Below are positions 1 through 64,000 of a stretch of DNA of 64,000 bases, piece by piece. The DNA is from a virus. A model generated the notes under the pieces. That model worked only from the letters and a program-made list of their open reading frames with translations. It had not been told where the DNA came from and did not search any database. Position numbers and translations under genes: made by a program. The stretch's first letter is position 1; every line of letters starts with the position of its first letter. Where the stretch lies: IMG/VR virus record IMGVR_UViG_3300006925_000007, positions 1-64,000 of that record; one strand, 5' to 3'.

Positions 1-6
1 GTTATA

Positions 7-777
7 TTACGCTGTAACGAACTTTGATGCAGTTTGTGTATAATTAAATTGTAATTCAGTAGTTAATGCTGTCTTAAATTTTAGTGTAAAGGTTCCTGAT
101 CCGTCATTTGTTACAGAAAATTCTACATCAGTTAATTGAGAATCTCCGATAAATTTGTCTTCTATGTTTGAAGAAGAATTTCCATTAACTAGAATACTTA
201 ATGTTCCTTTACGCATATGTGTTGCATTAAACAATGCATAATCAATGCTAATATCATTTACAACGGCACTAGAAAAATTAATACCTGTTGTTTCAACTTG
301 GCCGCCAGTGTTAGTAAATTTAATAGTATTTCTTTTAACTCTGTCGTCAGTTGGTGAGCTTGTTATTTCTTTATTGTAATGTAATACAAATGTGTCGCCA
401 CCTGCAACCGCTCCACCTAGTCCATGAGCAAATGTGTAAATTGGCGGGTTGTTACCTTCTCCATCAGGATCGCTTACTGTTACGTCATTTGCTGGAACTG
501 TAGTTGTTGAGTTGTCTGAGGCTTTGGTTACAACAATTGAATAGTCTGCTAGATTACTTAAATATAACGGAGTGGAAACTCCACCAATCGGAACTGCAAA
601 TGATACACTTGCATTAGTAGTAGTTGAGCTTTCTACAACACCAGTAACAGGTGTTTGTCCTAGAAAAAGTCTTTGCTCATCTTCTGCAAGGTAAAATTCG
701 CCTGCTGCCAAAGAGCTTGGAATGTCCCCTATGTTCTGTTTTCTAATAATAATCTGCGATATTTTTGTTGTTGCCAT
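7..777 (-). CDS. Putative virion structural / tail-fibre-associated protein
   Basis: 256 residues, start ATG with a GAGGAT ribosome binding site. The N-terminus (ATTKISQIIIRKQNIGDIPS then LAAGEFYLAEDEQRLFLGQ) resembles the start of phage tail or tropism proteins that carry a 'GE(L/F)ayn...LfiG' segment. The remainder is Thr/Ser/Asn-rich with alternating beta-type residues and no Cys. It follows the exonuclease gene on the same strand and has its own late promoter, whose box overlaps the exonuclease stop codon, so it is probably a late virion component. No enzymatic motif is visible. The family call is inference; the coding call is secure. Confidence 0.75.
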   Translation of the reverse strand: MATTKISQIIIRKQNIGDIPSSLAAGEFYLAEDEQRLFLGQTPVTGVVESSTTTNASVSFAVPIGGVSTPLYLSNLADYSIVVTKASDNSTTTVPANDVTVSDPDGEGNNPPIYTFAHGLGGAVAGGDTFVLHYNKEITSSPTDDRVKRNTIKFTNTGGQVETTGINFSSAVVNDISIDYALFNATHMRKGTLSILVNGNSSSNIEDKFIGDSQLTDVEFSVTNDGSGTFTLKFKTALTTELQFNYTQTASKFVTA

Positions 778-804
778 TATCTTATCCTCGTTTTCTATAT
801 ACTG

Positions 805-811
805 TATTTAT
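805..811 (-). promoter_or_regulatory. Late promoter box for 7-777
   Basis: ATAAATA on the minus strand, matching the T4 late promoter core TATAAATA (read by the gp55 sigma factor in T4). It lies 28 nt upstream of the ATG and overlaps the TAA stop of the exonuclease gene. Confidence 0.7.
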
Positions 812-1503
812 GATGACATGCCATAAAACTTCTCTAATCTTTTAGCCCACTGTGTTGACCAATAAGGAAATTCTGTTTCATCTGATTCAAACAATTGCCA
901 TTGGCAATCACCACTACACATAAAGATAGCAATGTTTTGAATCTTTGTTTCAAACATTTCATTGTGTGCTAATGCGTATGCGGCTCCTTGTAAAAAGTAG
1001 TCGTCAATCCATTCACGCTTTTTGGGTTTGTTAGTTTGCTTAAAATCCATAATAGTTGGTTTGCCTTTATACATACCAACTAAATCTGTTGTTCCTGCAT
1101 ATAAATTTGCCGCACATAACATAACTTCTGTGCCCCATATTGCATCAATATCTTTATCGATATTATCTACAACAACCTGTGCCATTGCTTTAGCCTGTCT
1201 ATGAATAATATTGTTACCTGGATTGTAAGTTTCATATTCGCCTAATGCCCAGTGTTCCAGGATATTATGCATTACTGTGCCTCTATTGGCAGCAGTTGTT
1301 GTTATACGTTGTGCTTCTTCTGTTCCAACACGTTTACGCCAGTTAGCTAATGCTTGTCGTTTTTCTGCTGGTTGTGTAGCACTTAAAATTGTTGTGACAC
1401 TTGGAACTGGATCGCCGTATGGATTCTCATACATGCGTTTGCCGTCAGCTTGTGTTTGACGGGTAAGTTCTTTGTAGTCATAGAGTTTGATTAATTCAGC
1501 CAT
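808..1503 (-). CDS. RecB/Cas4-like PD-(D/E)XK exonuclease
   Basis: 231 residues. Nuclease landmarks appear in the order expected for the RecB/Cas4-like PD-(D/E)XK clan: H79 in RGTVMH, E126, D140 in GTTDLVG, D153-F-K155 (the D-x-K core) and a C-terminal Q172-x3-Y176 in LQGAAYA. Proteins of this type in T4-like marine phages are annotated as exonucleases and presumably degrade host DNA or process recombination ends. The gene has a sigma70-type promoter ending 6 nt before the ATG and no Shine-Dalgarno sequence, so the mRNA is probably leaderless. Four conserved Cys, as in Cas4 Fe-S clusters, are not evident (only C130, C196 and C200 are seen), so an Fe-S cluster is doubtful. Confidence 0.85.
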   Translation of the reverse strand: MAELIKLYDYKELTRQTQADGKRMYENPYGDPVPSVTTILSATQPAEKRQALANWRKRVGTEEAQRITTTAANRGTVMHNILEHWALGEYETYNPGNNIIHRQAKAMAQVVVDNIDKDIDAIWGTEVMLCAANLYAGTTDLVGMYKGKPTIMDFKQTNKPKKREWIDDYFLQGAAYALAHNEMFETKIQNIAIFMCSGDCQWQLFESDETEFPYWSTQWAKRLEKFYGMSS

Positions 1504-1509
1504 GCTTAT

Positions 1510-1538
1510 ATGTTACACTAAAAACGTTAAGTTGTCAA
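1510..1538 (-). promoter_or_regulatory. Sigma70-type promoter, leaderless exonuclease transcript
   Basis: TTGACA (1533-1538), 17-bp spacer, TAACAT (1510-1515), then exactly 6 nt to the ATG at 1501-1503. Transcription would start at or next to the A of the start codon. The -35 box overlaps the stop codon of the next gene upstream. Confidence 0.8.
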
Positions 1539-2203
1539 TCTTTTCTTAGTAGCCAACTACCAGGAATTTCACTCCAATGTAAAACTTCTTCAAAGTTATA
1601 ACCAGAAGGATGACAGTTATTGATTATCCAATTCCATTGTTCTATATTAATTTCTAAACAAGTTGATTGTATTTTATGTTGCATGTATTCAGTAGCTTTT
1701 TGCTTATTTGCAAATGAATAGTTAATAACCATCATACTCAGGAAGTGAAATAATTCTGCTACAATGTAAAATGCTGTATGCTTGTTACCTTGTAATGCAT
1801 CATCCCAATCAATTAACACAGGCTTGTCTTTGTATAGCATAATGTTAAGATTAGTCATATCAACATTACATAATGGAAATACTTTTAAATTTGTATCTAT
1901 CCAAATATCTATTAATGAGTAAACGTCTGCTTCTACATCATAGTTATAGTTTGCGTTTTCTAATTTGTGCATATCCATGTAAATATATTGGTCATTACAA
2001 TAAACGTTTTTGAAATACTTAAAACCTAATGATTTGTTAATTATATCAGCATTTTTGCTTATTTCTTCTGTTGTAAATTTAGCAGAAGTTCCATTTGGAA
2101 TAATTTTGTGGATATGGGTATCACAATCATATACCCACCTTGGCAATATGAAGCTGTTACTAGTAGAATGATTGGATTTACTTTGATGTATGATTAACTT
2201 CAT
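1535..2203 (-). CDS. Kinase-like (APH/choline-kinase fold) protein
   Basis: 222 residues. A protein-kinase-like catalytic segment is visible: D115-x4-N120 in the sequence NVDMTNLNIML, followed 11 residues later by I-D132-W in VLIDWDDA. This matches the D-x4-N catalytic loop and the DFG-equivalent IDW of aminoglycoside/choline-kinase-type phosphotransferases. The first third lacks an obvious glycine loop, as is common in divergent APH-fold proteins. The start overlaps the SGNH gene stop in a TAATG junction, so the two are translationally coupled. The substrate is unknown; a small molecule or cell-surface sugar is plausible but is inference. Confidence 0.6.
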   Translation of the reverse strand: MKLIIHQSKSNHSTSNSFILPRWVYDCDTHIHKIIPNGTSAKFTTEEISKNADIINKSLGFKYFKNVYCNDQYIYMDMHKLENANYNYDVEADVYSLIDIWIDTNLKVFPLCNVDMTNLNIMLYKDKPVLIDWDDALQGNKHTAFYIVAELFHFLSMMVINYSFANKQKATEYMQHKIQSTCLEINIEQWNWIINNCHPSGYNFEEVLHWSEIPGSWLLRKD

Positions 2204-3048
2204 TAGGATAACGCATCAATAACTTTTTTGTTAGCTAAAATATAGTTATTAAGTAATTCTGAATTTCCTTTAGAAGTCAAATGATTATCAGATGCTGATA
2301 CTTGTATTCCAATGCTGGCCAGATAATTATCAAAATGAACATCATCATGTTCGTTTGTTTGGTAGTTATATTTTTCTCTAAAATATTCCATCACACTAAA
2401 ATCCCATGTATTAGAAGTATGGTGAATAACATTGCGTTGGCCACCATCTTCGTTAATTTCTTGGGTTTGATGGGATCTATAATCCCAATCAATTAGAAAT
2501 AAGTTATCAAAATTATATAAGTTATGTGCATTTCTATACCATTCTATTTCGTATAATCTTCGTAATTCACTACCTGATAAATTTATCTTCCAAAAATGCT
2601 CCAGTTTATTTAAATTTATTACTGATTGTTGTGGATTCTGAGAGTTATACACACGACCTGGCAAAGGAGAGCCGTCTTCATACTTTGGGGAATCATTAAC
2701 GGTTCCCCAAAAAAATTCATAAGATGGACGGACTTCTTGCCAGTTTGGTTCTTGGTATCGAATTGCATATTCCCAAACTGGTTCTTCGTGTGCTATCTGA
2801 GCCATAAATGCCCAACGACCTTGATATGTTCTATTCATGAATACAATATCAGCACCCCACTTTTTGGCATCCAGTAAGGCCCATTGAAATTGTTCTATTC
2901 CTTGTCCGCCTTTAGAATAATTTCTATATTCATGATGTGGATATGTTTTATATAACTGATAAGTCCAGTTAGATTTACATTGTGTTGGTTGATCGTGGCC
3001 AGCAAAATGACTACACCCGATGATTGCTATCTTCTTGGATGTAGTCAT
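2203..3048 (-). CDS. SGNH/GDSL-like hydrolase
   Basis: 281 residues. The four SGNH blocks can be placed: block I G11-C-S13-H (nucleophile candidate S13) straight after a hydrophobic strand, block II around YSKGGQG (G47-G50), block III N72 in FMNRTY, and block V D254-N-H256 in SDNHLTSKG. The family hydrolyses O-acyl or related ester groups. It sits upstream of, and overlaps, the kinase-like gene and 9 nt after the nitroreductase stop, so the three look like one accessory cassette. Substrate is not inferable; acyl groups on surface glycans would fit a phage. No signal peptide is seen. Confidence 0.65.
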   Translation of the reverse strand: MTTSKKIAIIGCSHFAGHDQPTQCKSNWTYQLYKTYPHHEYRNYSKGGQGIEQFQWALLDAKKWGADIVFMNRTYQGRWAFMAQIAHEEPVWEYAIRYQEPNWQEVRPSYEFFWGTVNDSPKYEDGSPLPGRVYNSQNPQQSVINLNKLEHFWKINLSGSELRRLYEIEWYRNAHNLYNFDNLFLIDWDYRSHQTQEINEDGGQRNVIHHTSNTWDFSVMEYFREKYNYQTNEHDDVHFDNYLASIGIQVSASDNHLTSKGNSELLNNYILANKKVIDALS

Positions 3049-3057
3049 TTGTAATTA

Positions 3058-3762
3058 TTAAATTGTATAATGAGCTGGGTCGCCTCTATCTGAGAGATCT
3101 GGTGGTTCGTATACATGATTAACAGAATGTGGATGTTTTCTCATTTCTTTTTCTGCTTCCGGGCTCCATTCATGTGTTGGATATCCAACACCTACTAATA
3201 GTGCAGCATAATCAAAGTCATCTCTGCCTGACCATTCTTTGATCATTTCTGTAATTGGATGTGGATCAAAACATACACAATTTCCTGTGTGTAATCCTAG
3301 TCTGTTAGCTTCAAATGTTAACATTCCCATTGCAGAGCCTACTGCAAATTGAGTATTCATCTGTTCCTCTTCTTCTATATCAAATGCTGTTGGATCCCAA
3401 TGTTCTTCGTCTGGATAATCCGGTGTTGGTGTATCTAATCCAGCAAATACAAATAACACAGGTGCTAATACTTGAGCATTACCTATAAATGTTGTTTGTG
3501 TCCCATCTTTGTTCTTTTTTGGCCAAGCCTTTAACGCTGCTTCTTCATCTGGGCGTGCTGTGTGCTTCCAAATTTTATCCATTTTATCTGGATCTGTAAT
3601 TGTATAGATGTCAAAATACCTGCGGCCTTGTTTAAATGGGCCGCCCATTGCCACCTGTGCTAAATGGTCAATTAGTGCTGATTCTACTGGAGTATCTGCA
3701 TAATTTCTTGCACATATTTTTGATCTGTTTACTGCATCAATTGATGCCTGTAAGTCTTCCAT
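3058..3762 (-). CDS. Nitroreductase-family flavoprotein
   Basis: 234 residues. The N-terminus (AVNRSKICARNYADTPVESALI) matches the 'i..RrSiR.F.d.pV....l..il' opening of FMN nitroreductases. The C-terminal half carries the typical long helix and strand pattern (VGSAMGMLTFEANRLGLHTGN followed by a cofactor-loop-like CFDP) and a final ALLVGVGYP segment. An acidic insert lies near residues 110-135. The expected role is NAD(P)H-dependent reduction with FMN; the physiological substrate is unknown. Ribosome binding site AAGGGG. It is the first gene of the nitroreductase/SGNH/kinase-like cassette. Confidence 0.75.
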   Translation of the reverse strand: MEDLQASIDAVNRSKICARNYADTPVESALIDHLAQVAMGGPFKQGRRYFDIYTITDPDKMDKIWKHTARPDEEAALKAWPKKNKDGTQTTFIGNAQVLAPVLFVFAGLDTPTPDYPDEEHWDPTAFDIEEEEQMNTQFAVGSAMGMLTFEANRLGLHTGNCVCFDPHPITEMIKEWSGRDDFDYAALLVGVGYPTHEWSPEAEKEMRKHPHSVNHVYEPPDLSDRGDPAHYTI

Positions 3763-3828
3763 TTTATTTCCCCTTATATTTAAGCAACCACGCAGGTCGT
3801 AATAATATCTACGGTGATAATATTTTTT

Positions 3829-4125
3829 TTATATATCTTCTCTAGTGTGTTCACTGCGAGAAGAACCACTTTTGTCATATTCGTTTATGTTAGCCATAGC
3901 TGCTAAAAATTCATCAGCTGTTGCTGAGTCAACGAAAATAGTTGTCAGTGTATATGATCCATCTTCGGTATTCTCATTAGATTGTTGTTGAGATGTAATT
4001 TTGCCTTCTGCTACAAATTGTTCGTGTATAGCTGCGGCTTCTTCTGATAATACTTTATCTTCACCTAATCCGGTTGCACTATCTAATAATGCTGGTGAAA
4101 CTTTTACTGTCATTTTATGTGCCAT
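3829..4125 (-). CDS. Hypothetical small acidic protein
   Basis: 98 residues, start ATG with an AGGAG ribosome binding site. It begins MAHKMTVKVSPALLD and is Ser/Glu/Asp-rich toward the C-terminus. The predicted elements VSPALLDSATGLGEDKVL and SYTLTTIFVDSATADEFLAAM suggest a small alpha/beta fold. It is last in the late cluster that starts at 5821. The family is not recognised; position suggests a virion or accessory protein. Confidence 0.7.
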   Translation of the reverse strand: MAHKMTVKVSPALLDSATGLGEDKVLSEEAAAIHEQFVAEGKITSQQQSNENTEDGSYTLTTIFVDSATADEFLAAMANINEYDKSGSSRSEHTREDI

Positions 4126-4142
4126 TGTTTATGCTCCTTTAA

Positions 4143-4760
4143 TTACCAATATATATGCCACTTGAATGTTTTTCCTGTAGCTGAGTTAGTTAATCTTTCT
4201 AATTTATAACCCAAGTTATTAAAATATTTAATAACTGAATTCATTTGATTTTCCAAAGCTCTATCTGTGATAGTGCCTTGCCATGATGTGAAATAAGTAG
4301 TGCTATCGGGTGTAGGAGGGACATATATGCCATCTGTAAAACCTAATGCTGTATTTGCCGTGCCTGATCCTATTTCGTATGACCATGTTGTAGATGCAGG
4401 TAAAGTTATATTTAAAACTAAATAACCTGCGTCTTTGCTTGCTGTTACATTTGTAACACCAGCATCATTTATATCTGCTATAACAGAATTTAAATTTGTT
4501 CCGGAAGTTCCTAATGTAATTGTGCTTCCATTAATAATAAAGGTGTCGCCTGCTGAAATTGTAGGATTATTTACTGTGCCAATTTTAATTGTGGCTGGTG
4601 TGGATTCTGTCATTGTAGTTCCATCGGATACATATGTATCGTAATCACCTGCAACACTTTTTGTAACTACGGCTCGCATGATTGCTGTGCATTCATCGAA
4701 TACAATCATATCTTGTGAACTTTTTGCTCTTGCCTGTGCTGCGTTTAATCCTATGTTCAT
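4143..4760 (-). CDS. Hypothetical virion structural protein
   Basis: 205 residues with a helical N-terminus (about 1-40) and a Thr/Ser/Gly-rich beta-type centre. The segment SAGDTFIINGSTITLGTSGTNLNSVIADIND is the 'F.ing..v.l....l..v...In' pattern found in flagellar hook-like and phage fibre beta domains. The C-terminus (DRALENQMNSVIKYFNNLGYKLERL) is helical. The start overlaps the preceding gene's stop by 4 nt (ATGA), so it is translationally coupled to it. Late structural function is inferred from context and composition. Confidence 0.7.
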   Translation of the reverse strand: MNIGLNAAQARAKSSQDMIVFDECTAIMRAVVTKSVAGDYDTYVSDGTTMTESTPATIKIGTVNNPTISAGDTFIINGSTITLGTSGTNLNSVIADINDAGVTNVTASKDAGYLVLNITLPASTTWSYEIGSGTANTALGFTDGIYVPPTPDSTTYFTSWQGTITDRALENQMNSVIKYFNNLGYKLERLTNSATGKTFKWHIYW

Positions 4761-5056
4761 TTGCTCATCTCTTTATCTACTTTTTTCTTAGCCAGTTTTG
4801 CAACTGTCTTGTCTTGTTTTTCTGGATCAGGTGCATCAACATCGCCGTCGTGATTAAAGAAAACTACGTTATCTTTTATAGTATTTACAATGGGGATACT
4901 ATCAAGTAGTTCACGTAGTTCTTGTCCATCGACATGCATGTTTTGTGCATCTAATGTTTTTTCTAATGTTTCTAACGATACTGATGTGGCTTCTTCCGCT
5001 GTCATTACTGACAACATATCTATTAGAGTATGCCTTATTAAATCGTTATACCTCAT
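4757..5056 (-). CDS. Hypothetical small alpha-helical protein
   Basis: 99 residues, charged, with a Lys-rich C-terminal tail (DKTVAKLAKKKVDKEMSK). The N-terminal 60 residues are predicted helical (IDMLSVMTAEEATSVSLETLEKTLDA, broken here by composition only). It overlaps the next gene by an ATGA junction and follows the 5060-5821 gene after 3 nt. The family is not recognised. Confidence 0.7.
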   Translation of the reverse strand: MRYNDLIRHTLIDMLSVMTAEEATSVSLETLEKTLDAQNMHVDGQELRELLDSIPIVNTIKDNVVFFNHDGDVDAPDPEKQDKTVAKLAKKKVDKEMSK

Positions 5057-5059
5057 TTT

Positions 5060-5821
5060 TTACTTCTTTAACTGTGCAAACGCTTGCTTAAGAATACTTG
5101 GAGAAACTTTGCCTTCGGCTTGTGCTTCTTTAATTGTGCGAACTGCTGCCAAGTATGCATCTTCTTTCATCTCACGTCCGTCCATGTCGGAATCGGCATC
5201 CATTGCATCTGCTCCACCAAATTCGTCATCCATTGGTGCATCTAATGGTGCGTCAAGACCTGCTTCCATGTCACCTTCTGGTTCTACAGGCATATCCATG
5301 TCTGATGTTTCTGGTGCCATACCTTGTGCTGTTAATACTGCATTTCCAACTTGCTCGTTTGCAGACTTAACTGCCTCTAGAGCTGAGCCAATAGCTGCTT
5401 CGGCACTTGAATTAAATGCATCTGCTTCTGCTGTTCCAACTTGTTCTTTCATAGCATTATGAATACTCATTAGGTCCTCAACTTGCATACTTGCTAAGTT
5501 TTCGGCCATCTTTTGTAAGTCATCTGCCATTTGTTTTGCTGCTAGTAGGACTTCGGCTTGATCTAAATCAGCCGATTCTTCTAGCTTCTTTTTTTCTATT
5601 GCCATATCCATTCCTTCCGCAATTAGTAGTAGCTTTTGAAAATCTTTGTTACTAACGTCTTGGCCGTTTTCTCGAAGATCTGTAATTTTTCTTTGTGTAG
5701 ACTCTTGTATTGCTTCTAACTTAGAGCTAGGTGCATTAAAGTCTAACTTTAGACTAAAAACATCATCAAGCACACGCTTGAGTGTTGTTAGTTTGTTTTC
5801 TTTTAATTGTTGTAATTCCAT
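5060..5821 (-). CDS. Coiled-coil / acidic putative head or scaffold-associated protein
   Basis: 253 residues. The first 150 are Lys/Glu/Ala-rich and strongly helical, suggesting a coiled coil. Residues about 165-215 form a very acidic Met/Asp/Pro-rich linker (repeated PMD, DAD and EGDM words), and a short helix (YLAAVRTIKEAQAEGK...) ends the protein. Cys is absent. This composition is typical of prohead core or scaffold-type proteins of T4-like phages, but there is no specific sequence match that I recognise. It is the first gene after a late promoter. Confidence 0.65.
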   Translation of the reverse strand: MELQQLKENKLTTLKRVLDDVFSLKLDFNAPSSKLEAIQESTQRKITDLRENGQDVSNKDFQKLLLIAEGMDMAIEKKKLEESADLDQAEVLLAAKQMADDLQKMAENLASMQVEDLMSIHNAMKEQVGTAEADAFNSSAEAAIGSALEAVKSANEQVGNAVLTAQGMAPETSDMDMPVEPEGDMEAGLDAPLDAPMDDEFGGADAMDADSDMDGREMKEDAYLAAVRTIKEAQAEGKVSPSILKQAFAQLKK

Positions 5822-5859
5822 TTTAGAACCCCATTTTTCTGATTAATATACTTATATTG

Positions 5860-5866
5860 TATTTAT
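5860..5866 (-). promoter_or_regulatory. Late promoter box for the 5821-3829 unit
   Basis: ATAAATA on the minus strand within GCATAAATACAATATAAG, 38 nt upstream of the ATG at 5821. Same extended pattern as the other late promoters here. Confidence 0.7.
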
Positions 5867-5868
5867 GC

Positions 5869-6489
5869 TTAGAGCAGTGATTTGATCTGTTTTTTGCAAT
5901 TTGACATCTTTTGTATTGCATTTCCTTGCTTGGCTATATATACATCTGTCTTATAACTTTCAGTTAAAGTCATTGACTTTTGTTTATACATAGCTGCTTC
6001 TGTTAAATATCCAGCATAACGCTCATCTAACTTTGCAATTTGATCTACTTTGTATTGTTGTTGTGTTTTGTTAAACATCAAATGTTTAACGATTCCCATA
6101 GCACTTTCAAATAATGCTACGTCTTCGTATAACATATTACCTTCTGCATCTTTAACATTATAGTATTTCTTTTTAACCCCATCAATTACATATTTTTGCA
6201 CTATCTCAACATTATAATTACCATTAATAGTAATATTGTCATTTTCTTTAAGTGCAACTGCTGTTAACATAGAAGATTCTGTATCTTTTTGTGTAATTGT
6301 TTTCTTTGTAGCGTTGGTGGTTGCTTCATCTAATTTTTGTAATATTTCATACATGGCTTTTGCATCAGATGAAACATTTCCAGGTGCTACTGATTTGTCA
6401 GTAACTACTGGTGTTGATTTTTGTTCTGTTGCGTTTGCTAATTTATTTAATATGTCTTGCATTCCTTGGACATCGTCAGATGATGGCAT
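5869..6489 (-). CDS. Hypothetical late operon protein
   Basis: 206 residues. Two short related segments occur at the N-terminus: GMQDILNKLANATEQ and AMYEILQKLDEATTN (about residues 9-23 and 44-58), an internal repeat of an amphipathic helix. The rest is Lys-rich and helical with a central beta segment around NGNYNVEIVQKYVIDGVKKK. The start overlaps the upstream stop in a TAATG junction. The family is not recognised. Cotranscription with putative head-associated genes suggests a virion role. Confidence 0.65.
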   Translation of the reverse strand: MPSSDDVQGMQDILNKLANATEQKSTPVVTDKSVAPGNVSSDAKAMYEILQKLDEATTNATKKTITQKDTESSMLTAVALKENDNITINGNYNVEIVQKYVIDGVKKKYYNVKDAEGNMLYEDVALFESAMGIVKHLMFNKTQQQYKVDQIAKLDERYAGYLTEAAMYKQKSMTLTESYKTDVYIAKQGNAIQKMSNCKKQIKSLL

Positions 6490-6698
6490 TATATACTCCT
6501 CGCTTGTTTGTAGTAGACTTTTTTGCCTTCTACTTGTTTGTTAACTAAATTCTTATTTACTAGACTTTGCATAAGATATACATCACGTTCAGAAAGGTCG
6601 TCTTTACATACTCTTTCTTCCATCATGCATTCATATACTTTGTTTTCTAATTTGTTTACAAATGTCGGGATTCCGCCTGGGCCTAATATAGATCTCAT
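6489..6698 (-). CDS. Hypothetical small protein (possible winged-helix-like)
   Basis: 69 residues. Arrangement is helix (FVNKLENKVYECMMEERVC), helix (DLSERDVYLMQSLVNKNLV), then a short basic hairpin-like end (KQVEGKKVYYKQARSI). That pattern recalls a mini winged helix, but this is inference. Both ends overlap neighbours in TAATG junctions, which supports it being a real coupled gene. Confidence 0.6.
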   Translation of the reverse strand: MRSILGPGGIPTFVNKLENKVYECMMEERVCKDDLSERDVYLMQSLVNKNLVNKQVEGKKVYYKQARSI

Positions 6699-7564
6699 TA
6701 ACGTCTCCCGTATGCGAGTTGCTTTAATCTTTCAATTTCAGCTGCATTTTGATTTGATAATTCTGCGTTTGCGTTTGACTGTGCTGCATTTTGTCCACGT
6801 TCGACATCATCTGGATCTGCTCCAACTGATCTTGCTGCGCCTTGTCCTGTTGCTTGTTTATTACCGCCTGCTACTGTGCGTTGAACATTTGATGCAGATC
6901 TTTGTTGATCTTGTTGATTGTTTGTAAAGTCACGCTGGTTATTGTCGTTTTTTGTTGTTTGTGCTTTAATTGTCGAAGCTGATGCTTGTTGTGTTCCTAC
7001 TGTTCCATATGCTTCTTCTACATCAGTGTCTATTGCTTCTACTTTTGCTAATACTTTTATTTGATCTGGTGTCATTGTTTTTGATCTTTCTAAGTCATCA
7101 CCAGATAATTTATGTTGGTATGGACCGCGTCCGGCTGCAATATCTTCTTGTTCTAATTCGTTGTATAGGTTATCGCCTAAATCTTCGTTGTTTTTGTAAA
7201 TGCTAAAATGATCGTTGCCAATAAAAACATCATCATCACCAATTTGAACATCAAGCTCGTCACTACCATTTTTCTCATGATAGTAATCTTCAATCTTGTC
7301 AAGTAATCCGTGCATTGTATAATCTGCTAGTTCACCGTCATCTGTGTCTGTTGTATACACATCATTTGCTTCTTCTGTTACTGAAGCATTAATATTTAAT
7401 AATTCTAATACTGCGTTTTTATCATTCACTTTTAGACTATCCATTAAATTAAGTGTTTGACTGAAATTTAATTCTCTTAGCGAAGTTGATAATAGATCTT
7501 GTTCTATTTTAATATTATTATCTGTTAAAAATTCTTGAACTTTATTTATTAATGAATCTGCCAT
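6698..7564 (-). CDS. Hypothetical late protein with Gln/Asn-rich C-terminus
   Basis: 288 residues. The N-terminal 60 are helical, residues 65-130 are very acidic, and the last 100 are a low-complexity Gln/Asn/Ala region (NNQQDQQRSASNV and NAAQSNANAELSNQNAAEIE), probably disordered. Start ATG follows a GAGAAGA ribosome binding site. It is in the late unit running from 8146 or upstream down to 5869. The family is not recognised; the composition fits an internal or scaffold-type virion protein. Confidence 0.65.
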   Translation of the reverse strand: MADSLINKVQEFLTDNNIKIEQDLLSTSLRELNFSQTLNLMDSLKVNDKNAVLELLNINASVTEEANDVYTTDTDDGELADYTMHGLLDKIEDYYHEKNGSDELDVQIGDDDVFIGNDHFSIYKNNEDLGDNLYNELEQEDIAAGRGPYQHKLSGDDLERSKTMTPDQIKVLAKVEAIDTDVEEAYGTVGTQQASASTIKAQTTKNDNNQRDFTNNQQDQQRSASNVQRTVAGGNKQATGQGAARSVGADPDDVERGQNAAQSNANAELSNQNAAEIERLKQLAYGRR

Positions 7565-7565
7565 G

Positions 7566-7853
7566 TTATCTTCTCGCTTTATTTAATTGTCTCACAATTC
7601 TACTTTGTGGACTTATTCTTTTTGTTCTTTGTGCTTTTTTCATCATACGTGAACCTTTTGACATTCTCGTTTTTTTAAGCACGAATCTCTTTTTTAAATC
7701 TATAGGTTTGCTACATTGAGCTGGAGAGGCTACAACACGACCTTTTCTTGGTCCTACTGTGCATCTAAACTTAGTAGTAACTGCTTTACCTCGTCTGGCA
7801 TATACTACTTTAGCTTCTGTAACAACGTTACTATATGACTCATTTAATATCAT
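7566..7853 (-). CDS. Small highly basic protein with capsid-targeting-like N-terminus
   Basis: 95 residues and strongly basic: the last 60 are Lys/Arg-rich with KKTRMSKGSRMMKKAQRTKR and RQLNKARR. The first 14 residues (MILNESYSNVVTEA) resemble a short T4-type capsid targeting sequence ending in V-T-E, near the prohead-protease consensus (I/L)-x-E. A packaged DNA-condensing or internal protein is plausible. Two Cys (CTVGPRKGRVVASPAQC) may pair or bind metal. Function is inferred from composition only. Confidence 0.6.
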   Translation of the reverse strand: MILNESYSNVVTEAKVVYARRGKAVTTKFRCTVGPRKGRVVASPAQCSKPIDLKKRFVLKKTRMSKGSRMMKKAQRTKRISPQSRIVRQLNKARR

Positions 7854-7858
7854 TACTA

Positions 7859-8146
7859 TTATCCTGGTGGTATAAACCCTTGCATTCCCTGAAGGTTCAG
7901 CAATAATAATACTATAGTAGATAGTAATCCTGCAATAACTGTTGCGGCGGCTCCAAGAACTAATTTGTTCCCTGAAACTTTATCTGCTGTAGCCTTGTCG
8001 GCTAACTTCTGAACAGAGTCCACAAGGTCATCGACCTTATTTTCTAATCTTGTAAATTTTTCTTCCAAAACGCGATACCTCTCTGCACATAAATCTACGT
8101 GTGCTTCTAAGTTTTCACGCTCAAGTCTTGACTGTTGCATTGCCAT
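7859..8146 (-). CDS. XhlA-like coiled-coil membrane protein (possible holin accessory)
   Basis: 95 residues. Residues about 5-55 form a heptad-type coiled coil (RYRVLEEKFTRLENKVDDLVDSVQKLADK), followed by one membrane segment at about 66-86 (VLGAAATVIAGLLSTIVLLLL) and a short tail ending PPG. This layout is that of haemolysin XhlA-type and other small phage membrane proteins linked to lysis. It could equally be a membrane anchor unrelated to lysis; no endolysin is adjacent. Confidence 0.6.
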   Translation of the reverse strand: MAMQQSRLERENLEAHVDLCAERYRVLEEKFTRLENKVDDLVDSVQKLADKATADKVSGNKLVLGAAATVIAGLLSTIVLLLLNLQGMQGFIPPG

Positions 8147-8218
8147 TTATCTGTTCATCCTGTTTGCAGTCTATTAAAGAGCTGTGTTTCTTTTATATAC
8201 TGTCGTAGTATATACTAC

Positions 8219-8226
8219 TATTTATA
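8219..8226 (-). promoter_or_regulatory. Late promoter box for the 8146-5869 unit
   Basis: Exact TATAAATA on the minus strand, about 73 nt upstream of the ATG at 8146, overlapping the stop codon of the gene at 8222-8689. Confidence 0.7.
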
Positions 8227-8689
8227 TGTTTTCACTAAATTTGAAGTAGGTATTTAACTTATCTTCATTATCAGTATTTATAATATCTCCATCTATTGTT
8301 ACTGTTTCATCTAAATTATCATGTATAGGAACAAAGTTAAAATCTTCTAGCAATAATGCGGTTTCAATATCATCTTTTTTCCATGCACCGTCTGTTTCTG
8401 ATACAAATTTTAGTATCCAAACAGTCTGTGATCCAGTAAAATCATTACCAAAGTTATGAGTTGACATGCTTTGTGATTCTAGTTTAACAACACTACTTAT
8501 AATTGGTTGTGTTCTTAATCCAATTACTTGCATAAATGTATTCAAATTTTGACTTTGATAAAACTTTTTTGCATTTATTTTAGGACTAGATACATTTGAA
8601 TCGGTTACATCTATTAACGTATAAATTGAATAGAAAGATGTATTACGACCAATGACTTCTGTGGGTCGCTGATTACTTTTTGTATACAT
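8222..8689 (-). CDS. Hypothetical late protein
   Basis: 155 residues, beta-rich by composition (SVVKLESQSMSTHNFGNDF, TVWILKFVSETDGAW), with an acidic C-terminal third (DNLDETVTIDGDIINTDNEDK). It starts 3 nt after the stop of the preceding gene. The pattern of a fold with several strands and aromatic pairs recalls small tail-associated beta proteins, but no family is recognised. Confidence 0.65.
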   Translation of the reverse strand: MYTKSNQRPTEVIGRNTSFYSIYTLIDVTDSNVSSPKINAKKFYQSQNLNTFMQVIGLRTQPIISSVVKLESQSMSTHNFGNDFTGSQTVWILKFVSETDGAWKKDDIETALLLEDFNFVPIHDNLDETVTIDGDIINTDNEDKLNTYFKFSENI

Positions 8690-8692
8690 GTC

Positions 8693-9421
8693 TTATAATT
8701 CTGTAGCTTTACCGGCAGCGTATCCAACGGCAAATGCTGCGGCACCTCTTGCGATACGTTTAGCAATTTTCTTAGTTATTCCACTACCTGCAATCAAGGC
8801 ATTATTTTTTGCAAATCGTTTAAACAACGGATACATGTCGCTACGTAAAGCATTTGCTCTATAATGTCTATCAAGTTGTGATCCTACTAGTGTGCGTTGT
8901 GCTGTAGTTAAGCCGCCCCAATTCTGTGCTAACCTTCTGGCTGCTTTTAATTTTGGATCAGTAATTGCAAGATCTTTTTCTAATCTAAAAAAGAAAGTTT
9001 GAGCTTCACCTTGTGTTACTTGTCCTGTTTGCATTCTTCTTAAAAATGCTTTAGTTTTAGTAGGATTAAAGTTGACTTTATTCATTAATAGTGCATCTTT
9101 TTCATTCTTAAACATTCCTTCTGGTTTGCTTAATGTAAACAATGTTTGATATAAGTCTGTTCCTCCTGGGCTAGGTTGTGAAAAGCTCCCTCTAGAAATT
9201 GTTGCTTTTGCATATTTACTAGCAGTAGGTGCCGCATCGTAATCTTGACTCATTGTGTATAAACTTAACATACTAACAAAAGCATGATTGGTAATACTAC
9301 GAGCTCCTTCACTTGAAATCTGCGATCTCGATTTATACATACGTGCTTCGCCAAGCGATTGCATAAATGAAAGTTCTTTTCCGTTATTTTCTTCTGAATA
9401 TTGTTTTACTATATCACTCAT
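8693..9421 (-). CDS. Hypothetical late protein with hydrophobic C-terminal helix
   Basis: 242 residues, mostly helical and basic. It ends in a possible glycine-zipper-type membrane-active helix (KKIAKRIARGAAAFAVGYA then AGKATEL, about residues 216-242). Ribosome binding site AGAGAA. It lies between the ligase-like gene and the small late genes. The family is not recognised. The C-terminal helix could insert in a membrane or pack in the virion; inference only. Confidence 0.65.
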   Translation of the reverse strand: MSDIVKQYSEENNGKELSFMQSLGEARMYKSRSQISSEGARSITNHAFVSMLSLYTMSQDYDAAPTASKYAKATISRGSFSQPSPGGTDLYQTLFTLSKPEGMFKNEKDALLMNKVNFNPTKTKAFLRRMQTGQVTQGEAQTFFFRLEKDLAITDPKLKAARRLAQNWGGLTTAQRTLVGSQLDRHYRANALRSDMYPLFKRFAKNNALIAGSGITKKIAKRIARGAAAFAVGYAAGKATEL

Positions 9422-9441
9422 TATATATTCTCTTTATACAT

Positions 9442-10557
9442 CTAGTTATTCTTTTCCATATTAGCGGCTGTAAAGCCTGCTCTATTTACTAGTTTGACAT
9501 CTTTGCCAATTACATAACCTTCGCCGCCTTTTTGTCCGGCTGTTGTTGCTTCAATATCAGCTGGGTTGGCATCTAGTTGTGCAATAATATTATCTTTAAT
9601 AGGTCCTATACTACGTATAAATGCAAATACGGCGTCTAATCCTTTTTGGTGCTGTTTTAAGTATTCTACAAGTCTACCTTGTTTTGCCTTACTTACTTTA
9701 GAACCATCTGCGGTTAACCAATTAACAAAATGTTTACTACCAATACTATTTACCGATCTAGTTTTTGCTAGGTTATTCATATACATGTATAAAATGTCTG
9801 GGAAGTTTTTCATTTTTAAATCTGCTGGTGGAGCCAATACTGCATCAATATCATTTCCTGCTGATGTAATAAAGTTTTCAAGTTCACTTAACTTAGCACT
9901 TTCAATATCAGGAACGTCTGTAATTGATACTGGAGGCATTGCTAACAACGGCCCTTCTTGGAATCTAGTAGTATCTACTTTACTTTTATTTCCTTCTAAA
10001 TCAATGTGTGCATGTAATACAACACCAACACTACTGTTAGAAATTTTCTTGCCAATGTCACTTGCTGGATCAACTGTATACTTTGTTGTGTTTGGCATAA
10101 ATGATAATCTATCTTCTTCCATTCCTGGCGTATCAAACCAAAGTAAATCACCATGAACATAACCTCTAAAATCTTCTGGAGTTGCTTGTTCAAATGCAGG
10201 CCAAACTTTTTTCATTTGTCCAATAAAGTCTCCATACCCTTGTGGGTTTTTAGCATAACCTGGACGGTTCTTTAACATGGCTTCCATTTCGTCTGGTGAT
10301 TTTGATCTACCATTATAACCTTTTGCACCAAATCCACTTTTATCTGTAAGAACAAATTCACCATTCTCATTGCGACCAAATATAACCGCTGGTGAGCCGT
10401 CCCATTTGATAGTTGTATCACTTGGGTTACTTTCTAAACTGTGTAATGATGAGATTGCTTTTTGGGCGCCTACTTTGCCGTCCCATATAATTAAATCTTC
10501 TAAGTGTTGGATTCTGGCGCCACTGGCCTTTTCCATTATAATTTGATTAATTTTCAT
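9442..10557 (-). CDS. Ligase-like nucleotidyltransferase with capsid-targeting-like N-terminus
   Basis: 371 residues. Covalent nucleotidyltransferase (DNA/RNA ligase) landmarks can be placed in order: motif I K51-W-D53-G54 (lysine nucleophile), a GR pair at 61-62, motif III-like GYVHGDLLWF (132-141), motif IV E346-G347-Y-V-I and motif V-like K355-L-V in KDVKLVNR. The 200-residue gap between III and IV is longer than usual and contains a helical insert (about 215-330). The N-terminus MKINQIIME-K looks like a T4 capsid targeting sequence with an (I)-x-E cleavage site, suggesting packaging in the head. It overlaps the downstream end of the Pol-beta-type nucleotidyltransferase gene by 11 nt. Activity is unproven. 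Confidence 0.65.
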   Translation of the reverse strand: MKINQIIMEKASGARIQHLEDLIIWDGKVGAQKAISSLHSLESNPSDTTIKWDGSPAVIFGRNENGEFVLTDKSGFGAKGYNGRSKSPDEMEAMLKNRPGYAKNPQGYGDFIGQMKKVWPAFEQATPEDFRGYVHGDLLWFDTPGMEEDRLSFMPNTTKYTVDPASDIGKKISNSSVGVVLHAHIDLEGNKSKVDTTRFQEGPLLAMPPVSITDVPDIESAKLSELENFITSAGNDIDAVLAPPADLKMKNFPDILYMYMNNLAKTRSVNSIGSKHFVNWLTADGSKVSKAKQGRLVEYLKQHQKGLDAVFAFIRSIGPIKDNIIAQLDANPADIEATTAGQKGGEGYVIGKDVKLVNRAGFTAANMEKNN

Positions 10558-11494
10558 TTGGTGTATCCTCTAATTCTGATGGGATACCCATTGATTGAAT
10601 TTGTCTATTATCTTTAAATGCATCTACTACTTTAGTATAAACATCGCTTGGATAGTTTTTCTTGATCGTTGCTAATAGTGTTTCAAAACTATATAAATCT
10701 TCTGGACCATCTAACCCAAGTGCTTTTGCAATTTCTTGTGTATTTGTAATTGGTCCTTTTAATACTGTATCAATTCTTGCTTTTGTATACCCTTCGCCAT
10801 TTGCTTTGGGCTTAGGTTTACGTGATATCCAATTTAATCCGTCTGACGGGCTCCATAACCAACGTTGTTGTTCTACAGAGCGTCCATCTTCAATCTTTTC
10901 ATCTGATTCCTTTGACTGATATATAGCAGCCATTGTTGCTAACATAATATTACGAAATGTGCCTTTATATTGACTTGATCTGCCACCTTCTTTGTCAAAG
11001 CCTTTTTCGTGTGGGCTATGATAGTATGTTTTCATCCAATCTGGGTCGCCAGGCATGAAGTCAATTTGGACTTTACCTGTTCTATTTAATCCTGGCTTGG
11101 TATTTGTTGCATCGTATCCAACAATATCAACTGATGTCATAAACACACTTGATTTTTTAATATCTTGTATTAACGGCGATGCTTCTAATTTTGCTGCAAA
11201 GTCTTTTAATTGCTCTGGCTTTATATTAATAGCAACATCAATATCGCCACTAAATTCTTTTTTACCAACAGAACCTAAAACATTTGCTTTTAATGGAACA
11301 CCCAATGACTTTTCTAATGCATCTATTGTGGCATCAATTTCAGTATGATGAATTGCACCGACACCATTCATTGCACCGCCTTCAGATAGCTTTTTTACAT
11401 TAACTTTATATAAATTGTCAGGCTGAACCTTTCGGTGCTTTCTGTTATTGCGGTCTTTACGCTTTTTAGTGCCGACAATATCATTTATTTTCAT
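10547..11494 (-). CDS. Pol-beta-superfamily nucleotidyltransferase
   Basis: 315 residues. The signature LG-S75 at 73-75 with D84-I-D86 (VLGSVGKKEFSGDIDVAI) and a third acid D145 in VQIDFMPGD matches the Pol-beta nucleotidyltransferase catalytic core. A C-terminal region (about 225-300) is helical. The basic N-terminus (KKRKDRNNRKHRK) is followed by L36-S-E38-G, a T4 prohead-protease-type site. ATGA overlap with the gene upstream, and overlap with the ligase-like gene downstream, indicate a coupled pair. Substrate (nucleic acid end, tRNA, protein or small molecule) cannot be read from sequence. Confidence 0.75.
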   Translation of the reverse strand: MKINDIVGTKKRKDRNNRKHRKVQPDNLYKVNVKKLSEGGAMNGVGAIHHTEIDATIDALEKSLGVPLKANVLGSVGKKEFSGDIDVAINIKPEQLKDFAAKLEASPLIQDIKKSSVFMTSVDIVGYDATNTKPGLNRTGKVQIDFMPGDPDWMKTYYHSPHEKGFDKEGGRSSQYKGTFRNIMLATMAAIYQSKESDEKIEDGRSVEQQRWLWSPSDGLNWISRKPKPKANGEGYTKARIDTVLKGPITNTQEIAKALGLDGPEDLYSFETLLATIKKNYPSDVYTKVVDAFKDNRQIQSMGIPSELEDTPNEN

Positions 11495-11739
11495 TTTTTA
11501 TTCCTTAAATTCTTAATACCTCTATTAAAACGTTCAGGATCTCTATTTTTAATACTAAGCATTATTCTTTTTTGGATATCTTGAGCTTCTTCTTCACTGT
11601 AATTTGAATCTACCATTTCTAATACATTCATAATCGCACTGATGGCATTGGTGCCGCGTGATTCTAATATATTAATTCTATCTTTTGTGGGTGATAGATT
11701 GTTAATTTCTTCTAATAAACTGCGTGTTCTTTTTTTCAT
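11491..11739 (-). CDS. Hypothetical small helical protein
   Basis: 82 residues from the ATG at 11739 (MKKRTRSLLEEINNLSPTKD). A TTG 15 nt upstream is in frame but sits in the ribosome binding site (GTTGGAG), so the ATG is preferred. The protein is all-helical and basic at both ends. Late promoter 29 nt upstream. The stop overlaps the nucleotidyltransferase start (ATGA). The family is not recognised. Confidence 0.65.
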   Translation of the reverse strand: MKKRTRSLLEEINNLSPTKDRINILESRGTNAISAIMNVLEMVDSNYSEEEAQDIQKRIMLSIKNRDPERFNRGIKNLRNKK

Positions 11740-11767
11740 CAGCTCAAACTCCAACTGTTATTACTTG

Positions 11768-11774
11768 TATTTAT
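11768..11774 (-). promoter_or_regulatory. Late promoter box for the 11739-9442 unit
   Basis: ATAAATA on the minus strand in GATAAATACAAG, 28 nt upstream of the ATG at 11739. It places the nucleotidyltransferase/ligase-like pair under late control. Confidence 0.7.
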
Positions 11775-11785
11775 CTACTTTATGG

Positions 11786-13183
11786 TTATTTGTTGACTTT
11801 TTTCAACATACTACGCAATCTGTCAGTAGCATCAGTATCTTCAATAATACTTTCTTCTGCAATAGTTTTTTCTTGATGTGTTACATTTGTATTTCTTTTT
11901 ATTTTATCTAGCATTGCACTAGGTTGATGCATTGTTGTTCCTTCTTCATCTTCTGGTAAATCTGTTATACGTAGACCTGCAATATCAAATGCTAAGTCTA
12001 CTTTTTGCCCAACTCCGGCACTACTACGTGTTTTCATAAATTGAATTTGATAGCGTCCACGTTCACGCATTGCTGTGCTTGTAAAAATACCAATTACGTT
12101 GTCAGCTGTTTGAATTTTACTAATACCACCAGCAATATGAGAGTGATCAAACTCTACTTCTTCTACTGCTGCCCTGTTTAACTGAGATGCTGTTGCAAAT
12201 AGTAAGTCTTGTTCTACTGCAAAGTTACGCAATTCTTCAGATACAAATTTATCTTTAATAAACAAGTCGCTTGGTGGCACTTTACGTTGTGCTGGCATCA
12301 TTAAGTCTAAATAATCAAGTAATACTGCATCTAATTTAACGTTATTCTTTACTTCAAACTCTTTCATATAACTATTTACATCATTTATTGTAATACCATT
12401 TGGCATTTGCACAATTTGTAGGTTACCTGCTTTTTTACTAATTGCTCCAACTTTTAATCCAACGTCTTCTGCATTTTTAAATACTTCTTTTGTGTTATAT
12501 CCTGTAAGCATACTATCTAATCGCATACTACATAGTTCTTCACTAAGTTCCAAACTAATATATAATACATTCTTTCCATCTAACGCCCAATTTAATGCTA
12601 AATTTTGCAAGAACAAACTTTTACCACCACCTGATGGTGCAGCAAATATATTTAATTCACCTCTATTAAATCCACCATATAGTTTTTTATCAATTTCAGT
12701 CCAACCTGTGCTTGTTCCACCTCGTTGGTTACGAACACGTTCAATACGTTCCATTGGGTTTTCCCAATAATCTGTTCCCATGTGTTTAGCAAGTCCGATG
12801 CCTACTGCATCTTTAATCATTCTTTCTACTGCACCAAACTCACCTTGTTCAAGTAAATCAGTTGAATCTAATATTGCACTTTCTAATGCTTTGTGTTTAC
12901 AAAAAGTTTCGAACTCGTTTATAAACCAATCGTGATGTCTAGGATCAATATCTTTTAAACTTTGTAATTCCAAACCAGTTGTTGCTACAATCTGCTCATG
13001 TGTTGGTAATGCACCATATTCGTTTGCATGGTCTTGAATGAACTCTACTGTTTTACGTAATTCTCTTGCAAAAAATTCTGAATTACATATTCCATTTACA
13101 CGAACAAATAAATCTTGATCATGTGCCATAAACTCTACAAATAATTTTTGTAGTTCTAGTGTGTATTCTTTTTGTTCACTCAT
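11786..13183 (-). CDS. gp41: Replicative DNA helicase, gp41 (DnaB family)
   Basis: 465 residues, close to the T4 gp41 length. Walker A APSGGGKS at 182-189, Walker B around DAVLLDYLDLM (about 303-313), and a RecA-type core ending with the arginine-finger region (MKTRSSAGVGQKVDL). It has an N-terminal helical domain (1-140) and a disordered C-tail rich in Thr/Glu. In T4 gp41 forms the hexameric 5'-3' helicase that works with primase gp61. Start coupled by ATGA to the primase gene. High certainty. Confidence 0.95.
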   Translation of the reverse strand: MSEQKEYTLELQKLFVEFMAHDQDLFVRVNGICNSEFFARELRKTVEFIQDHANEYGALPTHEQIVATTGLELQSLKDIDPRHHDWFINEFETFCKHKALESAILDSTDLLEQGEFGAVERMIKDAVGIGLAKHMGTDYWENPMERIERVRNQRGGTSTGWTEIDKKLYGGFNRGELNIFAAPSGGGKSLFLQNLALNWALDGKNVLYISLELSEELCSMRLDSMLTGYNTKEVFKNAEDVGLKVGAISKKAGNLQIVQMPNGITINDVNSYMKEFEVKNNVKLDAVLLDYLDLMMPAQRKVPPSDLFIKDKFVSEELRNFAVEQDLLFATASQLNRAAVEEVEFDHSHIAGGISKIQTADNVIGIFTSTAMRERGRYQIQFMKTRSSAGVGQKVDLAFDIAGLRITDLPEDEEGTTMHQPSAMLDKIKRNTNVTHQEKTIAEESIIEDTDATDRLRSMLKKVNK

Positions 13184-14187
13184 TTACAATAATTCCTTCC
13201 TAAAACTTGTATTTTTGTTGGGTTACTTACTGCACTATTTAATATACTACGCACTGTAAATAATCTACCGTATTTTGTTAAGGCATCGCCGGCATCATTG
13301 CAATCATCCCATTCGGGAAATGCAACACTCCAGCCATACTTAACTGCTGCGTTGACCATTTGCATGCCTGCCTTATCGGCATCAGGTAACACAACAATAT
13401 GTTTGTTTAAACTTAAAATAACGTCTGCTTGTTCATCGCTAATAGTATTAGTGCCTGCACTGATCCCATCTGTTATTATAGCATCTAATGGGCCTTCTGT
13501 CAATATAACAATTTCTTTGTCAGCATGCTGTCTATCTAATCCATACACAAAATTTTTAGGTGGTTGTTGATTAAAATATTTTGGCATTTTATCTGGTGGG
13601 TTACCTATCCACCTTGCTGTATATCCTACAACATTACCTTTATAATAAAATGGAACTACAAAACGCTTAAACATTCTTGCTGGCAATTTAGCAGGGCTAT
13701 ACATCAGTCTAGGATCTGTTATATCAAGTCCTCTATCTGTTAGATATGTTACTGCTTCTGTCCAGTCAGGTGTTGGTGTATGTTCCATAAAAGGTTTAGC
13801 ATCTTGTGGCAATGCTACTGTAGGCCAATCAATTACTAATTTCTTTCTACGTTCTTGCACCATTAATGATTGTGCAATATCTTGTTCACGTAACAACTCT
13901 AGTTGTAATCGTTGCACTTGTGTAGGATCTGCACCAAATTGCACTAATAATTTTTTTAATCTATCATTAATTTTATTACCAGGTGAGAAACCTGTCTTGT
14001 AATGACAATTAAAACAATGATACTGAAACTTATCATCTTCAAAATGAAAACCACCTCTTCCACGTGTATCTGGTCTTGATTGTCCATTTGTTACACACAT
14101 CGGACAATTACCAGAATGCCAGCCACTTGGACTTTGTTTCCAGTTAACCGGAACCAGATTTCTAACGTAGTCGATCATTAAGCTCAT
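13180..14187 (-). CDS. gp61: DNA primase, gp61
   Basis: 335 residues. An N-terminal zinc ribbon is visible: C28-P-M-C31 and C58-F-N-C61. A TOPRIM domain follows near 215-285 (VILTEGPLDAI, then the acidic IVVLPDADKAGMQMV). This is the layout of T4 gp61, which makes RNA primers at the fork with gp41. It is transcribed from a consensus promoter whose -10 box ends 6 nt before the ATG, with no ribosome binding site, so the primase-helicase mRNA is predicted to be leaderless. Confidence 0.95.
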   Translation of the reverse strand: MSLMIDYVRNLVPVNWKQSPSGWHSGNCPMCVTNGQSRPDTRGRGGFHFEDDKFQYHCFNCHYKTGFSPGNKINDRLKKLLVQFGADPTQVQRLQLELLREQDIAQSLMVQERRKKLVIDWPTVALPQDAKPFMEHTPTPDWTEAVTYLTDRGLDITDPRLMYSPAKLPARMFKRFVVPFYYKGNVVGYTARWIGNPPDKMPKYFNQQPPKNFVYGLDRQHADKEIVILTEGPLDAIITDGISAGTNTISDEQADVILSLNKHIVVLPDADKAGMQMVNAAVKYGWSVAFPEWDDCNDAGDALTKYGRLFTVRSILNSAVSNPTKIQVLGRNYCK

Positions 14188-14193
14188 GTGTAT

Positions 14194-14222
14194 ATACTAC
14201 ACTCTTATGATGACTTTGTCAA
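14194..14222 (-). promoter_or_regulatory. Sigma70-type promoter, leaderless primase transcript
   Basis: TTGACA (14217-14222), 17-bp spacer, TAGTAT (14194-14199), 6 nt, ATG at 14185-14187. It lies over the 3' end of the gene at 14197-15018. Confidence 0.85.
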
Positions 14223-15018
14223 GTGTTCCTTGTGTTTGTGTGAATTTTGCTCTAATATATTTTATATTAGTTCTAAATGTCCATGGATCAATACCAGTTT
14301 GATTGACATATGGATAGTGTTCTTCGGTATAAGTTCCTAATATAATATTAAACCAGTCGCTTTCTTCAGGGTTTTCTTCTAATGCACCCTGTATGTAAAA
14401 GTCACCTGTATAGTTAGTGGCATATATTGCCAATGTAACCATTCCATTAACTTTGTTTTTTGCACCAGGACCTGGTAAATGGCTACTGTAATAGAATCCA
14501 TCTCTTAATACAAATGTATCAGTGGATGCTGATAACAGTGGTATGCTTTGTGCTTGATCACTTACTTCAACTGTATAGTTTGGTCTTAGATTTTGATCAA
14601 CAAATAATGGAAGATTTAAACCTTGGGAATTTACATAGGTAAATACAAGATCAAGGAAACCTGTTTGAACTGCACTCGTTTCACCTGATGTTAAAATCAG
14701 TTTAACTTTGCCTTCATCATAGTCAACAATTTGACATTTCTTTGATAATAATTTTACTTGGGTCTCTCTATTAACTACATTAGCAGTTAATGTTGTTCCA
14801 TGTAGTTGAATTGGTTTACGATCAGTGTTTTTTACGTAAAAAATAAACTCATTATCTAAACCGCTAAATAACTTTAAGAACCTGTAATTAACAGGAGAGT
14901 TTATAGTAGTTCCAGTTGACGAAGCATAGTTACCTAGTCCTGCTTTATTACCTGAGGCATCAACGGCGTATAAGTCGCCTGTTTGATTAATATTATAAGT
15001 AGTTGCATAATTTGACAT
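14197..15018 (-). CDS. Hypothetical virion protein, beta-rich
   Basis: 273 residues, beta-type throughout, rich in Thr/Asn/Tyr. Segments such as EFIFYVKNTDRKPIQLHGTT, LDLVFTYVNSQGLNLPLFVD and WTFRTNIKYIRAKFTQTQGT look like stacked jelly-roll or Ig-like strands seen in baseplate or tail proteins. Ribosome binding site AGGAGA and its own late promoter, although it sits inside the replication block. A virion role is inferred from composition and promoter class. The family is not recognised. Confidence 0.7.
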   Translation of the reverse strand: MSNYATTYNINQTGDLYAVDASGNKAGLGNYASSTGTTINSPVNYRFLKLFSGLDNEFIFYVKNTDRKPIQLHGTTLTANVVNRETQVKLLSKKCQIVDYDEGKVKLILTSGETSAVQTGFLDLVFTYVNSQGLNLPLFVDQNLRPNYTVEVSDQAQSIPLLSASTDTFVLRDGFYYSSHLPGPGAKNKVNGMVTLAIYATNYTGDFYIQGALEENPEESDWFNIILGTYTEEHYPYVNQTGIDPWTFRTNIKYIRAKFTQTQGTLDKVIIRV

Positions 15019-15037
15019 TCATATTCTCCTGTGTATG

Positions 15038-15044
15038 TATTTAT
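15038..15044 (-). promoter_or_regulatory. Late promoter box for 14197-15018
   Basis: ATAAATA on the minus strand in GCATAAATACATACAC, 19 nt upstream of the ATG. Confidence 0.7.
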
Positions 15045-15069
15045 GCAAAAACCAAAGAAAAATTTTAAA

Positions 15070-15076
15070 ATAAATA
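15070..15076 (+). promoter_or_regulatory. Late promoter box, plus strand, for 15085-15456
   Basis: ATAAATA on the plus strand, 8 nt before the ATG at 15085, back-to-back with the minus-strand box at 15038. The start site would fall next to the ATG, implying a very short or absent leader. Confidence 0.55.
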
Positions 15077-15084
15077 CACATACA

Positions 15085-15456
15085 ATGATTAAAAAATATC
15101 AAACATTACTTGAAGAATTTCCGTTTTTAACTGTCATAGAATATGCAGGAAACGAATACCTTGGAATTATGCAAAACATAGATAATCAAATAGCTACTAT
15201 GTATGTGTATGATAGACTAAGCACCAATGAAGAAAGACAAAAGTTTTTAGAACTAGGCGAAGAATGGTGGTGGGAAACTAATAGAAAATTACCTATTAAT
15301 ATTGCATTGCTAAACAGATGGCCGTTTAGTTATACTAGTCAAAGTTTTAATATAAAACAAATGGAAGTGATTGCAGGACCTGAAGTAAGATTAAGTGACA
15401 GTATTACCAAAAGAATTAAAAGACGTAATATCAGTCTTTTAAAGAAAAACCCATAA
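15085..15456 (+). CDS. Hypothetical protein, plus-strand single gene
   Basis: 123 residues from the ATG at 15085. An in-frame ATG at 15031 would run through the late promoter box and has no ribosome binding site, so the later start is preferred. Recognisable features are an aromatic cluster EEWWWETNRKLPINI and a basic C-terminus (RIKRRNISLLKKN). The WWWE...LPINI pattern is one I associate with small conserved proteins of marine T4-like phages, function unknown. The 3' end overlaps the convergent polymerase-like gene by 26 nt. Confidence 0.7.
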   Translation: MIKKYQTLLEEFPFLTVIEYAGNEYLGIMQNIDNQIATMYVYDRLSTNEERQKFLELGEEWWWETNRKLPINIALLNRWPFSYTSQSFNIKQMEVIAGPEVRLSDSITKRIKRRNISLLKKNP

Positions 15457-16015
15457 CTAACATATTAAGTTGTAATACAATAGCCATTGCATAACTTATT
15501 GCGTGTGCTTTCTTAAAATAATATGTTCCATTTACTGGCTTGTCCCAAACTGTAGCAAACACTGTATCCCAATCTTTTCCTAGCAACCCACGTTTAGCCG
15601 GTCTAATAATTGCCAGCACGGCTGCAAGTTGTTCAACGCTTGTTGGTTTCATTTTGCTTACAATATTATAGTGTGCATGTATATGAAATAATTTTTCAAC
15701 AACTTCTTTATGTTCAAGTAAATCCCACATTGGTTTCATTGCAAGTAATTTTTCTAATTGGTCATAACTTTCAACATCTTTGTAAACACTTACATTTAAC
15801 ACATCTAATTTAAAATAGCCTTTTGCTTCTGCTTCTTTATGATCAATGGTGCTTAACCCTGTAAACGGATCACTTGGCATTTCATGGAAATAAACTCCGG
15901 TATTGTGTTTTTTACGTCTACCATTATCATTAATCATTGCAGGTGTATGTTTTATTAGGTCTAATAACTTAGTTCTATCTGCTACGTCAATATCAATGTC
16001 TGTGTTTACTATCAT
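15431..16015 (-). CDS. Miniature C-family (PolIII alpha/DnaE-like) polymerase-related protein
   Basis: 194 residues from the ATG at 16015, coupled by ATGA to the gene upstream; an earlier ATG at 16048 would lie deep in that gene. Four DnaE landmarks occur in the right order: NTDIDIDVADR (3-13, cf. PDFDVDF with two catalytic Asp), GYFKLDVLNVSVY (66-78, cf. KFDFLGL, third catalytic Asp = D71), LAAVLAIIRPA (130-140, cf. ALFRPGP) and YYFKKAHAISYAMA (165-178, cf. GFNKSHSAAYA). E. coli DnaE is about 1160 residues; PHP, most of the fingers, the beta-binding and OB regions are missing. It may be a degenerate accessory subunit rather than an active enzyme. Confidence 0.7.
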   Translation of the reverse strand: MIVNTDIDIDVADRTKLLDLIKHTPAMINDNGRRKKHNTGVYFHEMPSDPFTGLSTIDHKEAEAKGYFKLDVLNVSVYKDVESYDQLEKLLAMKPMWDLLEHKEVVEKLFHIHAHYNIVSKMKPTSVEQLAAVLAIIRPAKRGLLGKDWDTVFATVWDKPVNGTYYFKKAHAISYAMAIVLQLNMLVMGFSLKD

Positions 16016-16692
16016 AAGTGTGCTTCTTCCATAATACCTTCTACCCATTTAAAATCTTCGGCATGTGTTTTCATAACACGTTGCCAATGATATGGATCTA
16101 TATAATCTGTTACCATTTGTATTTGTTCGGTTGAGAGCTTCTCTAATAGCCTTTGTGCTTGCGAACTTGAATACATTACCCATGGACTAATCTTACCACT
16201 ACAGATGTGAAATACTGCAAGATTTGGCGCTACTAGACGGAAGTATTCGTTCCATTCATGCTTAGTTTCTTTAGCCCATTCATGCATAAACAATATAGTT
16301 CTTTCTATGGCTCTATCTGCACTTTCTGTTTTTAATCTTGTTTTAATCCAAGCACTAAAATTTCTATCGCTTGTCCATCTATCAATTCTTACTTGGTTTT
16401 TTAATAACCAACGTGTATATTCTTCAACATCATCTACACGTAATTCTATACAATATTTTGCATACTTTACAAATGCAGTATAATACTGACTTGATGCAAA
16501 GTCATCAAATGATTTAGCACTTTTTGAATTTGTCCCTATACGATAAAACAATTGATATGATCTAAATGCAAGTTGCACATCTTTATCTTCTTTAGCCATG
16601 TATCTACGTTTACGTTCGCACATATGCACAGACAAAGTGCTTTCACGCTTAAATACTTTATTACAATATTCGCATTTAAAAACTTGCGTCAT
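16012..16692 (-). CDS. Zinc-finger N-terminal hypothetical protein
   Basis: 226 residues. It opens with a classic zinc-finger pattern, FKCEYCNKVFKRESTLSVHMC (C7-x2-C10, then H23 and C25), i.e. a C2HC variant of the C2H2 finger, followed by a basic stretch (ERKRRYMAK) and a helical domain to the end. It is coupled by ATGA junctions to both neighbours: the polymerase-like gene downstream and the 152-residue gene upstream. The operon suggests a nucleic-acid-binding role in replication. The rest of the protein is not recognised. Confidence 0.7.
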   Translation of the reverse strand: MTQVFKCEYCNKVFKRESTLSVHMCERKRRYMAKEDKDVQLAFRSYQLFYRIGTNSKSAKSFDDFASSQYYTAFVKYAKYCIELRVDDVEEYTRWLLKNQVRIDRWTSDRNFSAWIKTRLKTESADRAIERTILFMHEWAKETKHEWNEYFRLVAPNLAVFHICSGKISPWVMYSSSQAQRLLEKLSTEQIQMVTDYIDPYHWQRVMKTHAEDFKWVEGIMEEAHL

Positions 16693-17147
16693 TTAAGTTT
16701 ACCAATTAGATCTTTTATTTCTTTATCCTTTAATCCATATTCACGTAGCAATATTTTAATTTCATCTTTGCTACTGCTTAACATAATATCAATTTCATCA
16801 TCATTTAGATGTGAATAATTTTCTACAAACCAATTCTGTAATTTATTTTTCTTGCCTGCTTTACCTGGTGCTATCCAAGGATGGAATACCGTAGAACCTA
16901 TTCCAACTAATTGTAGCAATTGGTATTGCAACTGCGGGTGTTTTCTTATTGTGTTAAAATGCACATTAACTGCTTCGTTAGTCCATTCTAAATAATGTTC
17001 AGCATTCTTGCCGCTTGCATTACTTGTATAACGCATCAATAACCATAAGCCAAGTTTCTTTTTCTCATCATCTGTGAGGCTGTCATACCACGCTCTATCT
17101 TTAGCGTCAATAGATCTCATTTCTTCTTTAATGTTTAGCTTACTCAT
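16689..17147 (-). CDS. Hypothetical replication-operon protein
   Basis: 152 residues, all-helical, with a Trp-rich core (WYDSLTDDEKKKLGLWLLMRY, HYLEWTNEAVNVHF, VFHPWIAPG) and a Lys/Asp-rich C-terminal helical pair. It heads a three-gene leaderless transcript with the zinc-finger protein and the polymerase-like protein. No family is recognised; a partner of these two is likely from the ATGA coupling. Confidence 0.7.
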   Translation of the reverse strand: MSKLNIKEEMRSIDAKDRAWYDSLTDDEKKKLGLWLLMRYTSNASGKNAEHYLEWTNEAVNVHFNTIRKHPQLQYQLLQLVGIGSTVFHPWIAPGKAGKKNKLQNWFVENYSHLNDDEIDIMLSSSKDEIKILLREYGLKDKEIKDLIGKLK

Positions 17148-17153
17148 GTTGTT

Positions 17154-17182
17154 ACTATACTACCAAAGTTGTTCAATGTCAA
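17154..17182 (-). promoter_or_regulatory. Sigma70-type promoter, leaderless 17147-15431 operon
   Basis: TTGACA (17177-17182), 17-bp spacer, TATAGT (17154-17159), 6 nt, ATG at 17145-17147. Same geometry as the promoters at 1510, 14194 and 19133. Confidence 0.85.
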
Positions 17183-17660
17183 GAACTTCAGGTAATTTAT
17201 TTGCATCTTTGACAAATAATACACAAGGCGAATTTGGTTTGTCGCTAATTGGAACACATAATAAGTGTCCATATTTTAGTTTAGGTGCATACCATTTAAC
17301 ATCACTGTATATGTTTACAATTGATACATCTATGTATTGGGCACTAAATCCTGTAATTGGATTAAATGCAAATGCTGTAAATCCTCTATCGTTTAGACTC
17401 ATAAGACTCATTACTTCTGGATCGCCTACTTCTGAATCACATATAACCATATGCCAATCAAGTGGCATACTGATTGTAGTGTTTCCAATTTGTAAAATTG
17501 CCGCAGGTGCATAGAAGCTTTCTAAAAACACCAAGGGAATAAAATAATAATCTACATTTAATGGATTTGTATAATCTAAAATACCATATCTTAAATCATC
17601 AATAGTTTCTGGTATTTCGTCTAGATCATACGTCTCGTTTTCTACGGTTAATATTTTCAT
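17160..17660 (-). CDS. Hypothetical protein
   Basis: 166 residues, mixed alpha/beta, slightly acidic. It begins MKILTVENETYDLDEIPETID. Multiple hydrophobic strands (ISMPLDWHMVICDSEVGDP, GFTAFAFNPITGFSAQYIDV, YGHLLCVPISDKP) suggest a compact cytoplasmic domain. No motif is recognised. It lies 11 nt after UvsW on the same strand, with a purine-rich AGAGAG leader, so probably cotranscribed with uvsW. Confidence 0.7.
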   Translation of the reverse strand: MKILTVENETYDLDEIPETIDDLRYGILDYTNPLNVDYYFIPLVFLESFYAPAAILQIGNTTISMPLDWHMVICDSEVGDPEVMSLMSLNDRGFTAFAFNPITGFSAQYIDVSIVNIYSDVKWYAPKLKYGHLLCVPISDKPNSPCVLFVKDANKLPEVLDIEQLW

Positions 17661-17671
17661 TTATTTCTCTC

Positions 17672-19126
17672 TTAACGCCAATCAGTCTTTTCAATAGTAA
17701 AAGGATAATTGGCTTCTTTATAAAATTTCTTACGTTCAGTAAGATGCTTTTTGCTAAACTTGGCTGTGCTAGTCACATCCCAAATTTGCACAAAATCTTT
17801 GTCTTCGGCTTTACGCACTCCACGTCCTATTGATTGGATAACTCTAACAAACGACTTCCCAGGTTCAAGAAGTATAAGGTTAAATATACGTGGAATATTA
17901 ATACCAACGGCAGCCACACCATAGGTTGCGACAGTGATGCTATTAGTTGCTTCATTAATTTCATCATATGCGTCCTTTCTGTCAGTGACTTTCATAGCCC
18001 CTTTAACAAAAGTAACACCTGGTATATTTTCTGCAATTATCTCTCCTGCTTTAATTCTATCTACTAACACAAGTGTATTACCAGATTCAGCAACTGTTGA
18101 AATAAATTTGCTAAGATACTGCATACGTTCTTTATCTGTTGTTAAGTAAGTTAGCTCACTTTGATAATTGTTATATACCGCTGTTTCTTTTAGTTGAACT
18201 ACGTTAACGTGACAGTTACTTAGAACTCCCATGTCTTGTAATTCGCTTGCACTTAGTTTGTTTGTAACTTCACCTAAACATGCCTGCAAACTTGCTTTGG
18301 CATGATCTTCTTTTGGTATAGTTCCTGTTAATCCCCAACGTAATGGAATGTGTGCAAATTCCTTAGTAAGCATATCTTTTAAGACGTCTGCTTTTGCTTG
18401 GTGAACCTCGTCTACAATAACACAAACAGCTCCATCTGTAAACTCTCTTAAACTCATATCGTCTAGACCATCTCTGAATCTTTTCCTGATACTATTTAAA
18501 CTCTGCCATGTGCATATTGTATGGGTGCGTCCTATGTCTTTTTTGTCGCCGAAGTAAACTCCGACGTCAAGTCCTAAATTCTCATAATCATCAAATGTCT
18601 GTCTCACTAAATCTTTGTTTGGGACAATAACAATTGACCTTCCATACTTTTCCACTCGTTCAGATAGAGCTGCTGTGACTAGTGTCTTACCAGCACCAGT
18701 GGCAATTTCTTGCAAGCATTGTGGCGTAGTAAGATATTTATTTACGATAGTAATTTGATAATCTCTAAGCACAACTGGCTGTCCTGCAATAGGATGCTTT
18801 TCTGGCCAAGTCTTGTGTGCAAATGTAGATTCGTCTACTGCTGAAAAATCAAATGCTTCGTTAGTTTCTCGTTTATCATCTACAGTAATAGAATAACCAT
18901 TATCCATAATAATAGGTAAAACCCTATCAAGTAAATTAACATATGTTACACCGCCCACACTAAAGAAGCTTACACATCCATCCCATCTACCTAACTTGTA
19001 TGCTGGCACATGAAATGCATACGGCATAAAGAACTTTAGTTCTTTCTCGCATTTTTTACGGGTGTTCAAATCGAGTCCTTCGACTTTACAATTTACTTCG
19101 TCTTTGATTACTATATTACAATTCAT
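17672..19126 (-). CDS. uvsW: UvsW-type DNA helicase (SF2)
   Basis: 484 residues from the ATG at 19126. An in-frame GTG 18 nt upstream falls inside the -10/spacer region of the promoter and is rejected. SF2 motifs: ATGAGKT (142-148), DEVH box (239-242 in VIVDEVHQA), GLTGT motif III-like, and motif VI QSIGRGVRKAED near the C-terminus. T4 UvsW (503 residues) unwinds recombination intermediates and R-loops, switching replication from origin to recombination mode. Leaderless promoter directly upstream. High certainty. Confidence 0.93.
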   Translation of the reverse strand: MNCNIVIKDEVNCKVEGLDLNTRKKCEKELKFFMPYAFHVPAYKLGRWDGCVSFFSVGGVTYVNLLDRVLPIIMDNGYSITVDDKRETNEAFDFSAVDESTFAHKTWPEKHPIAGQPVVLRDYQITIVNKYLTTPQCLQEIATGAGKTLVTAALSERVEKYGRSIVIVPNKDLVRQTFDDYENLGLDVGVYFGDKKDIGRTHTICTWQSLNSIRKRFRDGLDDMSLREFTDGAVCVIVDEVHQAKADVLKDMLTKEFAHIPLRWGLTGTIPKEDHAKASLQACLGEVTNKLSASELQDMGVLSNCHVNVVQLKETAVYNNYQSELTYLTTDKERMQYLSKFISTVAESGNTLVLVDRIKAGEIIAENIPGVTFVKGAMKVTDRKDAYDEINEATNSITVATYGVAAVGINIPRIFNLILLEPGKSFVRVIQSIGRGVRKAEDKDFVQIWDVTSTAKFSKKHLTERKKFYKEANYPFTIEKTDWR

Positions 19127-19132
19127 ACTACT

Positions 19133-19161
19133 ACTATACAACACTTAGAGCATTTTGTCAA
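19133..19161 (-). promoter_or_regulatory. Sigma70-type promoter, leaderless uvsW transcript
   Basis: TTGACA (19156-19161), 17-bp spacer, TATAGT (19133-19138), 6 nt, ATG at 19124-19126. It fixes the uvsW start codon. Confidence 0.85.
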
Positions 19162-19724
19162 TTGCTTTTGCTCCAAAATTCAATCAACTTACTATTTGTT
19201 TTATTATCAAAACATATTTGTTCTTTAAAATAATCAGATAATTCGCATTGTAACTGAACCCATGCGTTAATGTTATGTAACTTTAATAGTTCATAAGGAT
19301 CAATTGTAATATAATTTATATCTTCTATAGGTAAGTGGTCTTGGCCAAAAGTTCCTCCAGATAATTTTTTATGATATAATCTACGATGCCACTCAATACC
19401 CGCAGATGATCCAATACGAGAAAAAATAGTCATATGTTTATTCCATGGCTCTATTCTGTATTTAAAATAATTAGGGTCATTGGCGGTTAGGGTATGATCT
19501 CGTTGTATATTAATTAAATTAGTGGAAAAATTAATTCCAGTGTCTTTGAGCGGCACAGGTTCTGTATGAAAAAACCGGACTACATTTTGAAGGTCCCATT
19601 TATTGTTATCATTGATGCTAGTTTGAACTGGTGCAAATGCTGGATTTTGTCCTATCAACCATGATAAAAATTCTCCGCCATGTCCAGGTGAATACAATAT
19701 ACTTATTGCTTTATTTAATATCAT
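19158..19724 (-). CDS. Hypothetical protein, weakly sulfotransferase-like
   Basis: 188 residues. The N-terminal strand-loop SILYSPGHGGEFLSWLIG resembles the PAPS-binding P-loop-like segment of sulfotransferases, but later motifs cannot be matched. It contains many Asn/His/Trp and a central basic part (HRRLYHKKL). It starts 4 nt after the stop of the membrane protein gene with no clear ribosome binding site, so translation is likely coupled. Enzymatic call is tentative. Confidence 0.55.
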   Translation of the reverse strand: MILNKAISILYSPGHGGEFLSWLIGQNPAFAPVQTSINDNNKWDLQNVVRFFHTEPVPLKDTGINFSTNLINIQRDHTLTANDPNYFKYRIEPWNKHMTIFSRIGSSAGIEWHRRLYHKKLSGGTFGQDHLPIEDINYITIDPYELLKLHNINAWVQLQCELSDYFKEQICFDNKTNSKLIEFWSKSN

Positions 19725-19728
19725 ATTA

Positions 19729-20061
19729 TTAATTTTCTAAGTAATGTTTTAGGAATAACAATGCAATCATTGTTACTGAGATTGAACTTAAAAGTGATAC
19801 CCAAAAGTTCCAGTGATTTAATGTAATGACAAATATTGGAAAGAACACTAAACTAACTAAAACAAAATATATTGTTTCTTGTGCTAGTTGTTGGAATACT
19901 TTAACATCAACTCCTGCGTAATACATAAAGACGATGCTGATAATACTACCTAATGGTATGCCAAGTATTAATGCACCGAGTGTAGGATTACCACGCTGAG
20001 CTGCCGTAACAACGCCTGCAACAATTAATCCGCCTATGATTGCTTTTATTACAAATTCCAT
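19729..20061 (-). CDS. DUF3147-like small membrane protein
   Basis: 110 residues with about four membrane segments (about 3-21, 27-47, 61-80, 84-106). The core NPTLGALILGIPLGSIISIV closely follows the 'sPtLgAliaglPltSllaliwly' pattern of the DUF3147 inner-membrane family. Function of the family is unknown. A late box lies only 5 nt upstream of the ATG and a terminator hairpin lies just beyond that, so this and 19158-19724 form a small late unit. Confidence 0.7.
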   Translation of the reverse strand: MEFVIKAIIGGLIVAGVVTAAQRGNPTLGALILGIPLGSIISIVFMYYAGVDVKVFQQLAQETIYFVLVSLVFFPIFVITLNHWNFWVSLLSSISVTMIALLFLKHYLEN

Positions 20062-20066
20062 GTTAA

Positions 20067-20073
20067 TATTTAT
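20067..20073 (-). promoter_or_regulatory. Late promoter box, near-leaderless, for 20061-19158
   Basis: ATAAATA on the minus strand followed by TTAAC and the ATG. With T4-like spacing the start site falls at the start codon. Confidence 0.6.
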
Positions 20074-20078
20074 GTCAT

Positions 20079-20108
20079 AAAAAAAGGCTTGTCGACCAAG
20101 CCTTTTTT
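20079..20108 (-). terminator. Rho-independent terminator after the AAA ATPase gene
   Basis: Perfect 8-bp stem AAGGCTTG / CAAGCCTT with a 5-nt loop, flanked by A and T runs on both sides, so it could work in both directions. It lies 20 nt past the ATPase stop. Confidence 0.85.
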
Positions 20109-20127
20109 ATTATCTTATTTTATTTTA

Positions 20128-20991
20128 TTACAGTCGACGCATACATGTAACTTCTGCAACACGTTTCCACTTCTCGCCGCCCATTGCCTTCTTAAGGTCT
20201 GCAAGTTTGGTAACCATACGCAAACTAATTTCACGCATTATTTCTTTGTTATCTAACAAAAATGCCATAAGCTCATTTTGTTCCGCTGCACTAAACTGAT
20301 ATTCGTTAAGCATACCATCTGCAACAATCTGCTTACAACGTAATACTTTTTCACGCATTGTATCCATTGTAAGATCTAAGTAGTGACAACGTGACATGAT
20401 AGCATCTAAGTGATCTTTAATCTTACCACGCACCTTATCAAACTTAAGGTTAGTAATAAAGATAACACTACCTTTAAATTCAAAGCTATCTGGAATACCT
20501 TCTCGACGTAGCAATGCACTGTCTGTATTCCAGTTTAGTGTTCGCTTTTTACTTGAGTCAAGTGCCGCTTTAAGCAAGTTAAGACTTGTCTCATCATACA
20601 ACACTGTATCACAATCGTCTAGCACAAGAACACTATTACGATCTGCATTTTCAAACAAAACTTTATACAAACCAATTGCACTTGAGGCACCTTTGATAAC
20701 TTCAAAACGCATCTTGTTGCCTGCAAGTTTATCAAACAAACTGTTCTTTTCTAAAACAGCTTCTACACCAAATGACTTACCAACGCCTGGAGGTCCGGTA
20801 ACAACCATACCACGCACAACGCCATCAATTGACGCTTGTGTCATATCATCTAAGATACTAAAACGTTCACGCATACGTTCAATAATCTGATCATCGCTTT
20901 CATTTGGATTATCAACTGCATCATTTACAACTTCAATTAGTTTAGTTGCTTTCGAAGGACGCCCACGTTTTTTAGTAACTAACTTTTGCAT
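20128..20991 (-). CDS. AAA-type ATPase with AT-hook-like N-terminus
   Basis: 287 residues. Walker A GPPGVGKS (66-73), Walker B VLVLDDCDTVL (121-131), sensor-1-like VIFITNL with a following Arg/Lys region, and a C-terminal helical lid. Residues 8-14 (KRGRPSK) match an AT-hook, suggesting DNA binding. Related stand-alone AAA ATPases are found in marine T4-like phages; function is not settled. It is the only gene between its operator-bearing promoter and a strong terminator, so it is an independent early unit. Confidence 0.8.
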   Translation of the reverse strand: MQKLVTKKRGRPSKATKLIEVVNDAVDNPNESDDQIIERMRERFSILDDMTQASIDGVVRGMVVTGPPGVGKSFGVEAVLEKNSLFDKLAGNKMRFEVIKGASSAIGLYKVLFENADRNSVLVLDDCDTVLYDETSLNLLKAALDSSKKRTLNWNTDSALLRREGIPDSFEFKGSVIFITNLKFDKVRGKIKDHLDAIMSRCHYLDLTMDTMREKVLRCKQIVADGMLNEYQFSAAEQNELMAFLLDNKEIMREISLRMVTKLADLKKAMGGEKWKRVAEVTCMRRL

Positions 20992-21023
20992 TTAACAACT
21001 CCTATTTGTTAATTTATAATTAT

Positions 21024-21052
21024 ATATTACAGTAAGATGTCTTACTTGTCAA
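21024..21052 (-). promoter_or_regulatory. Sigma70-type promoter with palindromic spacer (AAA ATPase gene)
   Basis: TTGACA (21047-21052), 17-bp spacer, TAATAT (21024-21029). The spacer holds the perfect inverted repeat AGTAAGA-CA-TCTTACT at 21031-21046, a candidate operator. It is followed by a 32-nt leader with an AGGAG site. Confidence 0.85.
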
Positions 21053-21060
21053 CCTTTAAT

Positions 21061-21411
21061 TTACGCTACTTCTTTGAAACCAAAGTTAGCAACAACTTGT
21101 TTATTACCTGCTTCGTCTTCAATAATGTCGCCTACTGAACATGAATACATTGGAGCCAAACGCTCAATGTTTTCTTCTGGACCCATGTTACCTGTATGAA
21201 ATACACCATCAAGATTATCAGCAGTAATGTTTGATACATGTGTGTAATATCCACGTCTAAATGCATCACCGGCAACCATTCCTGTATCACTCTTACTAAG
21301 ACCCATGTCTAACTTTAAAGACTGCTTATGAACTGCATCATGCCCTTCTGCATTGATTAAGTCAATTTCAGCGTCTGTTAAGTGTATTTGGTATAGTTTA
21401 AATTGTGCCAT
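21061..21411 (-). CDS. Hypothetical early protein
   Basis: 116 residues from the ATG at 21411 (MAQFKLYQIHLTDAEIDLIN), which has an AAGGAC site; upstream in-frame starts would run through the promoter at 21445-21473 and are rejected. The protein is a compact alpha/beta domain with a short acidic C-terminal hairpin (SVGDIIEDEAGNKQVVANFGF). The family is not recognised. It is a single-gene unit with its own consensus promoter and candidate operator, so early expression is likely. Confidence 0.7.
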   Translation of the reverse strand: MAQFKLYQIHLTDAEIDLINAEGHDAVHKQSLKLDMGLSKSDTGMVAGDAFRRGYYTHVSNITADNLDGVFHTGNMGPEENIERLAPMYSCSVGDIIEDEAGNKQVVANFGFKEVA

Positions 21412-21444
21412 TTTACGTCCTTCCTTTATTGTTAATATACTTAT

Positions 21445-21473
21445 ATTATACAGCAAGATGTCTTGGTTGTCAA
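21445..21473 (-). promoter_or_regulatory. Consensus sigma70 promoter with palindromic spacer (21411 gene)
   Basis: Perfect TTGACA (21468-21473), 17-bp spacer, perfect TATAAT (21445-21450). Inverted repeat CAAGACATCTTG in the spacer (21454-21465), sharing the AAGAnnTCTT core with the neighbouring promoters. Confidence 0.9.
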
Positions 21474-21485
21474 CTAAATCAGCAA

Positions 21486-21513
21486 GAAAAAAACCCTTAT
21501 ATATCAAGGGTTT
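21486..21513 (-). terminator. Rho-independent terminator after 21530-22264
   Basis: 8-bp stem AAACCCTT / AAGGGTTT, 7-nt loop, followed on the minus strand by a T run. It sits directly upstream of the next promoter's -35 box. Confidence 0.85.
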
Positions 21514-21529
21514 AAAACTTTTTTTGAAA

Positions 21530-22264
21530 TTATTTTACTAAAGTTAGCTTAACTCTGTTAAAAAGAGTCTCTTTTGCGTTACTATACTTGCTTAATTCCT
21601 GTTTATTAACAGTTCCACGTATAGTTATTGTTTTGCCTTCGATAATATCAGTTAGATCTGGCTGTTCTCTCCACCAAAACTTAACAATATCTCGGTTATC
21701 AGATACGCATGTAATCATGTAAACGTCACTTGACTGTATAAACTTAACATCTATTACATCTACTTCAATGTCATAGCGAGCGCCTTTTTTACCAACATAT
21801 TGGCTTATATGCTTTAGTTGAGACATTGTGTCGTTAAGTGCTTCACGCTTCTGGTCAATCTTTAAAGAATTTGGAACACTTGCAAGAATACTTACATGGA
21901 AATTATTAACATCATCAGAGGTTGCTCTTACTAGTCCACTTTCAAAGTTAGTAAGGCCACCGCCAAGTTTTTTCATCATTAATTTACCATTAATGCGTTC
22001 AATTTCTGCGGTTGCTTGATCTACGTATTTTTGATTAGGAATGTATTTTCCTTTAAAGTTTTTTACGGTTTGAATGATAACTGTTTTGTTATCTTTAATA
22101 TCAGTGTAGATTTGATTTCCATCTTCGTCTACTGTATTAGTAGGTTCTTTATAACCGTATCCGCTTTTAACAAAGCCTTGTGCGTCAAATACTTCAAATG
22201 AGATGGCTAATATTTCAGCCGGTGTATAATTGCTTATATCATTTTTTACTTGTGTTGCTGACAT
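21530..22264 (-). CDS. Hypothetical early protein, possible OB-fold C-terminus
   Basis: 244 residues. N-terminal 150 residues are helical and Lys/Asp-rich. The C-terminal 75 (VYMITCVSDNRDIVKFWWR, then EGKTITIRGTVNKQELSKYS, then FNRVKLTLVK) show the strand-turn-strand pattern of an OB-fold, with the typical 'F....G..y.ikgtVk.h..y.g...T.l.rvkl' rhythm. That would suggest nucleic acid binding; inference only. Single-gene unit with its own promoter, candidate operator and terminator, immediately downstream of the structured RNA. Confidence 0.7.
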   Translation of the reverse strand: MSATQVKNDISNYTPAEILAISFEVFDAQGFVKSGYGYKEPTNTVDEDGNQIYTDIKDNKTVIIQTVKNFKGKYIPNQKYVDQATAEIERINGKLMMKKLGGGLTNFESGLVRATSDDVNNFHVSILASVPNSLKIDQKREALNDTMSQLKHISQYVGKKGARYDIEVDVIDVKFIQSSDVYMITCVSDNRDIVKFWWREQPDLTDIIEGKTITIRGTVNKQELSKYSNAKETLFNRVKLTLVK

Positions 22265-22298
22265 AGTATTTCTCCTACTAATTAAACTTTATAATAAT

Positions 22299-22327
22299 AG
22301 TATACGGTAAGAAGTCTTACTTGTCAA
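22299..22327 (-). promoter_or_regulatory. Sigma70-type promoter with palindromic spacer (22264 gene)
   Basis: TTGACA (22322-22327), 17-bp spacer, TATACT (22299-22304). Inverted repeat GTAAGA-CT-TCTTAC in the spacer at 22307-22320. It begins 17 nt after the ncRNA terminator T run. Confidence 0.88.
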
Positions 22328-22343
22328 CCTTTTTTTAGTCAAG

Positions 22344-22370
22344 AAAAAACCCAGTCCTAAAACTGGGTTT
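22344..22370 (-). terminator. Rho-independent terminator of the structured RNA
   Basis: Stem AACCCAGT / ACTGGGTT with loop TTTAGG, then a run of six T on the minus strand. Its 3' arm GGACTGGG is also perfectly complementary to CCCAGTCC upstream in the RNA (plus-strand 22391-22398), so an alternative pairing exists. Confidence 0.88.
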
Positions 22371-22591
22371 TTAAATAAGCAAAATAGGGAGGACTGGGGT
22401 GCACCTCCAAGTAGCACATCTAGATACCTTTTCTAACTACACTACCACCTACTCCTGCGTATCCGCAATGTGACTCCCTCCGTTTTCCGGGTAAAGCCTG
22501 GGTATAACCCCTGAGCAGTCAAGTTCGACGCCTAGGTAACGCCTCTTCCTTGCACTATAAACATTGAGCCGCTAAACTCTTTGTTGCTTAT
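22344..22591 (-). ncRNA. Self-contained structured non-coding RNA, about 248 nt, unknown class
   Basis: Consensus promoter upstream, terminator at the end and no plausible reading frame between. The predicted +1 (22591) begins AUAAGCAA, which pairs perfectly with UUGCUUAU at 22375-22382, so the RNA body (about 217 nt) is closed by an 8-bp P1 helix that starts at the first transcribed base. Inside are a bipartite helix GACU/AGUC plus CUC/GAG enclosing GGG-GUUAUA-CCC and CCG-GAAAA-CGG hairpins, and a GCG-GAUA-CGC hairpin. The region is clearly more GC-rich than its surroundings. I could not match it to tmRNA, RNase P, 6S, group I intron or a riboswitch class from memory. Confidence 0.8.
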
Positions 22592-22597
22592 GTATTT

Positions 22598-22626
22598 AAT
22601 ATAATACATCTTGACCGAAAAGTCAA
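22598..22626 (-). promoter_or_regulatory. Sigma70-type promoter of the structured RNA
   Basis: TTGACT (22621-22626), 17-bp spacer, TATATT (22598-22603). The spacer lacks the AAGAnnTCTT palindrome but the -35 region forms TTGAC-N6-GTCAA. It predicts +1 at about 22591. Confidence 0.85.
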
Positions 22627-22645
22627 CCTTTTTTTTAAACTTTTT

Positions 22646-23350
22646 TTAAATTTTATATATGGTTTCTTTGTTACCTTTTGCAACTAAATTCCATGTTGTT
22701 TCTGTTGCTGTTCCTGTTATCTGCAAACAAGGTCTTTTAGTCCAACTACCATTCCATGTAACATGCGGCAGTGTGCTCCAATCCCATGCAAATATTGTTC
22801 CTGCTTTCCATTGTGTATACACAATGTTTCCAAATTGAAATATTTGTCCTGGTTCGTGATCTTCTAATGTAATTAAAAAACGTATCTTATCAGGATGCTG
22901 ATACTTAAACTCTGGGTTGTCAATAACTCTATCCTTGCGTGGGTTTCCGGGTAAGTTATCAATGTGCCACATTAACTGATCATTTGGATACTGATCGTTA
23001 AATTTACATGTTAGTTTCTCATCTGTGTTGAAACAAAACATGTCTGTAATCTTTGTAAACTGTGGAAACTCTCCTGGAAACTTATCGTAATTAACTTTAC
23101 GAAACATAGTTGTGTTTGGCTTTCCATATGGGTTGTCTGCATCTTCTACGACATGATCTTTGCTTTTAACATTAGCCGCATGCTCGTATCTTTGTTCGTT
23201 GTAGATTTGAGTTCGCACACCCTTGCTACGTGCATGTTCTATTTCTGCTTTCCAGTCGCCTGCTAATACGCCTGCGATCTTAACGTATTCGCCTTCTTTA
23301 TCTTCTTTAAATTTATCAAAGTGCCATGGTGTTTTAAAAGGTGAGGGCAT
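22646..23350 (-). CDS. 2-oxoglutarate/Fe(II)-type oxygenase-like protein
   Basis: 234 residues. The iron facial triad can be placed: H129-I-D131 (MWHIDNLPGN) and distal H196 (STLPHVTWNG) with R206 ten residues later as the 2-oxoglutarate-binding candidate. The intervening strands (KIRFLITLEDHEPGQIFQFG, TIFAWDWS) fit the double-stranded beta helix. Such dioxygenase genes are frequent in marine T4-like phages, with unknown targets. It has an AGGAGTA ribosome binding site and a late box upstream that touches the uvsY stop, so it appears late although it sits in the recombination block. Confidence 0.75.
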   Translation of the reverse strand: MPSPFKTPWHFDKFKEDKEGEYVKIAGVLAGDWKAEIEHARSKGVRTQIYNEQRYEHAANVKSKDHVVEDADNPYGKPNTTMFRKVNYDKFPGEFPQFTKITDMFCFNTDEKLTCKFNDQYPNDQLMWHIDNLPGNPRKDRVIDNPEFKYQHPDKIRFLITLEDHEPGQIFQFGNIVYTQWKAGTIFAWDWSTLPHVTWNGSWTKRPCLQITGTATETTWNLVAKGNKETIYKI

Positions 23351-23392
23351 TTATTACTCCTGAGTTTAGTAACACATCATTGTGCTCAGTAT

Positions 23393-23399
23393 TATTTAT
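23393..23399 (-). promoter_or_regulatory. Late promoter box for the 2OG oxygenase gene
   Basis: ATAAATA on the minus strand in TGATAAATAATAC, beginning on the last base of the uvsY stop codon, 42 nt upstream of the ATG. Confidence 0.65.
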
Positions 23400-23857
23400 C
23401 AGAGTGATATATCTTCTAATCCTGCGGCACGTAGTTTAACTACATTATTAATTTGAAAGCCTTTGGCTTCAAGTGCCTTAATTATACCTATATATTTGTT
23501 TCGTATTAGACTAAAATCATTGATTAGATATTGTAAGTCTACTACGTCTTGTTCACCGTCTACATATTTTTCTGCATCACGACTACTTAATGCTTTGTTG
23601 TAATTTTCTAAAAACTTACGAAATGTTCTACTACGTAGTTTACGCATTTCTGTATTTAAATGTTCTAATATTGCTTCTACTTCTTGTAATTGATTAAATC
23701 TGTGTTCAACAATACCTGGCATTTCTCTACTGTGTTTTTCTAACACACCTTTCATACCACACTCAAACCTGGCGGCATCAATTTCACGTTCATAGAAAGA
23801 GATAGCCGAAACTATCTCTGCCATGTTCTGCGAAACTTTACGATACCAGTTACTCAT
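23399..23857 (-). CDS. uvsY: UvsY recombination mediator
   Basis: 152 residues, close to T4 UvsY (137). All-helical, with the family-like C-terminal block YLINDFSLIRNKYIGIIKAL and a tail of alternating hydrophobic residues. In T4 UvsY loads the UvsX recombinase onto gp32-coated single-stranded DNA. It starts at a TAATG junction with the small acidic gene, downstream of uvsX, giving the order gp32-uvsX-small gene-uvsY in one direction. Confidence 0.85.
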   Translation of the reverse strand: MSNWYRKVSQNMAEIVSAISFYEREIDAARFECGMKGVLEKHSREMPGIVEHRFNQLQEVEAILEHLNTEMRKLRSRTFRKFLENYNKALSSRDAEKYVDGEQDVVDLQYLINDFSLIRNKYIGIIKALEAKGFQINNVVKLRAAGLEDISL

Positions 23858-24123
23858 TAATCTTCATCTTCCCAATATTCTTCTGCATATTCTTCGTCAG
23901 AGTCGTGGTCATCATTGACTTCAAAGTGATCTGCAAGTGCTTGGTCTAAATGTTCATCGTGATCACCTATTTCAACCGCATGTCTTGTTAGATCTACGCC
24001 GTAATCATCTAAAGTAAAGATATAGTCTTCTGCAAACTTTTCTTTATTTTTGTCTGGTATATGTGCTATTGCTTTATCGAAAATTTGTAAGAATAACTCT
24101 AAATCGTTATCACTCAGATTCAT
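23857..24123 (-). CDS. Small acidic hypothetical protein between uvsX and uvsY
   Basis: 88 residues from the ATG at 24123 (MNLSDNDLELFLQIFDKAIA). An earlier in-frame ATG at 24153 is rejected because a perfect AGGAGG (24130-24135) sits 6 nt before the later ATG. It overlaps the uvsX 3' end by 14 nt. The N-terminal half is helical; the C-terminal 35 residues are extremely acidic (HDSDEEYAEEYWEDED), resembling DNA-mimic tails or the acidic C-tail of gp32. A modulator of recombination is possible but unproven. Confidence 0.75.
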   Translation of the reverse strand: MNLSDNDLELFLQIFDKAIAHIPDKNKEKFAEDYIFTLDDYGVDLTRHAVEIGDHDEHLDQALADHFEVNDDHDSDEEYAEEYWEDED

Positions 24124-25207
24124 TAATAACCTCCTGGTTAGGTTGTTCGCCATCGCTATCTTTTATGTGATCTGGTTGCATATCCCATTCATTCATAACA
24201 AGATCCAAGCAATTATCTTTGTTAGCATTCCAAGGTTTGCGGAACATTTTAATTACTTCACCTGTTACCGGGCTAATATATTCTAAACTGTTACCACTTT
24301 TCTTAAGAACATCTTTTGCTTCAAAGAATTCAACTAGTCCACTGTATGGACTCATACCTGTTTCGTATGGAATTTCTACTTGCACACTTTCAAATGGTTT
24401 TGCATAACGTGTTTTCATTACCTTACACGCTGCTCTAATACCAAATACTTGTGATGTTTTATTGCCTTCTGCATCTACTTTTAGTTTAAGTTTACGCATT
24501 GCGATAACAATACTACTTGCATAGATAAAGCCTTGACCACCTGAGATCTTATCATCTGGATCAAACATATCTTGTGATGCATATGTATGGTTTGTGCATA
24601 ACATACCAACATTAAACTCACCAAACATATTAACTGTGTTACGAACTAATGAAGTTAGTGCTTTAGGCTTACGACCCATATCACCTTTCATATCACCTTT
24701 TTGAAACTGATCAACATCAGTAGGTGTTAGTAACATACCTAAACTATCTACAACAAATAATACTTTAGGACGTTCTTCCTTTTCTTTATCTGTATATTCT
24801 GCTTTATAATCTTTCATAAAGTCACTCACTGTGCGAGCAACATCATCAATCATACTCATGTTTAGTTTTAGTAGTTTATCTTCAGCAGTATCTACGTCAA
24901 GTGCATGTAGCCATTTCTCATCTAGTGCGTTTTCACTATCAATAAGAACTACAAATATACCTTGATCTTGTGCTGCCTTAACTACATTACCTGCTGCAAT
25001 GTAACTTTTGCCTGCACCTGATTCTCCTGCAAGAACAGTTACTTTACCTAAAGGAATACCTTTCACAAAGTCGTTACTGATTAATTTGTTTAGTGTGTAG
25101 TTGCCTGTTGAGATCCATGTGTCTGGATCATTAAACCCGACACTTAGTCCGGGCACCGCTTTAGTAATACTTTTACGGAATTTGCTTACGTCAAAAGGTT
25201 TTGCCAT
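24110..25207 (-). CDS. uvsX: UvsX recombinase (RecA family)
   Basis: 365 residues (T4 UvsX 391). Walker A GESGAGKS (61-68), Walker B region KVLFVVDSLGML (about 147-158), and a RecA-like L2 region with the conserved GGQGFIYASSIVIAM segment. It forms filaments on single-stranded DNA for strand exchange. The C-terminus is acidic (DSDGEQPNQEVINESE). Ribosome binding site GGAGA. It lies downstream of the gp32 terminator hairpin, so expression probably depends on read-through. High certainty. Confidence 0.95.
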   Translation of the reverse strand: MAKPFDVSKFRKSITKAVPGLSVGFNDPDTWISTGNYTLNKLISNDFVKGIPLGKVTVLAGESGAGKSYIAAGNVVKAAQDQGIFVVLIDSENALDEKWLHALDVDTAEDKLLKLNMSMIDDVARTVSDFMKDYKAEYTDKEKEERPKVLFVVDSLGMLLTPTDVDQFQKGDMKGDMGRKPKALTSLVRNTVNMFGEFNVGMLCTNHTYASQDMFDPDDKISGGQGFIYASSIVIAMRKLKLKVDAEGNKTSQVFGIRAACKVMKTRYAKPFESVQVEIPYETGMSPYSGLVEFFEAKDVLKKSGNSLEYISPVTGEVIKMFRKPWNANKDNCLDLVMNEWDMQPDHIKDSDGEQPNQEVINESE

Positions 25208-25221
25208 TTATATCTCCAATC

Positions 25222-25257
25222 TAAGAAACTTGGACATGCTTATGCATGCCCAAGTTT
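25222..25257 (-). terminator. Terminator or attenuator between gp32 and uvsX
   Basis: 14-bp arms AAACTTGGRCATGC with one G-T wobble and a 4-nt loop, ending in TTTCTT. It lies 6 nt past the gp32 stop and 15 nt before the uvsX ATG, so it would set the gp32:uvsX ratio. Confidence 0.8.
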
Positions 25258-25263
25258 TGTTAT

Positions 25264-26271
25264 TTACTTACGATTACGAATCGCTGCTAGAATGTCTTCT
25301 GCACTCGGTGCCGCCTGACCTGTTGTTGCATCTGCTGGTGCAGGTGCTGGTGCTGGTGGAGGTGTTACTGGTGCCGCTTCTGCAACTGGTGCCGCTGGTG
25401 CTGTTTCAACTGCTGGTGCAGGTGCTACAGGTGCCGCAACTTGTTCCGCTGGTGCAGGTGTAACTTTAGGTGCACTTGTTGGTGCGTCTACACCGTATGG
25501 ACGATAAAACGTTCCAAAGCGGTCTACATCATAAAGTTCACCATTTACACTTGCTTCAAACATTTCAAAGATAGCGTTTAAGTGATCTGCATCTGGCTTC
25601 TTAGGTAAGAAGTCATTTAGATTATGCAATCCATTTGCTGCAATTCCATCACGCTCTGTTTGATCTAAACTACGTGAACGTCTGCTCCAATTAGATGTGC
25701 TATAATCAGCATATCCACCTTTACTAGACTTGACTACTTTAAAGTCAGTTCCTGCTTCATAGTCTGTAGGAATCTCTTCAAACTCTGGATCCATTAGTGC
25801 TGCACTAATGATTTTATAAATTTGAGGTGAGATAACAAACCTACGAATAGGATTCTCTGGTGTGTTGTCTTCTGGTGAATCGTTTTGTGTAACAAAACCT
25901 TGAAAAATATAAGAACGCTTTTTCCAATACTTACGAGCAGTATCTTCTAAAGCTGGATCTTTAAACCAAGGACGAATTTCTGCGTGAACAGGACATTGCT
26001 CGCCCCACATTTCAACACAAGGAACTTGAACCATTACTGGTTTGTTCTCGTCTTGTCCTTTGACTCCTGGAAAGCTCAAACGGATCATTTGACGTTCTTT
26101 CCAAAAGAACGTATTTGATTCATCTGCGTCTGGTAGGAATCTTAGTGTTGCACTTGAACCTTCTGCGATGTTCCAATGTGCAAAGATGGCGTTGTCGCCG
26201 CCTTGTGCCCCGCCTTTGGGGCCTTTTTCCTGTGCTTGTAGTTTTGCACGGATTTCTGCTAATGTTGCCAT
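25264..26271 (-). CDS. gp32: Single-stranded DNA-binding protein gp32
   Basis: 335 residues (T4 gp32 301). The N-terminal basic B-domain-like segment (ATLAEIRAKLQAQEK) is followed by an OB core. A Cys/His cluster C85, C93-P-V-H96 marks the zinc subdomain; a fourth ligand is not clear. Residues about 252-318 are an unusual Ala/Pro/Val linker, followed by a C-terminal motif SAEDILAAIRNRK where T4 has an acidic partner-binding tail. Ribosome binding site AAGGAG. The 5' leader has direct repeats, possibly for autoregulation as known for T4 gp32 mRNA. Confidence 0.93.
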   Translation of the reverse strand: MATLAEIRAKLQAQEKGPKGGAQGGDNAIFAHWNIAEGSSATLRFLPDADESNTFFWKERQMIRLSFPGVKGQDENKPVMVQVPCVEMWGEQCPVHAEIRPWFKDPALEDTARKYWKKRSYIFQGFVTQNDSPEDNTPENPIRRFVISPQIYKIISAALMDPEFEEIPTDYEAGTDFKVVKSSKGGYADYSTSNWSRRSRSLDQTERDGIAANGLHNLNDFLPKKPDADHLNAIFEMFEASVNGELYDVDRFGTFYRPYGVDAPTSAPKVTPAPAEQVAAPVAPAPAVETAPAAPVAEAAPVTPPPAPAPAPADATTGQAAPSAEDILAAIRNRK

Positions 26272-26280
26272 AGTATTTCT

Positions 26281-26365
26281 CCTTTGTTAGCCTATGATAG
26301 CCTTTATTAGTTTTATAAAGTATACAATTCACTTGCATACAGTTGTTTTGCCTTTGTTAGCCTAT
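26281..26365 (-). repeat. Two 15-bp direct repeats in the gp32 leader
   Basis: ATAGGCTAACAAAGG occurs at 26281-26295 (ending in the ribosome binding site) and at 26351-26365 (just after the promoter). A partial third copy, AAAGGCTATCATAGGC, lies beside the first. Candidate binding sites for gp32 or a regulator. Confidence 0.8.
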
Positions 26366-26367
26366 AC

Positions 26368-26396
26368 AGTATACTACTTTAAGTGCTTACTGTCAA
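26368..26396 (-). promoter_or_regulatory. Sigma70-type promoter of gp32
   Basis: TTGACA (26391-26396), 17-bp spacer, TATACT (26368-26373). The -35 box lies inside the inverted repeat AGTGCTT-N6-AAGCACT (26382-26401). Confidence 0.88.
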
Positions 26397-26401
26397 GCAC
26401 T
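26382..26401. promoter_or_regulatory. Inverted repeat over the gp32 -35 box
   Basis: Perfect 7-bp arms AGTGCTT / AAGCACT separated by 6 bp. Candidate operator; there is no T run, so it is a poor terminator for the gene upstream. Confidence 0.65.
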
Positions 26402-26413
26402 ATTTCCTATTTT

Positions 26414-27694
26414 TTAGGAAATTCTTTTACGAAGTTCTGCAATTACAGAATCTGTAATAGATTCTTCTTTTGTTACAGCTACTTCCATTTTTGTTGCTGA
26501 TCCCTTTTTATACAAGAAGTTAGCAATTTTTGCCGCTAACATTGTATTATTAGTTTTCATATCATGAACATCATTACTCATTTGTGTTAACACATTAAAT
26601 AATTCATCATTCTTAGTTGTCATACCAATATAAGATAACATCGCACTTAACTTAGCAAGTGGGCCCATTCCGCCGCTCCATTTTACTGGATCTTCGTTGT
26701 TAGGGTTATCTGGATCGTTTGCGTCAATATGTAATTTAAGATCATCTCCGGATTTGATTATAGCCATTGTGTCATTTAATAGTTTATCATGCATAGTATC
26801 TTTACCCTCACGTTCGTTAAAAATGCGAGATACCGTAGAAAGGACTTCATTCATGTCTACAGTCTCAAATGTATTATACAAGAACTTATCGGATATGTCA
26901 ACCGAGTTTTCTTCGGTTTCTACTATTTCTTTTGTTTGATAACTATTATAGCCTCTTAATGTTTGGAGACTTCTTACTGTTTCTTTAATGCTTTTTAATT
27001 GCGATTTGATAGTTTCAACTACGTTAGCATTGCCTTCGTTAACTAATTTGTTTTTTCTTACGTGTGTAAGGAACTGTGCCATTTCTGTTGCTTCTTTACA
27101 CATATTCATAATGCCTGTGCCTTTAGCATCTTCAAATGTTCCACCATGGTTAACATGCATGGCCATAGCTTTAGCACCTGCCATATATTTGTATGGGAAT
27201 CTTGTTTGTTCTTTATTTGCATTTTCAACAAATAAACTATGTATGTTTCTGCTTCTCGCTCCACGCTTTTCTTCATTAACACCTTTGCTGTGTCTAATGA
27301 TTAATCTTGCGTTTTCTAATTGTATGTAGCTTGTTTTTACGCTACCAAATGCTTTACTAAATCCTTCTGTCACGCTTTGATGTGAGAAGTCTTTTGGTTC
27401 TATGTTTTTATCAAATCTTTTCACTGTATATTCACCCATTTGTTTATGCACTGCACTCTTAAAACTATTTAACAGTGGCTTATTTGTGTCAATGTCAAAA
27501 CCTGATCCTATTTGAACCAATAATTCTAACTTGTTATCTTCTGAACGTAATGAAACCATCATATCATGTTCGTTGACATAAAATCTTGTTGCTTCTTCTG
27601 AATTTAATGTTTTTTCTCCAGAATCAGTAAATAACACCACATCGTAATTGGCGCCTTTTATAATATTAAATATTTCTTGTGCAACTGTATTCAT
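26414..27694 (-). CDS. Hypothetical late protein next to terminase
   Basis: 426 residues, mixed charge, largely helical. The first 110 residues have beta character (YDVVLFTDSGEKTLNSEEA, MMVSLRSEDNKLELLVQIG). A stretch SAFGSVKTSYIQLENARLII-type follows (about 115-135), and there is a Gly-rich turn KWSGGMGPLAKLSAM near 345. It sits between gp17 and gp32 with a late promoter. The family is not recognised, but its size and place suggest a virion or packaging-associated protein. Confidence 0.7.
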   Translation of the reverse strand: MNTVAQEIFNIIKGANYDVVLFTDSGEKTLNSEEATRFYVNEHDMMVSLRSEDNKLELLVQIGSGFDIDTNKPLLNSFKSAVHKQMGEYTVKRFDKNIEPKDFSHQSVTEGFSKAFGSVKTSYIQLENARLIIRHSKGVNEEKRGARSRNIHSLFVENANKEQTRFPYKYMAGAKAMAMHVNHGGTFEDAKGTGIMNMCKEATEMAQFLTHVRKNKLVNEGNANVVETIKSQLKSIKETVRSLQTLRGYNSYQTKEIVETEENSVDISDKFLYNTFETVDMNEVLSTVSRIFNEREGKDTMHDKLLNDTMAIIKSGDDLKLHIDANDPDNPNNEDPVKWSGGMGPLAKLSAMLSYIGMTTKNDELFNVLTQMSNDVHDMKTNNTMLAAKIANFLYKKGSATKMEVAVTKEESITDSVIAELRKRIS

Positions 27695-27711
27695 TGTGTT
27701 CCTCTTTATAC

Positions 27712-27718
27712 TATTTAT
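27712..27718 (-). promoter_or_regulatory. Late promoter box for 26414-27694
   Basis: ATAAATA on the minus strand in GGCATAAATAGTATAAAG, 17 nt upstream of the ATG, with a GAGGAAC ribosome binding site between. Confidence 0.7.
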
Positions 27719-27732
27719 GCCAAAACGTAAAA

Positions 27733-29295
27733 TTATAACATACTAAAAGGCATAGGCTGCATAAAATCGTCATCATCGTCATCTACTAGGTATTCAAATG
27801 CTGATTCTTCATAGTTAACAATTTCTTGTGCCATTCGCACTATTAATATAAGTGCCATAACCAAGTCATCGTGTTCGCCGTCTTTTGCTGAATAACTATT
27901 ACCACGTGCAATAAAGACTTTGAGTTCGCCCAATAAGTTTTGACTTGCTATTTCTAGTTTATCTGTTTCTATCCAATGTTTTAGTTTACTACATGCTGTA
28001 AGTTTACTTTTATGTGTTGTAGTAAATCCTTTTCTAAACCTACGTGCATTACCGTGCCGTTTTGTTTCACTAATGAATGTGCCTGGAAAAAATTCTTCAC
28101 CTGTTTCTGCAATTACAACTAAAGCCGCTTCACCTAGTGTGTTATTCTCTACACTATAATACTGTTCTGCTTCACCATCTGTTTCAGTTTCTATATACAT
28201 TAATATTTCACGTAGTATTTTAATCTGACCTTGAACAGTAGTTTTATTGTGTTGCCATTCTGCTACTTGTTTCATTCCTGGCATTTCGTATACCTGTATT
28301 GCAGCAGAGTCGCCACCTGTTCCCAAACTTGGGTCCAATGATGACATGTATATTTTGTCTTTGCGTATTGGTCTATACCAACGCACCTGTCCCATTTTAG
28401 CATATGGTTGTTTTGCTTCCATTAATGATAGTTTGATACTGTCAATAAGTGTCTCGTCAAACGCAATAAACTCATTTAAGTGTTCACGTCTAAAACGTTC
28501 TTCGCCAATTTTGTTGCGTTCTTCTTCTGCCCATTCTTCATCTCTTTCTGGGTGATATTTCCAATCAGCGTTAAAGGATTTGAATCCATTTAATCCCAAT
28601 CCATTTTCTGTGTCGTTACCAAATTCATCTTGTGCTTTAGCAGCCTCTCTATAAATTTGTGCAAATTGGTCATCATCCTGATTTGGTGTGCTTGTAATAA
28701 TACATTTACCACCAGTTGATAATGTAGGTGATAGTGCTGTCCAAAATTCTTTGGCTATGTTAGGACGCACAAATGCAAATTCGTCTAAGTATGCTAATGA
28801 TATACTCAAACCACGTCCAGTATTTTCTGTTGTTGACTGTGCAATAATACGTGACCCATTATCAAATTCTAAACTACCTTTATTGTAACTTGTTACACCT
28901 GCACGTATAAAGTCTGGAAGTGTTTCGTATGCAAAACGTATACGTTGCATAATTTCACTTGCACCTGAATATTTGTGTGCTGCAATAAGAATCGTTTGAT
29001 CAGGAACAAACATAGCATACCATAATAGATATCCTGCTGCCGCTGTTGATTTACCCATTTGCCTACTTACCAATGCAATACTGTATCTGTTGTTGTGATA
29101 ACAGTCTACAAGTTCTTTTTGATAATCAAATAAGTCAAATTTTACACGACCTTTAGTTGGATGTTGAATCCAACAATGGTTTATCAAGAAGTATTTTGGA
29201 TCTTCAGCACACTTGGCTAATTCCAATAAATCTTCTTCTGTAAACTTTTCTTTTTGATACGGAGTTTTGGTTAATTTTGTATCTGCTGTGCTCAT
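27733..29295 (-). CDS. gp17: Terminase large subunit, gp17
   Basis: 520 residues. ATPase: Walker A SRQMGKST (77-84), Walker B with catalytic Glu LAYLDEF (167-173), coupling motif TSTPN (201-205). RNase H-like nuclease: D321 (SSLDPSLG), E383 (YSVENNT), D476/D477 (DGEHDDLVM), matching the acidic triad of T4 gp17. It packages DNA into proheads and cuts headful concatemers. It lacks about 90 residues relative to T4 gp17 (610), mainly at the ends. An Asp-rich tail (VDDDDDD) precedes the C-terminus. Near-leaderless late promoter. Confidence 0.96.
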   Translation of the reverse strand: MSTADTKLTKTPYQKEKFTEEDLLELAKCAEDPKYFLINHCWIQHPTKGRVKFDLFDYQKELVDCYHNNRYSIALVSRQMGKSTAAAGYLLWYAMFVPDQTILIAAHKYSGASEIMQRIRFAYETLPDFIRAGVTSYNKGSLEFDNGSRIIAQSTTENTGRGLSISLAYLDEFAFVRPNIAKEFWTALSPTLSTGGKCIITSTPNQDDDQFAQIYREAAKAQDEFGNDTENGLGLNGFKSFNADWKYHPERDEEWAEEERNKIGEERFRREHLNEFIAFDETLIDSIKLSLMEAKQPYAKMGQVRWYRPIRKDKIYMSSLDPSLGTGGDSAAIQVYEMPGMKQVAEWQHNKTTVQGQIKILREILMYIETETDGEAEQYYSVENNTLGEAALVVIAETGEEFFPGTFISETKRHGNARRFRKGFTTTHKSKLTACSKLKHWIETDKLEIASQNLLGELKVFIARGNSYSAKDGEHDDLVMALILIVRMAQEIVNYEESAFEYLVDDDDDDFMQPMPFSML

Positions 29296-29300
29296 AATAC

Positions 29301-29307
29301 TATTTAG
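29301..29307 (-). promoter_or_regulatory. Late promoter box (CTAAATA) for gp17, near-leaderless
   Basis: CTAAATA then GTATT and the ATG, only 5 nt. It sits 5 nt after the upstream terminator hairpin, so gp17 has a dedicated late transcript. Confidence 0.6.
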
Positions 29308-29312
29308 TCAAT

Positions 29313-29343
29313 AAAAACGGCGTAGTTAATTAAAACTACACCG
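29313..29343 (-). terminator. Rho-independent terminator after 29377-30204
   Basis: 10-bp stem CGGTGTAGTT / AACTACGCCG with one G-T pair, 6-nt loop, followed by TTTTTATT on the minus strand. Confidence 0.85.
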
Positions 29344-29376
29344 CTCTGTTATTCACCTGGGAGGAAACGTGAACTT

Positions 29377-30204
29377 TTATTTTTCTTTTTTTGCTTTGTA
29401 GGCTTCTTTAAGATCTTCTACTGTATGTTCTTTGATTCCTACTTTCATGCTTTCTGCATCTAAGTATCTTTTTAAACTTAGATTAACGCTTTGTGCAAAG
29501 TTTTCATATGGTTCACCATGTTCTGTAGCTTCTTCTTCAGCTGCACCTTCTGGTGTGTTTGCCCATTCGTCTAATTTTGTTTTAATTTTTTCTTCTGATA
29601 AACCTGCGTTTTTCATCATGTTAACTAGTTGTGTAGTATCCATTGTTGGAGACTCTTCTAATTCTTCTTTATCGTCTTCAGCTACTGCTACTTCTTCAAG
29701 CTCTTCGGTTTCTTCTTCAACTTTGTCAGCTTCTTCTTCAAGCTCTTCGGTAGTTTCTTCTGTAGTTTCTTCTGTAGTTTCTTTTACTTCTTTATCTTTG
29801 GCTGCTTTTTTCATTGTTTCTTTTTCATCGCCATCGCCATCTAAGTCAGCAAAATCTGGTTTTGCTTTTGCTTCTGGAAGTTCTTCTGTTGATGGTTCAG
29901 TTGGTTCAACTGACTCTTCTGTTTCTTCATCACCCATTGGTAACTCATGATGACGTCTAAAGTCTGCTACAAAATCTTCAATTTGATCGCCACTTAAATA
30001 ACGAACTAAATCATCAAATACTGGTTGACAGTCACCTTCAAAATGCATATCAATTAAATCATAAATTGGTTCTGCAAATTCGCCAACTGCTTCTTGTGCC
30101 ACTGGCTTCATTTCTCTTTGTGTTGCTTCTGGAGCCGGGCTTGGTGTTTCTTCAACCTTTGCTTGGCTACCAGCAAGTTTTAATATTCTCTCTAATTCAC
30201 TCAT
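29377..30204 (-). CDS. Acidic putative prohead core / scaffold-type protein
   Basis: 275 residues, extremely acidic, with Glu/Thr low-complexity (repeated EETT at about 142-155, then ELEEEADKVEEETEELEEV). It has a KPDFADLDGDGDEKETMKKA motif (about 115-134) of the type seen in head-associated proteins of marine T4-like phages. Helical domains flank it at both ends. It overlaps the capsid-targeted gene upstream by 8 nt. Position between gp16 and gp17 and the composition suggest a prohead core role; not proven. Confidence 0.65.
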   Translation of the reverse strand: MSELERILKLAGSQAKVEETPSPAPEATQREMKPVAQEAVGEFAEPIYDLIDMHFEGDCQPVFDDLVRYLSGDQIEDFVADFRRHHELPMGDEETEESVEPTEPSTEELPEAKAKPDFADLDGDGDEKETMKKAAKDKEVKETTEETTEETTEELEEEADKVEEETEELEEVAVAEDDKEELEESPTMDTTQLVNMMKNAGLSEEKIKTKLDEWANTPEGAAEEEATEHGEPYENFAQSVNLSLKRYLDAESMKVGIKEHTVEDLKEAYKAKKEK

Positions 30205-30652
30205 TGCCTTTTTCCTTTTCTTTACGTAACTTTAATAATTCTTTAATTAATGAAGCGTTATATTCATCACCTGATAAATCCTTTGCTGGAACTTCTTCTG
30301 GTTCAAAGTGTTCTTCTTTTTCATCAACGTCTGTTTCGCCATCGCCTTTTACTTTTAGCACACCATCTTTCAATCCTAACATGTTTCCAATTTCATTTTG
30401 AATTTGGCTTGCTGTTGCAATTCTGTCTGTTGAAAAATCATACATATATACTTCATACCCTTTGTGTTTAGGGAAGTCTCTTGGCGCACTTTGTAGTATA
30501 GTTTTCTTCTCACCACTAAGTCCTTTAGAGTCGTATTTCATTAAGTGGTTCTCTATGCGATCACATTGCTCATCAGTTAATTGATGAACGGTTTTAATAC
30601 AGAAATTCCAAGTTTTATCAGATTCTGTTAGATATTGTGTAAATGATTTCAT
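30197..30652 (-). CDS. Putative internal head protein with capsid targeting sequence
   Basis: 151 residues. The N-terminus MKSFTQYLTE-S closely matches T4 capsid targeting sequences (MKTYQEFIxE-A) with an L-T-E prohead-protease site, so the mature protein would begin at S11. A small alpha/beta domain follows (YEVYMYDFSTDRIATASQIQNEIG), then an acidic linker and a Lys-rich helix. It probably enters the prohead core; function after that is unknown. Late promoter and GGAGAAG site upstream. Confidence 0.7.
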   Translation of the reverse strand: MKSFTQYLTESDKTWNFCIKTVHQLTDEQCDRIENHLMKYDSKGLSGEKKTILQSAPRDFPKHKGYEVYMYDFSTDRIATASQIQNEIGNMLGLKDGVLKVKGDGETDVDEKEEHFEPEEVPAKDLSGDEYNASLIKELLKLRKEKEKGNE

Positions 30653-30670
30653 AACGTCTTCTCCATAATA

Positions 30671-31219
30671 CTATTTATCATCATTCTTCATTTTAGTCAT
30701 GATTTCAGCTAACAATTCTGATCTGTCTCCAATGATACGACCAGTTGCTTCTTCTGTATCCTCATCTGTGCCTAATTTATCTTTTACATATGCATCTGTT
30801 TTCTTTTCTTCTTGCTGTATTCGTTGTTGACGCATTTGTAATTCAATCATTTTCATTTTTTTGTCCATTTTAGCCTGTTTGGCCTGTAATGCGGCCGCAA
30901 GCATTTTACTTGCACTATCAAATATTGGTGCAGCATGCCTATCTTCTACATTTCTACCTAAATCTACTAAATCATCAAATGTTGCCATAGCCTTTGATGC
31001 ATATGCATCCATTTCTCTGTCAAGCTCTTCCATTCCTGTTACCATTGGAAGTGCTGCGTCGGCACGCTCGGCAATGCTTAGATCATCTTTATATTTAACT
31101 ATTTCGTTTTGAGTTTCTTCAACTGTCGGTTCATCAGGTTCAACTACTGATTCTGGAAGATTTGGCATTAAATCTTCAATTTTTGGCAGATTAAATTCTT
31201 CTTCTAATTTTTTTGTCAT
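30671..31219 (-). CDS. gp16: Terminase small subunit, gp16
   Basis: 182 residues (T4 gp16 164). Central helical region LVDLGRNVEDRHAAPIFD followed by SASKMLAAALQAKQAKMDKK and a coiled helix KMIELQMRQQRIQQEEKK matches the helical-hairpin core of T4-type gp16, which forms rings that regulate gp17 and recognise DNA for packaging. The acidic N-terminus and the C-terminal SELLAEIMTKMK end are also typical. It is two genes away from gp17, as in T4 relatives. Confidence 0.85.
   Translation of the reverse strand: MTKKLEEEFNLPKIEDLMPNLPESVVEPDEPTVEETQNEIVKYKDDLSIAERADAALPMVTGMEELDREMDAYASKAMATFDDLVDLGRNVEDRHAAPIFDSASKMLAAALQAKQAKMDKKMKMIELQMRQQRIQQEEKKTDAYVKDKLGTDEDTEEATGRIIGDRSELLAEIMTKMKNDDK
30672..30678 (-). 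promoter_or_regulatory. Late promoter box for 30652-29377
   Basis: ATAAATA on the minus strand in TGATAAATAGTATTATGG, overlapping the gp16 TAG stop codon. Confidence 0.7.
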
Positions 31220-31238
31220 GTTAACCTCATTATAGTAG

Positions 31239-31245
31239 TATTTAT
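31239..31245 (-). promoter_or_regulatory. Late promoter box for gp16
   Basis: ATAAATA on the minus strand in GCATAAATACTACTATAATG, overlapping the stop codon of the PP-loop gene and 19 nt upstream of the gp16 ATG. Confidence 0.7.
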
Positions 31246-31973
31246 GCTAGTTTTCCGAACGCCCATTTACGTTCTTTACACCACCAGCATTCGCCACAAT
31301 GTTTAGAAAAATCAAATGTGGCTTCTTCACAACTTCTGGTTAAAGGAAATAATGTATCAGTTAAGTTATATCTATCATATAGTTCTGCTACTATCATCTT
31401 GTCGTATTTTGCAAATGGCCTGTTAAATTTCCAAAGATCAGGTTCCATATAAAGTTCTTCAGTAGGAACTGCAACATCTGAATCTCTTTCTAAATCTCTA
31501 CCGTCTGCAATATTATGTAACTCTAACTGTTCAGCTGATGGATTTGCTGTAATACCCATGTATTGAACAGAATCTTTATTATGTAGACTTTGTGTTAGAC
31601 TTTCTATATCATCGCTATATGCTGTTTTATTAATATCTACTCCATTCTCGTCAGGTCCATCATTACTATTAGCAACAGGTAAACTTTCATTATGATAATG
31701 CTTATAGTCACCCAATGGATATATTTTATCTATAAACTTTACTACTTGGTTTGCAAATTCATACTGATATGGTTTAGTTGATCCTACTGTGCTTGAAATT
31801 TTAAAATTAAGTTCTGTATTATATTCATTTTTATACTTTGCTAAAAGGAACATAAGTATTGAACTATCTGCTCCTCCTGACATTTTTACAATTACATCTC
31901 TACTGCCAGGAATATATATGTTAACATCGCCTTGACTAGTAGGCTCTGTCATTGTTAAATATTCTTTGGTCAT
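31242..31973 (-). CDS. PP-loop ATPase, QueC-like
   Basis: 243 residues. PP-loop S32-G-G-A-D-S37 in VKMSGGADSS. Near the C-terminus four Cys (C215, C226, C229, C232 in SC...HCGECWWC) form a C-x10-C-x2-C-x2-C zinc site very like QueC (7-cyano-7-deazaguanine synthase), where the spacing is C-x8-C-x2-C-x2-C. QueC makes preQ0, precursor of tRNA queuosine and of phage 7-deazaguanine DNA bases. The central 110-residue part is divergent, so another PP-loop amidation or thiolation is possible. It overlaps the methyltransferase by ATGA. Confidence 0.7.
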   Translation of the reverse strand: MTKEYLTMTEPTSQGDVNIYIPGSRDVIVKMSGGADSSILMFLLAKYKNEYNTELNFKISSTVGSTKPYQYEFANQVVKFIDKIYPLGDYKHYHNESLPVANSNDGPDENGVDINKTAYSDDIESLTQSLHNKDSVQYMGITANPSAEQLELHNIADGRDLERDSDVAVPTEELYMEPDLWKFNRPFAKYDKMIVAELYDRYNLTDTLFPLTRSCEEATFDFSKHCGECWWCKERKWAFGKLA

Positions 31974-32530
31974 TTCTTCCTCACAATTTTGTATGCAGAA
32001 TGAGATTCTATGTGTTTTTTAGTAGAGTTCCCAATTGTTGGTATCTTATACTGATCCATATATGCACTACTTAGCAATGGGTTAAACTCTAACCAAATTT
32101 CACCATTTATTTTTACAAGGTCTAAAAGTTTCTCGACTAAGTTTGAATATTGTCTGTCTGTAGAAATTGGTCCACCTGACTCGCTGTGCATTGCATTTGC
32201 ATTTGCAATTATATAATCGTATTGTTCATCTTTTTTAAGTATATCAAAACTAGTGTCTAATCCTGTATATTCCCAAAATATTGGGGTTACATATGGCGAG
32301 AGCCCACAATCTATCACTTCATTTTGAGATGAATTTGTGGTAATAACTGTATTGCCTTGTTTTGTTAGATGATGACTTAAATGTCCAGATCCTGCTCCAA
32401 TTTCAAGTATAAAACTATGACTTTTTATGCCTATACATTGTATTATTTCGTTAGATTCAATTTCACGCTCTTTATAGTCTACATGCCAGTCCCATACGCC
32501 TATATTGATTTGTCCTAATTTTTTGGTCAT
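31970..32530 (-). CDS. Class I SAM-dependent methyltransferase
   Basis: 186 residues. Motif I ILEIGAGSGHLSHHL (41-55) with the GxGxG core at 45-49 and an acidic post-I region; motif IV-like DYIIANANAMHS near 114-125 lacks the usual NPPY or DPPY of base methyltransferases. It is coupled by ATGA both to gp4 upstream and to the QueC-like gene downstream. The target is unknown; a small molecule, protein or sugar is as likely as nucleic acid. Confidence 0.75.
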   Translation of the reverse strand: MTKKLGQINIGVWDWHVDYKEREIESNEIIQCIGIKSHSFILEIGAGSGHLSHHLTKQGNTVITTNSSQNEVIDCGLSPYVTPIFWEYTGLDTSFDILKKDEQYDYIIANANAMHSESGGPISTDRQYSNLVEKLLDLVKINGEIWLEFNPLLSSAYMDQYKIPTIGNSTKKHIESHSAYKIVRKK

Positions 32531-32973
32531 TTCTTTCTCTTCTTAGAACGAGTAGGTTTATTAAAAATTTGATGTTCGGTTATTACTCTAAAACCCATTC
32601 CTTGTTGTCTGCACCATGCTTTTGCTGATTCCCATTTAGCATGATTAACTACTGCTTGTGCTTTATCTATCTGTGTTTTGGCTTCGCCTAATGTTTGCTT
32701 TGCTGGTTTAATCTCTACCATTTCTGCATGGTTGCCGCCTTGTTTATCTTTATAAACCAAAAGCAAATCTGGAACATATGTTGATGCTTTACCTGTTAAT
32801 GGATTTCTGTATGGAATTCTATGTGTTTCACTGCCCCAACCTAAAACGGCTGGGTGGTTATCACACATACGAAATACTGCTAATTCCCATCCACTTCTGT
32901 AGCGTGGTGCTTTTTTACCTAAGTATTTACCTGGGTTAGAAATCTCATATATGCCACTCATATAGTTAGGCAT
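32527..32973 (-). CDS. gp4: Head completion protein gp4 (nuclease fold)
   Basis: 148 residues (T4 gp4 150). Core RYRSGWELAVFRMCDNHPAV corresponds to YRSSWE...MD of T4 gp4. The PD-(D/E)XK-type elements are E30, P68-D69 (YVPDLLLVY) and E87-I-K89 (VEIKP). In T4 gp4 joins the filled head before tail attachment and may trim DNA ends. Basic C-tail (RSKKRKK). Well supported. Confidence 0.88.
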   Translation of the reverse strand: MPNYMSGIYEISNPGKYLGKKAPRYRSGWELAVFRMCDNHPAVLGWGSETHRIPYRNPLTGKASTYVPDLLLVYKDKQGGNHAEMVEIKPAKQTLGEAKTQIDKAQAVVNHAKWESAKAWCRQQGMGFRVITEHQIFNKPTRSKKRKK

Positions 32974-32976
32974 AAG

Positions 32977-33552
32977 TTACTGTCCTGAGTTTGAAGATTT
33001 TATTTCGAAGCCTTCGTATACAAAAGTTAATCTGTATTGAACTAACTGGCTGTCTGAATAATCTAGAGTATCTGCTGATATATCTGTAATAAACGGATTG
33101 TAAACAGTTATAGTGTTTATATCTGTTTTACTACCTTGTCTGATGATATTTAATGTTGTAATGTAGTTACGACTTGCTTGTAATTTAAAACCTTTAGGAC
33201 CTGCAAGATGAAATACTTCATCTTGGTCATTCATTGGTCCTTCATAGTAATAGTTTGAATATTCTTTGAGGAAAGATTCAAGTGTTGCCGGGTCTCTTGT
33301 GTCATATGCAACAACAGTAATAGGAGTGTAATCATAAGTAGTTTGAACAACTTTTTTACGATTATAGGCATTCATTGTCATTGCAGACGAAGACCAGCCC
33401 GGCATTGTAATACTTGCTATCTTATCAAGCGGAACATCTCCATCTAGTGTAGTAAGACTGGCAGTAAAATTGAACTTACTTCTTGGTACACCTTTAACAA
33501 TCGAGGCCTTTTGACCTTGATTGTATTTGTCATACGCATAGTTCGTTCTCAT
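32977..33552 (-). CDS. Tail tube-fold paralogue (gp19/gp54-like)
   Basis: 191 residues. The strand pattern FNFTASLTTLDGDVP ... ITMPGWSSSAMTMNAYNRKKV ... YDYTPITVVAYDTRDPATLE ... LVQYRLTFVYEGFEI parallels that of the neighbouring tube protein (RFRVSFTGL ... IGRPSITHEEVIVDSYNSKTY ... WEPVSLVMRDDMNS ... MVQVTATIRYD). It is therefore a second tube-fold protein, perhaps a tube initiator or terminator like T4 gp54 or gp3. Exact role is not resolved. Ribosome binding site AAGGGA. Confidence 0.7.
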   Translation of the reverse strand: MRTNYAYDKYNQGQKASIVKGVPRSKFNFTASLTTLDGDVPLDKIASITMPGWSSSAMTMNAYNRKKVVQTTYDYTPITVVAYDTRDPATLESFLKEYSNYYYEGPMNDQDEVFHLAGPKGFKLQASRNYITTLNIIRQGSKTDINTITVYNPFITDISADTLDYSDSQLVQYRLTFVYEGFEIKSSNSGQ

Positions 33553-33599
33553 TTACTGTCCCTTCTTCACTAGAGCTAAATTAACTTAGCTCGGGTTTC

Positions 33600-34226
33600 T
33601 TAAGTAGTGGCTTTGCCTAGGGTATCAGTTTCTACGTTTGTGTCTGCCATGAGTGTATTAGAGGCGTTATCATAACGTATTGTTGCAGTAACCTGCACCA
33701 TATCAGATGTTCCATAGTTTAGATCACCATATTGAACATTTGACAAGTAGCACCCTACTAATTCCCATGAATCTATTACCGTTGGTTTAGCTTGTCCATC
33801 TAGAGTTTCAATTAACATTGTAAATTTGTATGGATTTCCGCCGCCTGCATCGGTTCCGGTTCCTGCTGCACTTGCCGTTGCCTTTATTGCTTGGCCACCT
33901 TGTGTGCTATGATCTAATTGTTCTCTAAGTTGGTTACCAATTTTTTTAATAACGTTAGAATTCATATCGTCACGCATTACCAATGATACTGGTTCCCATG
34001 TGTGCTTACCTGCAAGGTATGTTTTTGAGTTATAAGAATCTACTATAACTTCTTCATGTGTTATTGATGGGCGTCCTATACTGATAACGTTTTGCGTTAC
34101 TTCAGTGATGTTTGCAGCGTTGCCGCCTAAACCAGTAAACGATACACGAAACCTATATTGCAACTTAGGCATTAAAGTTGCATTAGCATTTTCTACCGGG
34201 ACTCCAAATTGTGTTGTTACAGCCAT
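33600..34226 (-). CDS. gp19: Tail tube protein gp19
   Basis: 208 residues (T4 gp19 163). Beta-barrel tube fold pattern with KLQYRFRVSFTGLGG, SIGRPSITHEEVIVDSYN, GKHTWEPVSLVMRDDMN and the closing strand DMVQVTATIRYDN. A Gly/Ala-rich insert (about 120-140, TASAAGTGTDAGGGNPYKF) is not in T4 gp19. It polymerises into the inner tail tube. It follows sheath gp18 as in T4. Late promoter and AAGGAG site upstream, with a leader hairpin. Confidence 0.9.
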   Translation of the reverse strand: MAVTTQFGVPVENANATLMPKLQYRFRVSFTGLGGNAANITEVTQNVISIGRPSITHEEVIVDSYNSKTYLAGKHTWEPVSLVMRDDMNSNVIKKIGNQLREQLDHSTQGGQAIKATASAAGTGTDAGGGNPYKFTMLIETLDGQAKPTVIDSWELVGCYLSNVQYGDLNYGTSDMVQVTATIRYDNASNTLMADTNVETDTLGKATT

Positions 34227-34251
34227 ATTGTTTTCTCCTTGTAAACTGTAT

Positions 34252-34277
34252 AAGTTTTTCTTCTACTAGAAAAACTT
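34252..34277 (-). promoter_or_regulatory. mRNA leader hairpin before gp19
   Basis: 10-bp perfect stem AAGTTTTTCT / AGAAAAACTT with a 6-nt loop between the late promoter and the ribosome binding site. Possibly mRNA stabilising. Confidence 0.65.
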
Positions 34278-34296
34278 AACGTTTTTCTATATATTG

Positions 34297-34303
34297 TATT
34301 TAT
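34297..34303 (-). promoter_or_regulatory. Late promoter box for gp19
   Basis: ATAAATA on the minus strand in TGATAAATACAATATATAG, 70 nt upstream of the ATG. Confidence 0.7.
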
Positions 34304-34311
34304 CAGATTAG

Positions 34312-34350
34312 ACAAAAAAAATAAAGGCTACTTTTAAAAAGTAGCCCTTA
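34312..34350 (-). terminator. Rho-independent terminator after gp18
   Basis: About 12-bp stem AAGGCTACTTTT / AAAGTAGCC(C)TT with a tiny loop, then a T-rich run on the minus strand. It isolates the sheath transcript from the tube transcript. Confidence 0.85.
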
Positions 34351-34380
34351 TTCGTATCTTATTGTATGATATACAAAATA

Positions 34381-36738
34381 TTAGCTTAATTCGCCAGTAT
34401 TTACAATTCTAATTGGAATGTAAATAAACTCTGCTGACTTTGAAGGCTCAATTGCCACGTCAATCCAAAATTCGTTTGCATCAATTCTTGCTGGTGTGTT
34501 GTTTGATTCATCACATACTACTGCAAAGTCAAAAACACCTCTTGTTTCTAATATACCACTCATAAATCCATCAAATGTTGATTTAGCATTTCTGCGAGTC
34601 GCTTCATCGTTTGGTTCAAACAAGTAAGGTCTTGCAATAACTGAGAATCTTTCACGTAAGTATGCTGTTAAACGAGCAACATTAACACGATCTAATGCAC
34701 TAGCTGATGGGTGTAAAGTCTTTTGACCCCACACTACAACACCTTCTGCAGGAAATCTTGCAATTGGGTTCAGTCTAGCATTATACATTGTGTCTCTGTT
34801 TCCTTGTGTAAGTGAAACTGATGTAAATTCATTTTCAGAAGTTAAATATCCAACACTTGCTGCATTTTGAACTTGACCACGTGTTAAGCCTGCTGGTGCA
34901 AACCATTGGAAGCTCACGTTATCACTGTATGCATATGTGTATAATGCCATGTGTGATGCTGGAGCAACAACGTTGTCGCCAGTTGCTGGGTTAGTTGTTA
35001 ATGCATGTGGATAATAAACTGCACTATAAGTATTTTTAGTAGCTAATCCTGATTCACCGTTTGAGCTTACGCCTACTCCGTTAACCCAGTTAACTGCTTC
35101 TGTTGGAGTTACACGGAATGGAGCATCAATAATAACAAACGCTGTTTCATTGCGATTGCTGTTTAATGTTACCATTTCGTCAGTCATTTCTGGATATCCA
35201 GGTGCTGCAATTAAACTAAATGCTACTGTTTCTTGTTGTAATTCTGAACCTGATGCACTTGCTTGCATTGCCGCTACCACTACTGCTCTTTGGGCATGTC
35301 TACCAAATGAACCTGAACCATCAACTTGGTTAGAAGCATGGTTACGCCATTTCCAAGATGTTGTTAGTGATGAATTATACTTTCTAACTGTTCCGCCTGA
35401 ACGACACATGTTAATACCAGTTGTTCCAACTGGGTGTAACAATGGGTCTGGAGAACCTGCTAATAGAGTTGCTTCAAAGGCAGCTGCTGTTGTATCGTTG
35501 GCAGTAATATCACCAAACACAACACCTGCTGATGTTGTTTGGTCTGCGTTATCTTTCTTAACCCATGCAGCACCGTTTGAACGGTAAATTGCTGGATAGC
35601 CTGCTTCATCAGTGTCAACCCAATAGTCACCTAAGGCGCCTACTGCTGGCTCGCCTGTTGCGTATGAAACGTTAGTTACACGTTGCCATTTTTGTGTTCC
35701 ACTATCGCTTGCAACTTCATAAATTGCTAATTCGTTAATGTCACCATCATGCCAAACTGTTCCATCAACTGGCGTTCCGCCTGGTTGTGTGTTTTGTCCA
35801 ACTACTACTATATCAGCCCAAGCTGAGCCTGTGTATACTTGAACAGCAAGTTTATCTGTTTGGTGGTCTAACCATATATCACCTGCGGCTAATGTTCTGT
35901 CTTTAGCGCCTGTTCCGTTTTGCATTACATCAGCTGTTCCGTTTGGTGCTGAGTCTTGTGCATATGTTACTGCTTTTGCCACAAAAGAACCTGCTGCTGT
36001 TGTGTATTGTGAAACATTTAAGTTAACACCGCTACCTGGTGTAGTAGTTTTAACCCATAAGTCGCCTGCACTTGGTGAACTTGGTTCGCTGTAGTGTGGT
36101 GCAAAGTCATCAACTGCTGCTGTTGCCCATGCGCCACTGGCTTCTTTCCAATATTTAATTTCAGTATCAGCTGCACCTACGGCTACTTCTACTAAGTATC
36201 CACCTGTTACAACTGTTGAAGTTGGATTGCCTTGACCGTCTGTAATTTCTACTGTTGGTGTAACCGCTTCCCAACCTGCTGTTGTTGAGTATTTAAACAG
36301 CCCCCAGTTAGATGTGCTTGGGTTAAGCCAGTATGTGTTGTTTGCTGCAGGACCTGTTGGTGCTGAGCTTTGTGGACGTAATGATGTTAAATCAACATCT
36401 GCTCTAACAATATAAGCTGCCGAGCTTTGTCCTAAAAATGAATATGCGGCTAATAGTCCGTATTCGTTAGTTTCATCACCTTGTGCGACAGAGGCGCCTA
36501 CTTTATGGAAATCAACATTACCGAAGTTTTGTGTTAATTCACGTTGTGATGTTACTAATACAGGTTTGCCTGCTTTTGATTTAACAGTTTGTGCTGCTAT
36601 ATCTGTTGTGCCAGTTGGGTCAACCTTGTCTTGGCCTGTCGCAATGAATAACATTGGAACTGTGCCTGTGCCAGTTGGACCGTAAACTGATTCGTCTGTG
36701 ATTGTTACCTGAACTCCAGGTGAAACAAGATTTGCCAT
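34381..36738 (-). CDS. gp18: Tail sheath protein gp18 with internal GDxW repeats
   Basis: 785 residues (T4 gp18 659). N-terminus MANLVSPGVQVTITDES is the sheath opening. The C-terminal third (LNPIARFPAEGVVVWGQKTL, RVNVARLTAYLRERFSVIARPYLFEPND) is the conserved sheath domain. Residues about 133-395 are an insert of five degenerate repeats, each with GDxW(v/l)D...aiY...gxW (at 133, 225, 286, 326, 370). Such modules would decorate the tail surface. Start ATG with AAGGAG. High certainty for the sheath call. Confidence 0.95.
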   Translation of the reverse strand: MANLVSPGVQVTITDESVYGPTGTGTVPMLFIATGQDKVDPTGTTDIAAQTVKSKAGKPVLVTSQRELTQNFGNVDFHKVGASVAQGDETNEYGLLAAYSFLGQSSAAYIVRADVDLTSLRPQSSAPTGPAANNTYWLNPSTSNWGLFKYSTTAGWEAVTPTVEITDGQGNPTSTVVTGGYLVEVAVGAADTEIKYWKEASGAWATAAVDDFAPHYSEPSSPSAGDLWVKTTTPGSGVNLNVSQYTTAAGSFVAKAVTYAQDSAPNGTADVMQNGTGAKDRTLAAGDIWLDHQTDKLAVQVYTGSAWADIVVVGQNTQPGGTPVDGTVWHDGDINELAIYEVASDSGTQKWQRVTNVSYATGEPAVGALGDYWVDTDEAGYPAIYRSNGAAWVKKDNADQTTSAGVVFGDITANDTTAAAFEATLLAGSPDPLLHPVGTTGINMCRSGGTVRKYNSSLTTSWKWRNHASNQVDGSGSFGRHAQRAVVVAAMQASASGSELQQETVAFSLIAAPGYPEMTDEMVTLNSNRNETAFVIIDAPFRVTPTEAVNWVNGVGVSSNGESGLATKNTYSAVYYPHALTTNPATGDNVVAPASHMALYTYAYSDNVSFQWFAPAGLTRGQVQNAASVGYLTSENEFTSVSLTQGNRDTMYNARLNPIARFPAEGVVVWGQKTLHPSASALDRVNVARLTAYLRERFSVIARPYLFEPNDEATRRNAKSTFDGFMSGILETRGVFDFAVVCDESNNTPARIDANEFWIDVAIEPSKSAEFIYIPIRIVNTGELS

Positions 36739-36781
36739 AATTTAGCTCCTTTATTAAAAACGTAGAATCGTTGTCTACTTG

Positions 36782-36788
36782 TATTTAT
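36782..36788 (-). promoter_or_regulatory. Late promoter box for gp18
   Basis: ATAAATA on the minus strand in CCATAAATACAAG, 43 nt upstream of the ATG. Confidence 0.7.
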
Positions 36789-36833
36789 GGTAGGTGCTGT
36801 AAAAAGGGGTGGTTACAGAGTTAAGTATATACT

Positions 36834-37451
36834 TTATAGCAGGTATTTTAGCGTTTGTTGACGTAAATCTTCCAATGTGCCGATATTGTTAATCTGTTTA
36901 TCAAATGTCCAACCTGCCCAACTCCATTCACTTGGATGAACGCTTGGGTATTGTGTTTCCATTATATGTGGTGCGTGTTCTATATTTGCCTTACAAGCTG
37001 ATCCCCACCATTCTGGTTCACCGTCTCGCCAAACAACTGCGGTAGTTCCACCGAAACGTTTTATTACGTTTAGTTCATTAAAGAATCTACAATCGCTTAT
37101 AACAACATTCTTTTCGGCCATTGCAATTTGACGTTCACATGCTGCAACCCATATATCTGGATGAAAATGTCTACGCATAACATCTGTGCCTACTTGCTGT
37201 AGTGCTAGTCTGGGTGTGAAGTTAGGAATACTTAAACGCTCTGCCCACCATTCATCAACAGTTTCTCTCCAAACTCTGCTTTCTGGTGTATTGCCTTCTA
37301 GTAGTATTCTATCCCATTGAAATATATTAGCACATGCATCTTTTAATACACCTGCAAAACTAATACGCTGAAACCCTTCTTCGATTAAGAATCCGGCCGC
37401 TGTATCTTTGCCGTGTCCAATAAGTCCACATATACCAATTACTTTTTTCAA
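36834..37451 (-). CDS. gp1: Deoxynucleoside monophosphate kinase (gp1 type)
   Basis: 205 residues. P-loop G9-L-I-G-H-G-K-D-T17 in ICGLIGHGKDTAAGFL; LQQVGTDVMRRHFHPDIWV corresponds to the LQTLGTD..R.....W segment of T4 gp1-type kinases; VVISDCRFFNE is the Walker B/lid region. It phosphorylates dNMPs for phage DNA synthesis. The start is TTG at 37451, 6 nt after AGGAG; no in-frame ATG fits. It has its own early promoter although it lies among late genes. Confidence 0.85.
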   Translation of the reverse strand: MKKVIGICGLIGHGKDTAAGFLIEEGFQRISFAGVLKDACANIFQWDRILLEGNTPESRVWRETVDEWWAERLSIPNFTPRLALQQVGTDVMRRHFHPDIWVAACERQIAMAEKNVVISDCRFFNELNVIKRFGGTTAVVWRDGEPEWWGSACKANIEHAPHIMETQYPSVHPSEWSWAGWTFDKQINNIGTLEDLRQQTLKYLL

Positions 37452-37475
37452 TGAAATCTCCTATAACTTTTATAT

Positions 37476-37504
37476 ATTATAGTAGAATATTAATGATTTG
37501 TCAA
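37476..37504 (-). promoter_or_regulatory. Consensus sigma70 promoter of the dNMP kinase gene
   Basis: TTGACA (37499-37504), 17-bp spacer, perfect TATAAT (37476-37481); 24-nt leader with AGGAG. Confidence 0.88.
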
Positions 37505-37507
37505 GTA

Positions 37508-38245
37508 TTATCCGATAACAAAACCTAAGCCGCTTTGTCCATCATTATATAATGTTAGCTCAGTTTCTAATTTGTCCATCTCTGCCATTGCATCAGTTCT
37601 AAGTTGATCTGCGTTCATTGTAGTTCCGCCTTGTGGTCCTGCAATCTGTGTAAATTTACCACGTGCTTCTGCTATCATAAGTTTTGCATGACACAACGAG
37701 TAATCTTTAAGCCAAGGACCAGCATATTGATCTGATATTAGTCCTTCATCTGTTCTATAGTTGTAACACCAAAGAACAGCATTATCGTTTGCTTTAAGTT
37801 TACGATGTATAATAAGTTTTTTATCTTGTGGGCGCCAAGTAAACATAAGCTCTGCTCCAAATAAGCGACCCATTGTTTCTCTGCTTTGTTGTAAGAAGTC
37901 AAATGTAGATAAACTACCTTTACGTGATGATCCTAGTAAGTATGTTTGCATGTATGCTGATTGAAATGGCTCAAAGTCATTACCTGAACCTGCACTTACA
38001 CCTGTTGTTCGTCTATAAATGTCACGCACTTCAATAACTTCATTTGGTAATGTGTATTCGCTTTGGTCTTCTAAAAGTTCTAATACAATAAAACTTTCTT
38101 CAACTGCATTTTCACTTCGTTGTCTGTATTTCTCTAGGCTTTTTTTAATGGCTAGTTCGTAATGTTCTGGATCAAGTTCAACATCGACCATTCCTCCGCC
38201 TAAACGAAGTTCAATTTCTTTTTGTAATTCTGCTTTTTTGCTCAT
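37508..38245 (-). CDS. gp13: Neck protein gp13-like
   Basis: 245 residues. The opening KKAELQKEIELRLGGGMVDV and the ELDPEHYELAIKKSLEKYRQ helix, then the strand SEYTLPNEVIEVRDIYR, match the gp13 neck family of T4-like marine phages. Helices DYSLCHAKLMIAEARGKFTQ close the fold. gp13 forms the ring joining head and tail with gp14. Ribosome binding site AGGAGAA. T4 gp13 is longer (309), so this is a compact version. Confidence 0.8.
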   Translation of the reverse strand: MSKKAELQKEIELRLGGGMVDVELDPEHYELAIKKSLEKYRQRSENAVEESFIVLELLEDQSEYTLPNEVIEVRDIYRRTTGVSAGSGNDFEPFQSAYMQTYLLGSSRKGSLSTFDFLQQSRETMGRLFGAELMFTWRPQDKKLIIHRKLKANDNAVLWCYNYRTDEGLISDQYAGPWLKDYSLCHAKLMIAEARGKFTQIAGPQGGTTMNADQLRTDAMAEMDKLETELTLYNDGQSGLGFVIG

Positions 38246-38281
38246 GAATACATTCTCCTGGAAGTTCTTTTCCTTACTATG

Positions 38282-38288
38282 TATTTAT
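38282..38288 (-). promoter_or_regulatory. Late promoter box for gp13
   Basis: ATAAATA on the minus strand in AGATAAATACATAG, just past the stop of the gene at 38290 and 36 nt upstream of the ATG. Confidence 0.7.
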
Positions 38289-38289
38289 C

Positions 38290-38901
38290 TTATTCACTAA
38301 ATAGATTTGTTGCAATTTTTACCATTTCTTCTGCATATTTTTTATCTACAGCATTGGTTGTTTTTAGTTTAGCAATATCTGGTATTTCCCTTGCTGATAA
38401 ATCTTCTAGAAATTCATAATTATCTTCATAAGGGTTTAAATATGTTATATCTAATTGATCCATGCTTACATGTGTTAATTCATCTACTACATTTCCTAAA
38501 AATGGATCTCTAATATCAAAGAACTTATACTTTTCAGTTTCAAATATAAAGAATTTTCTAAAAACAAAATCATCTTTTACAAAAGCACTTAGGTGTGGGA
38601 ACCTTCTAGTAATTTTTGAACTTTTATCTCCAAACAATGTGCCAGAAAATACATATATAATTTTCCATACGCCTATTTTTGTAAGTTCTTGCACTGCTAC
38701 GTCAAAATCAAGTCTATCTTCAAACATTATAATATTATTAAAACCGGCATGTTGAGCAGACTCAAGTGATACTAGCCCTAGCTTCTGATCTAAATCCATA
38801 TCAAGCGAATGAGTTTCTGTATTTTTACAATCTATAATTACACCAAACTTATCATCTTCACTTATGTTAAAAACTTCATAAGGATTAATATAAGTGAACA
38901 T
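38290..38901 (-). CDS. Hypothetical protein
   Basis: 203 residues, Phe/Tyr/Asp-rich, with alpha/beta alternation (GVIIDCKNTETHSL, NNIIMFEDRLDFDVAVQELT, VWKIIYVFSGTLFGD). There is no catalytic motif I can name. It overlaps the stop of the basic 434-residue gene upstream in a TAATG junction, so it is coupled to it and shares its promoter. Function unknown. Confidence 0.65.
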   Translation of the reverse strand: MFTYINPYEVFNISEDDKFGVIIDCKNTETHSLDMDLDQKLGLVSLESAQHAGFNNIIMFEDRLDFDVAVQELTKIGVWKIIYVFSGTLFGDKSSKITRRFPHLSAFVKDDFVFRKFFIFETEKYKFFDIRDPFLGNVVDELTHVSMDQLDITYLNPYEDNYEFLEDLSAREIPDIAKLKTTNAVDKKYAEEMVKIATNLFSE

Positions 38902-40205
38902 TAAAACACTGCCAATATTACTGTTTCGTTATTGAAGCGACCGTTAAGTTTTGTTTCTGTTGTTTTTAGTGTTTGAAACAACTTCTCTGTCTTAGACTTT
39001 GTAGTTTTTTTAATCATTGGTAAAAACTCATCTGTTTTACGAACTGTGCGTTGCACACTTTTTTCTTCGTTATAACCTTGAAGTGTTGTTCCTTTAACAC
39101 TTAGTCCTGATCCATCTCTACCTAGTTTCAATGGATCAACATTACTTGCATAATATAATCCAATTTTGCGATTTTTACAATTAAACACTAATGCAATATT
39201 GGCTCCAATAATCTTTTCAGGTGGAACACTTGCAATACCATAATTACTATCACTTAGTTTGTAATTAAGTTTTTTAACAAGTTGATCTGCTGACTTGAAT
39301 TTAGCCTTACGTGGCTTGCGTTGTGCTTTACTTTCTACAGAAATAATATCACATGCATCTACAATACGCTGATACATTTCTAATAGAGTTTTTGCTTGCT
39401 TGGCTGATAAATGATCGTATCCTTCTTTAAGTTGAGTATACATATCTTTCTCATGTTCGCTCATCTTCTTTAGTTTAGCACTAGTAGGAAAGTTAACCAA
39501 ATCATAAATTTCATCACGCTCGCCTTGATACCATGTTTTAATTAATCTTGCATGTCCGGCTTTACAATTTTCTCTCCGTAATATTTTTACTGGCTCAAAC
39601 TCCTTTAGTAATTGTGCATCATATTCAGATAGATACGTATCTACAAAATTTTCAATATCATTTGCCATTACAATACATGCTTCACGCATACGTTCTTGTA
39701 TGGTAGGTTGATATGTGTTTGCTTTTTCTTTTACAATTTCTTTCTTTGCAGCAAGGATTGGCTTACCTGCCTCTATTGCAGTATTAATTTGCTTTCGTAA
39801 AAACTCTGTTGCTGGTTTAAGATTGCCCATTGTTCCAGCCAATGATTCCCAATACTTATCTTCTTTTTCATTATAATCTGGCATACCTGCTGATAGTAAC
39901 TTGGCTGTAATTCCTGCTGTTACACTTAGCGAATGTCCTGGTGCGGCCTTAACTGCTTTTATATCTTCTTTAGAGAACTCTTCTCCTTGTTGTTTCATCC
40001 ATTCTTCAACTGCCGGATAAAGATCTACTGGCTTGTAGTTGTGATAATACCATTCACGGGCATGTTGAGCTTTGCGATGAAATTGTTCACCTGTAAGTTC
40101 TTCCCAACCTTCCCAAGTTGGAGCTTCAAGTTTTGCACCTCGCTTAATGTGTGGTGCTCTACGTGGCGCCTTTTTCTTTCGGGGCTTTAAGTTTGTCTTT
40201 GCCAT
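38901..40205 (-). CDS. Hypothetical basic protein
   Basis: 434 residues with a very basic N-terminus (LKPRKKKAPRRAPHIKRGAK) suggesting nucleic acid binding. A long helical region (about 40-300) contains HEKDMYTQLKEGYDHLSAK; a C-terminal beta part (IALVFNCKNRKIGLYYASN, LSVKGTTLQGYNEEKSVQR) follows. It is expressed from a sigma70-type promoter, so is early or middle. The family is not recognised. Confidence 0.7.
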   Translation of the reverse strand: MAKTNLKPRKKKAPRRAPHIKRGAKLEAPTWEGWEELTGEQFHRKAQHAREWYYHNYKPVDLYPAVEEWMKQQGEEFSKEDIKAVKAAPGHSLSVTAGITAKLLSAGMPDYNEKEDKYWESLAGTMGNLKPATEFLRKQINTAIEAGKPILAAKKEIVKEKANTYQPTIQERMREACIVMANDIENFVDTYLSEYDAQLLKEFEPVKILRRENCKAGHARLIKTWYQGERDEIYDLVNFPTSAKLKKMSEHEKDMYTQLKEGYDHLSAKQAKTLLEMYQRIVDACDIISVESKAQRKPRKAKFKSADQLVKKLNYKLSDSNYGIASVPPEKIIGANIALVFNCKNRKIGLYYASNVDPLKLGRDGSGLSVKGTTLQGYNEEKSVQRTVRKTDEFLPMIKKTTKSKTEKLFQTLKTTETKLNGRFNNETVILAVF

Positions 40206-40240
40206 GTAGCTTCTCCTATAATGATGAAATTCTTAAAAGT

Positions 40241-40269
40241 ATAATATTACAGTTTATTGGTTTTGTCAA
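40241..40269 (-). promoter_or_regulatory. Sigma70-type promoter of 40205-38290
   Basis: TTGACA (40264-40269), 17-bp spacer, TATTAT (40241-40246), no spacer palindrome; 35-nt leader with AGGAG. Confidence 0.8.
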
Positions 40270-40278
40270 CCATTGCGG

Positions 40279-40710
40279 TTAACTACCGGTAACAAGTGCA
40301 AGCGATCCATCGTCTTGCATTTCAAAATCTTCAATGTAAATGTGCCAATCACCAACAGCTGCTTTAGCCTGTTGAAAACAACTTTCAGCGGCACGCCAAA
40401 GTTCGCCAACGGTACCATTTACAGCCATTGAGCTGAACTCAATCCAAGTAACTTCACTTTCTAGTGTATCTCCCATTGATTCAATACACTTGTATGTAAC
40501 TTTGCGTGGCTTGTTAGTAAAGATCTCAAAGTCCAACGGCATTGCAGTATCGCTCATTGACCAAACAGTTTGGTAACCTTGCTGTTCTTTAAGATCATTC
40601 CAATGTTCAATCTCAAGTGTCATATCATCCACGTCTTCAAATTTCACTCCTTCAAAGTGTAATATCATATCATCTACTGTATCGTCAAATTTTCCTAGTG
40701 CTTTAGACAT
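40279..40710 (-). CDS. Hypothetical early protein
   Basis: 143 residues, acidic. Predicted strands (KPRKVTYKCIESMGDTLESE, HIYIEDFEMQDDGSLALVTG) flank a helical Ala/Trp-rich part (GELWRAAESCFQQAKAAVGDW). It follows a promoter with the AAGATATCTT palindrome. Ribosome binding site AAGGAAG. The family is not recognised. Confidence 0.65.
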   Translation of the reverse strand: MSKALGKFDDTVDDMILHFEGVKFEDVDDMTLEIEHWNDLKEQQGYQTVWSMSDTAMPLDFEIFTNKPRKVTYKCIESMGDTLESEVTWIEFSSMAVNGTVGELWRAAESCFQQAKAAVGDWHIYIEDFEMQDDGSLALVTGS

Positions 40711-40741
40711 TTTTCTTCCTTTTTACTTAATTTACTTATAC

Positions 40742-40770
40742 AGTATAAGATATCTTGGTGCATTTGTCAA
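40742..40770 (-). promoter_or_regulatory. Sigma70-type promoter with palindrome near the -10 box (40710 gene)
   Basis: TTGACA (40765-40770), 17-bp spacer, TATACT (40742-40747). Palindrome AAGATATCTT at 40747-40756 touches the -10 box. The -35 box starts right after the upstream terminator's T run. Confidence 0.85.
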
Positions 40771-40771
40771 G

Positions 40772-40800
40772 AAAAAACCCAAGAAAAGAATCTTGGGTTT
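40772..40800 (-). terminator. Rho-independent terminator after the SbmA-like gene
   Basis: 10-bp perfect stem AAACCCAAGA / TCTTGGGTTT with a 6-nt loop and T run, running straight into the TTGACA of the next promoter. Confidence 0.88.
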
Positions 40801-40821
40801 TCAATTAGTTACAATTTTTCT

Positions 40822-41793
40822 TTATTTTTCTTTGATTTGTCTTTCAAATTCTCTTAAACGTTTGAACACACTCATTAACTCAATAAGTGTTGGCCACGCT
40901 CTAAAGAGATATTGCATACTACCTTCAACACGTCCAAATGCACGAATAATCTGTTGCATTACACCTAGTGTTACAACGCCGGCTACAATAGCTGGTGCTA
41001 AGAACACATAAGCTGATAACACGTTTGCTTGTAAGTATGTAATACGTCCTACATTAAAATACAAATAACGCAAATAAGACTTAAAGTGAATACTACGAAC
41101 ATCTTGGAAAAGTTCGTTAATAGTTTTTGGTCTCACATTGCCATCATCTTCTGCGATAACAAGTATTTTTCTGTATGCCGCTTCTTTCTTCTGCAAATCA
41201 TATTCAACACCAACTAAGCGTAATATCCAACCTAGTGCTATTAAGAATAATGTTCCGCCTACTGACCAAACAATAGCACCTGTAACAAGTCCATATTGCC
41301 AATCACCAAAGAAGAAGATAGGAATACCTACTGATAGTCCTAATAGAATAGGAACGAACTGAACTAGAACCATAATTGATTCAATAAAACTTGTTCCTAA
41401 TCCTTCCATAATACGACTAAACTTAATAGTATCTTCTTGCACACGCTGAGCGGCGCCTTCGATAGTTCTAGCTTTGTCATATACACTATGATACCATTCA
41501 ACCATTGCTGTGCGCCATCTAAATAGATAGTGTGCTGTAAAGAAACTTACTACTACTGCGATACCTACATAGATAGCCGCCAAGTATAAGAAACTTGCTA
41601 AACTACCCCAATATTCACCTATGGTGATTGCATTGGGTGTTGCTAATGCCTTTTGAATCATATCATAAAATTGGCCGAACCATTCGTTAATCTTAACATC
41701 AATTTCGACTTGTACCCAAAGCGATGATAGGATTATTGCTGATCCTAGCCAGGACCATAAAGCCCATTTTTTTACTGTAAAAAATCTAAACAT
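40822..41793 (-). CDS. SbmA/BacA-like peptide transporter
   Basis: 323 residues with about six membrane segments. Sequence blocks characteristic of SbmA/BacA are intact: INEWFGQFYDMIQKAL (35-50), AHYLFRWRTAMVEWY (87-101), IEGAAQRVQEDTIKFS (111-126), EAAYRKILVIAEDD (204-217), LYFNVGRITYLQ (244-255) and AFGRVEGSMQYLFRAWPTLI (285-304). Host SbmA is about 406 residues; the missing part is the N-terminal 80, so the core is complete. The family takes up antimicrobial peptides and other peptides by proton-driven import. No ABC ATPase domain is present. GAGG ribosome binding site. Confidence 0.92.
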   Translation of the reverse strand: MFRFFTVKKWALWSWLGSAIILSSLWVQVEIDVKINEWFGQFYDMIQKALATPNAITIGEYWGSLASFLYLAAIYVGIAVVVSFFTAHYLFRWRTAMVEWYHSVYDKARTIEGAAQRVQEDTIKFSRIMEGLGTSFIESIMVLVQFVPILLGLSVGIPIFFFGDWQYGLVTGAIVWSVGGTLFLIALGWILRLVGVEYDLQKKEAAYRKILVIAEDDGNVRPKTINELFQDVRSIHFKSYLRYLYFNVGRITYLQANVLSAYVFLAPAIVAGVVTLGVMQQIIRAFGRVEGSMQYLFRAWPTLIELMSVFKRLREFERQIKEK

Positions 41794-41840
41794 AATTTTT
41801 CCTCTTTATAATGCTAGTTAAGATTAACTACGCATATAAC

Positions 41841-41847
41841 TATTTAC
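41841..41847 (-). promoter_or_regulatory. Possible late promoter box for the SbmA-like gene
   Basis: GTAAATA on the minus strand in GGTAAATAGTTATATG, 47 nt upstream of the ATG. It deviates from the T4 core at the first position and is divergent from the gp14 late promoter. Confidence 0.45.
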
Positions 41848-41868
41848 CATCTTGGAAGTTCGCAAGTC

Positions 41869-41875
41869 ATAAATA
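41869..41875 (+). promoter_or_regulatory. Late promoter box for the plus-strand gp14-gp15-Nudix unit
   Basis: ATAAATA on the plus strand in TCATAAATACTGTATATAAT, 22 nt before the gp14 ATG. Confidence 0.7.
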
Positions 41876-41897
41876 CTGTATATAATAGGAAAACCAT

Positions 41898-42980
41898 ATG
41901 CCAAGATTAAGTTTATATAAACCATACAAAAGCAACGATTATAACTTCATGGATAGAAGTATTCTCGAACAATTTTCAATTGGTGGTGTCGCAATACATG
42001 TTCATAAGTATCTTGGACCGCAAGATGACCCGTCTAGTAACGATCCAAGTGAGCCTAACTATAGTAGTGGCACACAAAAAGATATGTTATCTGGTGAAGA
42101 ATTAAATCCAGAAGGTTTAGTTGATGAAACTAAAATCCAAGACTTACTGTTTATGGAAAACAGAGATCGTAAATACGATCCTGATATATTTGAACTACGT
42201 GGTGTATATAATGTAAGTGATAACGATTTTGATCTAACACAATTTGGTTTATTTTTAACAAATGATACACTGTTTATTACTTTTCATATAAACGATATGG
42301 TTCAAAAACTTGGCAGAAGATTAATGCCAGGCGATGTTTTAGAATTACCACACTTACGTGACGAATTACTATTAAGCACAGACAGAGATGCTGTTAACAA
42401 GTTTTATGTAGTGCAAGATGCAAGTAGAGGAAGTGAAGGATTTTCACAAACCTGGTATCCACACATTTGGCGTGTTAAGGTAGCACCATTAACAGATACA
42501 CAAGAATACGCAGATATACTTGGAACTGCTGGTGATCCAGATAGTCTTAAAAATAGCCTTAGTGCATACAAAACCGAACTTAATATTAGCAATGCAATTG
42601 TAGAGGCTGCAGAAGAAGCCAATCCAAATAACTTACCACTGGCAGAACATTTATTCGGAGTAGATGATCAAAAAGAAAGTGCATACGAACATGGTGAAGT
42701 TTTACAAACTGGTGATCAATTCCCACAACAACCAAACGATGGAGAATATTTCATAAGAAATGATTTCAATCCAAATAGATTGTTTGTGTTTAGAGGCAGC
42801 AGATGGCATAGGTTATATGATAACATTACAGACAAAACATGGTCTGATAAAACTTACAATGCAGGAGACTTTATTAACAATAATGCAACAACAGTTGTTG
42901 ATAATACAGAGGTCCCAGAACGTCAAGCATTATCTAAGGTGATGACACCAAAGAAAAAAGGACTAGATTCAGACTTTTAG
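41898..42980 (+). CDS. gp14: Neck protein gp14
   Basis: 360 residues (T4 gp14 256). The N-terminus PRLSLYKPYKSNDYNFMDRS and the central block LLFMENRDRKYDPDIFELRG then NDFDLTQFGLFLTNDTLFIT are the conserved gp14 sequence of marine T4-like phages. gp14 forms part of the head-to-tail neck with gp13. The C-terminal 100 residues include an EYFIRNDFNPNRLFVFRGSRW beta-hairpin like the GDxW repeats in gp18. It starts a plus-strand unit; AGGA site. Confidence 0.9.
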   Translation: MPRLSLYKPYKSNDYNFMDRSILEQFSIGGVAIHVHKYLGPQDDPSSNDPSEPNYSSGTQKDMLSGEELNPEGLVDETKIQDLLFMENRDRKYDPDIFELRGVYNVSDNDFDLTQFGLFLTNDTLFITFHINDMVQKLGRRLMPGDVLELPHLRDELLLSTDRDAVNKFYVVQDASRGSEGFSQTWYPHIWRVKVAPLTDTQEYADILGTAGDPDSLKNSLSAYKTELNISNAIVEAAEEANPNNLPLAEHLFGVDDQKESAYEHGEVLQTGDQFPQQPNDGEYFIRNDFNPNRLFVFRGSRWHRLYDNITDKTWSDKTYNAGDFINNNATTVVDNTEVPERQALSKVMTPKKKGLDSDF

Positions 42981-42989
42981 GAATAAGCA

Positions 42990-44360
42990 ATGGCAGAGCA
43001 ACAATACTTTTACGACAAACAGATTAGAAGATACATTCAGCAGTTTATAAGACTGTTTAGTGGATTTAGTGTGCAAATGGGCAAGGATGATACTGGCTTA
43101 GCACAAATGCAATTAGTTCCTGTTCGTTATGGCGATATTAATCGTATGGCAGCACATATAACAAGAGAAAATTCAGAAAACATTGTTAATACTGTTCCTT
43201 TTATTAGTTGCTACGTAACTAACTTAGCTATGGCGCCAGAATTAAGAACATTTCCAGCTCATATTGATAAAGTTCAAGTAGCTGAAAAGAAATACAACAA
43301 TGTAACTGGCGAATATGGTAATGAGCCTGGCAACAGATATACAATCGAAAGACATAATCCTGTTACATATATGTTGTCAATGAATTGTGATATATGGACA
43401 TCAAATACTGAACAAAAATTACAACTAATGGAACAAATATTAGTGTTGTTTAATCCAACGTTAGATGTTAAAACATCTGCTAATCCATTTGACTGGAGTG
43501 CTTTAACTTATGTAGAAATGAAAAATACTACATGGAGTAGTAGAAGCGTAGGTAGTAGTATTGACGATATTATTGATGTTGCATCTATACAGTTTGACAT
43601 GCCAGTATTAATTAACCCACCTGCAAAAGTTAAACAACAAAAACTTATTCATACTATTATTAATCAACTATATAATCTGGATGATGCAGATTTAGATAAT
43701 TTTAGACAAAATACTCCATTTGATAGAACTTCAGTTGAATATACTGTCGTTACATTCGAAGATAGAAAAATTAAATACGAAGATGGTGAAATAACACTAC
43801 TTGCACTAGATGGCTCTAACTTAGATTCAAACGATGCTATCATTACATGGGAAAAAGATTTAAAACCTTTTGGAACATTACGTCCTGGTATTAGTCAAAT
43901 TAGATTAAGAAAAAATTCAGAACCAGGCAACGACGAAGATGATATAATTGGAAAACTATACGAACATCCAAATAACCCTGGAAAATTAAATGTTACAATT
44001 GACGAAACTACTTTGCCAACTAATACATTGAGTCCTATTAATGGAATAATAAACGGTATGATAAACTATCCAGGCGATGGAACTGTTCCTGCTCCAAATA
44101 CTGTAGGAATTAGATACTTATTAATGGATTCTATTCCTGTTAGTTCAAATTGGAATGGATTATCAACCGCTAACAAATATGATATTGTTGAGTTTGATGG
44201 AAGTGGATGGTCTATAGTATTTAATGCTAGTTCTAATATTTCGTCTACTCATTACTGTAATAATATATCAACTGGTGACCAGTTAGAATGGAAAAATGGT
44301 AATTGGGTTAATAGTTACGAAGCTGTATACAATGCAGGATTCTGGAGAATCTACTTATAA
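42990..44360 (+). CDS. gp15: Tail terminator / proximal sheath stabiliser gp15
   Basis: 456 residues (T4 gp15 272). Conserved gp15 elements: IRRYIQQFIRLFSGFSVQMG, QLVPVRYGDINRMAAHI, PFISCYVTNLAMAPELRTFP and the tail-terminator strand NPVTYMLSMNCDIWTSNTEQ. gp15 caps the tail and docks to the neck. The C-terminal 170 residues extend beyond T4 gp15 and include a Trp/Gly beta region (YDIVEFDGSGWSIVFNASS). TAATG coupling to the Nudix gene. Confidence 0.9.
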   Translation: MAEQQYFYDKQIRRYIQQFIRLFSGFSVQMGKDDTGLAQMQLVPVRYGDINRMAAHITRENSENIVNTVPFISCYVTNLAMAPELRTFPAHIDKVQVAEKKYNNVTGEYGNEPGNRYTIERHNPVTYMLSMNCDIWTSNTEQKLQLMEQILVLFNPTLDVKTSANPFDWSALTYVEMKNTTWSSRSVGSSIDDIIDVASIQFDMPVLINPPAKVKQQKLIHTIINQLYNLDDADLDNFRQNTPFDRTSVEYTVVTFEDRKIKYEDGEITLLALDGSNLDSNDAIITWEKDLKPFGTLRPGISQIRLRKNSEPGNDEDDIIGKLYEHPNNPGKLNVTIDETTLPTNTLSPINGIINGMINYPGDGTVPAPNTVGIRYLLMDSIPVSSNWNGLSTANKYDIVEFDGSGWSIVFNASSNISSTHYCNNISTGDQLEWKNGNWVNSYEAVYNAGFWRIYL

Positions 44361-44782
44361 TGATAGAAGCAAGTGGCTGTATTTTTCTTAGCTCACATAC
44401 TGGAAGAATTTTATTACAACTTAGAAGCACTAATGTTACTCATTCTAAAACATGGGGATTTTTTGGTGGGAAAAGTGAAGAACAAGAACGTCCAGCAGAA
44501 ACACTAAGACGTGAGATAAAAGAAGAAGTAGGTATAATGCCTGAAATAGTAAAAATTATTCCTATAAGCAAATTTACAAGTGGGAATGGTAAATTTGTAT
44601 ACAACAGTTTTGTTGTAATAGTTGAAGAAGAATTTATTCCTATTCTCAACGGAGAAAGCAATGGATATGCTTGGGTTGATATAGGTCAATGGCCTAAGCC
44701 ATTACACCCAGGTGCAAAAATACAATGTAAGTCAAAAGATTTCTTAAAGAAAATAAAAACTATCTACGCAAATGTTAGTTAG
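44360..44782 (+). CDS. Nudix hydrolase
   Basis: 140 residues. A complete Nudix box is visible: G37-x5-E43-x7-R51-E52-I-K-E55-E56-V-G58-I. The family hydrolyses nucleoside diphosphates linked to other groups (for example nucleotide sugars, oxidised nucleotides, NAD or mRNA caps). It is translated from a TAATG junction with gp15, an odd partner for a tail protein. The 3' end overlaps the convergent glycosyltransferase stop by 8 nt. Confidence 0.88.
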   Translation: MIEASGCIFLSSHTGRILLQLRSTNVTHSKTWGFFGGKSEEQERPAETLRREIKEEVGIMPEIVKIIPISKFTSGNGKFVYNSFVVIVEEEFIPILNGESNGYAWVDIGQWPKPLHPGAKIQCKSKDFLKKIKTIYANVS

Positions 44783-45875
44783 CACTAATACGTTTTTTCA
44801 TACTTTCAACAAACTGTTCACGTAACCATTCAAAATCATTAATTTTGTTTAGTGCATCTACATCATCTTTGTGTTGAATACCATATGCTTTGCCTTCATT
44901 TGCGCCTTTAATACAGTAACGTCCAAAACGTCCGCCATTATCATCTTCACACCATGTTTTTAAACGATCTTCAGTTTCTTTAACAGGAGAATTAGGGTTA
45001 ATTTGTGATGATAATTTTACACATTCACGGAATGCACTACGCCATGTTCTAAATGGATCTCTATTAAAACGTGTTATGTTTGAAACATCTCTAACTGGTT
45101 GATAAAATGCTGATCCTGTGCTGAAGTCTGGTAACACGTGTCCCATTTCAATAACTTGTTGTCTTGGAAATAATTTTATACCGCCAAATCCATATTCCAA
45201 ATCATTAATTGGGTTACGAGCAAACCATACATATGTTGTATTAGCTCTTTTTGCCATTGGTGGAATATAATCAAAACAAAAATCATTCATAATATCTGCA
45301 TCTGCATCAACAATATATACCATTTCTGATTTTGCTAGTTCTCCTGCTTTTTTATGAGCATTACCGATGCCTTCTACATTTTTAACATGTATTGCATCTG
45401 GAAAACGAACTTTTAGTTTTTGATAATTGTGGTCTGCTTCTGCTTCATGGAAACTGATCATAACAATATCAAAGTCTGCTTCGTGATAAGAGCCTATTAC
45501 TTTATTTTTTACTGCTCCGTGTATTACGCCACCTGTTGGAACTAGTTGAATGTCTCCCCAATTTACAGGACGTCCAGTTCTTTTAATTACCTTTGGAAAT
45601 TTGTGTATAACATTATGTCCTACATCACTTGGTTTATAGTGCCAAGGAAAATTAGGGTTTACTGTTGCTCCTTTAAGAACAACCCAAACCATATCTGATT
45701 TACCTGCATATTGTGATGCAAGTTCAGATAAAGAATCTGTATCAGTTGTTTTTTGATCTACGTAAATTATTGGATATGGAGTAAAAATAAATTTCTTTAA
45801 TCTATCCCAAGGTGTAATTACACTTTGTCCATTAAAACTAAGTAAATTATTATTTATTGAAGTTTTGCTAATCAT
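44775..45875 (-). CDS. Glycosyltransferase-like protein (GT-A)
   Basis: 366 residues. Central nucleotide-sugar motif D190-A-D192 in SEMVYIVDADADIM, preceded by FPDAIHVKNVEGIGNAHKKA, which fits the GT-A fold. The N-terminal 130 residues hold another alpha/beta unit, and the C-terminus is Arg/Lys-rich. It overlaps the second glycosyltransferase gene by 8 nt, so the two probably act together, for example in glycosylating phage DNA, virion or host surface. Specificity unknown. Confidence 0.75.
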   Translation of the reverse strand: MISKTSINNNLLSFNGQSVITPWDRLKKFIFTPYPIIYVDQKTTDTDSLSELASQYAGKSDMVWVVLKGATVNPNFPWHYKPSDVGHNVIHKFPKVIKRTGRPVNWGDIQLVPTGGVIHGAVKNKVIGSYHEADFDIVMISFHEAEADHNYQKLKVRFPDAIHVKNVEGIGNAHKKAGELAKSEMVYIVDADADIMNDFCFDYIPPMAKRANTTYVWFARNPINDLEYGFGGIKLFPRQQVIEMGHVLPDFSTGSAFYQPVRDVSNITRFNRDPFRTWRSAFRECVKLSSQINPNSPVKETEDRLKTWCEDDNGGRFGRYCIKGANEGKAYGIQHKDDVDALNKINDFEWLREQFVESMKKRISAN

Positions 45876-46518
45876 AACAATCGCCTTTTATTGTGTATTC
45901 TTTTGTGCCTATATGTGCAACTCTATCACTTAACTGATTGTCAACATGTGAAATATATCCATGTGTTGACGCTTTTTTGCAAAAATATATATCTTCGCCC
46001 ATTAAGTTAGTATAGTCATCATTCCATTCAACGCTATAGTGAGGTTTAGGAATATTTTCATATACACATCTATTTACCAATAACAACCCACTGCCTAATG
46101 CAAATACTTCTTCGACACCGTTGCCGCTAAAGACTCTTTTATCAAGATTGGTTTCATTTTTAAATGCTACCGGTCTATGCGGTTTTACCCTAGTGCTATA
46201 ATTTGCTCCTACAATGTCTTTTTTATGTGATAGCAAAGAAAATAATGCATCTACTGGAAATTTCATATCACTGTCAACCCAAAATATATGTGTTGCTTGT
46301 GTTTCTAAAACTTCGTCAACTAGTTGTTGGCGTTGCATTGCTACTTCACTACCCATTACCATATGTAAGGAAACTTTTTGTCCTGCCTCACCACATTTTT
46401 TCATAAGCATAGCCAAGCTATAACTAAATGTAGATGTTACATGGTCCCTTACTGGAACACATATTGCAACATTTGAGATATAATTAGGTTTCTGTATAAA
46501 CTTGGGTATACTTACCAT
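45868..46518 (-). CDS. Glycosyltransferase family 2-like (GT-A)
   Basis: 216 residues. N-terminal strand VAICVPVRDHVTSTFSYSLA, D82-S-D84 in HIFWVDSDMKFP and a later GEDIYFCKKASTHGY (cf. the ED acceptor motif) give a compact GT2-type GT-A domain. A second Cys-containing part (GSGLLLVNRCVYENI) lies between. Probably paired with the gene downstream. Sugar donor and acceptor not inferable. Confidence 0.8.
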   Translation of the reverse strand: MVSIPKFIQKPNYISNVAICVPVRDHVTSTFSYSLAMLMKKCGEAGQKVSLHMVMGSEVAMQRQQLVDEVLETQATHIFWVDSDMKFPVDALFSLLSHKKDIVGANYSTRVKPHRPVAFKNETNLDKRVFSGNGVEEVFALGSGLLLVNRCVYENIPKPHYSVEWNDDYTNLMGEDIYFCKKASTHGYISHVDNQLSDRVAHIGTKEYTIKGDCYD

Positions 46519-46523
46519 TTAAA

Positions 46524-46943
46524 TTAATCAGTAAGTTCTGAGCCAAGCTCTGCTTCAATTTCTTGCACTGAGTCATTTAATGATTTAGCAAGAGTTGTGG
46601 CTGATTTAACACATGATGCAAATGCATCATCTGATAGTGATGCCATATAATTCATATGCTCTGGTTGAACTTTACCAATTGTAAGAATATCAATTGCTGC
46701 CAAACGTGCAAGACGTGATATCCAATATTCTTCTTCTGTTGCTTCAATGCCGCTAATTAAAGCGTCAAATTCACCGTTTTTAGCAACAAAGTCAGTAGCC
46801 ACTGCTTCTAGTATTGCTAAGTCTGGATGTGACTGTGAACGTGCTTGCATTAGCTCATTTTGTAAATTTAATGCTTGACGTTCTATTGTTGGATGTGCTC
46901 CCAACAAAAATGTTTCTATTTCAAATCGTGTTCTTGAACTCAT
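46524..46943 (-). CDS. Hypothetical early helical protein
   Basis: 139 residues, all-helical, Ala/Leu/Glu-rich, acidic C-terminus (VQEIEAELGSELTD). It begins MSSRTRFEIETFLLGAHPTI. A perfect consensus promoter and an inverted repeat lie upstream, so it heads the transcript into the two glycosyltransferases. The family is not recognised. Confidence 0.7.
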   Translation of the reverse strand: MSSRTRFEIETFLLGAHPTIERQALNLQNELMQARSQSHPDLAILEAVATDFVAKNGEFDALISGIEATEEEYWISRLARLAAIDILTIGKVQPEHMNYMASLSDDAFASCVKSATTLAKSLNDSVQEIEAELGSELTD

Positions 46944-46984
46944 AGTTTTCTCCTGTATTGAGTATACTTGTATGTATTCGTTTA

Positions 46985-47013
46985 ATTATACAACATAAAG
47001 CATACACTGTCAA
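46985..47013 (-). promoter_or_regulatory. Perfect consensus sigma70 promoter for 46943-44775
   Basis: TTGACA (47008-47013), 17-bp spacer, TATAAT (46985-46990). The -35 region lies within the inverted repeat at 47002-47032. Confidence 0.9.
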
Positions 47014-47032
47014 GAGCGACTCGACAGTGTAT
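47002..47032. promoter_or_regulatory. 10-bp inverted repeat overlapping the -35 box
   Basis: Arms ATACACTGTC / GACAGTGTAT separated by 11 bp, overlapping TTGACA. Candidate operator; no T run follows, so a terminator role for the 60-residue gene is less likely. Confidence 0.65.
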
Positions 47033-47041
47033 AATCATAAT

Positions 47042-47224
47042 TTATGATGCGCCTGTTGAGTTAGGGTTTTGCCATCCGCCAAAAGTGGCCGATAACTTAA
47101 TGTTCGTTGTCACGTTAGGTGAGATGAACGTTCCTAATTGGTATAGTGAAACTGTTCCACTTAATCCAAAGTAGTCACGCACTGTGCTCATGCTAATTTG
47201 TGATCCGGTTGCTGGTAATGCCAT
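47042..47224 (-). CDS. Small tail-fibre-associated protein
   Basis: 60 residues. The sequence MALPATGSQISMSTVRDYFG with a later LSATFGGW follows the 'LP..G.Isls.v..e.g....isl' pattern of small phage tail proteins that often accompany fibre genes. GAGGAG ribosome binding site and own late promoter support it as a real gene. Role probably structural; inference. Confidence 0.7.
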   Translation of the reverse strand: MALPATGSQISMSTVRDYFGLSGTVSLYQLGTFISPNVTTNIKLSATFGGWQNPNSTGAS

Positions 47225-47252
47225 TCTTGTTACTCCTCGAGTTTATTAACGT

Positions 47253-47272
47253 TAACAAACACTCGTTTGTTA
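47253..47272 (-). promoter_or_regulatory. mRNA leader hairpin before 47224 gene
   Basis: 8-bp perfect stem TAACAAAC / GTTTGTTA with a 4-nt loop, between the late box and the ribosome binding site. Confidence 0.6.
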
Positions 47273-47276
47273 GTAT

Positions 47277-47283
47277 TATTTAT
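47277..47283 (-). promoter_or_regulatory. Late promoter box for 47042-47224
   Basis: ATAAATA on the minus strand in CGATAAATAATACTAAC, 52 nt upstream of the ATG. Confidence 0.7.
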
Positions 47284-47316
47284 CGTATTTAATATATTAG
47301 ATGTGTTAATGGTTAA

Positions 47317-56200: not shown

Positions 56201-57744
56201 ACAGATGCCGCATCACCACTAATTCTTGCAGTTTCTTCTGCAGTGATATTAGTTTGTAATGTAGTGTCTGCTGATGCACGTGAAGCCGCTTCAGTGTTGA
56301 TATTACCTTGTAATGTAGTATCAGCACTTGCTCTTGCAGTTGCTTCAGTTGAGATAGCTGTAGTATTTGACGCAATTAAGGCACTAAAGTTACTGTCAGC
56401 TGCCTGGAACGCCGCTACAATTTCTGTTAACGAGTCTAATGCTGCTGGATCTGTATTGCTGATAATGTCATCAATACGTGCTGTTTCTGTGTCAATGTTT
56501 CCTTGTAGAACACCTTCGCGTGTGTCTGTGTATGCTTTTGCGTCTACTTCGGCTTGGTCAGCATATGCTTCCCAGGCTGTAGTATTTGCAGTTGTTTGAG
56601 CTGTGTCAGCCGCTGCCCACGCCGTATTAATACTTGTAGTTTGTGCCGCATCTGCTGCCGCCCAAGCTGTATTAATTGCTGTTTCACGTGTGTCAGTGTA
56701 TGCTTTAGCATCTACTTCTGCTTGATCGGCATATGCCTCCCACGCTGTAGTATTTGCTGTTGTCTGAGCCGTATCTGCTGCCGCAAAATCAGTTCTGATA
56801 CTTGTATCAGCGTTCTGTCTTGCAGTTTCTTCAGAAGCGATATCAGCCGCGTTTGCCGCCTCAGCTCCTCTGGCAGTAGTTGCCTCTGCCGCTAAATTTG
56901 TTGTTAAGGTTGAGATATCTGCGTTAGTGGCTGAAATTTCAGCTGCTAATCCATTTGTTAATGTTGTGATATCACCTTCATTTGCAGTAACACGAACGTC
57001 TAAGGCATTATCTGCCGCTGTTCTTAATCCTGCTTCAGTAACTACCGCTGCTGCGTTAGTTGCCTCAACTCCTTGTGCTCTAGTAATCTCAGCCGCAATA
57101 TCACTTGCGTTTTGAGTTTCAGCTGCTGTTGCTCTAGTAACCTCATTTGAGATTGCTGTGGCGTTTGCTGCAATACCTGCCGTAAATACTGAGTCTGCAC
57201 TTTGGAATGCAGTTACAATTTCACTAAGCGAGTCTAGTGCTGCTGGATCTGTGTTACCTATAATATTTGTAATCTGTGTTTGTAATGCCGTATCTGCTGC
57301 CTTATAAGCTGTATCTAGGGCACTCTCAGCCGCTAATGCACGTGTTTCCTCGTTTGAGATAGCAGTGGTGTTTGCACCTTCTGCCGCACGAGCCGTAGTA
57401 GCTTCGTTTGTAATTGCTGTTGTATTAGCCGATTCTGCTGCTGTGGCGCGATTCGTTTCTACTAAAACTGCTGCTGCGATATCTGAAGCAACTGCTGTCT
57501 TGGCTCTAGCATCAGTAAAGTATAAGTTTGAGCCTTCTGATAAATCATCGGTATCATATGAACCAATAAGATCAGCTGCTGAAACTTTCTTCAAAGATGA
57601 TGAAGCTGCGACGTGTAATAGAATTGTATCTAACGAATTAACTGAACTTGCACCTGTTTGGCCAGAAACGGATGCTGCGTCTAGTTTGGATTCGGTTACT
57701 GATGCGTTAGCAAGAGCCGGCGTTTTTATTTGTCTAAAAGCCAT
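53254..57744 (-). CDS. Giant Ala-rich tail fibre / adhesin
   Basis: 1496 residues from the ATG at 57744 (MAFRQIKTPALANASVTESK), after GGAG. A TTG 15 nt upstream is within the ribosome binding site and rejected. Residues about 90-1290 are Ala/Thr/Asp/Glu helical repeats (TTARAAEGANTTAI, TAWAAADTAQ) with four 30-residue hinge copies (NTDPAALDSLTEIVxAFQ type). The C-terminus has the NLYYTDAR word and a beta domain (QFALTQDINQADAFVFVGGV) also seen in 57886-59469. It lacks an S74 chaperone. No Cys seen. Probably a long trimeric fibre shaft. Confidence 0.85.
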   Translation of the reverse strand: MAFRQIKTPALANASVTESKLDAASVSGQTGASSVNSLDTILLHVAASSSLKKVSAADLIGSYDTDDLSEGSNLYFTDARAKTAVASDIAAAVLVETNRATAAESANTTAITNEATTARAAEGANTTAISNEETRALAAESALDTAYKAADTALQTQITNIIGNTDPAALDSLSEIVTAFQSADSVFTAGIAANATAISNEVTRATAAETQNASDIAAEITRAQGVEATNAAAVVTEAGLRTAADNALDVRVTANEGDITTLTNGLAAEISATNADISTLTTNLAAEATTARGAEAANAADIASEETARQNADTSIRTDFAAADTAQTTANTTAWEAYADQAEVDAKAYTDTRETAINTAWAAADAAQTTSINTAWAAADTAQTTANTTAWEAYADQAEVDAKAYTDTREGVLQGNIDTETARIDDIISNTDPAALDSLTEIVAAFQAADSNFSALIASNTTAISTEATARASADTTLQGNINTEAASRASADTTLQTNITAEETARISGDAASVATAAADATTKANAAQAAAIAHADTEDAALIGDATVDGTNGNTVKARIDSGDAAVTTAFQTADTALDTAYKAADAAIQLQVTANAGDISTNTSDIATNTAAIAQEVTDRTSADNTLQANITAEATTARAAELVNANAIAAEATTARAAEGANTTAITNEVTRATGIEAGLRTDVDANTVTGSTNAAAITTESTARAAADATLQSNIDTESARVDAILLNADGALDTLKEIGDAFAAADSTLQGLITANGTRLTTNEADIVTLETEMDAAEGRLDSLEAVVSTGGQSLDTTATTLVGAINEVHGEVNTNTTNIGTIGNLNTTASDLVAAVNEVHGEVDTNLAAANTDRAAIRTEFAAADGVVTAAYIAADVVVTSAFTAADAAQTTALQSYADTAEADAITAAATYTDAEVLTEKTRAEAAELVLTNGLAAEASTARAAEQANAASAAANLLEITATQASGGLNLDGTYTAHSGSNYIDAGSNLKAVDLLLDAQAKANADAIAQEVTDRTTAVAAEATTARAAEVANANAIAAETTRATTAENAIAADVVTNAASIAAEATRAQAAEAVNATAIAGILSNTDPAALDSLTEIVTAFQGADSTLTGLVNANATDIATNTAGLAQELIDRAAADTALDTAYKAADTTLQSNIDLKLALAGGTMSGDIAMGSNKVTGLANGTAAGDAINKSQLDAAVSALDLSNFDTDDLAEGSNLYYTDARSRAAISVTDTAGDGLVSYNNSTGVISVDTDKTVLDLTDVSDTAYTNKDGYVLTVNSNEDGMELKDPSLIFTNNFRQTIAGDGVATQFALTQDINQADAFVFVGGVIQDPVTHYTIASQVITLTSAMPVGTQAVVIAPQVGLSPTLTAGQVTTDKLSADIKAYVQGSNVSTTTGGDVIDTFAKATYRSAKYIIQADDGNGNYETREALVTHDGTTAYITEYAMVYTGSSLVGDASVDMNGANVELTYTTNSGTATVKVISTYIDV

Positions 57745-57777
57745 GTTAGATTTCTCCAATCAATATATTGATAAAAA

Positions 57778-57824
57778 CATATAAATTCTTTTATATGCCC
57801 AAGACAATGAGCTCACACTCATTG
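57778..57824 (-). promoter_or_regulatory. Two leader hairpins before the giant fibre gene
   Basis: Stem CATATAAA / TTTATATG (57778-57797) followed on the minus strand by TTTTTAT, and stem CAATGAG / CTCATTG (57805-57824). The first has the look of an attenuator between the late promoter and the ATG. Confidence 0.55.
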
Positions 57825-57832
57825 CATAATGT

Positions 57833-57839
57833 TATTTAT
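57833..57839 (-). promoter_or_regulatory. Late promoter box for the giant fibre gene
   Basis: ATAAATA on the minus strand in TTGATAAATAACATT, 88 nt upstream of the ATG, the longest late leader in the window. Confidence 0.65.
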
Positions 57840-57885
57840 CAATATATTGTGAAGATTATAACGTATGAAAATGATATTTATGACT

Positions 57886-59469
57886 TTAATTTGGTAAGTA
57901 TCTAAAGTCAACTACTGCGTTAGTGGATGGTGCAGTAGTAATGGTTAGCGTTGATCCGCTAATGCTGTATTCAGTTGGTGGTAGAATTAATCCGTCTACA
58001 ATAACCAATACACTGTGAACAGTATGTCCAGGTTGTATTAAGTAATCTGTAGTGGAGTTGTTTCCTGTATACTGACTACTAGTATATATCAAATTTAAGT
58101 GATGGTTTTCTATACTGTTATTGGCAGGTGATGACATTGTTGCATATGGATATCTATACTTGACATAAATGTTAAATCCAGAATCTGGTAACACATTAAA
58201 TGTTAGCGTAGTTCCACTTACAGAGTAGATGCTAGGTCGTTGTAAGACATCGTTAACATACACATCAATTTCTTCTTCTCCTGCTGGAGCATCAGTAAGT
58301 GTAAATGAGTAACCTATACCGTCTGCTGTAAATTCTTGTGATGCTGGAAGTGACGACTGTGTTAGTTGTCCGTCTACAAAACTAAATCCGCCATTACCAT
58401 CTGTTTGTAGTATTTGGCCGTTTGTTCCGTCACTGATACCTAAGTCAAGTATTCCACTTACATCACTAGCAATTGTTATGCCTTTTGATCCAGGTGTTGT
58501 AACTGGTGTAATAGTAATATTATTACCAGCACGAATATCAATTTCGTCAACAGCACTTGCAACAATATCAGTTGGTGTTAAATCACTTACCGTATCGTAT
58601 ATGTGCCACGTTTTAAACGTTGACTCAAGTGTAATTGTAACTGTGCCATCGCTGTTGTCTGTTAGTGCAAAACCACCATCAACATCAAATTTCAATCCTG
58701 TTACATCTGCTACACTTACGTTTGATGACGGGTCGTTAATTTCTTCAACTGTAAGTGCCAAATCGCTTCGTATAGCGGTGTTTACGTTAGCAAGCTCTGT
58801 TGATGTTGCGAACGTTCCATCAGCTGTTTGAAACGCATTTACGATCTCTGTAAGCGAGTCTAGTGCTGCAGGATCTGTGTTTGTAAGTATGCTTTGAACT
58901 TGAGATTGTAGTGTGCTAATATCAGCTGATATACTTGCTGATGCTACGCCAAACTGTCCGCTGTATGTAGCACCTGTAATATAAACACTTTTACCTGTAA
59001 ACGATTTACCATCTGGTAAGTTTTCACCAATAAAGTTTAATACACCTGATTGATAATCAAAGAACCATTCATCGTTATTACCACTACCAGTAGTAAAGAC
59101 TTTGTTGGACATTGTTTCAGCACCAGCAGAATCTCCGCTAGTGTGAATATAAACGTTTACAAGATATGTTGATCCAAATTCTGTTGGAATCCAGTCTGTT
59201 ATTCCTGTTTTCCATGTTCTGTTTGTTGACGCTGTAATATCAGCTGTAGTTTCAACTGCCGTTTGTAGCGTTACATAGCTATTAGAAGCAGAAGGTTTTA
59301 CACTTGGTATTTGTGCCGACTCTGCCCAAATCGTATCACCACGTATCAGTAGTGGACTTGGTAAACTTTCGTTGGCCGCTAATTTATTAAAGACTGTGTC
59401 AGTCTTAGTGGCACCGAATCCAACTTTCTTAAATAGATAGTCTAACTTTTGATTATCGGATATTGCCAT
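57886..59469 (-). CDS. Tail fibre / baseplate-associated structural protein
   Basis: 527 residues. The N-terminus (AISDNQKLDYLFKKVGFGAT) is a type seen in structural proteins of marine T4-like phages. One hinge copy (NTDPAALDSLTEIVNAFQTA) lies near 195-220. The C-terminal 160 residues are two related beta domains with the 'f.l..aP..ee.idVyvndvlq.p..Ysvsgttltf' pattern (AGEEEIDVYVNDVLQRPS and HSVLVIVDGLILPPTEYS). It is coupled by TAATG to the PKD-repeat gene upstream. Confidence 0.8.
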   Translation of the reverse strand: MAISDNQKLDYLFKKVGFGATKTDTVFNKLAANESLPSPLLIRGDTIWAESAQIPSVKPSASNSYVTLQTAVETTADITASTNRTWKTGITDWIPTEFGSTYLVNVYIHTSGDSAGAETMSNKVFTTGSGNNDEWFFDYQSGVLNFIGENLPDGKSFTGKSVYITGATYSGQFGVASASISADISTLQSQVQSILTNTDPAALDSLTEIVNAFQTADGTFATSTELANVNTAIRSDLALTVEEINDPSSNVSVADVTGLKFDVDGGFALTDNSDGTVTITLESTFKTWHIYDTVSDLTPTDIVASAVDEIDIRAGNNITITPVTTPGSKGITIASDVSGILDLGISDGTNGQILQTDGNGGFSFVDGQLTQSSLPASQEFTADGIGYSFTLTDAPAGEEEIDVYVNDVLQRPSIYSVSGTTLTFNVLPDSGFNIYVKYRYPYATMSSPANNSIENHHLNLIYTSSQYTGNNSTTDYLIQPGHTVHSVLVIVDGLILPPTEYSISGSTLTITTAPSTNAVVDFRYLPN

Positions 59470-62400
59470 TAGTTAGCTTCTCCTATTGATAGACTGTTTA
59501 TTTGTTTGCCACTAGCAATTGCTATTCTAACCAACACAACATTGTTTGTTGCATTACTCATGTTTTCAGCACCTAGTGTCATTGTGTAGCTTGAGTTAAT
59601 GCTTGTGTTTGTTGGAACAACATCTGCACCTGTTAATGCACAGCCATCTGATCCGTTACCTCCGTTTCCAGTATCACTACCAGGAACACCTGCACCTGCA
59701 TATTGACTTGTGCATTCGATCCAACCATTTAATCCACTTGCAGTATCTATGCCAGTTCCAGGAGCTGCAATCCACATACCTGCAATGCCCGTAGAGTTAA
59801 TGCTAATGTCGAAGTTAGCAACAACTTGTCTACGGAATGCAAATGTAAAGTATTGTGTTCCTGTATCTGAACTTCTATCAGGACCAACTGGTAGGTAGCC
59901 TGTGCTATAATCTGCAGTGTCGTGTTTTAACACACCCCATCTTACAGTAGCTTCTTGACTTCCACTTACACTAATTGCACCAGTAAATGGTGTAGCAGTA
60001 TAATCAGTTGATCCGACAATAGTAGGAGTGTCCGTAGAATCCGCCACAAAGTCTGCAATACGAATTGCATTGTCTGTGACTACCCCATTACCTAAACTGG
60101 ATTCTACAGGTATGGACGACTCAATTATTCCAAATGGTGTCGCTGTATGCACTTGAACTTTCTCGGGAAGAGAAACAAAGTTTCCAGTGCCATTGACATT
60201 ATATGCTCTAACTTTCAAAGTTTCCACAGCCGCTATACTTGAATTAGTAATATCGATTGTTTGATCAGCAAATTGATAAGTTAAAGTGTTCGCTGTTGGA
60301 ATGCCAGCGTTTAGGTAAGGGGTATTCTCTAAATCTGAATAACTCTTATATTGAGTGCTAATAGTTGCGCCACTTGTGCTTTCTAAATTAGCACCATTAG
60401 ATATTTCAAACACATTATTTGTATCTCTATATGCCTGTCCAATCCAATTGTTTACTGTAACACCAGCCATTGTTAATTTTGGACTTCCTGTGTTATAGTA
60501 TGGTATGCCCGAAATATATCTATAGCTACCGGCAACATCTTCTGTAAGTGTTGCACTAGCTACATCAATAGTTGGGCTACTTGTTAGGTCGTCACAAACC
60601 ACTGTAACATAGTTTGTGTTGCCTGTTTCACTGTGTTCTATACGTTGGTCGTTAACACCAATTGTATATTCAGAAAATGGTTTAGAAATTTTTGAATCAA
60701 ATGTTTGATAAAAACCTGTAGGATAAGTTGAAGAACTTATACTATCGTTTGCATCTCTTTGATCACTAACAACAAGACTTCCAAAAGTGCCGTTTTCGTT
60801 TAAGGAAGTTGTAAAGTTTTGAGAACCATCGTCGACGCCATTGACAACTGATTTTACTGTTCCACTTAATCCATTATATGAATTTTGTGCAACACTAGTG
60901 TCAAGGTTTCCACTTGTGTATCGTCTTGCTGTAGTTGTTTCCAAACTTGCACCTGCTACTAATGGAGCTGATGCACTGTTTTCTGTGAACCCATGTGCCA
61001 GTTTAGGACTAAGTCCTTGTGCTGAGTCTGTTAGTGAAATTGTTTTGCTACTTAATCCGCTTGGTGCATTTGGAACTGCATTTACTTGAAAGGTTAAGTT
61101 AGCTGAATCTGTTTGTGCGGTTATATCCGGTGTTCCGCTTGCTGTAAAGTCTAATTGGTAGTTACCTGGTGTAACACCTGTAAAGTCATGTTGGACACTG
61201 TTTAGTCCTGCTTCATTATCATTAGCACTGCTATCGTTCCAATCATATTCATGATTGTCACCATTTTCACTTGTGTTACTTACAGTAACTAATGCTCTGT
61301 TTACGCCGTCATAATCTACGCCGTCATATACGTCATATTGATTATCGCCATTGCGATCTGAAACTGTATCTGCACTACCTGAGATGCTTGCTCTAACATC
61401 TGGCTCAACATGAATTGTAAAGTTTGAACTTGAGAAAGGACTGTTACTATGATCGTTTATAACTTGTAAGTTACCTGTAAAGTCTTGAGGTGTATTATTG
61501 CTTGAAAGTGTATACTTATGTGATATTGTTTGTCCTGTATCACCAGATTGATTACTTCCTGCGTTTACTGTTGTGATTGTTCCATCGCCAAACGCCCATC
61601 TATACGTTGTTCCAAACTGTGTGTGATTACCAATTGTATTTTCTGTATTGTTTGTAAATATTACAGTAAGACCGTTATTGGCTTCTTCGTTAATACCTGT
61701 AGTAAGATCAGAAGTTGTGTCGGGCGTGTGTTCATCATAAATTTTATATGAAGCATCGTCGTCAATTGGGAGTAATGATGGCGTAGCTGTGCTATGACTG
61801 TCTAATGTTAGTGTAACGGTTCTTTGCACTTCTGCTTCTGTGCTAAGAGCAAACGTGTGGGCTAAACGTCCTCCACCAACACCGCCTGCTACACTATCGC
61901 TATTAATAACTTCATCTGATGAGCCATCACCCCAATTCCATGTGTATTGAATTGTTGCTCCTGATGTGTTAGTTGTTGTATTTTCAAAATAGACAGTATC
62001 GCCATCATCCCAATATGTAATTGCGTTGCCACCTGTTGGTGCATCGTATACTACAAATGAAACTGCTGGGTCGCCTGTAAAAATGGCTATGTAGTCTTCT
62101 CTTATTTTTTGTGCTGAGCTACCTGCTCCTGTTCCTGTATTGTTAAACGCTGTTACGTCTACATCAAACGGAGATCCGCTATTAGAAGCATATGTATGTG
62201 TGGGAGTTGAATCTGTTGTGGCTGTGGTTGTATTTCCGTCACCCCAATCAATTGTATATCTGTTTGGATTACCTACTGAGCTAATAGTTAGTGTTGCTGT
62301 TAATCCTGCACCACCTGATGTTAAGTCAGAAACAAAGTCTACGGACTTAACATAAGAATCTGTTCTTATATTTTCAATGATTTCAAGTATGTCATCTGTG

Positions 62401-62603
62401 TCAGCGTCATTTCCGCTATCAACAGCCGTAAGTCTAGTTTCTAAAAATATTTTTGTGACAGCATCTTGATCATCAACAGGATCTACTACATCAACGATTC
62501 TGTTTGTTTGGGCACTAATATTGTTATTGCCCTCTGCATCAAGTTTTAAATCTTTATCACTTGTTGATATCTTTCCACTATTGTGGTTAATATTAATCGA
62601 CAT
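59469..62603 (-). CDS. Large PKD-repeat virion protein
   Basis: 1044 residues. At least four PKD/Ig-like domains are marked by the W-x-FGDG-type signature: NRYTIDWGDGNTTT (about 127), IQYTWNWGDGSSDE (about 224), TTYRWAFGDGTITT (about 333) and a degenerate HEYDWNDSSANDN (about 451). The rest is Ser/Thr/Asn-rich beta repeats with few Lys. PKD domains mediate protein or sugar contacts; here probably a fibre or tail decoration binding cell-surface polysaccharide. AAGGGAAG site upstream. Confidence 0.85.
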   Translation of the reverse strand: MSININHNSGKISTSDKDLKLDAEGNNNISAQTNRIVDVVDPVDDQDAVTKIFLETRLTAVDSGNDADTDDILEIIENIRTDSYVKSVDFVSDLTSGGAGLTATLTISSVGNPNRYTIDWGDGNTTTATTDSTPTHTYASNSGSPFDVDVTAFNNTGTGAGSSAQKIREDYIAIFTGDPAVSFVVYDAPTGGNAITYWDDGDTVYFENTTTNTSGATIQYTWNWGDGSSDEVINSDSVAGGVGGGRLAHTFALSTEAEVQRTVTLTLDSHSTATPSLLPIDDDASYKIYDEHTPDTTSDLTTGINEEANNGLTVIFTNNTENTIGNHTQFGTTYRWAFGDGTITTVNAGSNQSGDTGQTISHKYTLSSNNTPQDFTGNLQVINDHSNSPFSSSNFTIHVEPDVRASISGSADTVSDRNGDNQYDVYDGVDYDGVNRALVTVSNTSENGDNHEYDWNDSSANDNEAGLNSVQHDFTGVTPGNYQLDFTASGTPDITAQTDSANLTFQVNAVPNAPSGLSSKTISLTDSAQGLSPKLAHGFTENSASAPLVAGASLETTTARRYTSGNLDTSVAQNSYNGLSGTVKSVVNGVDDGSQNFTTSLNENGTFGSLVVSDQRDANDSISSSTYPTGFYQTFDSKISKPFSEYTIGVNDQRIEHSETGNTNYVTVVCDDLTSSPTIDVASATLTEDVAGSYRYISGIPYYNTGSPKLTMAGVTVNNWIGQAYRDTNNVFEISNGANLESTSGATISTQYKSYSDLENTPYLNAGIPTANTLTYQFADQTIDITNSSIAAVETLKVRAYNVNGTGNFVSLPEKVQVHTATPFGIIESSIPVESSLGNGVVTDNAIRIADFVADSTDTPTIVGSTDYTATPFTGAISVSGSQEATVRWGVLKHDTADYSTGYLPVGPDRSSDTGTQYFTFAFRRQVVANFDISINSTGIAGMWIAAPGTGIDTASGLNGWIECTSQYAGAGVPGSDTGNGGNGSDGCALTGADVVPTNTSINSSYTMTLGAENMSNATNNVVLVRIAIASGKQINSLSIGEAN

Positions 62604-62656
62604 ACTCTTCCCTTTTTCAACTTTACCATAATGGTTATGTTACTTACGCAACGATA

Positions 62657-63244
62657 TTAAACGTTTACGCTAGAACGGAAGTGCGAAACAATGTTCCAAC
62701 TGCCATTTACAAATACTAATGTTGCACTATCGCCTTTTGCTGTAAAAGTGATTGAAGTAAAACCTGCTCCATTTGTTGGAGTAACTGTAGCAGGACCTGA
62801 TGGGGTATCTGATACAGTAATAATTTTTTGTTGGCCTTCTGTGCCATCTGCTAAAACAAGAGCAACCGCAGTAGAACCATCAATTGCTGATAATGATGTG
62901 CTTGCTGTAATTTCTGTTGTTTCAGTTGTTGTGCTTACAATAACTGTTTGTATATTGAGTTGATCCCACATATTGGAACTACTACCAATATCGTGTGTTT
63001 TTGTAACGCTTGGCAGTAAGTCAGTTGATATGTTGCTGTTAAATGCTACAGATCCACTTGCGTTTCCTAGTGTTATAACATCACCAGATGAAACTATTGT
63101 GCCTCCAATATATAAACTTCCACCAACCCATGCGCCGCCTTCGACATGCAGAGCAGAGTCTGTGCTACTTAAAGCATTTAAATCAAGATCTTTAATACTT
63201 TTAATTACTAATTGATCGTTATCTGGTTTTATATATGATGCCAT
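62657..63244 (-). CDS. Structural protein with fibre-attachment-like N-terminus
   Basis: 195 residues. MASYIKPDNDQLVIKSIKDL opens a beta-rich protein with GGAWVGGSLYIGGTIVSSGD (a G-x-l-i-G type helix-like repeat) and HDIGSSSNMWDQLNIQTVIV, the same 'DlGs...kW..ly...' word as the N-terminus of the 50559 fibre. The C-terminus is a beta sandwich-type unit ending SATLVFVNGSWNIVSHF. Heads the late operon into the PKD and 57886 genes. Confidence 0.75.
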   Translation of the reverse strand: MASYIKPDNDQLVIKSIKDLDLNALSSTDSALHVEGGAWVGGSLYIGGTIVSSGDVITLGNASGSVAFNSNISTDLLPSVTKTHDIGSSSNMWDQLNIQTVIVSTTTETTEITASTSLSAIDGSTAVALVLADGTEGQQKIITVSDTPSGPATVTPTNGAGFTSITFTAKGDSATLVFVNGSWNIVSHFRSSVNV

Positions 63245-63278
63245 ACGTTATTCTTCCTTATGTTCTCTTTACAATATG

Positions 63279-63285
63279 TATTTAT
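63279..63285 (-). promoter_or_regulatory. Late promoter box for the 63244-57886 operon
   Basis: ATAAATA on the minus strand in GGATAAATACATATTG, 34 nt upstream of the ATG. Confidence 0.7.
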
Positions 63286-63314
63286 CCAAAAAAAGAATAT
63301 ATATATTTAGAATT

Positions 63315-63339
63315 AAAAAAGGGCCCGTTAAGGCCCTTA
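63315..63339 (-). terminator. Rho-independent terminator of the porin-like gene
   Basis: 7-bp GC-rich stem AAGGGCC / GGCCCTT with a 6-nt loop and T run on the minus strand, 27 nt past the stop. Confidence 0.88.
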
Positions 63340-63365
63340 ATTATTGCAATAATTTTTAAATTAAT

Positions 63366-64000
63366 TTAAAATTTAAATGATGCACCGATTGCCGGTGTTA
63401 AACTTTCTGCATCTGTATCATACGATGCTTCTGCATAAAGATCAATTCCCTTGAATGAACTTTTAACTCCTGCACCAACGTGTTGAAGTTTATTATCTTC
63501 GTCGCCGTTAACAAACACTGAAATTACTCCAGCATTTGCATTTACTTCATATCCTAGCTTATCAGCAGAATATGTTGCTGTGCCACCCACTGACATGCTT
63601 GATGTAAGGTCAAGTGATGAACTTACGCCATAAGATTTTGCTTTAGTGTCAGTGTTATAATCAATTGCTGCACCCATTCCGATAACACCGACTTTAAAGT
63701 CGTATGCTGCCTGAACGTTATCAAGATCAGTTACGTCAGTTGATAAACTGTCAAAACCGGCCATTAATGAAAGACCACCTGCTTTAGCCATCACTGATTC
63801 GTTTACCGTAGGATTAGCAAGTGTAGTTGAACCTACTACTTCTAGTCCTGCTGATGGGAACAAGTCGCCTTGCTTACCTAGTGATACTGTTGCACCTGCA
63901 ACTGCTGTTCCGATCTGCCAATCACCTAATGCAATTGTGCCATCTGTAATTTTAAGATCAAACCCACCAAACGCTGGACCAGTTGAATCTAGGTCAAGGT
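63366..64000 (-). CDS. Outer-membrane porin-like protein (partial, runs off the window)
   Basis: At least 210 residues; the frame stays open to the window edge, so the N-terminus lies outside. Alternating strand pattern typical of a beta barrel (AGGLSLMAGFDSLSTD, QAAYDFKVGVIGMGAAIDYN, KSYGVSSSLDLTSSMSVGG, IDLYAEASYDTDAESL) and a terminal IGASFKF with final Phe, the C-terminal signature read by the BAM machinery. Ala/Gly/Ser-rich with no Cys. It resembles Gram-negative porins; a phage-encoded porin could alter host permeability or receptor access. Exact family not assignable from this part. Confidence 0.75.
   Translation of the reverse strand, partial: LDLDSTGPAFGGFDLKITDGTIALGDWQIGTAVAGATVSLGKQGDLFPSAGLEVVGSTTLANPTVNESVMAKAGGLSLMAGFDSLSTDVTDLDNVQAAYDFKVGVIGMGAAIDYNTDTKAKSYGVSSSLDLTSSMSVGGTATYSADKLGYEVNANAGVISVFVNGDEDNKLQHVGAGVKSSFKGIDLYAEASYDTDAESLTPAIGASFKF

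Follow-up and report, generated by a model that had tools for sequence, protein, structure and literature searches.

The manA RNA motif (RF01745, filed in Rfam as type Cis-reg) was catalogued as a cis-regulatory element, probably a riboswitch, in potential 5' UTRs, and the portions of that catalogue that concern its distribution describe it as mostly marine, carried by T4-like cyanophages plus two gamma-proteobacterial copies (PMC2864571). In the relevant passages of later papers, its regulatory role is still to be verified (S-CREM1 paper, PMC9964418) or it is placed among cis-regulatory RNAs (S-CREM2 paper, PMC10665884), Rfam 14 gives 48 significant pairs for the ZWD alignment of manA (PMC7779021), and a methods paper citing Rfam remarks that manA is frequently adjacent to tRNAs (PMC3692125), so that the tRNA adjacency described below is not new. 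In the accessible portions of the manA and phage-RNA literature, subscription journals being scarcely covered, we recognised no treatment of manA as a free-standing transcript. The catalogued cis-regulatory role is not itself a sequence criterion of the family.

The locus considered here lies in a window of 64,000 nucleotides (the whole stretch analysed), part of a 112,241-base virus record (IMGVR_UViG_3300006925_000007), where a first-pass annotation had proposed a self-contained structured RNA of no known class, possibly new. The novelty does not hold: covariance models, which score sequence and structure together, show significant homology with manA RNAs and place the window RNA in this Rfam family as a divergent member. 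The Rfam/Infernal search suggested at the outset had a divided outcome, since a scan of the whole window gave no match at gathering score, while RF01745 was found below threshold in the window and over its cut-off in relatives; the whole-window null alone is thus misleading, and relatives were needed for identification. On a 236-base stretch, manA was the sole match (22576-22378, 38.3 bits, E 9.2e-9, for a cut-off of 55.2 bits); a permissive scan of 451 bases gave 12 sub-threshold matches, none of them manA, a discrepancy perhaps due to scan filters. A covariance model built without the window sequence (R2) recovered the window RNA at 22593-22375 (166.6 bits, E 1e-54), together with the manA RNAs of cyanophages S-SSM7 (38.2 bits, E 2.8e-11) and P-SSM2 (28.6 bits, E 4.8e-8); run on short loci it did not find that of P-HM2 (two of three cyanophage manA RNAs recovered), and another model, R1, missed the canonical manA RNAs of all three phages when used with strict filters. 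Conversely, RF01745 scored over its cut-off at the RNA in nine of 20 relatives' loci (L080, L093, L204, L121, L148, L085, L165, L170 and L189). At E up to 1 it matched 12 of 22 R1-positive records, six over the cut-off and six below, and gave no match in the other ten, the window's record included. Relatives passing the cut-off in one or another of these searches include phage Mosig (64.0 bits), G001 (59.8), L189 (57.5), G015 (56.4) and G005 (55.5). The gathering score of RF01745 overlooks part of the manA family. An RNA class unrelated to manA, which the lack of a gathering-level match in the window would favour, is contradicted by R2, as it finds both window and manA RNAs, and by the RF01745 matches in relatives, leaving that reading a probability close to nil.

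Is the fold itself genuine? Single-sequence folding was dropped as proof of structure (z of -0.89 for the body, -2.63 for body plus terminator), and despite this weak fold we regard the window RNA as a genuine structured RNA because covariation among relatives, as read from aligned sequences, is decisive. Alignment A1 holds 37 relatives taken from 45 representatives (L102, L108, L129, L148, L162, L206, L245 and L251 were left out as more divergent): over 56 pairs, 96.4% of 2055 cells are paired (at most 53.9% in slid controls), 45 pairs show changes on both sides, and double-changed cells number 395 vs 126.6 in shuffles, with 0 of 500 shuffles as high. In a further alignment, A3, of 84 rows including the window, S-SSM7 and P-SSM2 RNAs, 94.3% of the 4562 cells pair and double changes affect 53 of the 56 pairs; these values, biased toward the model to which A3 was fitted, point to a covarying secondary structure common to the window RNA and manA RNAs. 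In A1, the closing helix P1 has 90.1% of its cells paired, with both-side changes in three inner pairs, and P2 (helices 2 and 3) reaches 91.9% and 93.2%; the CAAG of GUGCAAGGAA pairs with CUUG, where relatives have CUAG/CUAG or CAUC/GAUG instead, and the 3' hairpin (helix 12) is 100% paired, with three double-changed pairs. Between the window and L009, of the same subgroup, a U-A pair is swapped to A-U across the UUAG/CUAGA stem, as read from the two sequences. The covariation check on homologues proposed with the original note therefore yielded compensatory changes in P1 and the inner hairpins, and its nested hairpins are borne out by inner helices covarying across the 37 relatives. These changes refute a chance fold or coding remnant, a reading of negligible probability that the modest z of the body might have encouraged, and against which the shuffles, the short ORFs (the only ones across the RNA stretch) and indels of 1-3 bases falling between helices in A1 all speak. 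Anti-Shine-Dalgarno and CsrA-sponge ideas were likewise ruled out, because the GGAGG/CCUCC stem of helix 12 switches to other pairs and because GUGCAUCGAA variants lose the GGA of GUGCAAGGAA.

In the window (Table 1), the consensus promoter announced upstream of the RNA is present, six bases before the start of the body; its boxes are kept in L006 and L009 while the sequence between them has changed. Nine promoter-like sites were found in the whole stretch vs 9.4 expected, so that this promoter alone is no rarer than chance. The body was described as GC-richer, of about 217 nt and closed by AUAAGCAA/UUGCUUAU with its 5' strand exactly at the predicted +1, and this stands: two 200-base stretches over it have GC of 0.43 and 0.465, for 0.30-0.385 in its flanks, bar one flank stretch at 0.435. 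The terminator expected after the body is a hairpin with a U-tract (12 pairs by folding, 10 by script), absent from the output of the terminator scanner run on the window; L009 has a near-identical RNA, yet another terminator sequence at the same position. Promoter, terminator and the next gene's own promoter-like site together suggest, at the sequence level, a complete and separate transcription unit with its own promoter and 3' end, as a free-standing non-coding RNA gene would have. The view that this is a dedicated RNA gene, not the leader of the next gene, thus gains support from P1 at +1, covariation and the RNA's own terminator, and further because the next gene has a separate promoter-like site.

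Table 1. Predicted features of the RNA locus and of the gene that follows it (window coordinates)
Feature	Position	Strand	Basis or remark
Sigma-70-type promoter of the RNA gene, TTGACT-17-TATATT	22598..22626	(-)	10/12 consensus matches
manA-type RNA body, 217 nt, +1 to P1 end	22375..22591	(-)	R2 model, covariation, RF01745 below cut-off
P1 closing helix, 5' strand AUAAGCAA	22584..22591	(-)	First base = predicted +1
P2 hairpin, first base pairs common to inner end of P1	22560..22585	(-)	A1
Conserved stretch GUGCAAGGAA	22546..22555	(-)	A1 helix 5, 100% paired
3' hairpin GGAGG..CCUCC, conserved loop (GGUR..AGUCC)	22388..22408	(-)	A1 helix 12
P1 closing helix, 3' strand UUGCUUAU	22375..22382	(-)	
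Intrinsic terminator, hairpin + U-tract	22344..22372	(-)	Two bases past P1
Promoter-like site of next gene, TTGACA-17-TATACT	22299..22327	(-)	11/12 matches
Next gene downstream, 244 aa	21530..22264	(-)	phrog_3628, phrog_30451; no assigned function

The RNA had been placed between an oxygenase gene and an operator-controlled gene. The first attribution stays unconfirmed, as the ORF at 22646-23350 has no Pfam or PHROG match; on the other side, the perfect palindrome GTAAGAAGTCTTAC (22307-22320) does lie inside the spacer of the next gene's promoter-like site. This palindrome, GTAAGANNTCTTAC, occurs in two perfect copies (22307-22320 and 21032-21045), each within a promoter-like spacer (sites 22327-22299 and 21052-21024), and with up to two mismatches it has 10 matches vs 3.05 expected, 0 of 100 shuffles having as many; it looks like a phage repressor operator. 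Of 36 loci from its kin that hold the upstream ORF, the same eight carry both the RNA and the next gene, so the two may travel together. The UvsX-like and terminase-like proteins of the window (24110-25207 and 27733-29295) have jumbo phages as their nearest isolates, with identities of 67% to Phosso and 57.5% to PA5oct-like phages, so that we are probably dealing with a marine jumbo phage, of which the record would be a fragment.

A blastn search with the window RNA (E up to 1) returned eight isolate-phage records, of which Pelagibacter phage Mosig EXVC030M alone is convincing (2e-11; 54% of the query aligned at 72.6% identity, within a gap of the Mosig annotation), the remaining seven having E of 8e-3 to 0.1; L107 likewise retrieved Mosig only among isolates, and L144 and L170 nothing. 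Further relatives came from pattern scans of viral contigs, whose numbers are those of the matches listed and hence a lower bound. With E up to 1, model R1 matched 92 times in one set of 93 sources and 88 times in another of 100, the weakest three matches (10-18 bits) being cut by contig ends. From these 180, 12 at or cut by a contig end were dropped (L040, L046, L060, L076, L082, L139, L142, L195, L202, L209, L210 and L235), and of the resulting 168, 103 loci were left below 95% likeness; L043, L050, L058, L066, L068, L070, L078, L081, L105, L126, L127, L140 and L241-L254 were not in the R1 runs. Positive records hold a single copy each (18 of 33 records with R1, and four of 13 isolates, namely Mosig, P-HM2, P-SSM2 and S-SSM7); the 18 of 33 is no measure of frequency, because many records were picked for holding the RNA. 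RF01745 with strict filters was negative in the other nine isolates (HTVC008M, S-PM2, Syn9, S-SM2, S-CRM01, Atu_ph07, Phosso, Vibrio 2.275.O and SCTP-2). For cellular genomes, R1 was run on 80 of at least 120 pattern-scan stretches. Its single match was weak (11.4 bits, E 0.14), so these 80 yielded no bacterial copy, which is no proof of absence. Other structured RNAs share contigs with manA-type RNAs, for example freshwater-2 RNA (RF02980; L101 934-1020, L190 954-1040 and L162 2734-2816) and a glutamine riboswitch (L115 286-335).

Promoter boxes recur at the 5' end of these RNAs. At a distance of 0-8 nt upstream, 56 of 103 loci carry a -10 box with 5/6 matches or better (controls: 6.2% at random, 8.1% near ORF starts), and 45 of them also have a -35 with no fewer than 4/6 (1.2% and 1.7%, respectively); 47 loci have no -10 of 5/6 at P1. 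The best P1 helix begins 5-9 nt past the -10 box in 44 of the 56, with a mode of 7, and the manA RNAs of P-SSM2, P-HM2 and S-SSM7 have -35/-10 boxes directly upstream. The coincidence of +1 with the start of the closing helix, first pointed out in the window, thus extends to many relatives and to three cyanophage manA RNAs, which makes the catalogued role of manA doubtful.

According to that role, manA would be a leader acting in cis, probably a riboswitch, through which a metabolite regulates the gene that follows. The excerpted catalogue classifies it so (PMC2864571), and its arrangement is compatible with this in part of the family: in 30 of 103 loci an ORF of the same orientation lies no more than 120 nt away with no terminator found, manA precedes purL by 15 nt in P-SSM2 and gp32 by 43 nt in P-HM2, and downstream clusters recur non-randomly, since the next ORFs of at least 60 aa form 42 BLAST clusters among 98 loci, the largest holding 25 loci and another 11 (locus ORFs come from a simple longest-ORF routine, which makes the counts of clusters and distances approximate, and short ORFs may be spurious). 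Against it, a terminator starts within 25 nt past the RNA in 39 of 102 loci (controls: 0.85% at random places, 65 of 860 ORF ends), beginning at the RNA end and overlapping the model end by at most three bases. In MFE folds of these 39 loci the terminator is kept in all 39 and P1 in 17, always alongside it, so that the predicted terminators never exclude P1 where P1 is predicted; in the window fold, the terminator uses no P1 bases and the two form together. A terminator-type expression platform sharing aptamer bases, as expected of a riboswitch, was found neither in the window fold nor in the 39 terminator loci, and a terminator and a second promoter-like site precede the next gene in the window, where the RNA does not fit the catalogued 5' UTR position. 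Single copy, convergent downstream genes and tRNA neighbours also tell against a leader: next ORFs of at least 100 aa are convergent in nine of 98 loci (L044, L134, L089, L062, L109, L071, L079, L228 and L189), and tRNA or tmRNA genes lie within set distance limits in nine of 103. The last base of the S-SSM7 manA RNA immediately precedes tRNA-Gly, 1-5 bases separate RNA and tRNA in L165, L170, L172, L174 and L187, and a tmRNA is followed on the same strand by manA, by Rfam boundaries, 9 bases away in L204 (85-870) and 12 in L148 (8176-8720). Weighing both sides, we consider the leader reading unlikely.

Several observations on neighbouring sequences can be added. In 23 of 99 loci, the ORF that precedes the RNA falls into a single cluster of about 390 aa (L107 6643-7821, L144, L182, L214 and others), which we take to resemble the T4-type major capsid protein gp23. 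In P-SSM2 and P-HM2 (L401 and L402), where the closing helix has a C-rich end with a T run right behind it, the helix itself might serve to end transcription. Two tiny annotated ORFs of P-HM2 (GU075905), PHM2_011 and PHM2_012, overlap the manA RNA at 4771-4969, as does the small annotated ORF SSSM7_180 in S-SSM7 (GU071098, 151363-151563); all three may be spurious, and their reported expression could stem from the RNA. Passages of a study of P-HM2 infection contain no mention of PHM2_01x, noncoding or ncRNA (PMC5082946).

Could manA be a mixed family, free-standing in some phages and a leader or dual-function element elsewhere? Both kinds of context do occur within it, but the core and the promoter boxes at P1 are common to both: among the 56 promoter-bearing loci, 26 have a terminator, while 17 lack one and have an ORF at 120 nt or less. 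This suggests one function with varying neighbours, and a mixed family seems to us quite improbable.

Promoters, terminators, tRNAs, convergent genes and single copy are better accounted for by a free-standing RNA than by a riboswitch. In our view, this compact and strongly conserved RNA of a marine phage related to T4 is likely to be the product of a free-standing gene, a divergent manA member acting in trans. A host-type polymerase would start from the sigma-70-type promoter at the 5' base of P1 and be stopped by the terminator two bases past P1, the product being a presumably stable multi-branched RNA of about 217-245 nt, encoded once per phage and presumed to act in trans. Its counterparts in relatives are followed by a terminator or abut tRNA or tmRNA genes, in which case tRNA-processing enzymes could release them. 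With a promoter and a terminator of its own, and with tRNAs close by in some relatives, it seems to be a free-acting phage RNA, not a gene-controlling switch. What it does is a matter for a low-confidence guess: because the gene adjoins tRNA and tmRNA genes in several phages, a role in host take-over via translation or stable-RNA metabolism may be imagined. For the family as a whole, we would give even chances to the following: manA is carried mostly by phages, in single copy, and is transcribed from host-type promoters into an RNA that works in trans, perhaps as an RNP or a ribozyme. Cyanophages, pelagiphages and marine jumbo phages would use it in host take-over, perhaps by acting on translation or on tRNA/tmRNA metabolism. 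If so, a widespread phage non-coding RNA has been mislabelled since 2010 as a cis-regulatory riboswitch candidate, an orphan 'riboswitch' family would join the free-standing phage RNAs, and a protein or RNA partner should be sought in place of a ligand and a regulated downstream gene. The four single-copy isolates render the question of a free-standing RNA directly testable.

Closing helices are a feature of other free-standing structured RNAs such as tmRNA, 6S RNA and RNase P RNA, and these candidates were rejected with no Rfam or ARAGORN match in the window. Phage-associated free-standing RNAs at tRNA loci include GOLLD, and both ROOL and GOLLD are several times larger than the window RNA, which is not a member of either, neither having an Rfam match in the window. 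ROOL, described in part of a published account as a phage-associated free-standing RNA at tRNA loci, is thus compared for its way of working only (PMC12191101). The wcaG RNA and the glutamine (glnA) riboswitch are, according to the passages that mention them, likewise structured RNAs of T4-like marine phages (PMC2864571, PMC9964418), and the window RNA has no Rfam match to either. The manA RNA remains the closest system: it has the same closing helix, P2 hairpin, multi-branched core and 3' hairpin, and is homologous to the window RNA by covariance models both ways and via intermediates, whereas the window copy differs by its sub-cut-off score and, in contrast with a family catalogued as cis-regulatory, by its apparent organization as a complete transcription unit with a terminator.
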